From a virus, in IMG/VR virus record IMGVR_UViG_3300046001_005762, positions 1-42,667 of that record: DNA of 42,667 nt, one strand, 5' to 3'. Below are positions 1 through 42,667 of the stretch, piece after piece. The translations under genes were made by a program, and so were the position numbers. The notes beneath the pieces were generated by a model. It saw nothing but the letters and a program-made list of their open reading frames with translations, was not told the DNA's origin and ran no database searches. Numbering within the stretch: the first letter of the stretch is position 1; every line of letters starts with the position of its first letter.

Positions 1-844
1 GGTTCTTATGGATACCCACTTTAGTTCTAATTGCAAAATTAACTTTTCTACCCTTATTAGTTGCAGAAAGTTTAGATACTCCAGAACTCTTTTGATTTCC
101 AAACAAAAATACTAATGCACATGATAGGTAAATAGAATTACCCCCTTTAGGTGCAATTGTTGGTTGTCCAAATGGATTATCAGGTAATGCTACCCAAGGT
201 TGGTTTACAAATACCATTGTGTTGGTATGTGGATAACTCTCTTTTCTAGAGGATGTTATTCTTTGTGCCAATCCCATCCCCCATTTTTCAGATATTACTC
301 TCGCAGTGTGTTGGTTTCCTCCTTTTCCATCAAAACTCATTTGACAAGGTATTGTACCAATAGAATCCCATAAAAATACTATATCATATGGTATTTCACC
401 GTTCTTTTGGGCATCCAATACTTCGGTAACATAATCAAATGCTTGTTCTATATAATCAAAACCTAGTTTATATAGTAAGAATCCGTCCCAATACGCAGAA
501 ACTTCTCCTGTTGATTCATCAACTTCTTCAATATATTCAGTTTCTAAACCCATTTGTTTGGCGTGTTCGAAACTAAATTTTTGTTCTGTAATAATGAAAA
601 CAGGTAAGATATTTTTCTTTTGTGCGTCTACCGCAGTTTGTAAAAGTGCAGTTGTTTTTCCAGTGTCAGAATGACCTAGAAGCATATTAATCTGACCCAT
701 AGCGGGTCCTGGTAATCCAGTCGCCTTTTGAAAGGCTTCCCCTAGATCGAAGTACCTTTGTTCTTTGTACTTCTCACTAGAGGAAAACTTCTTTCTTATA
801 GACGAAAAATCAGATGCTTTTTTCTTAAGTGGTTGTTTCGCCAT
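1..844 (-). CDS. uvsX: UvsX/RecA-like recombinase, C-terminus cut by window edge
   Basis: Strand-exchange ATPase for phage recombination and recombination-dependent replication, acting as a filament on gp32-coated single-stranded DNA. 281 residues are visible from the ATG at 844; the rest lies beyond base 1. Seen in the translation: a P-loop GHSDTGKTT at residues 57-65, preceded by PGPAMGQINMLL, and a Walker B strand IVFLWDS at 155-161. The stretch NQPWVALPDNPFG is followed by APKGGNSIYL, matching the loop region of UvsX-type recombinases. It starts only 8 bases after the stop of the gp32-like gene, so the two are probably co-transcribed from the promoter upstream of gp32. No Shine-Dalgarno sequence precedes the start. 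DnaB-type or radA-type P-loop proteins are less likely because the flanking motifs are UvsX-like. Confidence 0.9.
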   Translation of the reverse strand, partial: MAKQPLKKKASDFSSIRKKFSSSEKYKEQRYFDLGEAFQKATGLPGPAMGQINMLLGHSDTGKTTALLQTAVDAQKKNILPVFIITEQKFSFEHAKQMGLETEYIEEVDESTGEVSAYWDGFLLYKLGFDYIEQAFDYVTEVLDAQKNGEIPYDIVFLWDSIGTIPCQMSFDGKGGNQHTARVISEKWGMGLAQRITSSRKESYPHTNTMVFVNQPWVALPDNPFGQPTIAPKGGNSIYLSCALVFLFGNQKSSGVSKLSATNKGRKVNFAIRTKVGIHKN

Positions 845-852
845 AATATATA

Positions 853-1755
853 TTAAAACGGTAATTCATCATCATCACCATCTAAAGACGTTGATTCAAC
901 ATCAAAAGAATCTGTTTCATCATCACTGAAGTCCTGTTCAAAGGATTTTGTTGTTTCAGTTCTCATAAAATTAATTTCTTCTGTTAAAGACGCAGTTTCT
1001 TTTTCTTCTTTGTCTTCTTCAGCAACAAACTTCTTCTGTTCTGAATCCCAAATAGGTGTTTTGTTAGTTGCGACAATATCTAAGTATTCTTGTGTCTTTT
1101 TAGAATAAACATCTCTATGTGTTTCATCATTATTAAACCAATCATTAGCCTTTTCTTTGTCTTTAGTTAGGATAGATGAATCATCTGCCATAATAGAATT
1201 AACAACACTAAAATTTTTGTCGTTTCTACCTGTAGTGATGATAATATCTCTACCTTCTCTAGGATCAGTAATATCACCTTTTACTTTAAATAAAGGAATG
1301 ATTTTATCCATAATACCGTCACCAGTATATTTGTGTTTAAATCTCCAAAATTTAACTCCGTGATCTTCATTCTCTCTGTCGATACCTTTAACTACATAGA
1401 ATTTTCTAGGTATGAAGTCTTTCGCTAATTTCTTAGCCTTTTCTGAACCATCTTCATATAAGGCATCTTTAGCCTCACATAGTGGACAGTGTTCACCATC
1501 GTTTAAATGGTTACAATAAATTTTATCCCAATTACCATTAACTAATTTTTCGTGATAGTAAACCTCCGTGAATGGAGAACTACCGTCTTTCTTAGGTAAG
1601 ATTCGGAATGTTTTTGTGTGGGATTTGACCCCTTTAGGTAGTTTCTCACTGAAGTACTTTTTCAGTCGGTCTTCGTTAGAGAGTTTTTTACCACTTTTCG
1701 CTGGCTCAGTGTTTTTTTCGTACTGAGACAGAATTGCATCTAAAGTATTACTCAT
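853..1755 (-). CDS. 32: gp32-like single-stranded DNA binding protein
   Basis: Cooperative ssDNA-binding protein that coats single-stranded DNA during replication and loads UvsX. 300 residues, the same size as T4 gp32 (301). Seen: an N-terminal basic region (RLKKYFSEKLPKG). A zinc site is formed by H68, C81, C90 and C93; the spacing H-x12-C-x8-C-x2-C nearly matches the T4 H-C-C-C site. An OB-type core follows, and then a highly acidic C-terminus ending DDDELPF, the usual protein-interaction tail of SSBs. The gene is directly upstream of the UvsX gene and has a good TTGACT-17-TATAAT promoter about 30-55 bases before its ATG. This arrangement fits an early or middle replication/recombination operon. 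Confidence 0.9.
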   Translation of the reverse strand: MSNTLDAILSQYEKNTEPAKSGKKLSNEDRLKKYFSEKLPKGVKSHTKTFRILPKKDGSSPFTEVYYHEKLVNGNWDKIYCNHLNDGEHCPLCEAKDALYEDGSEKAKKLAKDFIPRKFYVVKGIDRENEDHGVKFWRFKHKYTGDGIMDKIIPLFKVKGDITDPREGRDIIITTGRNDKNFSVVNSIMADDSSILTKDKEKANDWFNNDETHRDVYSKKTQEYLDIVATNKTPIWDSEQKKFVAEEDKEEKETASLTEEINFMRTETTKSFEQDFSDDETDSFDVESTSLDGDDDELPF

Positions 1756-1781
1756 TGTATAAAAATTTTAAATTATATACA

Positions 1782-1810
1782 ATTATACTAACGAAATATC
1801 AAAAAGTCAA
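1782..1810 (-). promoter_or_regulatory. TTGACT-17-TATAAT promoter of the gp32/UvsX operon
   Basis: On the minus strand TTGACT (1810-1805) and TATAAT (1787-1782) are separated by exactly 17 bases, and the -10 runs on into TG (TATAATTG). It fits a primary-sigma promoter and also partly the Bacteroidota form (TTG and TAnnTTTG). Predicted transcription starts near 1775, giving a leader of about 20 bases before the ATG at 1755. A host-type promoter here fits early/middle expression of replication genes, in contrast to the ATATTTATA element before the structural genes. Confidence 0.6.
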
Positions 1811-1825
1811 TAAAAAACGGGGTTT

Positions 1826-2557
1826 TTAGTCATTTTCTTCTGTTTTACTAAATGAAAAAGATTTTCTTATGTCCTTTTCATTATAGTTGTCAACATCGCT
1901 TTGTTTAAGAACAAATTCTTCTTCTTCCTCTGTTGGTTCGTATCCTTCTTTATCTTTCCAAAAATCAGTTAACTTAATACTATAAGGGAACGAATCCATA
2001 GATCTCATTTCTAATCTTTCGACAGGTGTTGGATTTCTTTTCTCAATTTCCCTTTCCAAATCATCAATTTTATTGATTACATTGTCCATACCAGAAACTT
2101 GATTTTCTAAATCAGATAATTTAGTCAACAGTTCATCCATTTTAGTACTCATACCTTCTACAGAAGATTTAGTTTCTTCGGTTTTATCAACAATATCTGT
2201 CACATCTATTTCAACAGAACTATCATCAGTTCCAGTACTAGTCTCAGGAGTCTCAGCAGCAGGTTCATCCGCATCTACATCTTCTACTTCCGCATCATCC
2301 GCCAATGGATCAGTTTCAGTTTTCTCCGCACCAGTCTCAGGTGCAGTTTCCGCTCCTGCTTCAGGGGCAGTTTCATCTCCACCTACTGACATAAATGGGT
2401 CGTCTCCAGCATCACCTGCAGGATCTTGTTCAGTAATGTATTTATCATCTGTAAGTAGATTACCATTTTCATCTTTTTCATTTTCAGGTACATAAAATGT
2501 GTACTCTAATAATTGTCTGTATCTTTTTAATTCCTCGGAAAGTACTTTTTTGTTCAT
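1826..2557 (-). CDS. Acidic coiled-coil protein with virion-type N-terminal leader
   Basis: Function not recognised. 243 residues in three visible parts. The N-terminal segment NKKVLSEELKRYRQLLEYTF resembles the leaders of other proteins in this window, and ITE-Q at residues 41-44 would suit a prohead-type protease. A very acidic, Ala/Pro/Thr-rich stretch follows (about 45-125), with APE and APET repeats and higher GC than its neighbours. Then comes a helical coiled-coil (about 125-180, TDIVDKTEETKSSVEGMS onward). The C-terminal 60 residues (RNPTPVERLEMRSMDSFPYS onward) look folded. The stop abuts the gp32 promoter region. An acidic, helical, possibly cleaved protein could be an internal head or scaffold component, but nothing proves this. 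Confidence 0.75.
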   Translation of the reverse strand: MNKKVLSEELKRYRQLLEYTFYVPENEKDENGNLLTDDKYITEQDPAGDAGDDPFMSVGGDETAPEAGAETAPETGAEKTETDPLADDAEVEDVDADEPAAETPETSTGTDDSSVEIDVTDIVDKTEETKSSVEGMSTKMDELLTKLSDLENQVSGMDNVINKIDDLEREIEKRNPTPVERLEMRSMDSFPYSIKLTDFWKDKEGYEPTEEEEEFVLKQSDVDNYNEKDIRKSFSFSKTEEND

Positions 2558-2558
2558 A

Positions 2559-2747
2559 TTACATTAATAGTTGTCTGCCGTCATTAGTTTTATATATCTT
2601 ATTCACTCTTTCCACTATTTCTTTTCCATCGTTAATAAGACATTCTTCACCAACACACTCTTCATTTTTGGTGGTATTATCGTTTAAAAAATCATTAAGT
2701 GATTTTTCTAAATTTTCGTTTTTTTTAGTATCTCTATTTGTTTCCAT
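2559..2747 (-). CDS. Small acidic protein of unknown function
   Basis: 62 residues, ending one base before the start of the next gene, so translation is probably coupled. It is charged and Asn-rich at the N-terminus (METNRDTKKNENLEKSLNDF). A central pair of cysteines (ECVGEEC, about residues 30-36) is followed by the conserved-looking end KEIVERVNKIYKTNDGRQLL. An ATATTTATAT element lies 13 bases upstream of the ATG, so this gene probably leads a short late operon with the acidic coiled-coil gene. I do not recognise the family. The tight packing and promoter support it being real. Confidence 0.65.
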   Translation of the reverse strand: METNRDTKKNENLEKSLNDFLNDNTTKNEECVGEECLINDGKEIVERVNKIYKTNDGRQLLM

Positions 2748-2759
2748 AATACTTTTATT

Positions 2760-2769
2760 ATATAAATAT
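2760..2769 (-). promoter_or_regulatory. ATATTTATAT element (candidate late promoter)
   Basis: Reads AATATTTATATAATAA on the minus strand, ahead of the gene starting at 2747. The same 16-base string occurs before the 13346 and 24191 genes, and the core recurs before four more. It sits in the gap after the 2777-3214 gene. Confidence 0.5.
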
Positions 2770-2776
2770 TATGATA

Positions 2777-3214
2777 TTAAGAAAAATGTTTATTTATGTC
2801 GATAATTTTTAATTCATCGTTTTTTACGATTATCATTTTATTTTGATATTCGTCCCAATTTATTTTTACATTTTTATAGTCTATGTTACCAACTTCGTGT
2901 TCACTGATTTTTTCTATTAATTTATTTAATGCATTAATAGTATAAAAACACTCACCTTTTTTATGAACAATTATTGTTGATGGGAAGAATGAAGAGGTTT
3001 CTACTTTTTGACCTTCTTCAACTTTAACTAAAAAAGTTAAAATTTTTTTATTAACTTCTTCAAAATTATATTGAAATATGTTTTTTTCTTTTATTCCAAA
3101 TCTTTTATATAAATAATTCTTAAAACTTTCTATTTTATCTTGATATACAAAAGATGCTAATGTTATATTTTTACCGCTCGATTCCATTTCCATTTCCATA
3201 AATGTAAGGGACAA
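2777..3214 (-). CDS. Unknown protein, partner of the preceding overlapping gene
   Basis: Up to 145 residues, function not recognised. The start is uncertain: in-frame ATGs occur at residues 1, 6, 8 and 10 (MSLTFMEMEMESSG). The first would make a 44-base overlap with the upstream gene, and the later ones a shorter overlap; I prefer one of residues 6-10. The protein looks globular, alpha/beta, with no membrane segment: ITLASFVYQDKIESFKNYLY, then FFPSTIIVHKKGECFYTINA and a C-terminal KMIIVKNDELKIIDINKHF. It is very AT-rich. The overlap with 3171-3779 implies translational coupling and a shared job. Confidence 0.65.
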   Translation of the reverse strand: MSLTFMEMEMESSGKNITLASFVYQDKIESFKNYLYKRFGIKEKNIFQYNFEEVNKKILTFLVKVEEGQKVETSSFFPSTIIVHKKGECFYTINALNKLIEKISEHEVGNIDYKNVKINWDEYQNKMIIVKNDELKIIDINKHFS

Positions 3215-3779
3215 ATCTGTTTTTATTTTTTAATTTATATATTAAATCCCTACATTTATTAAATATCGTATAATCTATCAAAGTATTACCATTTAATCTT
3301 TTTATCCTTTCGACAATTTTTTCTTTTTTACCTTGAAAATAATTTAAAACATTTAAATCTACCCCAAATATTATATTTTCACTATATATGTATACCATAT
3401 CGTTTTCAGAAAAATAAACAATTGGTGATTTAAGTGATAATATTTTTTTTATTATCCTGTAATTTATTTTTCTACTATTATAAAGGATATCTAAATAGAC
3501 ATATGGTATATTACTACCGAAAGATTCAAAACAATATTCTTTAAATTGTTCAATATCACTTTCATATTCAGATTTTCTTTCTGTTTTATCAAAAGTCCAA
3601 AATAACTTATTACTTACTTTTTTATGTATTATGGAAATACCTTCTCCTAATAGTTCTTTAGATAATTTCCTACCAATTATCAATGTAGGTAACTCTTCAT
3701 TAATACATTCTAAACTTTCACAAATTTTAAAATTTTCAATTTCAATTTTTGTCTTCGAAACAATATTCCCTATATTCAT
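3171..3779 (-). CDS. Unknown protein upstream of overlapping partner
   Basis: 202 residues, function not recognised. Visible: an N-terminal beta-rich part with LPTLIIGRKLSKELLG (about residues 30-46), then HKKVSNKLFWTFDKTERKSE, a central YVYLDILYNSRKINYRIIKK, and VYFSENDMVYIYSENIIFGV. The C-terminus is basic and ends YGNGNGIER, overlapping the next gene. The motif order suggests a compact soluble protein. It follows the giant hub gene but has its own upstream TATATTTG element, so it may be early rather than late. No catalytic signature could be named. Confidence 0.65.
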   Translation of the reverse strand: MNIGNIVSKTKIEIENFKICESLECINEELPTLIIGRKLSKELLGEGISIIHKKVSNKLFWTFDKTERKSEYESDIEQFKEYCFESFGSNIPYVYLDILYNSRKINYRIIKKILSLKSPIVYFSENDMVYIYSENIIFGVDLNVLNYFQGKKEKIVERIKRLNGNTLIDYTIFNKCRDLIYKLKNKNRFVPYIYGNGNGIER

Positions 3780-3783
3780 ATTA

Positions 3784-3791
3784 CAAATATA
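3784..3791 (-). promoter_or_regulatory. Possible Bacteroidota -7 element TATATTTG
   Basis: TATATTTG on the minus strand matches the TAnnTTTG -7 consensus known for Bacteroidota. It lies 4 bases before the ATG at 3779, which would give an almost leaderless message. No convincing -33 TTG was found at the right distance, so this stays tentative. Confidence 0.25.
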
Positions 3792-3817
3792 GTGATTTTT
3801 TTTTAAAAAGTTAAGTT

Positions 3818-6800
3818 TTATGCAGGTTTAAAGTAATCTATCAGTGGTTGTTTGTCTTTTCCAATGAATATTGTAAGGACATTTTGTAACGTTTCTATTG
3901 ATTTATCTACTGTTGGTGGTGACCATTGGTGTGCAGTATCAATACACTTTTTATATGTCGCTAAAGTACCATTATTTTTTTGGGATGTGTAGAAAAATGG
4001 TGAATTTACATCTTTACCCTTATAAAATTTCCATTGTGCAATTGATGCCTGTATTGCTCCCTCGACTGTATTACTTAATTCATAAGGTGACTGTATTGCA
4101 ACTTCACCACCTTTATTAAAATCTTCGTAAATTTGGTAATATTGTTTCCTACCAACAATATATAAGAACCCTCTAGGTCTAAATCTATAAGCATCTCCAT
4201 CGAAAATATTGAAGTATTTAGTTGTGGTTATCTGATTTTTGTCTTCCTCATTTAAATTATCTATTATTTTATTTAAAGATGCTATTTTATTTGCGTTTGC
4301 GGGATCATTTGGATTCAATCCGTCTCTTTCTTTTATCTTGTCTTTTAGTTTAGATTCTATATTGTCATTTAACTGAAATTCATTTAATTTCTCATTACCA
4401 GCAATTTGGTATGCCTTAGCAATATCTAACCCACTTACTGATGTAGGTGTAGATGATAAGGCACCATCTCCAGGTTTATAAATATAATATCTTGTTTGTC
4501 CTGACGCAGGATCAGTATTAGGGAATTTAACAACGTGTTCTTCTTTATTAGGGTCATCCCAAGGCATTTCTTTATTAACAAAATTTTCTGAATTTGCCAA
4601 CATAGCAGATAACAACATAGTAACCTGTGTATTCGTTAAAATTTGATTCTTTTTAAATTCGTCAGTTAAAGTATTAAGAACTTTTGTTAAATCTGCATCG
4701 GTATATGTTGTCACACCTAAATTTCTAAAATTACTTAATCCTGTAACACCACCAAAATTACCTTCAAAGTCAAATAAATCATCAGGAGTAATACCCTCTC
4801 TAACACCAAAACCTGATACTGTTTGTAAATTAGTAAATTCTATTTTAGGGACATCACTAATCTCATTTAAATCTATATCTAAATCTGCAGTAATTTCTGT
4901 GTTTGGAGGGGCAATAAATTTAGATTGCCTTAAACCTTCAAAATTAGTAGTCATATGGTTTGGTGATATGTTATGACTTACACTAGTTATTAGATACGCC
5001 CCATTAAAAAATGGTACGTTTTGTAAATCAAAATACATTAATGGTTGTATATTCATACAACCTAAAGATTCTACTTTACACGAATATGATCTAGTTTTAA
5101 ATAATCTAAGTAAATCTGTACCAACATATGTTTTTTGAGTCCCTCCTCTTTTATCAACTAAATCAGATAAAGCCTTAAAGTATTCACCCGTTTCCCTATG
5201 TTCTTGTTGACTTAGTGATACGTTTTTAAATATTGTTTGATTTTGTGCACCAAATGCCACCCTAAATGCGACTAACGAATTTTCACCATTGTTTAAAATA
5301 TCTGGAGGTGCATCATTTTTACTGTTAGGGTCATTCGGGTTTGAAAAACTATATCCATCGTTTGAGAAGAAGTTATTATTTCTTTCTTTAATATCTAATG
5401 CCTGTGACGCACCACCTATATATATACAACAAAATATTGGTCCTTGAGATTCACTACCTTCTAAAGTTGTTTGTGGTTTAAATATTTTTGCAACTTCTAC
5501 TCTACTTTTATAATTGATATAAGTTGGTAATATCTGAAAAAGGAAATTACTATCTCTTAATAATTTAGACATAAAGAAATAAACACTAGTGTCTAAATTA
5601 CTACCCAAAGTTAGAAAACTTTTTAAGTTAAATGTGGCTTTATCACCAATGTCATTCCATCCTCTATCTATGAATCTAAAATAATCAATTAATGGTGTTT
5701 CACTATTTCCACCACAAATATTAAAACCTTTTCTATCAGAACCAACCCACTTACTATTTATATTTTTAAAGTAATTATATAATTGTAATTTTAATTTAAC
5801 AGTACTTTTATTTTCACTTTGTTTAACCTCTTCACTATTACTACTATTACCATTTTTGTTGGTCTCTTCTTGTTTTTTAAATGAATCTTTAAAACTTTTT
5901 ATATATTCCGCGATACTATTGTTTGAAATTTTAAGTGCTGATGGTTCTAATTTATCATAAAATATTCTTGGATTTAAAACAATCATGTTAGTTGTTTGTT
6001 TAAGTGCACTTAAAATAAACTCTTTTGATGAATTAACATCATTAGTATTACCACTAATAGAATTTAATGGAGATACCAAAGTATTTACATTTTTTTCAAA
6101 AGTACCATTAAAAGTATTATTAAAATTTTGATTGTCTACCCAATTTTTAAATAAATTTATTAATGTTGTTTTAGTAGATATCGGTAATTTTTTTAAATTT
6201 TCTTCAATAGATTTTTTCTTATTATTATACCCTACTTTTGAAAAGTACTCTTCTTTTGGTGTTGCAAATTGTGAGTAATCTTTGTTGTTGAATACTCCAA
6301 AATTTATAGGATCAATAGATGATTCATACCTCCATAACAAGCCACCTATAAAATATATATACATTTTAGGTATGTTTATTATTCTAGCACCATTAAAGTT
6401 ATCACCAGGAAATATAGAATTTAGAAATCCTTCTTTAAAATCTCTGAAAGGAAAGGTTGACAATAAAAGTAAAGCCCTCGCATAATTACTACTTTGATTC
6501 TTATAAAGATCACTATCTGTCATTAAATCATCATAGTCTACACTATTAGTAGTCTCTAAATTAGTTATATTAATATATTTACTATTATATGTACCACCAT
6601 AAGGGTTATAGTCCTCTAAATTTGTTTTATTTAAATCACCTAAAATATCACCACTAGTTTTAAGTAAGTTTTTACATACATCTAAATCCCAAACATTAAA
6701 GGAATTATATGTTGTTAAATTATTAGATTTACTATAGAAATTTTTATAAAAACTAGGACCCTTGACTATACTATTTATACCATTTGCCGACTTCTCATCT

Positions 6801-9427
6801 ATTAAATTTCCGTAAAGGGAATCTTCTCGTATCTCTTTAAACAAATTTTTAGAATTGTTTATTATATCATTAACATCAAAAAGTATGTATTCTGCCTCTG
6901 GACTAAACGCACCACTTATTTTAAAACCATCAATTTTAGGTAGTGAATTTTGTTCATTTAGAACAACTAAATTATTACTGTCGATAGTTACATTATTTTT
7001 CCAATAATTTGTATTTTCATAAACAGTACTATCTCTATTCATTTCATCTAATAGATTTATTATTATTTCCCTCACAGTTTTTGAATATATTGTTCTGTTT
7101 GCTGCAATAGCCTCTAATTTTGAATAGTCCGATATAGAGTCTAATCCAGTACCTTTTCCAAATAAAGAATAGTTATCTAATAAAACTGATCTAGTAACAA
7201 ATTTTTCAACAAGTTCTTCTTTTATACTATTAATATCATTTAATAAATTAATTTTTAACCAAGGATTTGTTTTATAGTCGATTGGGTTTATTGGAAACCA
7301 ATTATCAGTATCTAAACCATTTTTTAATGTAGATGCTTTAGTTACCTCTTCTAATGTTTTCCTCTTTGATACTAATATCTCAAAGACTTCCTCAGTAAAT
7401 TTCCATTCAGGGAAATCATTAGGGTTAATCCCACTTACATCTCCAATATATATTTCTTCAGAACTACCGTCATTATTTTTTTGATAGACTGACGGCCATG
7501 CAGCACTATTAATACCTGTAGGTATATCAGTATCATACCTACTTAAAAGTGAACCTCTACTACTAGCCTTACTTTTTTGTTCTGACTCAGAACTGATATC
7601 GTAAATAGTTTCAATCATCGCCTGAGTATTATTCGCAATAATCTCAAAACAATTATCAATTGTTGGTTTAAAACCAAATTTATCTTTAAAGTTTTTTAAT
7701 AGTTGTTCATTAATTTCAGATTGTACAACCTCTCTTTGTACTTTAATAATTTCTTCAAGTTCAATTATAGAGTATTCTACTAATTCTCTTTGTTTTCTAA
7801 AATCAGCAACTAACACTTGACTATTTTTTGTCATTGTTTGGGAATAAAAAACACCATCAGTAACTAATTTTTTAAATAAATCCATATTAAAAGAATTATT
7901 TTTACCTGATGTATCACCGTCATAACTATTACGAAGATTTAAATTATTTGTTCCACCACTAAAATAAAATAAATCTAAAATATCTTCATATTTTTTTGCA
8001 GAAATTTTACCGTCAGTGTTTTTTGTTGGAGGTACTATATAGTCTTCCCAAGCATTCTCATTTAAAATGTTTGGGAACGAATTAATTAATTCTTGATCCT
8101 TTGCATTTGCTTTATTTTCATTTCCTGAAATTTTTTCTGTTTTCTTTTGGTTTTTTTCTTTTGCTTCCGTTACAGTATTTGTTGGTTTATATTCAGTTCT
8201 TTTGTCTGATGACAAATATTTTTGATATTTTTCTATAATATCACTTAGTGTTGTTATATATGATTTAAATGCCCCCCTATTAACTGAATTAAATACTATG
8301 TAATCTCTTATTGAAAAATAATTATTTTTAACTTTAAGTTCATCGTCTTTTATTGTTGTCGTCTCAATAACATTTTTATTATTCTCTAACTGGATGAATG
8401 GTTTACTATCCGTAACATTATTTTCTACGCTACCTTCATTGTTATTATTAGGTTCTTTAGTTAAACTTTTACCAATAAACGTTTGAATTGTTTTTAATAT
8501 GTTTAACTTACCATTCAAATCTTTAAGAAATTGAAAACTATTAGAATCTGTTTTAATAACCTCAGTTTCTACTTGTAGTTTACCAATTTTAGTCATAAAA
8601 TCATCGATTTTTCTAATATTTAAACCATCTTGTGTAATTACACCGTTACCTGCGTCACCTGTCCTTCTCTGAATTCTTTCATCAAAAATTCTATTTAAAT
8701 TTGCAAAACCTTGTTCAGTATTTACAACACCAATAATATTACCCATAACCATATCGTTAAGGAATGCTTGTTGAAATCCTAAGAAATTCGCTGAAATATC
8801 AAAATTACCTGTTGATCCATCAAAATTAGATGTCCAATTTACCATATGAAGACAATAATCCACCTTTTGCCCAAAATAACCTTTTACTGAAAGTCTAAAT
8901 ACAGGATACGGCATTTTAAAAAATATACTATAGGGTGACAATCTATCATTATCTTCTATTACATCGAATAAGGCACCACCTCTAACATCAGTAAAAGTTA
9001 TATCAACTACTGGTACTAAACTAGCGTTGTATTTTATGTCAATAGATTTAATACCAAACCCTTCTAATATACCCGCACTTCTAGTTTCTGAATTATTTAA
9101 ACCACCAATCTGAGTCCATTCAGTGGTAGCATAAGTTTTTTGTGAAGATGGATCTATTTTACCATCTCCGTTGTAACTTATTTTTGTTGAAATAAAATTA
9201 ACTTCATCAGCTACACCACTATTAAATATAATTGGGTCACCTGCCAATGTGTTACCTCCATATGTAGTCCTACTTCTAGGATATGCGGAAAATTTGACAT
9301 AAATAAATAAATCTTCAGGCGGTACTATGTCCATACCAGGTGGGTTGGGATCTACAACAAAAACACTCCCTTTGTTTTTATCATTATCTTTATTAGAACC
9401 TATTTCTTGTACATTATTTACATCCAT
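3818..9427 (-). CDS. Giant baseplate hub-like protein with GH19-like C-terminal domain
   Basis: 1869 residues. The N-terminal 230 residues contain VDITFTDVRGGALFD, then SPYSIFFKMPYPVFRLSVKG and FDGSTGNFDISANFLGFQ, a pattern I associate with baseplate proteins of marine T4-like phages. The middle is long, Asn/Ser-rich and helical. Around residues 1450-1500, VPFFNGAYLITSVSHNISPN followed by MTTNFEGLRQ looks like the second half of a gp27/gpD-type hub. Residues about 1570-1869 resemble a GH19 chitinase-like lysozyme: a helix LLSAMLANSENF near 1606, then DGDAYRFRPRGFLYIVGRKQ near 1749 and a later PYELSNTVEGAIQASIAQW. The usual catalytic AHE is not clear, so activity is doubtful. It would sit at the centre of the baseplate and contact the cell wall. 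It starts 3 bases after the LysM-like gene. Confidence 0.75.
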   Translation of the reverse strand: MDVNNVQEIGSNKDNDKNKGSVFVVDPNPPGMDIVPPEDLFIYVKFSAYPRSRTTYGGNTLAGDPIIFNSGVADEVNFISTKISYNGDGKIDPSSQKTYATTEWTQIGGLNNSETRSAGILEGFGIKSIDIKYNASLVPVVDITFTDVRGGALFDVIEDNDRLSPYSIFFKMPYPVFRLSVKGYFGQKVDYCLHMVNWTSNFDGSTGNFDISANFLGFQQAFLNDMVMGNIIGVVNTEQGFANLNRIFDERIQRRTGDAGNGVITQDGLNIRKIDDFMTKIGKLQVETEVIKTDSNSFQFLKDLNGKLNILKTIQTFIGKSLTKEPNNNNEGSVENNVTDSKPFIQLENNKNVIETTTIKDDELKVKNNYFSIRDYIVFNSVNRGAFKSYITTLSDIIEKYQKYLSSDKRTEYKPTNTVTEAKEKNQKKTEKISGNENKANAKDQELINSFPNILNENAWEDYIVPPTKNTDGKISAKKYEDILDLFYFSGGTNNLNLRNSYDGDTSGKNNSFNMDLFKKLVTDGVFYSQTMTKNSQVLVADFRKQRELVEYSIIELEEIIKVQREVVQSEINEQLLKNFKDKFGFKPTIDNCFEIIANNTQAMIETIYDISSESEQKSKASSRGSLLSRYDTDIPTGINSAAWPSVYQKNNDGSSEEIYIGDVSGINPNDFPEWKFTEEVFEILVSKRKTLEEVTKASTLKNGLDTDNWFPINPIDYKTNPWLKINLLNDINSIKEELVEKFVTRSVLLDNYSLFGKGTGLDSISDYSKLEAIAANRTIYSKTVREIIINLLDEMNRDSTVYENTNYWKNNVTIDSNNLVVLNEQNSLPKIDGFKISGAFSPEAEYILFDVNDIINNSKNLFKEIREDSLYGNLIDEKSANGINSIVKGPSFYKNFYSKSNNLTTYNSFNVWDLDVCKNLLKTSGDILGDLNKTNLEDYNPYGGTYNSKYINITNLETTNSVDYDDLMTDSDLYKNQSSNYARALLLLSTFPFRDFKEGFLNSIFPGDNFNGARIINIPKMYIYFIGGLLWRYESSIDPINFGVFNNKDYSQFATPKEEYFSKVGYNNKKKSIEENLKKLPISTKTTLINLFKNWVDNQNFNNTFNGTFEKNVNTLVSPLNSISGNTNDVNSSKEFILSALKQTTNMIVLNPRIFYDKLEPSALKISNNSIAEYIKSFKDSFKKQEETNKNGNSSNSEEVKQSENKSTVKLKLQLYNYFKNINSKWVGSDRKGFNICGGNSETPLIDYFRFIDRGWNDIGDKATFNLKSFLTLGSNLDTSVYFFMSKLLRDSNFLFQILPTYINYKSRVEVAKIFKPQTTLEGSESQGPIFCCIYIGGASQALDIKERNNNFFSNDGYSFSNPNDPNSKNDAPPDILNNGENSLVAFRVAFGAQNQTIFKNVSLSQQEHRETGEYFKALSDLVDKRGGTQKTYVGTDLLRLFKTRSYSCKVESLGCMNIQPLMYFDLQNVPFFNGAYLITSVSHNISPNHMTTNFEGLRQSKFIAPPNTEITADLDIDLNEISDVPKIEFTNLQTVSGFGVREGITPDDLFDFEGNFGGVTGLSNFRNLGVTTYTDADLTKVLNTLTDEFKKNQILTNTQVTMLLSAMLANSENFVNKEMPWDDPNKEEHVVKFPNTDPASGQTRYYIYKPGDGALSSTPTSVSGLDIAKAYQIAGNEKLNEFQLNDNIESKLKDKIKERDGLNPNDPANANKIASLNKIIDNLNEEDKNQITTTKYFNIFDGDAYRFRPRGFLYIVGRKQYYQIYEDFNKGGEVAIQSPYELSNTVEGAIQASIAQWKFYKGKDVNSPFFYTSQKNNGTLATYKKCIDTAHQWSPPTVDKSIETLQNVLTIFIGKDKQPLIDYFKPA

Positions 9428-9430
9428 AGT

Positions 9431-9760
9431 TTATGATTTTTGGACATATAATGACTTATATTTATTAACTTGATCAATATATTGTTGTAAACTATCCCTC
9501 AAAGGAAAAGGTATTCTTATTATTTCTTTATCAGGAATATTTTCTTCTACACCGCCAAATTGTGGATTTGCTAATAAAATTAACCAACCGTGATAAGGGT
9601 TGTCATAAAATTTTTGACTTAATTTATCTAAACGTGTAGTTATAGTATCGTAAACAACTGATTTATCACTACTTTTAGTAGGTAATATGATATAAGGTAA
9701 TGGTAAATATTTACCATCAAACTTAAAACTCTGATATCTATCATAATATTCTTTTCCCAT
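9431..9760 (-). CDS. Baseplate LysM/gp53-like protein
   Basis: 109 residues. The core TITTRLDKLSQKFYDNPYHG, then WLILLANPQFGGVEENIPDK and IIRIPFPL, has the order and length of LysM-like tail proteins (tail protein X, T4 gp53 type): an Asp/Leu helix, a W that begins the second helix, an N-P turn, and an I-P-x-P strand at the end. Such proteins join the hub to the wedge or bind peptidoglycan. It begins 4 bases after the stop of the 1193-residue baseplate gene and ends 3 bases before the hub gene, so the three are one translational unit. gp53-like and gpX-like cannot be separated by eye. Confidence 0.7.
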   Translation of the reverse strand: MGKEYYDRYQSFKFDGKYLPLPYIILPTKSSDKSVVYDTITTRLDKLSQKFYDNPYHGWLILLANPQFGGVEENIPDKEIIRIPFPLRDSLQQYIDQVNKYKSLYVQKS

Positions 9761-9764
9761 AATA

Positions 9765-12700
9765 TTAGTTTATCCCTTTTGCGGTAACAGTAAAGTCTTT
9801 CTGAACTTTTGTTTTACCTTTATTTTTTGTGAAGTACGCAACCACTTTAATTTTATCAGATTTTGTCTTCAAATATAATTCTTTATCTTGTTGCGCAAAT
9901 TTTAAATTATTTTCTGCAGATTTTAGTGCTTTTTGAGTTGTTGGATTTTTATCATTTTCAAAAATTGCCTTTGCAGTTGCCAGTTCATTTTCTCTATTGG
10001 TAATGATGTTATCCTTTGTTTTAATTTCATCAACGTTTGCTAAACCCGTTATTTCTGATAATAGAAGTTTTAAATTATCATCCGCTGGACCAACTTCAAT
10101 ATCCTCTGATCCAGCGGATTTAACTATCATAAAAAGTCGGTTTTCGGCATTTGCACTATCTTCTTTGTCGGTTGGGTTGGTTTTACTTGGTGCTTTCCCA
10201 CCTCTTGTATTTGCAACTATCTCCTTATCATTTATTATTTTTATTTCTATTGGGTTATCTGATTCAACTTGTTCTGTGTTAGTATTTTTTTCATCTTGTT
10301 TTACTTGATTAATAGTGGGTTGAGTTTTTAAACTACCATAAATAGTTTTAACTTTATCCTTACCAATTAATTTTTCTTTAAGTTGACCTAATTTAACTCC
10401 ATCCACTATTTTTCCATCTTTAACTGTATCGGAACGTACATCATACATTTCAGTATTTGCGTAATAATTAAAAGATACTGCGTTTTGTAACCTATTAATT
10501 GGTCCAACTAATGAATGTCCACCTATTAAATCAATACTTAATTGGACTGAAGCAATCATTGGTTGTACACCAATACCCTCTGGATTAGTATCCCATTTAG
10601 GACCATCATAAGAAATTTGTAATGAGTTTATTGCGACTTTAGTGTGGAAGAAATCCCCAATTCTTAGAATACATATTGGAGGTCTACCAAAAGAAAGGTT
10701 TTGTGGTTGAACACCAACATCTACACCGTCCTTAGAAGTTGGTTTATCGTAGATACTTGGACCTTGTCTCATACACTGATTAAGGAATGTTAATCTACTA
10801 TTAAACCCTTCTGGTGTTATACTATGAAAACCTGCATGAAAATATCTAATCTTTTCAGATATTGTTTTAAAATAGTTTGGGTAATTTGCATCGATAAAAT
10901 CGAAATATGGTCCCTCATCAATAATTAGATTATCAATTAAATTAATTGCCTCTGTTGGATCTATTTCTTCAGGCGTTTCACCTTTTTCAGGTGGTTGTGC
11001 CTCCTTAGAGTTTTCAGTATCATTTTCCATCTGTACATCCACTCTATATGAATTAGCGTCGTTTGTACTAACACTAACACCACTTTCAATTTTTATAGGG
11101 GATATGTTTTTATATGTTTTAATATCTAAATTTTGATTTAAAAAAGTTAATAATTTTTCTTTCAGATCTTTAGAAAATGAGTCTGCCAATGTGGTGGGTA
11201 TTACTGGGTTAACAAAATTACCTATTTGCACCTCTTGACTAGCAAAACCTTTAAGTGTTATTAAAACTTTAGGGTTAGTATTATTTAATTGTTTTTTTAT
11301 AAACTCTAATACCTGTATTTTTATTTTATCAAAAGAAGGTTCATTTATTACCCTTTTAGCTTTACAATTTTCAGTTGATACAGAACAATTTACATCTTCA
11401 TCATAAATTACTGAACCTTTCTCCTGATTTTTTTCAGGTAAATTTGTTTTAGGATGTTCCTTTTCATTTATTTTTTTCTTAACTTCATCTAAATCAGTTT
11501 GAGGTACCACACACTCTAATGCCCTAATAAAATCTTCAGGTGTAACACAACCAGCAAAGAACCTTTCAACAAGGTTATTATTTTGTCCTCTATAACAATT
11601 TATCACTCTTGGGTGATCGACTATTATCTTAAAAGATAAGGATCCACTTCTTTTAGAGTTGTTATATGTGTATACAGGTTCACTTCTACCTATAAATTCA
11701 GTAGGTGTCCAATTTGCACTAGTATTCTCATCAAATGTAAGTTCATAAGGTGGGAACCACATAATTCTACCTTTAGTACCTGTTAATGGATCACCAGGAC
11801 CAATTTCAAATAAAGGTAAATCTGCCAAATTATCTGCCCAAGCCAAATTTTCCAAAGATAACATAAATTTCTTTCTAGTAGTCTTTGAATCTAATATACT
11901 AGGATGATACTTAGGTATCCCATTCTCCATTAAAACACTAAGTGATGCCTTATCTTGTCTCGCTGAAAATCCTTCACCAGGACTCTCCGCGTTAAAGAAT
12001 AGTCCTGTGTTCCTGATTGCGTTGAAATAACTGTATCTATCGTTTACAGTCCATACCCTACAAAAATTAGTATTACCATCTACGTCTATTAACGCCAATT
12101 CTCTAATTGCATTACCTCTACTTATAATCCTATCTTGTTCTTTATCTCTAAAGTATTTTTTAGTTTGGTTAATAAAGACATCGTTTTCACTATTATTAAC
12201 TAATTGTTGTGTTTTATATAATAATGTCTTAGGGTTAAAGTTTTGTTCACCACCAGTTGTCCAGAAAAATTTATTTTCTTCACCTGATGGTTCACCTACA
12301 CCTTCAATAGTAGTTCTTAACCCATTACCAGTATTATCTGTTTCACCATTAAAGTCTTTACTAGTAAATCTTGTGGTTATTCTATTACCTCTGTTAGTAT
12401 TTCTTTCGGTTCCAACATAGTATCTTGAATTAATTCCTGCGTTATCCGTACCTGACAATCTACTATCTTCATATTGTGGTCGGTAACTATTTCTGTTTAA
12501 AAGATTAAATGCGAAGGAGACTTGTTGGGTACTTGTTCTTTCAAACAATACTTTCATTCTCAATTCTGTTGATAGAGTAGGCTCAACTCCCGATTGTATA
12601 TCTAAATTTGATTTTAATAATTCATCACCTGATTTAACACTACTATTATATTCATTCCAACCAACTGCTGCATTTGGTAGTGTATTATAGAATTGTGCAC

Positions 12701-13346
12701 TACCTCTCATTCTATTAACATATTCGTTAACTCTATTACCTATAGGTTGGGTAATATACCCATGAATTAATTGTTCATCATTGGTGAATCCTTCTACTTG
12801 ACCAATTTTATCAATAATTGTTTTCTCCAATTGTTGTCCACCAAGAATACCTAATGAAGTTTCTTTTTGAAAATTTAGTGATTTATATGTATCGATAACA
12901 TTAAAAGGGAAGTCTACACCTTTTTTAACTCCATTATTAATTAATGTGAATTGATCTTGATTATACGATATTGGATAAAATCCATTTGTTTTAGGACCAA
13001 ATGATGTAGGTAATGGATACCATAAAACAGGTGGTACCTTTAATTCGAATGATATGTATTGATCATTTTGTGGTTTATATTTATTTAAATTGACATTTTG
13101 TGTCATTCTAAATAATGTACCTAAAGGAAATAATTTCTTCTCTTCGTTATAATGGATAGGAATATTTTCACTCTGAGTACCCATCACAGGTACATTTATA
13201 ACTTTACCAATGTCTTGTAATTTAGATACTAGTCCTGACTGAACTAATGTTTCGTTTACTGGTGGTGGTAAATTTCTATTTAATAACCTATTCCTAAATT
13301 CTTGTGTAGAATAAATACCTTTATTATAATCTAATATTCCTGCCAT
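9765..13346 (-). CDS. Large baseplate protein with OmpA-like segment
   Basis: 1193 residues, probably a baseplate or tail structural protein. Two blocks look conserved. One is IMWFPPYELTFDENTSANWT followed by FIGRSEPVYTYNNSKRSGSL and FKIIVDHPRV (about residues 520-590). The other is RPPICILRIGDFFHTKVAIN followed by NPEGIGVQPMIASVQLSIDL and GPINRLQNAVSFNYYANTE (about 890-970). Between them, around residues 670-765, ITLKGFASQE and the following LADSFSKDLKEKLLTFL and YRVDVQ recall the OmpA-type peptidoglycan-binding fold. The C-terminal 200 residues are Lys/Asp-rich and low complexity. It heads the baseplate operon, with an ATATTTATAT element and a TTGACT-17-TATTAT promoter upstream. No T4 homologue can be named with confidence. 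Confidence 0.7.
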   Translation of the reverse strand: MAGILDYNKGIYSTQEFRNRLLNRNLPPPVNETLVQSGLVSKLQDIGKVINVPVMGTQSENIPIHYNEEKKLFPLGTLFRMTQNVNLNKYKPQNDQYISFELKVPPVLWYPLPTSFGPKTNGFYPISYNQDQFTLINNGVKKGVDFPFNVIDTYKSLNFQKETSLGILGGQQLEKTIIDKIGQVEGFTNDEQLIHGYITQPIGNRVNEYVNRMRGSAQFYNTLPNAAVGWNEYNSSVKSGDELLKSNLDIQSGVEPTLSTELRMKVLFERTSTQQVSFAFNLLNRNSYRPQYEDSRLSGTDNAGINSRYYVGTERNTNRGNRITTRFTSKDFNGETDNTGNGLRTTIEGVGEPSGEENKFFWTTGGEQNFNPKTLLYKTQQLVNNSENDVFINQTKKYFRDKEQDRIISRGNAIRELALIDVDGNTNFCRVWTVNDRYSYFNAIRNTGLFFNAESPGEGFSARQDKASLSVLMENGIPKYHPSILDSKTTRKKFMLSLENLAWADNLADLPLFEIGPGDPLTGTKGRIMWFPPYELTFDENTSANWTPTEFIGRSEPVYTYNNSKRSGSLSFKIIVDHPRVINCYRGQNNNLVERFFAGCVTPEDFIRALECVVPQTDLDEVKKKINEKEHPKTNLPEKNQEKGSVIYDEDVNCSVSTENCKAKRVINEPSFDKIKIQVLEFIKKQLNNTNPKVLITLKGFASQEVQIGNFVNPVIPTTLADSFSKDLKEKLLTFLNQNLDIKTYKNISPIKIESGVSVSTNDANSYRVDVQMENDTENSKEAQPPEKGETPEEIDPTEAINLIDNLIIDEGPYFDFIDANYPNYFKTISEKIRYFHAGFHSITPEGFNSRLTFLNQCMRQGPSIYDKPTSKDGVDVGVQPQNLSFGRPPICILRIGDFFHTKVAINSLQISYDGPKWDTNPEGIGVQPMIASVQLSIDLIGGHSLVGPINRLQNAVSFNYYANTEMYDVRSDTVKDGKIVDGVKLGQLKEKLIGKDKVKTIYGSLKTQPTINQVKQDEKNTNTEQVESDNPIEIKIINDKEIVANTRGGKAPSKTNPTDKEDSANAENRLFMIVKSAGSEDIEVGPADDNLKLLLSEITGLANVDEIKTKDNIITNRENELATAKAIFENDKNPTTQKALKSAENNLKFAQQDKELYLKTKSDKIKVVAYFTKNKGKTKVQKDFTVTAKGIN

Positions 13347-13364
13347 ATATAATATTTTCTTATT

Positions 13365-13374
13365 ATATAAATAT
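13365..13374 (-). promoter_or_regulatory. ATATTTATAT element (candidate late promoter)
   Basis: AATATTTATATAATAA on the minus strand, 19 bases from core to the ATG at 13346. It is identical over 16 bases to the elements at 2760 and 24236, and precedes the baseplate operon. Confidence 0.55.
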
Positions 13375-13476
13375 TAGGTCTATAAAATTCAGGTGATTAT
13401 TTATTATATAATATATTCAAGTATTCTTGTTTATTTAAAAATATAGAATTATTTCTTGAATAAACTGGTCCTTGCA

Positions 13477-13505
13477 ATAATAGTAATAATTTTCTGTAAA
13501 GTCAA
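13477..13505 (-). promoter_or_regulatory. TTGACT-17-TATTAT promoter upstream of the baseplate operon
   Basis: In the 189-base gap between the tape-measure and baseplate genes the minus strand has TTGACT (13505-13500), 17 bases, then TATTATTG (from 13482). This is the same architecture as the gp32 promoter at 1782-1810. It would give a leader of about 125 bases. The rest of the gap is AT-rich, with only a weak inverted repeat and the ATATTTATAT element. Confidence 0.45.
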
Positions 13506-13535
13506 TAGTAAAATGAAAATATTTTATATTTTTTT

Positions 13536-15506
13536 TTAAACTGCCATATAATCAGAAGATTCTTTACTAGAAGGAACACCTCCATTTCTGAATGTACCAT
13601 TTAAATGATTGATAATTGTTTTCTCAATCATAGGTTTTATAGACGCCATATCCATTTCTTTTGTAGAACCGTCAGGTGAAACTAATTCAATTCTACCTGA
13701 TATATTTAAATTACCAAATTCAATTGTTGACGATGATGCCGTATTGTTACCACCAAATGCCCTATCCAACAACTTATCTAAAGGTCCTCCTTTCTTTGCG
13801 CCAACAACATCATCCTCAGATGTAAACTTAGTTAATCCCCCACCAGATCTCGATAAAAAGTCATTATTTTCTTCTTGTGGTCCTCTATTATTCGTTGCGT
13901 CATCTTGAATTGTTCTAAGTTGTGTTAAAATATCATCTATAGATTCTGTAAAATCAATTTGATTTTTTGATAATAATTCCTTTAAATCTTCTGATAAATT
14001 AATCTCAAATATTTTTTTAACTGTTTCACCTGAATCTAAACCTAAATTTTGTGATTGTTTTATCATGTCTTCTCTTAACTTACCATATTGAGTTTCTTGT
14101 AATGCCGAAATCATAGTTGTAACTTGAGACTCTACTCCCTTAAATAAAGATTCCATACTTGGTCTCATTATATCTTCAGTAATTTCATAAGTATTAGATT
14201 CTGCAACATATCCTGTTTTCATCGCTTCTAAAATATTCTCTAAAATTTTGTTGGTAGTCATTGAGTTATAAGCCATTTCCATAATAGCCTCTTCCTCATT
14301 TTTAGGTGCTGCCAACATTTTTTCTGCTAAATCTACACCAATATCCTCAATACCTATTTCTTTTCCATCAAAATCTACAACCCACTTACCATCTTTCATT
14401 TTAGCCATACTCGCTAAACCATCTCTCATATCCTCATCTTGAATATTTCCTGAAACGTTCATCTTAATGTCTTTAATTTTTGATGATTGTCTAGCAATTT
14501 CTATCATACTATCAACATTGACACCTAATTGTTCACCAGCCGCCTTTAATTGCATTCTTGCCTCGGCAGGAAATTCATATTCACCAGTTTCTTCATTAAA
14601 CTGAATCATATTTTCAGTCATTGTCTGAACTTTCTTTGCCAACTCCTCAGGTTTGTTTCTTGCGAGATACATAGTTTCAAAAGGATCCCCAAATGCTTCT
14701 GCAACATCACCTCCTAACATTTGTAAATTTGCTACGGCTTCTATTGCTGCTTCAGGTTCATAAAACTTTTCTGCCATACCTAACATCTCACCTACATCCA
14801 TTCTCATTTGCACTGCTAATTTAGCCATGTCAGTCATACCTTTTACCCCACCTTTAAATGACATAGTTGACATTTTATCAAAATTATTGGATAATGTTTG
14901 TGCTACTTTACTAGCGTTTAAACCTAATTTTTGACTTTCTACAGTTAATGAATTTAACAATTTATTAGAATTATCAACGCTCACACCCATCAAATCCATC
15001 CTTTCTAATAATTGACCAGCGCTTTGGTTGGTCAAATTTAAACCTTTAGTAAGTAAGAATATATTAGAAACTTCTTCAGGTGAAATTATTCTTGCCCTAC
15101 CACTATTGTCTGCGAATTCTTCCATTATACTTTGAACATCCTGAGCCGATCCACCAAATTTTTGAATTTCAGAAGTTGCCCTATTAAATGTTTTAGTAAA
15201 TTCTTGACTTCTACCTACTGATATACCTATATTTACTGCAGTACTTTTACTAGTTTCTGCTAATTTTTCCGCCCATTCATATTGAGCCTTAGAATCTGTA
15301 GCAAATTTCCTAAATTCTGTAGATATATTTTTTACTGAAAGTACTGCATCTTTTAATAAATTATTACTATCGCCAATATTTTTACTTACGCCAGCAGAAG
15401 ACCTATCAATCTTGTCCATACTATCAGACATTTCATCTAATTTTGTATTTAGTTTATCAATCTGTTCCTGAAGGTCTTTTATGTCTTGTTCTGTAGGTGC
15501 TGCCAT
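13536..15506 (-). CDS. Tape-measure-like tail protein
   Basis: 656 residues; T4 gp29 is 590. The N-terminus is a coiled-coil (EQDIKDLQEQIDKLNTKLDE, about residues 6-40). The middle is almost wholly helical with repeated Leu/Met-rich helices (about 70-480), with no signal peptide and no enzymatic motif. The C-terminus has a Gly-rich linker (DDVVGAKKGGPLDKLLDRAF) and a small beta segment ending at a Ser-rich tail. Its place is the main argument: it follows the gp26-like gene and two small genes and precedes the baseplate operon, as tape measures do in contractile phages. It starts 3 bases after the 48-residue gene. The helical virion-protein reading is firm; the tape-measure reading rests on length, helicity and context. 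Confidence 0.7.
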   Translation of the reverse strand: MAAPTEQDIKDLQEQIDKLNTKLDEMSDSMDKIDRSSAGVSKNIGDSNNLLKDAVLSVKNISTEFRKFATDSKAQYEWAEKLAETSKSTAVNIGISVGRSQEFTKTFNRATSEIQKFGGSAQDVQSIMEEFADNSGRARIISPEEVSNIFLLTKGLNLTNQSAGQLLERMDLMGVSVDNSNKLLNSLTVESQKLGLNASKVAQTLSNNFDKMSTMSFKGGVKGMTDMAKLAVQMRMDVGEMLGMAEKFYEPEAAIEAVANLQMLGGDVAEAFGDPFETMYLARNKPEELAKKVQTMTENMIQFNEETGEYEFPAEARMQLKAAGEQLGVNVDSMIEIARQSSKIKDIKMNVSGNIQDEDMRDGLASMAKMKDGKWVVDFDGKEIGIEDIGVDLAEKMLAAPKNEEEAIMEMAYNSMTTNKILENILEAMKTGYVAESNTYEITEDIMRPSMESLFKGVESQVTTMISALQETQYGKLREDMIKQSQNLGLDSGETVKKIFEINLSEDLKELLSKNQIDFTESIDDILTQLRTIQDDATNNRGPQEENNDFLSRSGGGLTKFTSEDDVVGAKKGGPLDKLLDRAFGGNNTASSSTIEFGNLNISGRIELVSPDGSTKEMDMASIKPMIEKTIINHLNGTFRNGGVPSSKESSDYMAV

Positions 15507-15509
15507 TTA

Positions 15510-15656
15510 TTAAGATTTGTTTTCTTCGAAATCTTTTTTTATTTTTTCAAAATCTTTCTTTATTTTTTCAAAAATTTTCAAAATTTCGTTATATTCCGAT
15601 TTAGTTTTAGAATTCTCTACAATTTTTTTTATATTTTTAGTTATATTACCTAACAT
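15510..15656 (-). CDS. Small coiled-coil protein ahead of the tape measure
   Basis: 48 residues, starting one base after the stop of the 165-residue gene and ending 3 bases before the tape-measure ATG, so it fills the gap exactly. It begins MLGNITKNIKKIVENSKTKS. The second half is a Lys/Glu/Phe heptad run in which the segment IFEKIKKDFE continues as KIKKDFE, so the KIKKDFE unit is repeated. It looks like a soluble helical peptide, perhaps an assembly chaperone for the tape measure. The function is inferred only from position. The perfect fit between neighbours is the best evidence that it is a gene. Confidence 0.7.
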   Translation of the reverse strand: MLGNITKNIKKIVENSKTKSEYNEILKIFEKIKKDFEKIKKDFEENKS

Positions 15657-15657
15657 A

Positions 15658-16155
15658 TTATTTAGTTTCAATAATTTCAAAGGTGGTTTCTTCTTTTAAA
15701 CCACTTCTAGTCTTTTCACCAGAACTAATGTATCCAAACTCATTATAAAAAAGTTGTAATTCACCGAATTGTCTTGACCTTCTTTGTAAGGTTTCATAAT
15801 ATAATAATAAACCTATTCTATAGTCCCAATCATTTTTTTGTAAAATTATATAATCATCGGAAAAACCAACTACATTAAATTTTTCTTGTCCGTAAAATTC
15901 ATACTCAGTTTTTTTAACTGCAGATCTTACTGACGCTTTAATTTTATAAATAAAATCAATAACAATTGAAGTGAAGGGTAAAGTTTCTTTATTCTCATCA
16001 TACATAAGTCTACTTTGTATACGAGAGTTTAATATATCCATCTTTTCTTTAGTCCGTTTAATACTATCCTTAACGTTATCAACGTCATCAGATGATACAT
16101 TTTCTATAAGAAAATTTAAATATTTTACAGTATTTAAAAATTTATTGATATTCAT
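15658..16155 (-). CDS. Unknown tail-operon protein
   Basis: 165 residues, function not recognised. The N-terminal third is helical (INKFLNTVKYLNFLIENVSS, then VDNVKDSIKRTKEKMDILNS). The second half is alpha/beta, with YGQEKFNVVGFSDDYIILQK and LLLYYETLQRRSRQFGELQL. There is no membrane segment. It starts 12 bases after an ATATTTATAA element and leads the unit containing the coiled-coil peptide and the tape measure. A tail assembly or completion role is possible from context only. Confidence 0.65.
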   Translation of the reverse strand: MNINKFLNTVKYLNFLIENVSSDDVDNVKDSIKRTKEKMDILNSRIQSRLMYDENKETLPFTSIVIDFIYKIKASVRSAVKKTEYEFYGQEKFNVVGFSDDYIILQKNDWDYRIGLLLYYETLQRRSRQFGELQLFYNEFGYISSGEKTRSGLKEETTFEIIETK

Positions 16156-16166
16156 AGTACTTTTTT

Positions 16167-16177
16167 TTATAAATATC
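16167..16177 (-). promoter_or_regulatory. ATATTTATAA element (candidate late promoter)
   Basis: GATATTTATAA on the minus strand, between the stop of the overlapping ORF at 16190 and the ATG at 16155. It is a one-base variant of the ATATTTATAT element seen elsewhere. Confidence 0.45.
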
Positions 16178-16189
16178 TTAAATTTGAGT

Positions 16190-16363
16190 TTATTCTTTAG
16201 GAACTAAGTATGAAATAAAATATTTACGCATATAAGTGGGCATAATCAGAATATCTGAATATGTAAATCCCCTACCGACTAAGAATAAAATTTCTTTTAA
16301 AAGATTTTGTTGGTGATTAGATGTCAGGCCAAAATAAGTTTTTATTGATCCTAAGAAAGGTAT
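16190..16363 (-). CDS. Start-less overlapping ORF, possible frameshift extension of the gp26-like protein
   Basis: 57 sense codons open in the +1 frame relative to the gp26-like gene, from just after a TAA at 16366-16364 to a TAA at 16192-16190. The last 42 codons lie past the end of that gene. The translation looks like real protein: SNHQQNLLKEILFLVGRGFT, then YSDILIMPTYMRKYFISYLV and PKE. There is no ATG, GTG or TTG until the Met of IMPTYM, so 40 coding-looking residues would be untranslated without a frameshift or a non-standard start. Candidate +1 sites are CTT-AGG (16355-16350) and TTT-TGG (16334-16329). T4 has gene 51 next to gene 26, and other phages make frameshifted tail chaperones just before the tape measure. 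A sequencing or assembly indel is the main alternative. Confidence 0.6.
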   Translation of the reverse strand: MPFLGSIKTYFGLTSNHQQNLLKEILFLVGRGFTYSDILIMPTYMRKYFISYLVPKE

Positions 16364-17096
16364 TTACGGACTCTCCCCCCTGAGTCCGAGCAGTAACACT
16401 AAAGTTTATTCCTGGTTCAATATCAACAATATATTTGTTTAAACCTCTTATATCCATCAATGGTAAAGATTTTAAAATATTGGAAATTTTAATTTTATCT
16501 CTTTCACCATCAATTGACATTATAGATCTCTCTAATCTAAGTGTAGTTTTTGAAGAAATATCAGTTTTATTTCTTTCCATTAATTCTGAATCTAATAAAT
16601 CTATTTCTTCCTCATCTTTACCAGTTAAAAATCTAAATTTAATATTTTTATTACATTTTGGTAATAAAAAATCAAAAAACCCATTTTCATCAGGTTTTAC
16701 TGTTAATTTTTTCTGTTCTAATTTAGTTAAATCAATTTCCCCCTCGACCACTTTTTTAGTAATTGGGTGAATAACTGGTTGCACATAATTTTCTCCAAAG
16801 GCAGAAACCCTTAAAAATAAAACTATTGCCATCCTATCACCTTCTAAAAGTAACTTATGATCAAAACCTAAATCTTTTACTTTTCTTTCAATTAAAACAT
16901 CAATTAATCTACCACCCGCCAAAATATTTGGTGATGTAAGTACATTTTCATCGTATGCTGTTAAAAATTCAACTTTAACGCTAGATTTTTTATTAGGATA
17001 TAATAAACCTTGCGAAGGCAATTCTAATACATCATAAGGTACCTTATACTCATCAGGCACATAATTTGGGTCCATAAAACTTTGTCTTTCTTCCAT
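16317..17096 (-). CDS. gp26-like baseplate hub/tail assembly protein
   Basis: 259 residues, a little longer than T4 gp26 (208). The opening VPYDVLELPSQGLLYPNKKS is the signature I associate with this family in T4-like phages. It continues with VEFLTAYDENVLTSPNILAG and a helical middle, and closes with NTFLRINKNLFWPDI. The C-terminal FWP is typical of tail assembly chaperones. It would act in hub assembly, not necessarily as a virion component. The 3' end overlaps the +1-frame ORF by 47 bases, and a run of six G (16380-16375) interrupts otherwise AT-rich sequence. It sits 36 bases after the stop of the 701-residue gene. Confidence 0.65.
   Translation of the reverse strand: MEERQSFMDPNYVPDEYKVPYDVLELPSQGLLYPNKKSSVKVEFLTAYDENVLTSPNILAGGRLIDVLIERKVKDLGFDHKLLLEGDRMAIVLFLRVSAFGENYVQPVIHPITKKVVEGEIDLTKLEQKKLTVKPDENGFFDFLLPKCNKNIKFRFLTGKDEEEIDLLDSELMERNKTDISSKTTLRLERSIMSIDGERDKIKISNILKSLPLMDIRGLNKYIVDIEPGINFSVTARTQGGESVNTFLRINKNLFWPDI
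16329..16355 (-). promoter_or_regulatory. Candidate +1 frameshift sites CTT-AGG and TTT-TGG
   Basis: Both are in the zero frame of the gp26-like gene and inside the overlap. CTT-AGG matches the first six bases of the Ty1 +1 site, with AGG likely to be slow. TTT-TGG lets tRNA-Phe re-pair perfectly on UUU one base on. Either would join the last gp26-like residues to the extension ORF. The upstream G6 run cannot be the site for this frame, because the +1 frame hits TAA at 16366. Confidence 0.3.
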
Positions 17097-17132
17097 ATTA
17101 TAAAACTAATTAATTTTTATTAAAAGTAAATA

Positions 17133-19238
17133 TTAAGCCTCATCATCACCTATTATTTCTATAGGTATTATACTCATATTTAAATAAACCATATCACTTT
17201 TTTCTTCAGTAGATTTACCTTCTCCATCAACACCGCTATCATCAACGTCATTCACAGGACCATCATTATTAATTGGTATTTCCCCTCCCTGATCTTTATT
17301 GTACCAATCTATACATCTTTGATCAACTTGTTTTTGTAAATCTTCTAATTGAGAAACACTTATTCTTTCTTTTTCTCCTGGAGGAGTTAATACTTTATCT
17401 AAAACATCATCCATTGTTGAGTCTTCTCCTAAACCTGCGTATTCTACTAAAAACCCAACAACTTGATTATCCTCTTTCTGTTTTTCTACACTTTCTTCAA
17501 AAGTAAGTATGCCATTTTTCATTTTAGTTATAGAATTTGTAAGTTTTAATTTTTTTCCATCAGCCCCTGAACAGAATTTTTCTATTTCGGCTTCGTCCAT
17601 ACTTTCTAAATCACCAATTTCCTTAAGTGTTTTAGAGTAATCCTCTACTTCCTTTTTTAATTCTTCGAAAGTTTTTTTAGTTTCCTCAATTTTAGTAGTA
17701 CATTCTATAAAACAAGGTGATTCGGTAACTTTTGATGGATCAATTCCTTCTTCAGTCTCACAATAATTTTTACACCATTCGTTGTCTGCTTCCGCACTAG
17801 AAAAGTATTCTATAACCCCATCAATTTTATCTACAAAACCATCCATTACTGTATCTTTTAAGAAAAAAAGATACGCAGGTACTTTTTTAGTCCAAAAAGT
17901 GTCTACCGCAAATGGTTTTGACTCACCCCTTTGATATTCTTTATAAGAACCGTAAAAATAAGCGAAAAACATTTGTTCAACAACCAACCTACCTTTATTC
18001 TCTGCAAATCTCGCCCAAGTTCTCCAATCCGATAAATCAAATGCGGGTCCATTAAATGCAGTAATCCTACTTTTAGTAAAACCTGGCGGTACTAAATTTG
18101 TTTTTCCACCTAACCATCTTACAACTCTAACACCCGTACTAGTTACTGGAAACAAATATCTTAAAACACCTAAAAGTGATTTATCCATATTTTTAGTATC
18201 TGCTGGTGGTATTTTGTTATCACCATATTTGTTATTACCAGTTTCTATAGGATCTGGTTTAGGTGTTGTATTAGTTGTTCCTAACTCTTTTATATCTACA
18301 ATATTTCCATCACCATCAATCGTTACTATTGTATTATCTATTTTTTCTACGGTATAATATTTACCATCTTGACCTTTTACCACTAAAGTTCCACCATTAC
18401 TTATTCCCTCTTCTACTCCCTTAATACTAATAGGTTTTGGGGTTTCCCCTTTCTTAGACAATAATTCCATAGCCTTTTCTATTAATCCAATCATTTGTCC
18501 TTGAATTACATCGGGATTTCCGTTAGGGTTGATTGGTTCACTAGTAGATTTTACATTTCCTGTAACGTCACCATCACTTATTGTTGATGTGGGTACATCA
18601 TCACCACCAGTGACAAAATCCTCTTCCGCTTTTTTAACATCGTAGTCATTCACCTCTTTCATTTCTCCACCTTCTTCTCTATAAGTTTTAATATTACCAC
18701 CTTCATCCTTTACGTGTAAAACATTTTCCCTTGTTTTAACGTCTTTAACTACAACTCTTTGTGTGTTATCAGGTACATTTTTAATTGATTTTCCTTGTGA
18801 CTCTAACCACATATCTAAAAATGCTTCTCTTAAACCTCCTTCTTCAGGAATACCTTTTAAAATATCTTTCATTAACTTTTCATCTAATTGATTTAAAGTA
18901 TTTTTACTTTGAATTCTAGAAAGTTCAGATGCCATATCCTTTACATAATCAAAATCCTTAGTTGATGGGATTATTTTTCTCCATAAAGAATCGTATTGAT
19001 TTAAATGTCTAGATAAATCATCATAATTTCTTATTTCAGTCTCTAAAAAGTTAGTTAATAATTTTGGATCGAATCCTTTCAAAACTACTGCAACGTTTGA
19101 CAACGCTTTCATTAATTTTTTTCCGACACCTTGTTCAGTTAATAAATTAGATTCATTAAGATTACCGTGTACTCTACTATTATTAAAAAGAGATTTCATT
19201 CTATTAATCTCTTCATTAAGTGTTAATATTTTTTTCAT
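17133..19238 (-). CDS. Virion-type protein with LNEEI leader, internal hydrophobic region
   Basis: 701 residues, function not recognised. The N-terminus MKKILTLNEEINRMKSLF belongs to the shared leader family, and LTE-Q at residues 33-36 is a possible prohead-protease site. Residues about 170-350 are Gly/Asp-rich and low complexity. About 350-470 is hydrophobic and aromatic: LLGVLRYLFPVTSTGVRVVR, then VVEQMFFAYFYGSYKEYQRG and PAYLFFLKDTVMDGFVDKID, which could touch a membrane. A four-Cys pair follows, CKNYC and CFIEC (about 487-515), then a helical region and an acidic end. The leader and the hydrophobic core would suit a protein packed in the head and injected. It starts one base after the stop of the 216-residue gene. 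Confidence 0.65.
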   Translation of the reverse strand: MKKILTLNEEINRMKSLFNNSRVHGNLNESNLLTEQGVGKKLMKALSNVAVVLKGFDPKLLTNFLETEIRNYDDLSRHLNQYDSLWRKIIPSTKDFDYVKDMASELSRIQSKNTLNQLDEKLMKDILKGIPEEGGLREAFLDMWLESQGKSIKNVPDNTQRVVVKDVKTRENVLHVKDEGGNIKTYREEGGEMKEVNDYDVKKAEEDFVTGGDDVPTSTISDGDVTGNVKSTSEPINPNGNPDVIQGQMIGLIEKAMELLSKKGETPKPISIKGVEEGISNGGTLVVKGQDGKYYTVEKIDNTIVTIDGDGNIVDIKELGTTNTTPKPDPIETGNNKYGDNKIPPADTKNMDKSLLGVLRYLFPVTSTGVRVVRWLGGKTNLVPPGFTKSRITAFNGPAFDLSDWRTWARFAENKGRLVVEQMFFAYFYGSYKEYQRGESKPFAVDTFWTKKVPAYLFFLKDTVMDGFVDKIDGVIEYFSSAEADNEWCKNYCETEEGIDPSKVTESPCFIECTTKIEETKKTFEELKKEVEDYSKTLKEIGDLESMDEAEIEKFCSGADGKKLKLTNSITKMKNGILTFEESVEKQKEDNQVVGFLVEYAGLGEDSTMDDVLDKVLTPPGEKERISVSQLEDLQKQVDQRCIDWYNKDQGGEIPINNDGPVNDVDDSGVDGEGKSTEEKSDMVYLNMSIIPIEIIGDDEA

Positions 19239-19239
19239 T

Positions 19240-19890
19240 TTATGTTGTTAATAAAGATATTATTTTTGTCAAAACTGTATTATTAGATGTAACATTATAA
19301 TTAAATAACCAAGTTAAAAGATTTTTATACATCAAATCACCAACAGGTATATTTAAAGTTGTAGATTCAGAACTACTTATTTCGATGGAATTTCCAGTAT
19401 TATCTTTTACCTTTTCATCTTTAGGTAATATTGAAGAACCACTCCATATACCTTGATATTTAAATTGATTGATTGTTAATTTATTACCTGATTCATCACA
19501 TTCAAATTTACCTCTATATACTAATTTATCGTTATTGTTATTACTATTTAATTTAATACTCAAATACACTTGATTATCTGCATAAAATGTAAAATGATAT
19601 TTAGGTAAACCACCTTCTTTTTTTACTGACTTTGCTAATACATAACAATCTTTTGAAGATGATTTTGTTGAGTTGATGATTAAGTCAGAAATCCCATTTG
19701 CAGTTAATATGTTATAAACACATTTAATGACAGGGTTTTCATCACAGATATCTTGTTTTTCAGTTGGGGCATAAACAGTATATCCTTTACCCTCTAGATC
19801 GGTTTCACATTGATTAAGATCACTACCACATTGCTCTGTTAGTGTTATCAACCTCTTTATATTTTTTATTTCTTCATTTAAGTTTCTCAT
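19240..19890 (-). CDS. Secreted-like beta protein with short LNEEI leader
   Basis: 216 residues, function not recognised. The leader is MRNLNEEIKNIKRLITLTEQ; cleavage at LTE-Q (17-20) would expose a mature N-terminus QCGSDLNQCETDLEGKGYTV. Cysteines at about 21, 27, 49, 57, 82 and 126 are unusually many for a phage cytoplasmic protein. The rest is beta-rich (YHFTFYADNQVYLSIKLNSN, then FKYQGIWSGSSI), with a hydrophobic C-terminus. It overlaps the 56-residue gene by 17 bases. The leader plus the cysteines suggest a virion or injected protein. No enzyme family is visible. Confidence 0.6.
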   Translation of the reverse strand: MRNLNEEIKNIKRLITLTEQCGSDLNQCETDLEGKGYTVYAPTEKQDICDENPVIKCVYNILTANGISDLIINSTKSSSKDCYVLAKSVKKEGGLPKYHFTFYADNQVYLSIKLNSNNNNDKLVYRGKFECDESGNKLTINQFKYQGIWSGSSILPKDEKVKDNTGNSIEISSSESTTLNIPVGDLMYKNLLTWLFNYNVTSNNTVLTKIISLLTT

Positions 19891-20044
19891 CTGTAATAAT
19901 TTTTAACTCATCTCTATATGTATCAATTTCTAATTTTAAGGATTCAACCAATTCTTTGTCAGTTATTCCATAAATATTAAAAATATTGAAAATCTCCCCA
20001 ACTCTTTCGTTTATTTCTTTTATTCTTTGTTTAATTTCTTCCAT
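19874..20044 (-). CDS. Small helical protein
   Basis: 56 residues. The start at 20044 comes 4 bases after the 784-residue gene's stop, and the end overlaps the next gene by 17 bases, so it fits exactly between its neighbours. The sequence starts MEEIKQRIKEINERVGEIFN and continues IFNIYGITDKELVESLKLEI, ending with a charged helix. It is mostly amphipathic helix, with no leader motif and no cysteine. Role unknown; the packing and coding-like composition support it being a gene. Confidence 0.6.
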   Translation of the reverse strand: MEEIKQRIKEINERVGEIFNIFNIYGITDKELVESLKLEIDTYRDELKIITDEKLK

Positions 20045-20048
20045 AAAT

Positions 20049-22403
20049 TTAAAACTTATTTAACCTATCTTTAATTTCTTTTTCTTCATCTTCATTATAA
20101 TCAATATAAGGTTGTTTAATCATATCAATATGTTCTTGTTTTTCATAATATTTAACACCCTCTTTTTTTTCTTCACCCTCTTTAGGTGCCAATTCTATTT
20201 TTTCTGAACTAAACACTTTTGACATCTGTGCCTTTCTTTCTTTAAAAGTAGTAGTTTGGAATTTTTCAGGTACATTTAAATTCATATCATCTAGACTTAT
20301 TTCTTTTCCTGATTTTACTAAATTTTTATCAAAAGGTCTCCACCCTGATTTCCAAGCATTTGCTAATAAAGTATTATCGTTAACTGACCCATTAGACCCA
20401 AATACTTCTTTTGTAGATTCCCACCCATATCCTTCTTTTTCGACTAAACCTCTTATATCTTCTCTATTTGCATATTTTATGTAATTATAATTGTCACCTA
20501 TCCATTGTTGTACCTCAGGTATTTCCAGCGCTTCAGTAAGAACTAAAAATAAACCTAATTCCCTTAATGCCTCTTTTCCTGCCTGTGTTTTTACAAATTT
20601 ATTTAATGATTTTATTACATCACCATTATTGGATAAAACTAAATTTTTAAATCTACTATCGTTAGAAATTCTTCTTAGGTTTGCCCTACCGATTTTTGAA
20701 TCTATCTTTGATAAAGCCTCACTATATTTATTTGCGACTGATATATCAATTTTACTAAAATCTTTAATTATATCATGACCAACTAAAATATCTGAATTAC
20801 TTAACCCATATTTATCTGCAGTTTCTTTATATATTTTAGTCAATTTAGTGTCTTTCTCCGCCGCCTTTAAATTTTTATAAATAGGTAATTCCTTTTCAGT
20901 TCTATTAATTACTTCGTTAGCATAACTATAAATTTTTGGATTTTTTTCAGCTGCAGTTAATAATCGTTTTGTTTGACTAACACCACCACCTAAAAACCCA
21001 CCAAATAAAGTTAAACCTCCTGCCAATAATGCCATATTACGTTCATCAGAACTTTTCGCAGTTGCTGCTTCTACACCATACGCACCTGCATTTACAAAAT
21101 CTAACCCCATACTAACTATTGGTCCTACACCTGGTATTGCTAATGCCGCAATAGAAGCAATATCTAATGCACAATGATAGTCAGTAAAACAATCACCTAA
21201 ATAAGACCAAATAGAACCACCAGTATTATACTTATTGATAGACCCAATACCACTTGGGATATCGTATGATGAAATTGATTTTATGTTTTGTGTAATGACA
21301 TTTAAGTTATTAGTTCCCCAGTATGCATTAAACCACCCCCACCATCCATCGGGAAATAAATTAGACTTATATGCATCTTTATCACTTCTAAATGTATCAT
21401 CTAAGTCTTTTTGTAACTTACCGAAGTCAAAATAAAAATTAGATAAGTAAACAACAAACTGTGCTGGATGTTTACCAATCGTTTTTGATGACACTACCTT
21501 TCCCATTTCATAGTCAAAATACTTTGCGGTATAGAATAAAGGTGGTGCACAAGTACTACCTACAGATGTAACACATACCTCAACGTTACCCTTTACAGAG
21601 GATATAACTTTATCTGAAATAAGTCCACTTGTTAAATATCTTGTTGCGTTTAAAGCACTTTGTGCCATCAGATGATTACCCGATAATGGGTTTTTTGGCA
21701 TTATATCAGGATATCCTCCTGGTGTTGACATCCCAAACCCTAATTCTTTTAAAAACGTTCTTACATTCTCAATGTTAGCATCTACAGAAGCCTTTTTATT
21801 TATAATTTCTTCTTTTTCTTTTTTGATGGAACCATCTACTTTCGAAATTACATCATCAACATCTGTCGATTTAACAGAATTAACCCAAATGGAGTTTAAT
21901 TTCTTTATTTCCTCTTTCCCATTATAATAATTTTTTTCATTAGGATCAATAGTTTGACTTAAGGTTGCACCGTCACTACTATTCCACCATTCTTTATTTT
22001 TATAATTGTAAGAGTATCTATATTCCCCACCTTTAGATAGGTTTATAAACTCTGATCCCGCTGCGGTTGATAACCAAACGGAATCGAATTTTGTTTTTCC
22101 TACTTTATAAGATTTTAGGAAAGAACCACCGTATGGGTTACTACTTGTTTCATCTAAATCGTATATACTTTTTTTACCGTATTTTTTACTAAGATCATCC
22201 GAAGAGTTTGCCCATTGTCTATACAATTTGGCAATAGTTTTTTGTTTTTGACTAATAACACCATTCACAGTTAAATCCTCAATATTTGACGTACTACGCC
22301 AATTCAAAGTGTCTCCTTTAACAGGAACTTGCCATAAAACTGGTTGTTCATTTAAAAAAACTCTTTTATATTGTTCTTCAGATATTACTACTCTTTTCTT
22401 CAT
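20049..22403 (-). CDS. Probable ejected protein with membrane-active segment and ISEEQYK leader
   Basis: 784 residues, function not recognised. The leader MKKRVVISEEQYKRVFLNEQ has a possible cleavage at LNE-Q (17-20). Residues about 405-480 hold a strongly hydrophobic Gly/Ala-rich stretch, DIASIAALAIPGVGPIVSMG then LDFVNAGAYGVEAA, and MALLAGGLTLFGGFLGGGVS. Such segments occur in pore-forming or injected phage proteins and in pre-toxin regions. The C-terminal half is helical and Lys-rich, and the last 60 residues are acidic (EGEEKKEG, NEDEEKEIKDRL). It starts 27 bases after the stop of the 385-residue gene, with no promoter element between. My reading is an internal head protein that enters the cell with the DNA. 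No catalytic motif was identified. Confidence 0.6.
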   Translation of the reverse strand: MKKRVVISEEQYKRVFLNEQPVLWQVPVKGDTLNWRSTSNIEDLTVNGVISQKQKTIAKLYRQWANSSDDLSKKYGKKSIYDLDETSSNPYGGSFLKSYKVGKTKFDSVWLSTAAGSEFINLSKGGEYRYSYNYKNKEWWNSSDGATLSQTIDPNEKNYYNGKEEIKKLNSIWVNSVKSTDVDDVISKVDGSIKKEKEEIINKKASVDANIENVRTFLKELGFGMSTPGGYPDIMPKNPLSGNHLMAQSALNATRYLTSGLISDKVISSVKGNVEVCVTSVGSTCAPPLFYTAKYFDYEMGKVVSSKTIGKHPAQFVVYLSNFYFDFGKLQKDLDDTFRSDKDAYKSNLFPDGWWGWFNAYWGTNNLNVITQNIKSISSYDIPSGIGSINKYNTGGSIWSYLGDCFTDYHCALDIASIAALAIPGVGPIVSMGLDFVNAGAYGVEAATAKSSDERNMALLAGGLTLFGGFLGGGVSQTKRLLTAAEKNPKIYSYANEVINRTEKELPIYKNLKAAEKDTKLTKIYKETADKYGLSNSDILVGHDIIKDFSKIDISVANKYSEALSKIDSKIGRANLRRISNDSRFKNLVLSNNGDVIKSLNKFVKTQAGKEALRELGLFLVLTEALEIPEVQQWIGDNYNYIKYANREDIRGLVEKEGYGWESTKEVFGSNGSVNDNTLLANAWKSGWRPFDKNLVKSGKEISLDDMNLNVPEKFQTTTFKERKAQMSKVFSSEKIELAPKEGEEKKEGVKYYEKQEHIDMIKQPYIDYNEDEEKEIKDRLNKF

Positions 22404-22430
22404 ATACTATATTATGTGTCAAAACTTTTA

Positions 22431-23588
22431 TTAAACATTAGTTAGTACAAACGAACCAACATCCATTTTATCTGTTTCAACTGCCTTTTGAATCACTATT
22501 CTTTGTTTATTTGGATCAATGTTCAATTCTTTATATATAAAACTTACATATTCTTTTCTGAATTTGATATTCCCCTTATCATTTTTATCTACTAATGGAA
22601 CGTTCATTTTTGAACGGAAATTAAATTTGTTTGCCCCAACCTTTCTAATAATTGCAACTTTAGTACCATTTTGATTTTTAACAACATATCTTTCTCCTTC
22701 TACACCACCTTCTGCCTTCGCATCGTCAAATGTATCTCCAGTAATTTCTTCATCTTTACCTGCACCAAGTTCTATCATTTTTTCGGTTGGTTTAAGACCC
22801 AATGTTTTATACATTATTCGTATCTCATCACCTTTTCTAAACAAACCTTCTTTCTCAAAAGTTTGGTAGAAGTTTTTCATACAAAACTCTACACCCTGTA
22901 TATCTTCTTTTTCGAATTCTTCTTTAGTTTTACCTTGTCTTACTTGTTTGTACATATCCTTTATATGATCTCTACATTCCTCTTTACTCTTATTAATCTC
23001 TTTTCCAGTTGCATTAACATCGTCTTTTCTTTGTTGTTTAACATCACCCGCATCCTTTTTTGTAGAGAACTCTGGATTAGTACCCGATTTAGATTTAAAC
23101 CAATCCGAAGCCAATACCGTAGTTAACTGTTTTTTAAAATCGTCAACATTGACATTATCCTTAGTAGATTTAAAAATAAATTTATCTTTAACCTCGTCAA
23201 CAACATATTTTAACTCTTTATCTGCACCAAACGATAATGTACTTTCCCAAGATGTTACAATTTTGTTAGAATCTTTATTTAAAGTAATAGAAAGTTGTAA
23301 AGTTGCCCTATTAAAATCAATTTTTTTAATATCTTCATCAGGATCATTAGTTTCTATAGCATTTTTAACTTTAACAATATTATATTGGTTAAATATTTTA
23401 GTATATCTTTCACTTTCAGGTTTCAATTGATCCTGTTCAAAACCATCACTTTTTAGTATATTTGAATAATCCTCAACAGGATTACCACTAACGTCCTCAG
23501 TTATAAGATTACCGAACATTCTCTCTTCAGTAAAAAGAGACTTCATTCTCTCAATCTCTTCGTTTAAAGTATTAATATTTCTTTTCAT
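22431..23588 (-). CDS. Virion-type protein with LNEEI leader
   Basis: 385 residues, function not recognised. The leader MKRNINTLNEEIERMKSLF is nearly identical to that of the 701-residue protein, followed by ITE-D at residues 29-32. After the leader the protein is Lys/Asp-rich, with a small cysteine-containing helical region (EECRDHIKDMYKQVRQGKTK, then VEFCMKNFYQTFEKEG). The C-terminal domain contains GERYVVKNQNGTKVAIIRKV, then NFRSKMNVPLVDKNDKGNIK and FRKEYVSFIYKELNIDPNKQ. It leads the leader-protein block, following its own ATATTTATAT element and the terminator after the tail tube gene. Confidence 0.65.
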   Translation of the reverse strand: MKRNINTLNEEIERMKSLFTEERMFGNLITEDVSGNPVEDYSNILKSDGFEQDQLKPESERYTKIFNQYNIVKVKNAIETNDPDEDIKKIDFNRATLQLSITLNKDSNKIVTSWESTLSFGADKELKYVVDEVKDKFIFKSTKDNVNVDDFKKQLTTVLASDWFKSKSGTNPEFSTKKDAGDVKQQRKDDVNATGKEINKSKEECRDHIKDMYKQVRQGKTKEEFEKEDIQGVEFCMKNFYQTFEKEGLFRKGDEIRIMYKTLGLKPTEKMIELGAGKDEEITGDTFDDAKAEGGVEGERYVVKNQNGTKVAIIRKVGANKFNFRSKMNVPLVDKNDKGNIKFRKEYVSFIYKELNIDPNKQRIVIQKAVETDKMDVGSFVLTNV

Positions 23589-23600
23589 TTTTTTCTTTTT

Positions 23601-23610
23601 ATATAAATAT
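23601..23610 (-). promoter_or_regulatory. ATATTTATAT element (candidate late promoter)
   Basis: CTCAATATTTATATAAAAAG on the minus strand, 12 bases before the ATG at 23588 and just after the tube terminator. It probably drives the 23588-17133 block. Confidence 0.55.
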
Positions 23611-23641
23611 TGAGGATTTATAAAAAAGTTATTATAAACAA

Positions 23642-23680
23642 AAAATCCTCACCATATAATATATATACGGTAAGGATTTT
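23642..23680 (-). terminator. Terminator after the tail tube gene
   Basis: On the minus strand AAAATCCTTACC pairs with GGTGAGGATTTT (12 pairs, one G-T), with a 15-base AT loop and TTTTTTG following. It starts 22 bases after the tube stop. The 3' arm could alternatively pair with AAATCCTCA at 23619-23611 just before the next promoter element. Confidence 0.75.
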
Positions 23681-23702
23681 GTAAATATGTAAATAAACAG
23701 TA

Positions 23703-24191
23703 TTAGAATACGTTTATCGCTCTGTCAAATCGAAGTGTACAGGTTATATCCGCTAAGTCTGAAGAAGAGTAATCTAACCCACCAAAGTCAACATCATTTA
23801 ACTGAGTACTTTGAAGAATCCATTTCTGAACAACAACTCCTGTTGGGTCCAACATTTCTAACTCAACATCTTTTTTGTAACCTGCAGCATATCCTTGTCT
23901 ACCAGTTACTGATTCAGAGTGTAAACGAACCCACTCCATTAACGCTTGTGTTGCAGAAGGTCCAATAGGATCTCTAAACGTTACGGAAATTGATTCCCAT
24001 CTAAATCTACCGATAACATATGTTTCAGTATTTAGGAAAGGTATCGCTACCTCATCACTTGTATATTTTGGTCTTGACGTAGTAGATACCCACCACTCTT
24101 GAATTCCTAACTCATCAGGAAATCTCAAAATAAACCTATTCTTTCTTAATGGTTCATAAGGAACAGGCATTCTCATTAATAAATCCGCCAT
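23703..24191 (-). CDS. 19: Tail tube protein (gp19-like)
   Basis: 162 residues against 163 in T4 gp19. It forms the inner tube of the contractile tail, polymerising on the baseplate around the tape measure. Seen: MPVPYEPLRKNRFILRFPDE at the N-terminus (the usual P-x-x-x-N-R-F/W-x-L-R/V-x-F opening), VTFRDPIGPSATQALMEWVR in the middle, and a C-terminal beta segment DITCTLRFDRAINVF. Its 5' leader is about 45-55 bases long, AT-rich, with no Shine-Dalgarno sequence. It has its own candidate promoter upstream and its own terminator downstream, so it can be made in much larger amounts than its neighbours. Confidence 0.92.
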   Translation of the reverse strand: MADLLMRMPVPYEPLRKNRFILRFPDELGIQEWWVSTTSRPKYTSDEVAIPFLNTETYVIGRFRWESISVTFRDPIGPSATQALMEWVRLHSESVTGRQGYAAGYKKDVELEMLDPTGVVVQKWILQSTQLNDVDFGGLDYSSSDLADITCTLRFDRAINVF

Positions 24192-24235
24192 TTTAATTTG
24201 TTTTTAATTTTTTTGTTATAGTTGTATTATTTATT

Positions 24236-24245
24236 ATATAAATAT
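24236..24245 (-). promoter_or_regulatory. ATATTTATAT element (candidate late promoter of the tube)
   Basis: AATATTTATATAATAA on the minus strand, 45 bases before the tube ATG; identical over 16 bases to two others in the window. Confidence 0.55.
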
Positions 24246-24262
24246 TCTGTTTTTGAAAAAAA

Positions 24263-25084
24263 TTATTTTTTTATAATTATTCTTTTCTTTTTAGGATTTT
24301 TAGGGTCAGATGTATCGTAAATAATAAAATTTATTTCAGGATACAATTTTTGTAACTCATCCTCTATTAATTTTTCTATTATTTTAACATTATCTTCATC
24401 ATCGTCACTAAAACCTACACTAATCCCTTCAAACTCTGAATTATTTTTTATATTACCAATTTGTTTCACCACCTTTTCAACAAAACTTCTAAAGGCAATC
24501 TCCTTCCCTTTTTCAGGATTTGTACCACTCACATTTAAATCAAATTTATTTAAAAACTCTTCAGAAGAAACTGGATGATAATCCTGTAAATTTAAATACT
24601 CATCGATAGATAAACCATTTAGATTTTTCTCCATTTCTTTTCTCTCATCCCAATTGAGTGACTTTTCAATTAGTATCTTAATACCGTCTTTTATGGCTTG
24701 TGGTGAATTAGATCTAGCAGTAATAATTGAGAAGTCACTACCACTAATTAAAGCCTCTTTAAACTTATTAAAACTTGGTCCGTAACTTCTATAATTTAGT
24801 GATTCTTTTACATCTCTTATAAATGCGTCATAATCTCTAAAATCTTTAAAAGATTGTTTAATATCATTGTTGAGATATCTAAACTCTGTCCCTATTTTAT
24901 GTCTGATACTTCTAAATTGTTCTGTAGAAACTGATATCGGTGCCCACATTAAACCATTAATACTATAATCTAAATGTATTCTTGTTGGCATATTAAGAAT
25001 ATTGTCATCCCAATCAAATGAGTAAACCTTTTTCTTTGTTTCCTTTAAAATTTTGTATTGTGATTCACTAATTTTAATATTCAT
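24263..25084 (-). CDS. HAD-superfamily phosphatase with ISESQYK leader
   Basis: 273 residues. HAD motif I is VYSFDWDDN, with D24 (nucleophile) and D26. Motif II is SIITARSN at about residue 120. Motif IV is VGFSDDDEDN at about 226, where the acidic pair would hold Mg. These make a magnesium-dependent phosphatase or phosphohydrolase fold likely; the substrate is unknown. The N-terminus NIKISESQYKILKE resembles the ISEEQYK leader of the 784-residue protein, so this enzyme may also be packed in the virion. It lies between the small Cys protein and the tail tube, an unusual place for an enzyme. A terminator and an ATATTTATAT element immediately precede it, the element only 3 bases from the ATG. 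Confidence 0.7.
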   Translation of the reverse strand: MNIKISESQYKILKETKKKVYSFDWDDNILNMPTRIHLDYSINGLMWAPISVSTEQFRSIRHKIGTEFRYLNNDIKQSFKDFRDYDAFIRDVKESLNYRSYGPSFNKFKEALISGSDFSIITARSNSPQAIKDGIKILIEKSLNWDERKEMEKNLNGLSIDEYLNLQDYHPVSSEEFLNKFDLNVSGTNPEKGKEIAFRSFVEKVVKQIGNIKNNSEFEGISVGFSDDDEDNVKIIEKLIEDELQKLYPEINFIIYDTSDPKNPKKKRIIIKK

Positions 25085-25087
25085 ATC

Positions 25088-25097
25088 ATATAAATAT
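25088..25097 (-). promoter_or_regulatory. ATATTTATAT element 3 bases before an ATG
   Basis: ATATTTATAT then GAT then ATG on the minus strand. If this is a -10-like late promoter, transcription would start at or within the first codon and the message would be leaderless. Confidence 0.5.
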
Positions 25098-25104
25098 TTG
25101 TAAA

Positions 25105-25133
25105 AATAAAAAAACCCATCATAGGATGGGTTT
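25105..25133 (-). terminator. Intrinsic terminator after the small Cys protein
   Basis: On the minus strand a perfect 9-base stem, AAACCCATC pairing with GATGGGTTT, has a 4-base loop (CTAT) and is followed by a T tract (GGGTTTTTTTATTTTTA). It lies 24 bases after the stop of the 96-residue gene and ends the sheath transcript. Confidence 0.85.
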
Positions 25134-25157
25134 AAAAAATGATTTTTTTTGTTTTTT

Positions 25158-25448
25158 TTAATATTCTATTGGCATATTACCTTTGTCTTTAAGACAATTT
25201 AAAGCAGTTACGGCTTTCATACCCATACCAAGTGGATCACTAGCAACCATTTTTGCCAATTCCTCCACACATTTAGCAGCATCACCTGACACACATGCCA
25301 TAGGTGGTTTAATACCAGCATCTTTACAACATTTAGCCAAATCATCCTTTGGATCACTTTCGGCTTCCTCTCTTAATACAACCCCAACAATTCTTTTTAA
25401 ATCACTTTCAGTAAGAGTAATGATTTTTCCATTTTTTTTAATTTTCAT
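25158..25448 (-). CDS. Small cysteine-containing protein with LTESDLKRIV leader
   Basis: 96 residues, role unknown. The leader region GKIITLTESDLKRIVGVVLR closely resembles the LTESDLHRIIKESV leader I recall from phages of gut Bacteroides. A possible cleavage LRE-E (25-28) would release a mature part of about 69 residues with five cysteines (40, 41, 52, 60, 85) in a small helical fold: LAKCCKDAGIKPPMACVSGD, then AAKCVEELAKMVASD. It begins 30 bases after the sheath stop and is followed by a terminator, so it is made with the sheath. It could be an injected effector or a small structural protein. Confidence 0.65.
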   Translation of the reverse strand: MKIKKNGKIITLTESDLKRIVGVVLREEAESDPKDDLAKCCKDAGIKPPMACVSGDAAKCVEELAKMVASDPLGMGMKAVTALNCLKDKGNMPIEY

Positions 25449-25478
25449 TTTTATTTTTTTTAATTTTATTTATTATTA

Positions 25479-28325
25479 TTAGATATCGTCAAAACTTGCA
25501 CCAGTGTTTGTGATATTAAATTCTATTGAGATGTACTCTAAAGATCTTGTTGGTTTAACAAAAATTCTACCATTCAACTCATTTCTATCGATAGATTCTG
25601 GTGTATCATCCAACACTACTCTAAAGTCTGTTAAACCTCTTTCTTTTCTAATATTATCTAAGATTGGGTTAACTAAACTTAAGAATTGGTTTCTTACTAC
25701 CTCATCATTTTGTTCAAATAACAATCTGATAGAAACTGCAGATATAAGTTTTCTTGCTTGTAACAATAATCTTCTAACGTTGATTCTGTTAAGTGCACTT
25801 TCTCTAACTTGAAGTGTTTTGTTACCAAATATTACAACACCTACATCTGAGAATGTTGCCATTGGATTAATTCTACCTTCATATAAGTCATCTCTATCAT
25901 CTAATTTAAGTTTAACTCTTGCTTTAACTGCGTTTGTTGTACCTCTATTTAAACCTGCTGCTGCGAACCAAGGGAACGCAATGTTATCGGTAAGTGCGAT
26001 GTTTCTCATAACCTCTACAGTTGGTGGTAACCAAACGTATCTGTTATTCTCCGTATCATTCATTTGAATCCAAGGCCAGTAAGTGGCAGAGTAGTTAGAA
26101 TCTATTCCTGAGTCATCTACTAAGTCAACTGCCTCACTAGGTGTTAAAGCCACACCATCAACGTCAGTATCAGGTGTTGTCATAACATATAATGAATCCG
26201 CTCTATCAACCTCAACCATATCTACTGCATTTTCAATCAAACTTACATTATCTCTAAGGTCGATACCTGGTGTTGCAAATACGTTAATATTAACTGCCTC
26301 AGGATTATTGAATGTGTAAATACCGTTTAAGTATGCGTAGTAGTCAGAAGTTATACCATCATCACCTTCACTTGTTGTGAATGTTGTAAATGTTCCGTTA
26401 GTTAAACCAATAGAACCCTTAGATCCTGTTTTAGTGTAAGAATCGATGTTAGTTCTAGTAGTTCTATACTCATCCCATCCATCCCATCCACCAAATGGTG
26501 TTAATGTGAATTTTCTTGCTGCTAATTTCTCATAAGGTCCACCCACTAAACTAGCGTCTGTAGTAAATGCTGATACACCAACTTGTAAAGTAGGTACATA
26601 ACTATTAACACCTAAGTCTATAGTTGCACCATTTGCGTTAACATCTAAGTGGAATCCATCAGTTTTACCTGTATATTCACCATTGTTAACTGCGTTTTTA
26701 CCTTTATAGTCGAAGAAATCTTGATCAACTCCAATATCACTATTTAAACCTAAATAAACTTTTCTTAATTTATTAGTATTAAAGTCAGTGTACTGAGTTT
26801 TATATTCAATCTTAGGTGGTAAACTAGTTCTGTTACCTATATATGTTCTATTTAAAACACCCTCAAAACCTGCAGGAAAGTGATTACCTAAATCAGGATC
26901 ATTCGGATCATAAAATTCAATCATTATGTGTTGACTCTTCAACGGATATTCACCGTCCACAGTACCAACTTTTCTTCCTAGATATCCTGAAGTAGTATTA
27001 TCTAAATTAATAGATGAGAACTTCTCTACTACAAATGGATTTGCGTCAGTGTCATAGAATTTTCTTACTACTAAGTCAAATGTTTTATTATCTGGTTGTA
27101 CATTTAGGATTGAGATTTTTACGTCTTCATTTGCTGCGTTACCGTCAGATATTGTCACAAATCTAAATAATCTTTGTAATGTTGCACCTGAACCAGTACC
27201 TTTAAGTTCTGAAAGAACCCATGGTGAAGCCGCAGATTTCCAACCCTCTAAATAATTATTAAAGTTATTTGTTGAGGTGGCAGAAATTTCTAAGAAAGTT
27301 ATATCTAAACCTCTAACTTTATCTTTTGCAATTAAGTCCTCTAATACGTTAGTATATATCTCCTCAACCCACAATTCTGTTTCTTTATCTTGTATTGAAC
27401 TACCAAAAACTCTTGGTAAGAAATTCTTTTTAGTTCTATCCATTGATACATCATAAGTAAATGCGTTACCCGCAGAACTTGTACCATCTACACTAAATGA
27501 TGCTAAAGCATTTGAAGTGATGTATGACGTGTTAGTCATAATCGCATTTGTAGTACCAGTTACATCGTAAACAATTTTTTGATTTGCTTGATCGTAAGTA
27601 CCTCTTGATCTTAAAGTGGCGATTACACTACCATCTATGTCAGTAAAACAAGATGCGGTATATGTAACTACTGTACCACTAGTAGTACCAGTAACAAAAC
27701 TACCAGTTGTACCAGTATTTGTTACAGTCATACCAAATGTGGCACCACTAAAATTACAACCAGTTTTAACGTATGCTGGTGATGTAACACTAATTGTTGA
27801 TCCAGTATTTAATAAACCTAAAGTTGTGAAACTAGATGTAATTTGATTATCGTTATATAACGCTGCTAAAATAGGACTTCCCCAAGAAAGTGTTACTGGG
27901 GTTCCTGCAGTTGTAGCAGTATATGTTAATAATGTTGCGTAATTTGTTGATGTTCCAGATGCGACAGTATCAGGATCCTCTGACGAATCTAATGTAATTG
28001 ACCATGAATCACCCGCTTTGTATCCTGACAAACCTAAAACCCTACTAACATATAATTGATTAGTTTGACTTAAAAATGATTTGGCAATATAATTTAATTC
28101 ATATTTTTGGTAACCATTACCCTTATATTTTTCAGGGTTCAAACCACCAAAGTAGTTGATAAACTCATCGTAATTAGAAATGAAGACTGGTTCAAACGCT
28201 GGTCCTTTAGGTGTCTCACCCAATAATCCCAATGTTGTAACCCCAACCTGTCTAGTAACGAAAGTTAAATCTTTTTCCGATGTAAAAACACCAGGACTCA
28301 CAAAAATTCTATCTGTTGATGCCAT
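25479..28325 (-). CDS. 18: Tail sheath protein (gp18-like) with large Thr/Ser/Gly-rich insertion
   Basis: 948 residues against 659 in T4 gp18. The N-terminus FVSPGVFTSEKDLTFVTRQV, then GLLGETPKGPAFEPVFISNY, is the standard sheath opening. The C-terminal third has the conserved MRNIALTDNIAFPWFAAAGL, then RESALNRINVRRLLLQARKL and an end RIFVKPTRSLEYISIEFNIT, which form the contractile core. The extra length lies mostly at about residues 112-300, a Thr/Ser/Gly-rich beta segment (TNTGTTGSFVTGTTSGTVVT and similar) that would sit on the tail surface. It is the first gene of the minus-strand block, with an ATATTTATAA element about 41 bases upstream and a long AT-rich leader without Shine-Dalgarno. 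Confidence 0.92.
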   Translation of the reverse strand: MASTDRIFVSPGVFTSEKDLTFVTRQVGVTTLGLLGETPKGPAFEPVFISNYDEFINYFGGLNPEKYKGNGYQKYELNYIAKSFLSQTNQLYVSRVLGLSGYKAGDSWSITLDSSEDPDTVASGTSTNYATLLTYTATTAGTPVTLSWGSPILAALYNDNQITSSFTTLGLLNTGSTISVTSPAYVKTGCNFSGATFGMTVTNTGTTGSFVTGTTSGTVVTYTASCFTDIDGSVIATLRSRGTYDQANQKIVYDVTGTTNAIMTNTSYITSNALASFSVDGTSSAGNAFTYDVSMDRTKKNFLPRVFGSSIQDKETELWVEEIYTNVLEDLIAKDKVRGLDITFLEISATSTNNFNNYLEGWKSAASPWVLSELKGTGSGATLQRLFRFVTISDGNAANEDVKISILNVQPDNKTFDLVVRKFYDTDANPFVVEKFSSINLDNTTSGYLGRKVGTVDGEYPLKSQHIMIEFYDPNDPDLGNHFPAGFEGVLNRTYIGNRTSLPPKIEYKTQYTDFNTNKLRKVYLGLNSDIGVDQDFFDYKGKNAVNNGEYTGKTDGFHLDVNANGATIDLGVNSYVPTLQVGVSAFTTDASLVGGPYEKLAARKFTLTPFGGWDGWDEYRTTRTNIDSYTKTGSKGSIGLTNGTFTTFTTSEGDDGITSDYYAYLNGIYTFNNPEAVNINVFATPGIDLRDNVSLIENAVDMVEVDRADSLYVMTTPDTDVDGVALTPSEAVDLVDDSGIDSNYSATYWPWIQMNDTENNRYVWLPPTVEVMRNIALTDNIAFPWFAAAGLNRGTTNAVKARVKLKLDDRDDLYEGRINPMATFSDVGVVIFGNKTLQVRESALNRINVRRLLLQARKLISAVSIRLLFEQNDEVVRNQFLSLVNPILDNIRKERGLTDFRVVLDDTPESIDRNELNGRIFVKPTRSLEYISIEFNITNTGASFDDI

Positions 28326-28365
28326 TTAAATTTAATTTATTTTTTATTATTGATTTCGTTTTTTA

Positions 28366-28375
28366 TTATAAATAT
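28366..28375 (-). promoter_or_regulatory. ATATTTATAA element (candidate late promoter of the sheath)
   Basis: GGCATATTTATAATAAAAAA on the minus strand, 41 bases before the sheath ATG, in the 144-base gap between divergent genes. Confidence 0.5.
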
Positions 28376-28422
28376 GCCAATATTTTTGAAAAATTTATTT
28401 TTAAAGTTCGATTAATAAAAAT

Positions 28423-28453
28423 AGTATGTTAAAAATCATACTTTTATCATACT
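28423..28453 (+). promoter_or_regulatory. Candidate operator upstream of the ribbon-helix-helix gene
   Basis: Three copies of one hexamer lie within 31 bases: AGTATG (28423-28428, inverted), CATACT (28437-28442) and CATACT (28448-28453). The last two are part of a direct repeat ATCATACTT. The inverted pair could form a hairpin. Closely spaced short repeats ahead of a CopG/Arc-type gene are typical of autoregulation; they lie 16 bases before its ATG. Confidence 0.45.
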
Positions 28454-28469
28454 TATAATAAAAAGTGAT

Positions 28470-28625
28470 ATGAAAAGGGATAAAAATTTAAAAATAACCC
28501 CACAAACACATAAATTACTAAAGGAATATTGTGAGGATAATGGTTTGAAAATGTTCGCATTTGTAGAAAAACTAATCAAAGATAAGTGTAAACCAAAAAA
28601 AGATATGTATGGTGATGAAGTATAA
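28470..28625 (+). CDS. Ribbon-helix-helix (CopG/Arc-like) regulator
   Basis: 51 residues, first gene of the plus-strand unit, 37 bases before the glycosyltransferase. It has the strand-helix-helix pattern: KNLKITPQTHKLLKEYCEDN gives a short beta strand and helix one, then GLKMFAFVEKLIKDKCK gives a turn and helix two, with a basic end. Such proteins bind DNA as dimers through the paired strand and repress their own promoters. The repeated hexamer just upstream is the natural target. It probably controls the glycosyltransferase gene as well, since the two appear co-transcribed. An antisense frame across this region is a shadow. Confidence 0.7.
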   Translation: MKRDKNLKITPQTHKLLKEYCEDNGLKMFAFVEKLIKDKCKPKKDMYGDEV

Positions 28626-28662
28626 TCTTTATTTTTCCAAAAATTACACCTAATATTATTCA

Positions 28663-31600
28663 ATGAAAAAGTTACTATTGATTACACCGCACCTATCTAC
28701 TGGTGGTGCACCACAATTTACTTTAAATAGGATTGAACTATTAAAAAACGATTACGAAGTTTATTGTGTGGAGTATAGTTTTTTATCTCCGCATTTTGTT
28801 GTTCAAAGAAACAAAATTATTAATTTATTAGATGAGAGATTTTTTGCCTTAGAACATGATAAAGATAATATTGTAAATATCATTAATTCAGTTAATCCTG
28901 ATATAATATCAATAGAGGAATTATCGGAAACGTTTATAGATAGACATATTTTAGATTTTATATATAAAAAAGATAGGACTTGGAAAATAATAGAAACTAC
29001 TCATAGTTCTCACAATAATTCAGAAAGTAAAATTTATTTACCTGACAAATTTATTTTTGTGTCCGAATGGTCAAAAAAAATGTATTCACATTTTAATGTA
29101 GAATCTGAAGTTATTGAATACCCAGTGGATAAAAAAGAATTAAAAAGAGAAGAGTGTAAAGAAAAACTAAACCTAAATGACGGAAATATCCATATCTTAA
29201 ATGTTGGTTTGTTCACACCAGGTAAAAATCAAGGATACGCCTTTGAAATCGCAAGAAAATTTTTAGGTCAGAATGTACTTTTTCATTTTGTAGGTAATCA
29301 GGCAGGTAATTTTGAAGATTATTGGATTCCGATTGTAGAAAACAAACCTGATAATTGTATACTTTGGGGAGAAAGGGATGACGTTGAGGATTTTATTATG
29401 GCATCAGATATGTTTCTCTTTACATCTGTATTAGAATTAAACCCATTAGTTATAAAAGAAATTATGTGTTATGATATACCAGTATCTATGTTTAATTTAG
29501 AAACATATTGTGGTGTTTACGATAATAATGAAAAAATTTCATTTTTAACGGGTAATGTAGATATAGACACAAATAAAATAAAAAGTTTATTGTCGATTGA
29601 TGAAACAAATAACAATGGTAAATATGAAAAGTCTTATGTGTTTTACGCCACAGAAAAATATTTTGATATTGTAAATAAATCTGTGGAGTCGATAAGACAA
29701 TTTAGTGAATTACCAATAATTGTTTATTTATTAAATTCTGATAGAAAAATAAATGTTGAAAATACTATTACAGTAAATTGGGATTGTAATATTAGTGAAT
29801 CAGATAATATGTTTGTTAATGAAAATGAAAATTTTTATATTAACCGATCAAACAGTGAGATATATAATATTTTAATTCAAAGACCATTAATCGTAAAAGA
29901 TGCCTTAGAAAAATATTCTAATATTGTTGCGTATGTTGATAGTGATTCTATCGCAACTAAATGTGTTGACAATATTTTTGATATGTACGATAAAAATGTA
30001 AACTATCCTTATTTTGTTGAGGGAATCTACGATTTTTTAATTATCAACGGAAGGGGTGGATCCACAAGTAAAGATGATTTAATAGGTACATTAGAACACC
30101 CAGCCTGTGAGTTATTTGGGGTTAACCAAAGTATTAGAGAAAAATATAGACAAACGGGATATTTTGTAACAGGACAAAACAGTATAGAATTTTTAGAAGA
30201 ATGGTATCAGATGTGTATTCATCCTGAGGTACTTAAAGACAACGAATGGTTTGCACCTTTTAATGAAGAAACAATTGCAAATGTACTACTTTGGAAAAAG
30301 GGTATATTAAATGGTTTACCATACATATATGTTAATGGTACATTAGAAACAATTGGTAAAGTCGAATCTTTAGGATTCAACGGTGTTGCAACACATTATA
30401 GTGATTGGTTTAAAATTCCTGAACAAAGAGAAAAATTATTATTTTATCACGGTGAAAAACGAATAGACGTTTTAGATAAGATGATAAAAAAATTAAAAGG
30501 GTTATATTATAAAAATATAAAAATTGCGGATGCAGGATATGTGATTAATTTACCACATAGAGTAGATAGGAAAGAGAGTGTTATAAAAACACTTAAAGAT
30601 TTAGAGATAACTGGTTATGAATTTGTTGACGGTACAATTATAGAGGATCCTGAATATAAAAAATTAGGGTGTACTGCCTCTTATTTAGAAATTTTTAAAA
30701 ATGTTTTAAAAAGTGATTTAGAGAATATAATTGTTATTGAAGATGATGTTAAATTAATGAATGGTGTAACTAAACACCATTTAGATAACATATTTAACGT
30801 ATGGGATAAAACAATAAAAAATTACGATGTTGTTGCGTTAGGTGTTAAACTTTTACCAAGAAGTGAAATTATTGTTAATAATAAAACACACGGTAGTTTT
30901 GAAGAAATGTTATGTAGTCAATCATTATTTTATCACAGACATTTTATAGAACATTATGTTAGTCAAATGGAAAATTATTTAAATCCTGAACATTACCTTT
31001 ATAAATGTACGGTAGATATGTTTTTAAATGATTGTTCTTGTGAGGAGTATAGATTTATTCATTCAAAAAATCATAAAAAATATAATTTTGGTATTACGAT
31101 ACCTATGATATTCACTCAAACAGATACTTTTTCAGATAATGAATTTGCCCCACAAAATTATGATAATATAATGGAGAAATCATTTTGGGATTCTTTATCT
31201 AAATCGGATATACAATCTGATAAAATAATTAAATGTATTGGATCTGTTGATTCAACAAAAACTAAAGAAAAATATATTAATGTTATGGAAAATACAAAAA
31301 TCAATAAAAACGATAATTTACATTTTAATGTAAATTTTGTTAATCAACCATTCTTCGAAATAAAAGGTAATACCGATAAAAATTATACTGTAGAATTTAT
31401 AGATTCAAAAGGTGAAACTAAATACAATTCTTCTTTAAGAACAAATATGTGGTCAAAAATGAATCGTAGTTACTTTGAAGAATGGACAATAAAGGTAACA
31501 TCGGATGATGGGTTTGAAAAAATAATTAAATATGATGCGAAAGGAAAGAGAGTTTATATTGCAATAGATTCTTCTGCCTTAGGAGATACTATTGCGTGGA

Positions 31601-33408
31601 TTCCATATATAGATGAATTTAGAAAGAAGTGGGATTGTGAGGTAATAGTATCTACTTTTTGGAATCATCTATTTGAAAAAACATACCCTAATTTAATTTT
31701 TAGTAAACCAGGTGAACCTGTACATAATTTATATGCAATGTATAAATTAGGTTGGTTTTACAATGTAGATATGGAACCAGAACTACCTAATACTATTCCA
31801 TTACAAAAAACTGCAACAAATATTTTAGGTTTAGAATATAATGAATTAAAACCAGAAATAAATTTTGTACCTAAAAAAAATCCTGTAAATGGAAAATATG
31901 TAGTAATATCTCCATACTCAACGGCAGGTTTAAAACATTGGGATTTTGAAAAATGGGAAAATTTATCTAAATGGTTAATTAGTTTAGGGTATAAAGTATA
32001 TAATATTTCAAAAGATAAAGTGTTCTCTAATTATGTCTTTAATATAACGGACACCTCTATCGAAAATACTATGAATTACATTTATCATAGTGAATTTATG
32101 GTTGGGTTGTCTAGTGGATTATCTTGGTTATCTTGGGGAATGAATAAACATGTGTTTATGATATCTAATTTTACTGAACCTGATCATGAATTCACAAAAA
32201 ACTGTACTAGGTTTATCAATAAATCTGTTTGTAATGGTTGTTGGAATAACCCTAAATTTAAATTTGATAAAGGAGATTGGGATTGGTGTCCTGAACATAA
32301 GGGTACCGAAAGACAATTTGAATGTCATAAGTCGATATCAGTGGATGATGTAATTAATGGTATAAAAAAATATCTATCCCCAACCAAAGAAAATAATAAT
32401 GATGTACATTACGATTTCGTAGAAATTGGTACGTCAGATTTTGATACTTTAATAGAGACATCTGATGACAATACTGTTGGACTTAGTATAGAACCAATTA
32501 AGTATTATTTAGATAGATTACCCGAAAGAAAAAATGTTAAAAAACTACAATTGGCGTTATCAGATACCGATGGGTTTATGGACATTTATTATATCCCAAA
32601 TGAAAAAATAGTAGAACACTCATTACCTTTTTGGGTTAGAGGTACAAATTCAATAAATAAACCTCACCCATTTGCCGTTAAAAAAATAGGTAAAGAAATT
32701 TATGATTCTGTTGTTAAAATAGAAAAAACCCCAACAATAACGTGGGATACTTTAGTTAAACAAGAAAAAATAAAATCTATTGGGTTTTTAAAAATTGATA
32801 CAGAAGGTCATGATCATATTATATTAAATGATTATTTAAAATTGTGTGAGTTAAACCCAAACCTATTGGCAGAAAAAATTCAATTTGAGTATCATTCAGA
32901 AATTTCAAATATTGACGAACTTGAAAAAATTATTTTAAAGTTTAATAATTATAGTATTGAAAGAAATGAAATGGATGTGACGCTAACTAAGATTAAATCT
33001 ACAGTAAATCAAAATAATGATATAAAAAAATTACAAACAGAAATAGAGGTTTCTATTGGTGAAATAGTTGATAAATTATCTATATTACGATTAAAGTTAA
33101 TTAATATAACTGATACAGAAAAATTAAAAAACGTAACAAAAGAATATGACTATCTCTATAAAATTGTTTTTAATGATATTAAAATTGAAACATCTGATTT
33201 TGATAGAATGGTTTCTATTAATAAAATACTTTGGGATGTTGAGGATAGTATCAGAGAAAAAGAGAGGAACAAAGAATTTGACACCGATTTTATAGAAATG
33301 GCTAGATCTGTTTACATCACAAATGATCAAAGGGCTGAAATCAAAAAAGAAATTAATAAAAAATATGGTTCTTCATTTGTTGAAGAAAAATCATATAAAG
33401 AATATTAA
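28663..33408 (+). CDS. Giant multi-domain glycosyltransferase/methyltransferase
   Basis: 1581 residues, soluble, no signal peptide. Domains seen, in order: (1) residues 1-325, GT4-like GT-B transferase (TGGAPQFTLNRIE; NVGLFTPGKNQGY at 180; ELNPLVIKE at 258). (2) About 330-615, GT-A type with D-S-D at 426-428. (3) About 622-850, GT25-like (VINLPHRVDR from 627, IEDDV at 692-696). (4) About 885-1240, autotransporter O-heptosyltransferase-like (ALGDTIAWIPY from 972, GLKHWD at 1089) with an iron-finger-type Cys set C1190, C1193, C1209, C1221. (5) About 1245-1440, FkbM-like methyltransferase (VEIGTSDFD from 1253, KIDTEGHD at 1377-1384). (6) About 1460-1581, DUF6165-like (VSIGEIVDKLSIL). It would add and then methylate sugars, plausibly on Ser/Thr of the neighbouring fibre. 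Its stop lies 12 bases from the fibre stop. Confidence 0.85.
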   Translation: MKKLLLITPHLSTGGAPQFTLNRIELLKNDYEVYCVEYSFLSPHFVVQRNKIINLLDERFFALEHDKDNIVNIINSVNPDIISIEELSETFIDRHILDFIYKKDRTWKIIETTHSSHNNSESKIYLPDKFIFVSEWSKKMYSHFNVESEVIEYPVDKKELKREECKEKLNLNDGNIHILNVGLFTPGKNQGYAFEIARKFLGQNVLFHFVGNQAGNFEDYWIPIVENKPDNCILWGERDDVEDFIMASDMFLFTSVLELNPLVIKEIMCYDIPVSMFNLETYCGVYDNNEKISFLTGNVDIDTNKIKSLLSIDETNNNGKYEKSYVFYATEKYFDIVNKSVESIRQFSELPIIVYLLNSDRKINVENTITVNWDCNISESDNMFVNENENFYINRSNSEIYNILIQRPLIVKDALEKYSNIVAYVDSDSIATKCVDNIFDMYDKNVNYPYFVEGIYDFLIINGRGGSTSKDDLIGTLEHPACELFGVNQSIREKYRQTGYFVTGQNSIEFLEEWYQMCIHPEVLKDNEWFAPFNEETIANVLLWKKGILNGLPYIYVNGTLETIGKVESLGFNGVATHYSDWFKIPEQREKLLFYHGEKRIDVLDKMIKKLKGLYYKNIKIADAGYVINLPHRVDRKESVIKTLKDLEITGYEFVDGTIIEDPEYKKLGCTASYLEIFKNVLKSDLENIIVIEDDVKLMNGVTKHHLDNIFNVWDKTIKNYDVVALGVKLLPRSEIIVNNKTHGSFEEMLCSQSLFYHRHFIEHYVSQMENYLNPEHYLYKCTVDMFLNDCSCEEYRFIHSKNHKKYNFGITIPMIFTQTDTFSDNEFAPQNYDNIMEKSFWDSLSKSDIQSDKIIKCIGSVDSTKTKEKYINVMENTKINKNDNLHFNVNFVNQPFFEIKGNTDKNYTVEFIDSKGETKYNSSLRTNMWSKMNRSYFEEWTIKVTSDDGFEKIIKYDAKGKRVYIAIDSSALGDTIAWIPYIDEFRKKWDCEVIVSTFWNHLFEKTYPNLIFSKPGEPVHNLYAMYKLGWFYNVDMEPELPNTIPLQKTATNILGLEYNELKPEINFVPKKNPVNGKYVVISPYSTAGLKHWDFEKWENLSKWLISLGYKVYNISKDKVFSNYVFNITDTSIENTMNYIYHSEFMVGLSSGLSWLSWGMNKHVFMISNFTEPDHEFTKNCTRFINKSVCNGCWNNPKFKFDKGDWDWCPEHKGTERQFECHKSISVDDVINGIKKYLSPTKENNNDVHYDFVEIGTSDFDTLIETSDDNTVGLSIEPIKYYLDRLPERKNVKKLQLALSDTDGFMDIYYIPNEKIVEHSLPFWVRGTNSINKPHPFAVKKIGKEIYDSVVKIEKTPTITWDTLVKQEKIKSIGFLKIDTEGHDHIILNDYLKLCELNPNLLAEKIQFEYHSEISNIDELEKIILKFNNYSIERNEMDVTLTKIKSTVNQNNDIKKLQTEIEVSIGEIVDKLSILRLKLINITDTEKLKNVTKEYDYLYKIVFNDIKIETSDFDRMVSINKILWDVEDSIREKERNKEFDTDFIEMARSVYITNDQRAEIKKEINKKYGSSFVEEKSYKEY

Positions 33409-33420
33409 TTTATTTTACCC

Positions 33421-36400
33421 TTAACACGCATGTGCGGTAGTACATGGTCCACAATCTAAGTATGGTGTAATTGTACCTAAAACCGCAGTGGCTGGTCCAG
33501 TACTAGCACTAAAAAATTCCCAACAATTATCCGACGCACTGTCATAGAACGTACCATTTAAATCATTTGAGGTTAATAACACTACTTCGTTAGGTAATAC
33601 CAGACAACAGTCTTGAATTTCAACCCACTGACAGGTATTAGCACTTAAACAAGATTGACAACTATCGAATATGGGTGTATTAGGAATATATAATGTAGGT
33701 GTTAATGTAGTTGCACTAACTGGGGAAAAACAATTACCTTGACCATCTACATAAGTTTTACCAATATCATAATTTCCATAAGTTACACCAGTTGCTTCGA
33801 ACCCAGTATCACAACAAGTCTCGAATAAATAATAATCTAACTCACAAACATTTCCATCTGCAAGACATTCTCCACAAGAATCGTAAAGATTAACTGCTCT
33901 CACCACTACACCCCAGTTTTCTGGTCCTGTAACGTCCCAACCAAGAACTTCCCAACAAACACCATTATCATCCGAAAATGTTGTTTTAGTTGGAGGAACA
34001 TAAAGCATTTCTGCGATTATAACGTGAGATGGATCACAACATTCTCTAAGTGTGACAAAGATAGTTTCAGGACAATAACAATCGTCTACTATATCATCAC
34101 ATACTAAACTTGTTCCTAATATTTCACTAACTAATGTTATACTATAATTAGTTGGTAAGCTAGTAGATGTTGTACCAATTTTCCAACAAAGACCATCACT
34201 ATCTACCCAATATTCACCAGCATTAACACCAGTACTCGCTGGTATAGGTATATATTCAGGACTTAATGTAGTACAACAAGGTTCTACATAGTATACTAAA
34301 GGACACTCATTAACACCTGTACATCCTGAACAACTCGTATATCCTGACGTACCTATCATTATTGAGGGTGCGGTAATAGGTAAACTTGTACCTGTAACAA
34401 CATCCCAACAAAAACCATTATCATCAACAAAGGTATCTCCTAAAACTAAACCTACTGCACCAGCCACATATTCTTCTCCATCTAAACAACAATTACTTAA
34501 TATAAAATTATCTGGACATGTATTACTATCGATACAATCCGCACAATCAGTATAATTATTAACTAAAGTTCTATAACTATTTGGGGATGAAACTGTAAGT
34601 GACTCAATCTCCCAACAATTTCCTTCCGCATCACTCCAAAAAGAACCTATTGTTAATGAGACACCTAAAACAATTTCAGTATATGCTGGTTCACAACAGT
34701 TTCTTAATAAATAAAATTCTCCATTAGGAATTGTACAATCTCTCGTATAATTTAATGTATAACTAAATTTACCCAATGTTTTTCCAGACCATTGTCCATT
34801 TATTCCCACAAAATCCATCCCAACTACATAATGTACGTCACATGCATCTAAATATTCTGTTAACACATGTGTTATATCAAAACATGTTAAAAGATTTGGA
34901 TTCCATTGGAATGGGGTAGGATTAACTACCGTATTCAATATGATACCACCTTTCCCAATACCTTTCTCCACATAATCTGAACATTTATAGGAATACAAAC
35001 CGATAAGAAAATATCCACCTCCTGATGGCGTTTCTGTATCTGTCGTCAAATAGGCACTACCACATAATCTTATTTCATCACCATATCTTATATTAACTGG
35101 CGAAGGTACCCCAAGATTTGTAAATCCTGATCTTAGAGGTTGGATAAACCCGTTCCATTTCGAACCTGTGTCCCATGGACAACCGTTCCAACCGCAGAAG
35201 TTCCCACCCATCCAAAGTGTAATATTTCCTGAATTACCAATTGATCCTGTGGAACTATATGACGTTGGAGTCCAATACCCAGAATTAGACGCAATTAAAG
35301 TATGATCAATTGTACAACCACTAGTTACCCCATTTACACCTGACGTACCACTGGTACCATTTGTACCTGTATTAGACCCATCTCTACCACTAGTTCCAGA
35401 CGTTCCTGTTATTCCACTAGATCCAGATGTACCACTAGATCCAGATTCCCCATTTACACCACTTGTACCAGATGTTCCTGACGTTCCTGTTGTTCCTGAT
35501 GTACCACTAGTTCCTGTTGTTCCTGATGTACCACTCGTACCACTAGATCCAGATGCCCCATTCACACCACTTGTACCACTAGTTCCTGTTGTTCCTGATG
35601 TACCACTCGTACCACTCGATCCAGATGCGCCATTCACACCACTTGTACCTGATGTTCCTGTAGTACCCGATGTTCCTGAAGTTCCAGATGTACCACTTGA
35701 TCCTGACGCCCCATTCACACCGCTAGTCCCACTAGTACCTGTGGTTCCTGATGTACCACTAGACCCAGATGTACCATTTACACCACTTGTCCCCGAAGTA
35801 CCACTCGTACCTCTAGTTCCTGAACTTCCACTAGTTCCTGAAGTTCCAGTAGTACCACTAGTTCCTGTTGTACCTGACGTTCCTGAAGAACCACTCAACC
35901 CACTAGTACCTGACGTTCCAGATGTCCCTGACGTACCACTAGTTCCTGTTGTCCCACTTGTCCCACTACTTCCATTCAGTCCTGAAGTTCCACTAGTACC
36001 ACTTGTACCTGTAGTTCCGCTTGTTCCTGAAGTTCCTCTAGAACCTGAACTACCACTTGACCCAGACGTCCCACTAGTACCAGTTGTTCCTGAAGTACCA
36101 CTTGTACCACTACTTCCATTCAGTCCTGATGTTCCACTAGTACCAGTTGTACCTGATGTTCCTGAACTTCCGTTGATACCACTAGTACCTGATGTCCCAG
36201 TTGTTCCTGAAGTACCGCTTGTTCCTGAAGTTCCTGTAGTTCCCGAAGTTCCACTTGTACCGCTAGAACCATTCAACCCACTAGTACCTGATGTACCACT
36301 AGTTCCTGTTGTTCCAGATGTACCGCTTGTACCAGTAGTTCCTGAAGTACCACTACTACCATTCAGACCTGAAGTTCCACTAGTACCAGTTGTTCCTGAT

Positions 36401-39400
36401 GTACCCGAACTTCCGTTGATACCACTAGTACCTGACGTACCAGATGTTCCACTAGTACCTCTAGATCCAGAACTACCACTTGTTCCACTAGTTCCTGTTG
36501 TTCCAGAGGTTCCAGAGGTACCAGTTGTTCCTGATGTACCACTAGATCCATTAACTCCACTAGTTCCTGATGTTCCAGACGTACCAGTTGTACCTGATGT
36601 TCCGCTAGTTCCTGTTGTTCCTGATGTACCACTACTTCCACTCAGTCCACTAGTACCTGAAGTACCAGTAGTTCCTGATGTACCGCTAGAACCATTCAAC
36701 CCACTGGTTCCTGAAGTACCACTGGTTCCTGAAGTACCACTAGTTCCTGATGTTCCTCTAGTACCTGAACTTCCACTAGACCCCGATGTTCCACTAGTTC
36801 CAGTCGTACCACTAGACCCTGAAGTACCAGACGTTCCTGTTGTCCCACTAGTTCCACTACTACCATTCAGTCCTGAAGTACCTGATGTACCAGACGTTCC
36901 TGATGTACCACTAGTTCCAGTTGTTCCTGAGGTTCCACTCGATCCTGAAGTACCATCTCTACCACTTGTACCACTTGTTCCTGTTGTACCTGAAGTACCT
37001 GAACTTCCACTAGACCCCGATGTTCCACTAGATCCTGAAGTACCAGACGTTCCTGTCGTTCCACTAGTTCCTGTTGTTCCAGAGGTTCCTGAAGTACCAC
37101 TAGATCCATTAACTCCACTAGTACCTGACGTACCTGAAGTTCCTGATGTACCAGTTGTTCCTGATGTACCTGAAGTTCCACTAGATCCTGAAGTACCATC
37201 TCTACCACTAGTACCACTTGTTCCAGATGTTCCAGTTGTTCCACTAGTACCTGATGTACCAGTTGTCCCTGAACTACCACTAGACCCTGAAGTACCAGAC
37301 GTTCCACTCGTTCCTGTAGTTCCTGATGTACCACTAGTTCCTGTTGTACCTGAGGTTCCTGAAGAACCATTTAATCCACTAGTCCCACTTGTTCCTGAAG
37401 TACCTGACGTTCCTGTTGAACCTGAAGTACCTGAAGTCCCTGAGGTTCCTGTCGTTCCCGAAGTACCAGATGTACCTGAACTTCCACTTGTTCCAGATGT
37501 ACCTGATGTCCCAGACGTTCCACTAGATCCTGATGTACCTGAAGTACCAGATGTTCCAGAAGTACCACTACTTCCACTACTTCCACTTGTACCATCTCTA
37601 CCACTTGTTCCTGATGTACCTGATGTACCACTTGTTCCTGAAGTACCAGATGTTCCACTTGTACCTCTACTACCTGAAGATCCACTAGATCCTGAAGTAC
37701 CTGATGTTCCTGTTGTTCCAGAAGTACCACTTGTCCCAGAAGTTCCTGTTGTTCCTGAAGACCCTGAAGTTCCATCTCTACCACTTGTACCGCTAGATCC
37801 TGATGTACCTGATGTACCAGTAGTTCCTGATGTCCCACTCGTACCTGAAGTTCCTGTTGTTCCAGAAGTACCACTTGTTCCAGATGAACCAGTAGTCCCT
37901 GAAGTTCCACTACTTCCACTTGTACCATCTCTACCACTTGTTCCTGATGTACCACTTGTTCCTGAGGTTCCTGAAGATCCACTAGTACCTGCAGTTCCAC
38001 TCGTTCCTGTAGTTCCTGATGTTCCACTAGTTCCTGTGGTACCTGATGTACCGCTAGAACCATTCAACCCACTAGTACCTGATGTACCACTAGTTCCAGA
38101 TGTACCACTACTACCTGAAGATCCACTAGATCCAGATGTCCCACTTGTTCCTGTTGTCCCAGAAGTACCACTTGTTCCTGTTGTCCCAGAAGTACCGTCT
38201 CTTCCACTAGTACCTGAAGATCCACTAGTACCTGACGTACCAGTTGTCCCAGACGTACCAGAGGTTCCTGTTGTCCCACTAGTACCTGAAGTACCTGACG
38301 TTCCTGTTGAACCTGAAGTACCTGAGGTTCCTGTCGTTCCCGAAGTACCAGATGTACCTGAACTTCCAGACGTACCTGAGGTTCCTGATGTACCTGAAGT
38401 TCCACTTGTTCCTGACGTTCCATTAGTACCACTTGTTCCTGAAGATCCACTACTCCCACTTGTTCCAGATGTACCAGAAGTTCCACTTGTTCCAGATGTA
38501 CCAGAAGTTCCTGTTGTTCCACTTGTTCCTGAGGTACCTGAACTTCCAGACGTACCAGTTGTTCCAGAAGTACCTGATGTACCACTACTACCACTAGTTC
38601 CAGATGTTCCTGAAGTACCAGTAGTTCCTGACGTTCCCGAACTACCACTAGTACCTGATGTACCACTACTTCCACTCAGTCCTGACGTACCACTAGTTCC
38701 TGTAGTCCCAGAGGTTCCACTTGTTCCTGAAGTACCTGATGTTCCTGAAGACCCACTGACTCCACTACTTCCACTTGTTCCTGATGAACCACTTGTTCCA
38801 CTTGTACCTGAAGTTCCACTTGTCCCACTAGACCCCGATGTCCCAGAACTACCCGAAGTTCCTGTTGAACCAGATGTACCACTAGTTCCTGTTGTTCCAG
38901 AAGTTCCAGAAGTACCTGAAGATCCTGAAGATCCTGATGTTCCGTCTCTACCACTTGTTCCTGATGTACCGCTTGTTCCAGACGTACCAGTAGTTCCTGA
39001 TGTTCCTGAACTTCCACTTGTTCCTGTTGTGCCAGATGTTCCACTAGTTCCTGTAGTCCCAGATGTCCCACTTGTTCCACTAGATCCTGAAGTTCCACTA
39101 CTACCTGAAGTTCCTGTTGTACCACTACTACCTGAAGTTCCTGTTGTACCAGATGTTCCTGAACTTCCACTTGTTCCTGACGTACCTGTAGTACCAGATG
39201 TACCTGAAGTACCACTCGTTCCACTACTACCACTTATTCCTGAAGATCCACTTGTACCTGATGTACCAGACGTTCCTGTTGTTCCACTTGTTCCTGTAGT
39301 CCCAGATGTCCCACTAGTTCCTGTAGTCCCAGATGTCCCACTTGTTCCACTAGATCCTGAAGTTCCACTACTACCACTTGTTCCAGATGTTCCAGTTGTT

Positions 39401-42400
39401 CCTGACGTACCACTTGAACCCGAACTACCAGAAGTACCACTTGAACCTGAGGTTCCGCTAGTACCTGTAGTTCCTGATGAACCACTACTTCCACTTATTC
39501 CTGATGAACCACTAGTACCAGAAGTTCCTGTTGTACCACTAGTTCCACTTGTACCTGTTGTTCCTGATGTTCCACTAGTTCCAGAACTACCACTAGTACC
39601 ACTAGTACCCGATGTACCAGATGTTCCACTCGTTCCTGAAGATCCACTGATTCCGCTACTTCCAGATGTACCTGAGGTACCCGTAGTCCCACTAGTACCT
39701 GAGGTACCCGAACTTCCACTTGTCCCAGATGTTCCTGAGGTACCTGTTGTTCCACTAGTACCTGACGAACCACTTGTTCCCGATGTTCCTGTGGTTCCTG
39801 ATGTACCGCTAGTTCCACTTGTTCCTGTTGAACCCGAAGTCCCTGACGTACCCGTAGTTCCACTTGTTCCTGATGTTCCACTACTTCCACTTATTCCAGA
39901 TGTACCACTAGACCCTGATGTTCCAGTTGTACCTGAAGTTCCACTACTTCCACTTATTCCTGATGAACCGCTAGTACCTGATGTTCCACTAGTTCCACTA
40001 GTTCCACTTGTTCCTGACGTACCAGTTGTTCCTGAGGTACCTGAACTTCCACTTGTTCCTGAAGTTCCAGTTGTTCCACTTGTCCCGTTAGACCCTGAAG
40101 AACCATCCTTACCATCAATACCTGAAGTTCCTGATGTACCTGTTGTTCCACTAGTACCACTAGTACCTGTTGACCCTGATGTACCACTTGTTCCTGAAGA
40201 TCCACTCGTTCCTGTTGAACCTGATGTCCCACTTGTACCTGACGTACCTGAACTTCCAGATGTTCCTGAGGTACCTGAAGTACCAGTAGTCCCACTAGAC
40301 CCTGAACTTCCACTCGTACCTGAAGTTCCAGAAGTACCACTACTTCCACTTATTCCTGACGAACCACTAGTTCCAGTACTTCCACTAGACCCTGATGTAC
40401 CTGATGTTCCAGATGTACCAGTTGTTCCACTAGACCCACTTGTCCCTGAAGTACCTGTTGTCCCACTAGTTCCTGACGAACCACTAGTTCCAGTACTTCC
40501 ACTTGTTCCCGAAGAACCACTAGTTCCTGAACTACCAGAAGTCCCACTTGTTCCTGAAGTACCTGTAGTTCCTGATGTCCCACTAGATCCACTAGTTCCT
40601 GTTGAACCCGAAGTACCACTTGTACCTGAAGTCCCGCTATGCCCATCTATACCACTAGTGCCAGATGTACCAGAGGTTCCTGTTGAACCCGATGTACCAC
40701 TAGATCCAGACGTTCCTGAAGTTCCTGTTGTTCCACTTGTTCCTGAAGAACCAGTTGTACCTGATGAACCCGATGTCCCTGAACTACCACTAGTTCCACT
40801 TGTTCCTGATGTTCCACTAGTACCTGACGTACCACTACTTCCACTTATTCCTGATGAACCACTAGTACCTGAAGTACCTGACGTTCCTGTTGTTCCACTT
40901 GTTCCTGATGTACCAGACGTACCTGAAGTTCCACTAGACCCTGACGTACCAGAGGTACCTGATGTACCACTTGTTCCCGAAGACCCACTGACTCCACTAC
41001 TTCCTGAAGTACCACTCGTTCCACTAGTACCAGATGTTCCTGTTGTTCCACTTGTACCTGATGTACCAGATGTTCCAGAACTACCACTTGCTCCTGATGA
41101 ACCATCAATACCTGATGTACCACTTGTTCCACTAGTCCCTGATGTACCACTTGTACCATCTATACCTGAACTACCTGAAGTCCCATCGATTCCACTTGTC
41201 CCTGACGTACCACTAGTCCCACTTGTTCCACTTGTTCCTGTAGTACCCGAAGTACCTGAGGTACCACTAGTTCCATTTGTTCCAGAAGTACCACTACTAC
41301 CACTTATCCCTGAAGATCCACTAGTACCTGATGTACCAGAGGTTCCACTACTTCCACTTATTCCTGATGATCCACTAGTACCTGACGTACCAGTAGTTCC
41401 AGATGTTCCTGTAGTCCCTGATGTTCCAGAACTACCCGAAGTTCCTGTAGATCCAGATGTTCCACTAGTTCCTGATGTTCCTGTTGAACCTGAAGTACCA
41501 CTAGTCCCATCAATACCACTTGTTCCCGAAGTACCATCAATCCCTGAAGTACCTGAAGTCCCACTAGACCCTGAAGTACCACTACTTCCACTTGTTCCTG
41601 ATGAACCTGAAGTTCCTGACGAACCTGAAGAACCTGAAGTACCACTTGTTCCCGAAGTACCATCAATACCACTTGTTCCACTTGTACCTGATGTACCAGA
41701 GGTACCACTACTTCCACTTATTCCTGATGAACCACTTGTTCCTGAAGTCCCTGAAGTCCCATCACTACCGCTAGTACCACTAGTTCCTGTTGAACCCGAA
41801 GTACCACTACTTCCATCTATACCTGACGTACCTGAAGTACCACTACTTCCATTTATCCCTGAAGTTCCAGATGTTCCACTAGTTCCAGATGTTCCACTAG
41901 TACCTGTTGACCCTGAAGTCCCACTAGTTCCAGATGTTCCAGAGGTTCCAGAGGTTCCTGTTGAACCAGATGTACCACTTGTTCCTGAAGTACCTGATGT
42001 CCCACTTGTTCCATTTATTCCTGAGGTTCCACTAGTCCCTGAAGTCCCATCAATTCCTGACGTACCAGAGGTTCCATCTATCCCTGATGTCCCTGACGTT
42101 CCGTCAATACCACTTGTACCTGATGTTCCTGTTGTTCCTGAAGTTCCACTAGTTCCGTCTATTCCAGAACTACCACTCGTTCCTGATGTACCACTACTTC
42201 CACTCGTCCCTGATGTACCTGATGTACCATCTATACCTGAACTACCTGAAGTTCCACTATTTCCAGATGTACCACTAGACCCTGAAGTACCTGTTGTCCC
42301 ACTTGTTCCTGAGGTACCTGAAGTTCCACTTGTTCCGCTAGTTCCTGATGTGCCAGTAGTCCCTGATGAACCATCTGTTCCTGAACTTCCACTAGTTCCT

Positions 42401-42667
42401 GAAGAACCTGTGGTCCCTGAAGATCCACTAGATCCACTGATACCACTAGACCCTGATGTACCACTAGTTCCACTAGTTCCTGATGTACCATCTATACCTG
42501 AACTACCTGAAGTCCCTGAAGATCCACTAGTACCTGTCGTCCCACTAGTACCATTAGTACCTGAAGAACCAGAAGTCCCACCAACACCACTCGATCCTGA
42601 AGTCCCATCAATACCACTAGTACCTGATGTACCAGACGTTCCTGTTGTCCCTGAACTACCACTAGTA
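33421..42667 (-). CDS. Giant collagen-like fibre protein with Cys-rich C-terminus, N-terminus beyond window
   Basis: At least 3081 residues; one frame stays open from the stop at 33421 to the window edge, checked at 38067 and at 42667. No ATG, GTG or TTG was found in frame upstream of a TTG at 38067, which is simply an internal Leu codon of the repeat, so the real start lies outside. N-terminal part (35325-42667): about 800 Gly-X-Y triplets, mostly GTS, GTT and GSS, with GRD, GLN, GVN, GID and GIS between. Then a globular domain (about 34739-35324) opens SGCTIDHTLIASNSGYWTPT. Last come six Cys-rich repeats (33424-34738). It is probably a long tail fibre or adhesin whose C-terminal end binds the host. 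No transmembrane segment is visible. Confidence 0.85.
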   Translation of the reverse strand, partial: TSGSSGTTGTSGTSGTSGIDGTSGSSGVGGTSGSSGTNGTSGTTGTSGSSGTSGSSGIDGTSGTSGTSGTSGSSGISGSSGSSGTTGSSGTSGSSGTDGSSGTTGTSGTSGTSGTSGTSGTSGTTGTSGSSGTSGNSGTSGSSGIDGTSGTSGTSGSSGTSGTSGSSGIDGTSGTSGTTGTSGTSGIDGTSGTSGIDGTSGTSGIDGTSGTSGTSGINGTSGTSGTSGTSGTSGSTGTSGTSGTSGTSGTSGSTGTSGTSGTSGTSGTSGINGSSGTSGTSGIDGSSGTSGSTGTSGTSGSDGTSGTSGTSGSSGISGSSGTSGTSGTSGTSGIDGTSGTSGTSGSSGSSGTSGSSGTSGSSGTSGSSGTSGTSGIDGTSGTSGIDGTSGTSGSTGTSGTSGTSGSTGTSGSSGTSGTTGTSGTTGTSGTSGSSGISGSSGTSGTSGTSGSSGISGSSGTSGTNGTSGTSGTSGTTGTSGTSGTSGTSGTSGIDGTSGSSGIDGTSGTSGTSGTSGTSGIDGSSGASGSSGTSGTSGTSGTTGTSGTSGTSGTSGSSGVSGSSGTSGTSGTSGTSGSSGTSGTSGTSGTSGTTGTSGTSGTSGSSGISGSSGTSGTSGTSGTSGTSGSSGTSGSSGTTGSSGTSGTTGTSGTSGSSGTSGSTGTSGTSGTSGIDGHSGTSGTSGTSGSTGTSGSSGTSGTTGTSGTSGTSGSSGTSGSSGTSGSTGTSGSSGTSGTTGTSGTSGSSGTTGTSGTSGTSGSSGSTGTSGSSGISGSSGTSGTSGTSGSSGSSGTTGTSGTSGTSGSSGTSGTSGTSGSTGTSGSSGTSGTSGSTGTSGTSGTTGTSGTSGIDGKDGSSGSNGTSGTTGTSGTSGSSGTSGTTGTSGTSGTSGTSGTSGTSGSSGISGSSGTSGTTGTSGSSGTSGISGSSGTSGTSGTTGTSGTSGSTGTSGTSGTSGTTGTSGTSGSSGTSGTTGTSGTSGTSGSSGTSGTSGTTGTSGTSGSSGISGSSGTSGTSGTSGTSGTSGSSGTSGTSGTTGTSGTSGTTGTSGTSGSSGISGSSGSSGTTGTSGTSGSSGTSGSSGSSGTSGTTGTSGTSGSSGTSGSSGTSGTSGTTGTSGTSGTTGTSGTTGTSGTSGTSGSSGISGSSGTSGTSGTSGTTGTSGTSGSSGTSGTTGTSGSSGTTGTSGSSGTSGSSGTSGTSGTTGTSGTSGTTGTSGSSGTSGTTGTSGTSGTSGTSGRDGTSGSSGSSGTSGTSGTTGTSGTSGSTGTSGSSGTSGSSGTSGTSGTSGTSGSSGTSGSSGVSGSSGTSGTSGTSGTSGTTGTSGTSGLSGSSGTSGTSGSSGTSGTTGTSGTSGTSGSSGTSGTSGTTGTSGSSGTSGTSGTTGTSGTSGTSGTSGTSGTSGSSGSSGTSGTNGTSGTSGTSGTSGTSGTSGSSGTSGTSGTTGTSGTSGSTGTSGTSGTSGTTGTSGTSGTTGTSGTSGSSGTSGRDGTSGTTGTSGTSGTTGTSGTSGSSGSSGSSGTSGTSGTSGTSGLNGSSGTSGTTGTSGTSGTTGTSGTAGTSGSSGTSGTSGTSGTSGRDGTSGSSGTSGTTGSSGTSGTSGTTGTSGTSGTSGTTGTSGTSGSSGTSGRDGTSGSSGTTGTSGTSGTSGTTGTSGTSGSSGSSGSRGTSGTSGTSGTSGTSGTSGTSGRDGTSGSSGSSGTSGTSGTSGTSGSSGTSGTSGTSGTSGSSGTSGTSGTTGTSGTSGTSGSTGTSGTSGTSGTSGLNGSSGTSGTTGTSGTSGTTGTSGTSGTSGSSGSSGTTGTSGTSGTTGTSGTSGTSGRDGTSGSSGTSGTSGTTGTSGTSGTSGTSGVNGSSGTSGTSGTTGTSGTTGTSGTSGSSGTSGSSGSSGTSGTTGTSGTSGRDGTSGSSGTSGTTGTSGTSGTSGTSGTSGLNGSSGTSGTTGTSGTSGSSGTTGTSGTSGSSGSSGTRGTSGTSGTSGTSGTSGTSGLNGSSGTSGTTGTSGTSGLSGSSGTSGTTGTSGTSGTTGTSGTSGTSGVNGSSGTSGTTGTSGTSGTTGTSGTSGSSGSRGTSGTSGTSGTSGINGSSGTSGTTGTSGTSGLNGSSGTSGTTGTSGTSGTTGTSGTSGTSGLNGSSGTSGTSGTTGTSGTSGTSGTTGTSGTSGINGSSGTSGTTGTSGTSGLNGSSGTSGTSGTTGTSGTSGSSGSSGSRGTSGTSGTTGTSGTSGTSGLNGSSGTSGTTGTSGTSGTSGTSGTSGLSGSSGTSGTTGTSGTTGTSGTSGSSGTRGTSGTSGTSGVNGTSGSSGTSGTTGTSGTSGVNGASGSSGTSGTSGTSGTTGTSGTSGVNGASGSSGTSGTSGTTGTSGTSGVNGASGSSGTSGTSGTTGTSGTSGTTGTSGTSGTSGVNGESGSSGTSGSSGITGTSGTSGRDGSNTGTNGTSGTSGVNGVTSGCTIDHTLIASNSGYWTPTSYSSTGSIGNSGNITLWMGGNFCGWNGCPWDTGSKWNGFIQPLRSGFTNLGVPSPVNIRYGDEIRLCGSAYLTTDTETPSGGGYFLIGLYSYKCSDYVEKGIGKGGIILNTVVNPTPFQWNPNLLTCFDITHVLTEYLDACDVHYVVGMDFVGINGQWSGKTLGKFSYTLNYTRDCTIPNGEFYLLRNCCEPAYTEIVLGVSLTIGSFWSDAEGNCWEIESLTVSSPNSYRTLVNNYTDCADCIDSNTCPDNFILSNCCLDGEEYVAGAVGLVLGDTFVDDNGFCWDVVTGTSLPITAPSIMIGTSGYTSCSGCTGVNECPLVYYVEPCCTTLSPEYIPIPASTGVNAGEYWVDSDGLCWKIGTTSTSLPTNYSITLVSEILGTSLVCDDIVDDCYCPETIFVTLRECCDPSHVIIAEMLYVPPTKTTFSDDNGVCWEVLGWDVTGPENWGVVVRAVNLYDSCGECLADGNVCELDYYLFETCCDTGFEATGVTYGNYDIGKTYVDGQGNCFSPVSATTLTPTLYIPNTPIFDSCQSCLSANTCQWVEIQDCCLVLPNEVVLLTSNDLNGTFYDSASDNCWEFFSASTGPATAVLGTITPYLDCGPCTTAHAC
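33424..34738 (-). repeat. Six tandem Cys-rich domains at the fibre C-terminus
   Basis: Six units of about 65-77 residues with the pattern CC, about 25-30 residues, D-x-x-G-x-C-W (or C-F), about 25-30 residues, then C-x-x-C. Examples are LLRNCCEPAY with EGNCWEIES and CADC, and LFETCCDTGF with QGNCFSPVS and CQSC; the third unit has CYC in the last position. Spacing varies and sequence identity is low, so the copies are old. Disulphides are likely outside the cell. Confidence 0.75.
35325..42667 (-). repeat. Gly-X-Y (mainly GTS) repeat tract
   Basis: About 7.3 kb encode Gly-X-Y triplets, with Thr or Ser at most X and Y positions. I saw no proline. At the DNA level the tract is not a simple tandem repeat: Gly alternates GGT and GGA, Thr uses ACT, ACA and ACG, and Ser uses AGT, TCA and TCT, so exact repeats are short. 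ACTAGT (Thr-Ser) recurs many times. It runs to the window edge. Confidence 0.9.

Follow-up and report, generated by a model that had tools for sequence, protein, structure and literature searches.

The 1581-residue enzyme and the giant collagen-like fibre encoded side by side in a T4-like phage probably constitute a phage-encoded O-glycosylation module, in which a TibC-type domain would attach the first sugar to the fibre stalk and the fused modules would extend it. From sequence comparison, we assign this reading a probability of roughly 0.8. The two genes are located in a viral stretch of 42,667 nucleotides (IMG/VR record IMGVR_UViG_3300046001_005762), the whole of which is referred to as the window.

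Enzyme and fibre genes of the window

The window, a 42.7-kb virus contig, was assigned to a T4-like myovirus by its gene content, which includes a recognisable UvsX-like recombinase, single-strand binding protein, baseplate wedge, tail tube, and tail sheath. Judged by the sheath, the closest named relative is Microcystis phage Mel-JY01, whose sheath shares 36% identity with that of the window. The enzyme ORF sits upstream of the tail sheath gene on the opposite strand. A reading of the DNA made earlier from the letters alone (the sequence-only reading) had described the enzyme and the fibre as a convergent pair with 12 bases between their stops, and the coordinates of the two ORFs agree with this description (Table 1). 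The start given there for the region, 28470, is intergenic, and the enzyme gene begins downstream of it. Elsewhere in the window (20049-22403, 24263-25084, and 25158-25448), ORFs of unlike length and body have a similar short start (e.g. MKKRVVISEEQYKRVFLNEQ, MNIKISESQYKILKE); with a loose motif search, 34 of 80 sheath-anchored loci were found to contain such starts, 68 in total.

Table 1. Features of the enzyme and fibre ORFs in the window, and positions of bacterial TibC-like loci
Feature	Position	Strand	Basis
Multidomain glycosyltransferase-methyltransferase ORF, 1581 aa	28663..33408	+	ORF and profile matches
GT4-type (GT-B) glycosyltransferase domain, ~aa 1-320	28663..29622	+	PF00534, 4.1e-10 at aa 162-318
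GT-A glycosyltransferase domain with DxD, aa 323-615	29629..30507	+	Predicted model; without Pfam match
GT25-like domain, ~aa 616-884	30508..31314	+	PF01755, 7.2e-6; PHROG 2835 glucosyltransferase, 1.5e-6
TibC/Aah-type protein O-glycosyltransferase domain, aa 885-1240	31315..32382	+	TIGR04414, 4rap_A
Iron-finger motif C-x2-C-x15-C-x11-C (C1190, C1193, C1209, C1221)	32230..32325	+	TibC alignment
FkbM methyltransferase domain, aa 1250-1430	32410..32952	+	PF05050, 8.1e-13
DUF6165 domain, aa 1461-1579	33043..33399	+	PF19662, 5.4e-9
Giant fibre ORF, 3081 aa seen, N-terminus past window end	33421..42666	-	Open frame
Stalk, 810 consecutive Gly-X-Y triplets, predicted acceptor	35371..42660	-	Triplet count
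Fibre head, ~190 aa, predicted beta sandwich	34726..35310	-	Model and relatives
C-terminal Cys-rich repeats, about 60-75 aa each	33421..34740	-	Sequence repeats
Bacterial TibC-like genes next to a GTS-, GTT-, or GSS-repeat ORF of secreted or lipoprotein-like type	L247 9821-11909; L249 7905-11071; L464 840-2422
As in the row above	L248 3366-4838 and 9917-11140

The four glycosyltransferase domains and the methyltransferase-like domain listed in the sequence-only reading were all recovered. Pfam recognised GT4, GT25, and GT9-like domains as well as the FkbM methyltransferase, and the fourth glycosyltransferase was assigned to the GT-A class by its model and DxD motif. That list had overlooked the TibC type of the GT9-like domain and the C-terminal DUF6165 domain; in 10 other clusters, DUF6165 has its own ORF close to the TibC gene. 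D104 and D106 of the GT-A domain were invariant in 24 homologues. Its model (pLDDT 92) matched GT6 transferases in a Foldseek search (E 3.9e-9, probability 1.00), and this confident GT-A model points to the GT6 blood-group transferases as the closest fold.

The fibre stalk is a single unbroken run consisting largely of GTS (483), GSS (142), and GTT (88) triplets. Ser or Thr occupies X in 741 of the 810 triplets, Y in 752, and both positions in 728, in accordance with the roughly 800 Gly-Thr/Ser-Thr/Ser triplets claimed earlier. The stalk holds 1493 Ser/Thr residues in total, and no Pro was found in its 810 triplets. Of the properties used to recognise collagen-like proteins, it thus has the long uninterrupted Gly-X-Y run and lacks X and Y positions rich in Pro/Hyp. 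A chance origin of the repeat was ruled out, because the longest Gly-X-Y run in 200 shuffles of the fibre residues was 8 triplets. The GTS triplets are encoded by 44 different nonamers, indicating that it is the protein sequence of the repeat that is conserved and that the repeat did not arise by recent expansion of the DNA; origin by DNA slippage was ruled out by the same varied codons. The fibre head (model pLDDT 75) gave weak TNF/ExsF-like matches in fold comparison and is common to other GTS fibres adjoining TibC-like genes. Beyond the head lie six or so Cys-rich repeats, which few relatives have (L129, L144, and L117) and which are possibly an exchangeable receptor-binding tip.

TibC-type core domain and its accessory modules

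TIGR04414, the profile of TibC/Aah protein O-heptosyltransferases, scored 245 bits with the whole protein and 250 bits with the domain, above the cut-off of 200 that was also passed in Mel-JY01, LR756501, and LR756504. Residues 906-1236 aligned with the sequence of the TibC crystal structure (PDB 4RAP) with an E-value of 1.9e-40, and LPS heptosyltransferase families gave only marginal matches to the core domain. As judged from these matches, the GT9-like domain is of the TibC/Aah type and is not an LPS heptosyltransferase. The bacterial enzyme is known to link sugars to Ser of surface proteins, and a dodecameric ring is a further mark of its family.

In TibC, the catalytic base D110, K230, W305, and the four Cys are reported to be essential, T226, K230, and W305 lie in the sugar site, and the Cys form the iron finger (C339/342/358/370); Arg286, which contacts the adenine of ADP-heptose, is also essential there, and the substrate consists of folded beta-helix repeats, not collagen-like triplets (PMC4358343). 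D975, T1087, K1091, and W1155 of the window enzyme align with D110, T226, K230, and W305 of TibC, respectively, and the spacing of the iron finger is identical. The equivalents of D110 and W305 and all four iron-finger Cys were kept in 55/55 cluster representatives, and those of T226 and K230 in 54/55. The residue equivalent to Arg286 is Thr in the window and is Arg in only 6 of the 55 representatives. The core mechanism looks TibC-like by these residues; the donor identity and activity of the window enzyme are not assured, given the replacement of Arg286, and for this reason we do not call it an ADP-heptosyltransferase.

ADP-heptose genes were scarce in 47 records: gmhA was detected in one of them (L089) and rfaE domain II in none above the cut-off. 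Heptose self-sufficiency was rejected on these counts, and the "self-contained" character attributed to the system by the sequence-only reading was not upheld, since the donor-sugar pathway was not seen. The donor sugar may be supplied by the host.

The modules surrounding the TibC domain include GT4 in 47 of the 55 clusters, GT-A in 21, and GT25 in 4, in addition to a methyltransferase. These accessory modules are fused or separate and vary in order, and the TibC domain is constant. Phages thus swap extension modules around a retained initiator, as a variable glycan would require, and their glycans probably do vary.

The nature of the constant domain bears on what the enzyme modifies. Pelagimyophage glycosyltransferases near fibres were interpreted as LPS modifiers (PMC7029224), and the window enzyme could similarly alter the O-chain of the host LPS against superinfection, its proximity to the fibre then reflecting a shared host-recognition island. 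The GT4, GT25, GT9, and FkbM families are indeed frequent in LPS and capsule clusters; the domain that remains constant, however, is of the protein-modifying TibC type. T4-type phages carry DNA glucosyltransferases. Glycosylation of phage DNA against restriction, as was proposed for freshwater phage glycosyltransferases (PMC10202952), is highly improbable for the window enzyme, because its core belongs to a protein O-glycosyltransferase family, a methylating multi-glycosyltransferase fusion beside a fibre is ill-suited to DNA modification, and base-modifying genes were not recognised in the gene annotation of the window.

Pairing of TibC-like genes with GTS/GSS-repeat proteins

A search with the whole glycosyltransferase protein gave near copies only, and a profile of the TibC-like domain was required, which detected at least 553 loci in IMG/VR. 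In INPHARED, only four records contained the domain, one of them from an isolate. The viral and genome scans were grouped into 55 clusters at 80% identity, two of which are bacterial. Since the best 80 loci per query were taken in the viral scans, the pairing rates apply to the part of the family that was sampled: among viral clusters with enough flank, a Ser/Thr-rich Gly-X-Y ORF was located within 1 kb in 19/50, within 3 kb in 29/45, within 6 kb in 33/41, and within 10 kb in 28/35. The two genes occur in four arrangements (convergent, same-strand downstream, same-strand upstream, and divergent), which switch repeatedly on the tree; the enzyme-fibre link thus persisted through many rearrangements. 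Mel-JY01 (PP395634), the one named isolate in which the pair was found, likewise has a TibC-like multidomain glycosyltransferase 1.7 kb from a GTS fibre ORF, with a same-strand arrangement and different accessory modules, whereas the window pair is convergent. The Mel-JY01 fibre frame (L005 2-3049), with at least 189 triplets, is unannotated and is cut by the record start; the record lists an opposite-strand CDS (739-2298) through the repeat, which is probably spurious.

Co-occurrence and adjacency across relatives, which the sequence-only reading had named as a check on its proposal, were borne out. In contrast to the clusters paired within 3 kb, none of 74 sheath-anchored loci of relatives without the enzyme had a Ser/Thr Gly-X-Y ORF. 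These control loci represent 26 clusters, in 21 of which a locus reaches 10 kb or more, and the comparison with the 3-kb rate gave a Fisher p of 1.5e-7, an approximate value that treats clusters as independent. In the whole records of control relatives, TIGR04414 and the GTS pattern were each found in 0/42. Upstream of the sheath, the eight of these control records that were read contained other ORFs without GTS repeats, several of them fibre-like by eye. With non-GTS genes and no TibC at that site in the relatives read, the enzyme and the GTS fibre appear to come and go together.

This joint gain and loss, in relatives whose upstream region was read, argues against the enzyme glycosylating other virion proteins, such as the sheath or capsid, instead of the fibre. 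Glycosylation of the capsid and of tail tube proteins is indeed known from mycobacteriophages (Freeman et al. 2023, as summarised in PMC12619734), and the window sheath carries a Ser/Thr-rich insertion, which had been put forward earlier as a second substrate. The same insertion, however, was present in relatives without the enzyme, with a similar Ser/Thr content (27-34% vs 33-34%), and the sheath insertion was accordingly rejected as a substrate. We regard modification of other virion proteins in place of the fibre as quite unlikely.

In the reverse direction, 50 GTS-positive records with a length of 20 kb or more were searched; TIGR04414 was found in 17, all of which fall among the 42 records with at least 20 triplets in the stretch read. 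The other 33 had no TibC in the sequence at hand, most records being fragments. Phage contigs L329, L284, L303, L318, L285, and L309 have about 300-950 GTS/GSS triplets, and TIGR04414 did not match their available records. The enzyme is present and the GTS pattern absent in LR756504 (636 kb; L007 19983-21149) and in the gmhA-carrying record L089, where the TibC-like gene stands alone and the whole record was searched for the pattern. The enzyme-GTS pairing is therefore not obligate.

At loci anchored on an unrelated phage glycosyltransferase, no TibC was found, and a Gly-X-Y ORF lay within 5 kb in 0/49. GTQ- or GST-type Gly-X-Y fibres were encoded 5.6 kb or more away in 13 of these 49 loci, a distribution that would fit an LPS-modifying enzyme in a host-recognition island; island clustering may thus account for some of the loose linkage, but it leaves the tight pairing unexplained. 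Among the loci of relatives of the Synechococcus phage S-SRM01 glycosyltransferase (L373-L405), the Gly-X-Y fibres are of the GTQ/GIQ or GST/GSQ type and lie 5.6 kb or more from this unrelated enzyme.

The profile scan of genome collections yielded only four bacterial loci with a TibC-like domain. In Methylomicrobium sp. RS1, an ORF located 116 bp from the TibC-like gene begins like a signal peptide and then carries 17 perfect GTS triplets. A gammaproteobacterial MAG has two lipoprotein-like GTS/GSS ORFs at distances of 0.7 and 1.3 kb, and in a Schekmanbacteria MAG the GTS/GSS protein is less close, at about 5 kb. When 369 evenly sampled gammaproteobacterial genomes were scanned, the phage-type profile matched one, which has a GTS/GTT lipoprotein-like ORF 90 bp from the TibC-like gene; the corresponding repeat pattern occurred in only 13 of the 369. 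The neighbours of classic, higher-scoring members (L465-L467) are autotransporter-like proteins of very large size that are rich in Gly/Ser and lack a GTS run. The partner therefore follows the subfamily, GTS/GSS proteins accompanying the phage-type members and autotransporter-like proteins the classic ones, and the bacterial pairs are the apparent cellular counterpart of the phage pair. Modification of host LPS is unlikely against this background, since the pairing is tight (0-3 kb), specific to GTS/GSS repeats, and also present in bacteria outside phage islands.

Predicted stalk glycosylation and related systems

Both the TibC-type family assignment and the pairing in phages and bacteria support, at the level of genomic evidence, the proposal of the sequence-only reading that the adjacent fibre repeats are glycosylated by the enzyme. 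In the predicted pathway, the TibC-type domain would transfer the first sugar to Ser, and possibly to Thr as well, in the Gly-Thr/Ser-Ser stalk; the fused GT4, GT-A, and GT25 modules would then lengthen the glycan, with possible O-methylation by the FkbM domain. The product would be a densely glycosylated fibre, in which the glycan may stiffen or solubilise the proline-free stalk, shield it from proteases, or vary the virion surface. A methylated cap, a stabilised triple helix, and masking of the virion are conceivable further consequences.

The window enzyme shares with TibC/Aah (BAHT; TIGR04414; PDB 4RAP, 4RB4) a score above the profile cut-off, the catalytic Asp, the Thr226, Lys230, and Trp305 equivalents, the iron finger, and pairing with a Gly/Ser-rich repeat protein. 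It differs in being phage-borne and fused to other glycosyltransferases and a methyltransferase, in its partner, which is a Gly-Thr/Ser-Ser stalk and not an autotransporter with AIDA-type repeats, and in the loss of Arg286, as in most phage copies. The fibre in turn resembles BclA and other glycosylated bacterial collagen-like proteins in having a Gly-X-Y stalk with Thr and a C-terminal head. The repeats of BclA contain Pro and are glycosylated by other enzymes, whereas the window repeat is without Pro and the TNF-like similarity of its head is weak. By way of analogy, Thr in the GPT repeats of BclA is O-glycosylated, and galactosylated Thr can stabilise the proline-free collagen of tube worms. 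Mycobacteriophages use phage-encoded enzymes on virion proteins, as is predicted for the window; in the work of Freeman et al. (2023), as cited in PMC12619734, capsid and tail tube C-termini are modified, whereas the acceptor predicted here from genomic pairing, a collagen-like stalk, offers hundreds of sites and would be served by a TibC-type initiator. In the literature accessible without subscription, we found neither phage enzymes of the TibC type nor their association with GTS stalks described, and no earlier account under phage heptosyltransferases or glycosylated or collagen-like phage fibres.

More tentatively, the enzymes may represent a widespread, mostly uncultured phage branch of the TibC family, with a few bacterial members, that hyperglycosylates proline-free Gly-Thr/Ser-Ser stalks from a donor other than ADP-heptose and shuffles its modules to build phage-specific, O-antigen-like glycans; the glycans may replace proline as the stabiliser of the stalk.

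We found no modification described for the long Gly-Thr-Ser fibres that aquatic and huge phages carry, and the pair provides a testable enzyme and substrate for them. Aquatic phage glycosyltransferases near fibres have been interpreted as LPS or DNA modifiers (PMC7029224, PMC10202952), and some of those in host-recognition islands would gain another interpretation. The TibC family, so far tied to bacterial autotransporters, would gain viral members and a new acceptor repeat, and many environmental phages are predicted to carry variable, self-made sugar coats on their fibres.
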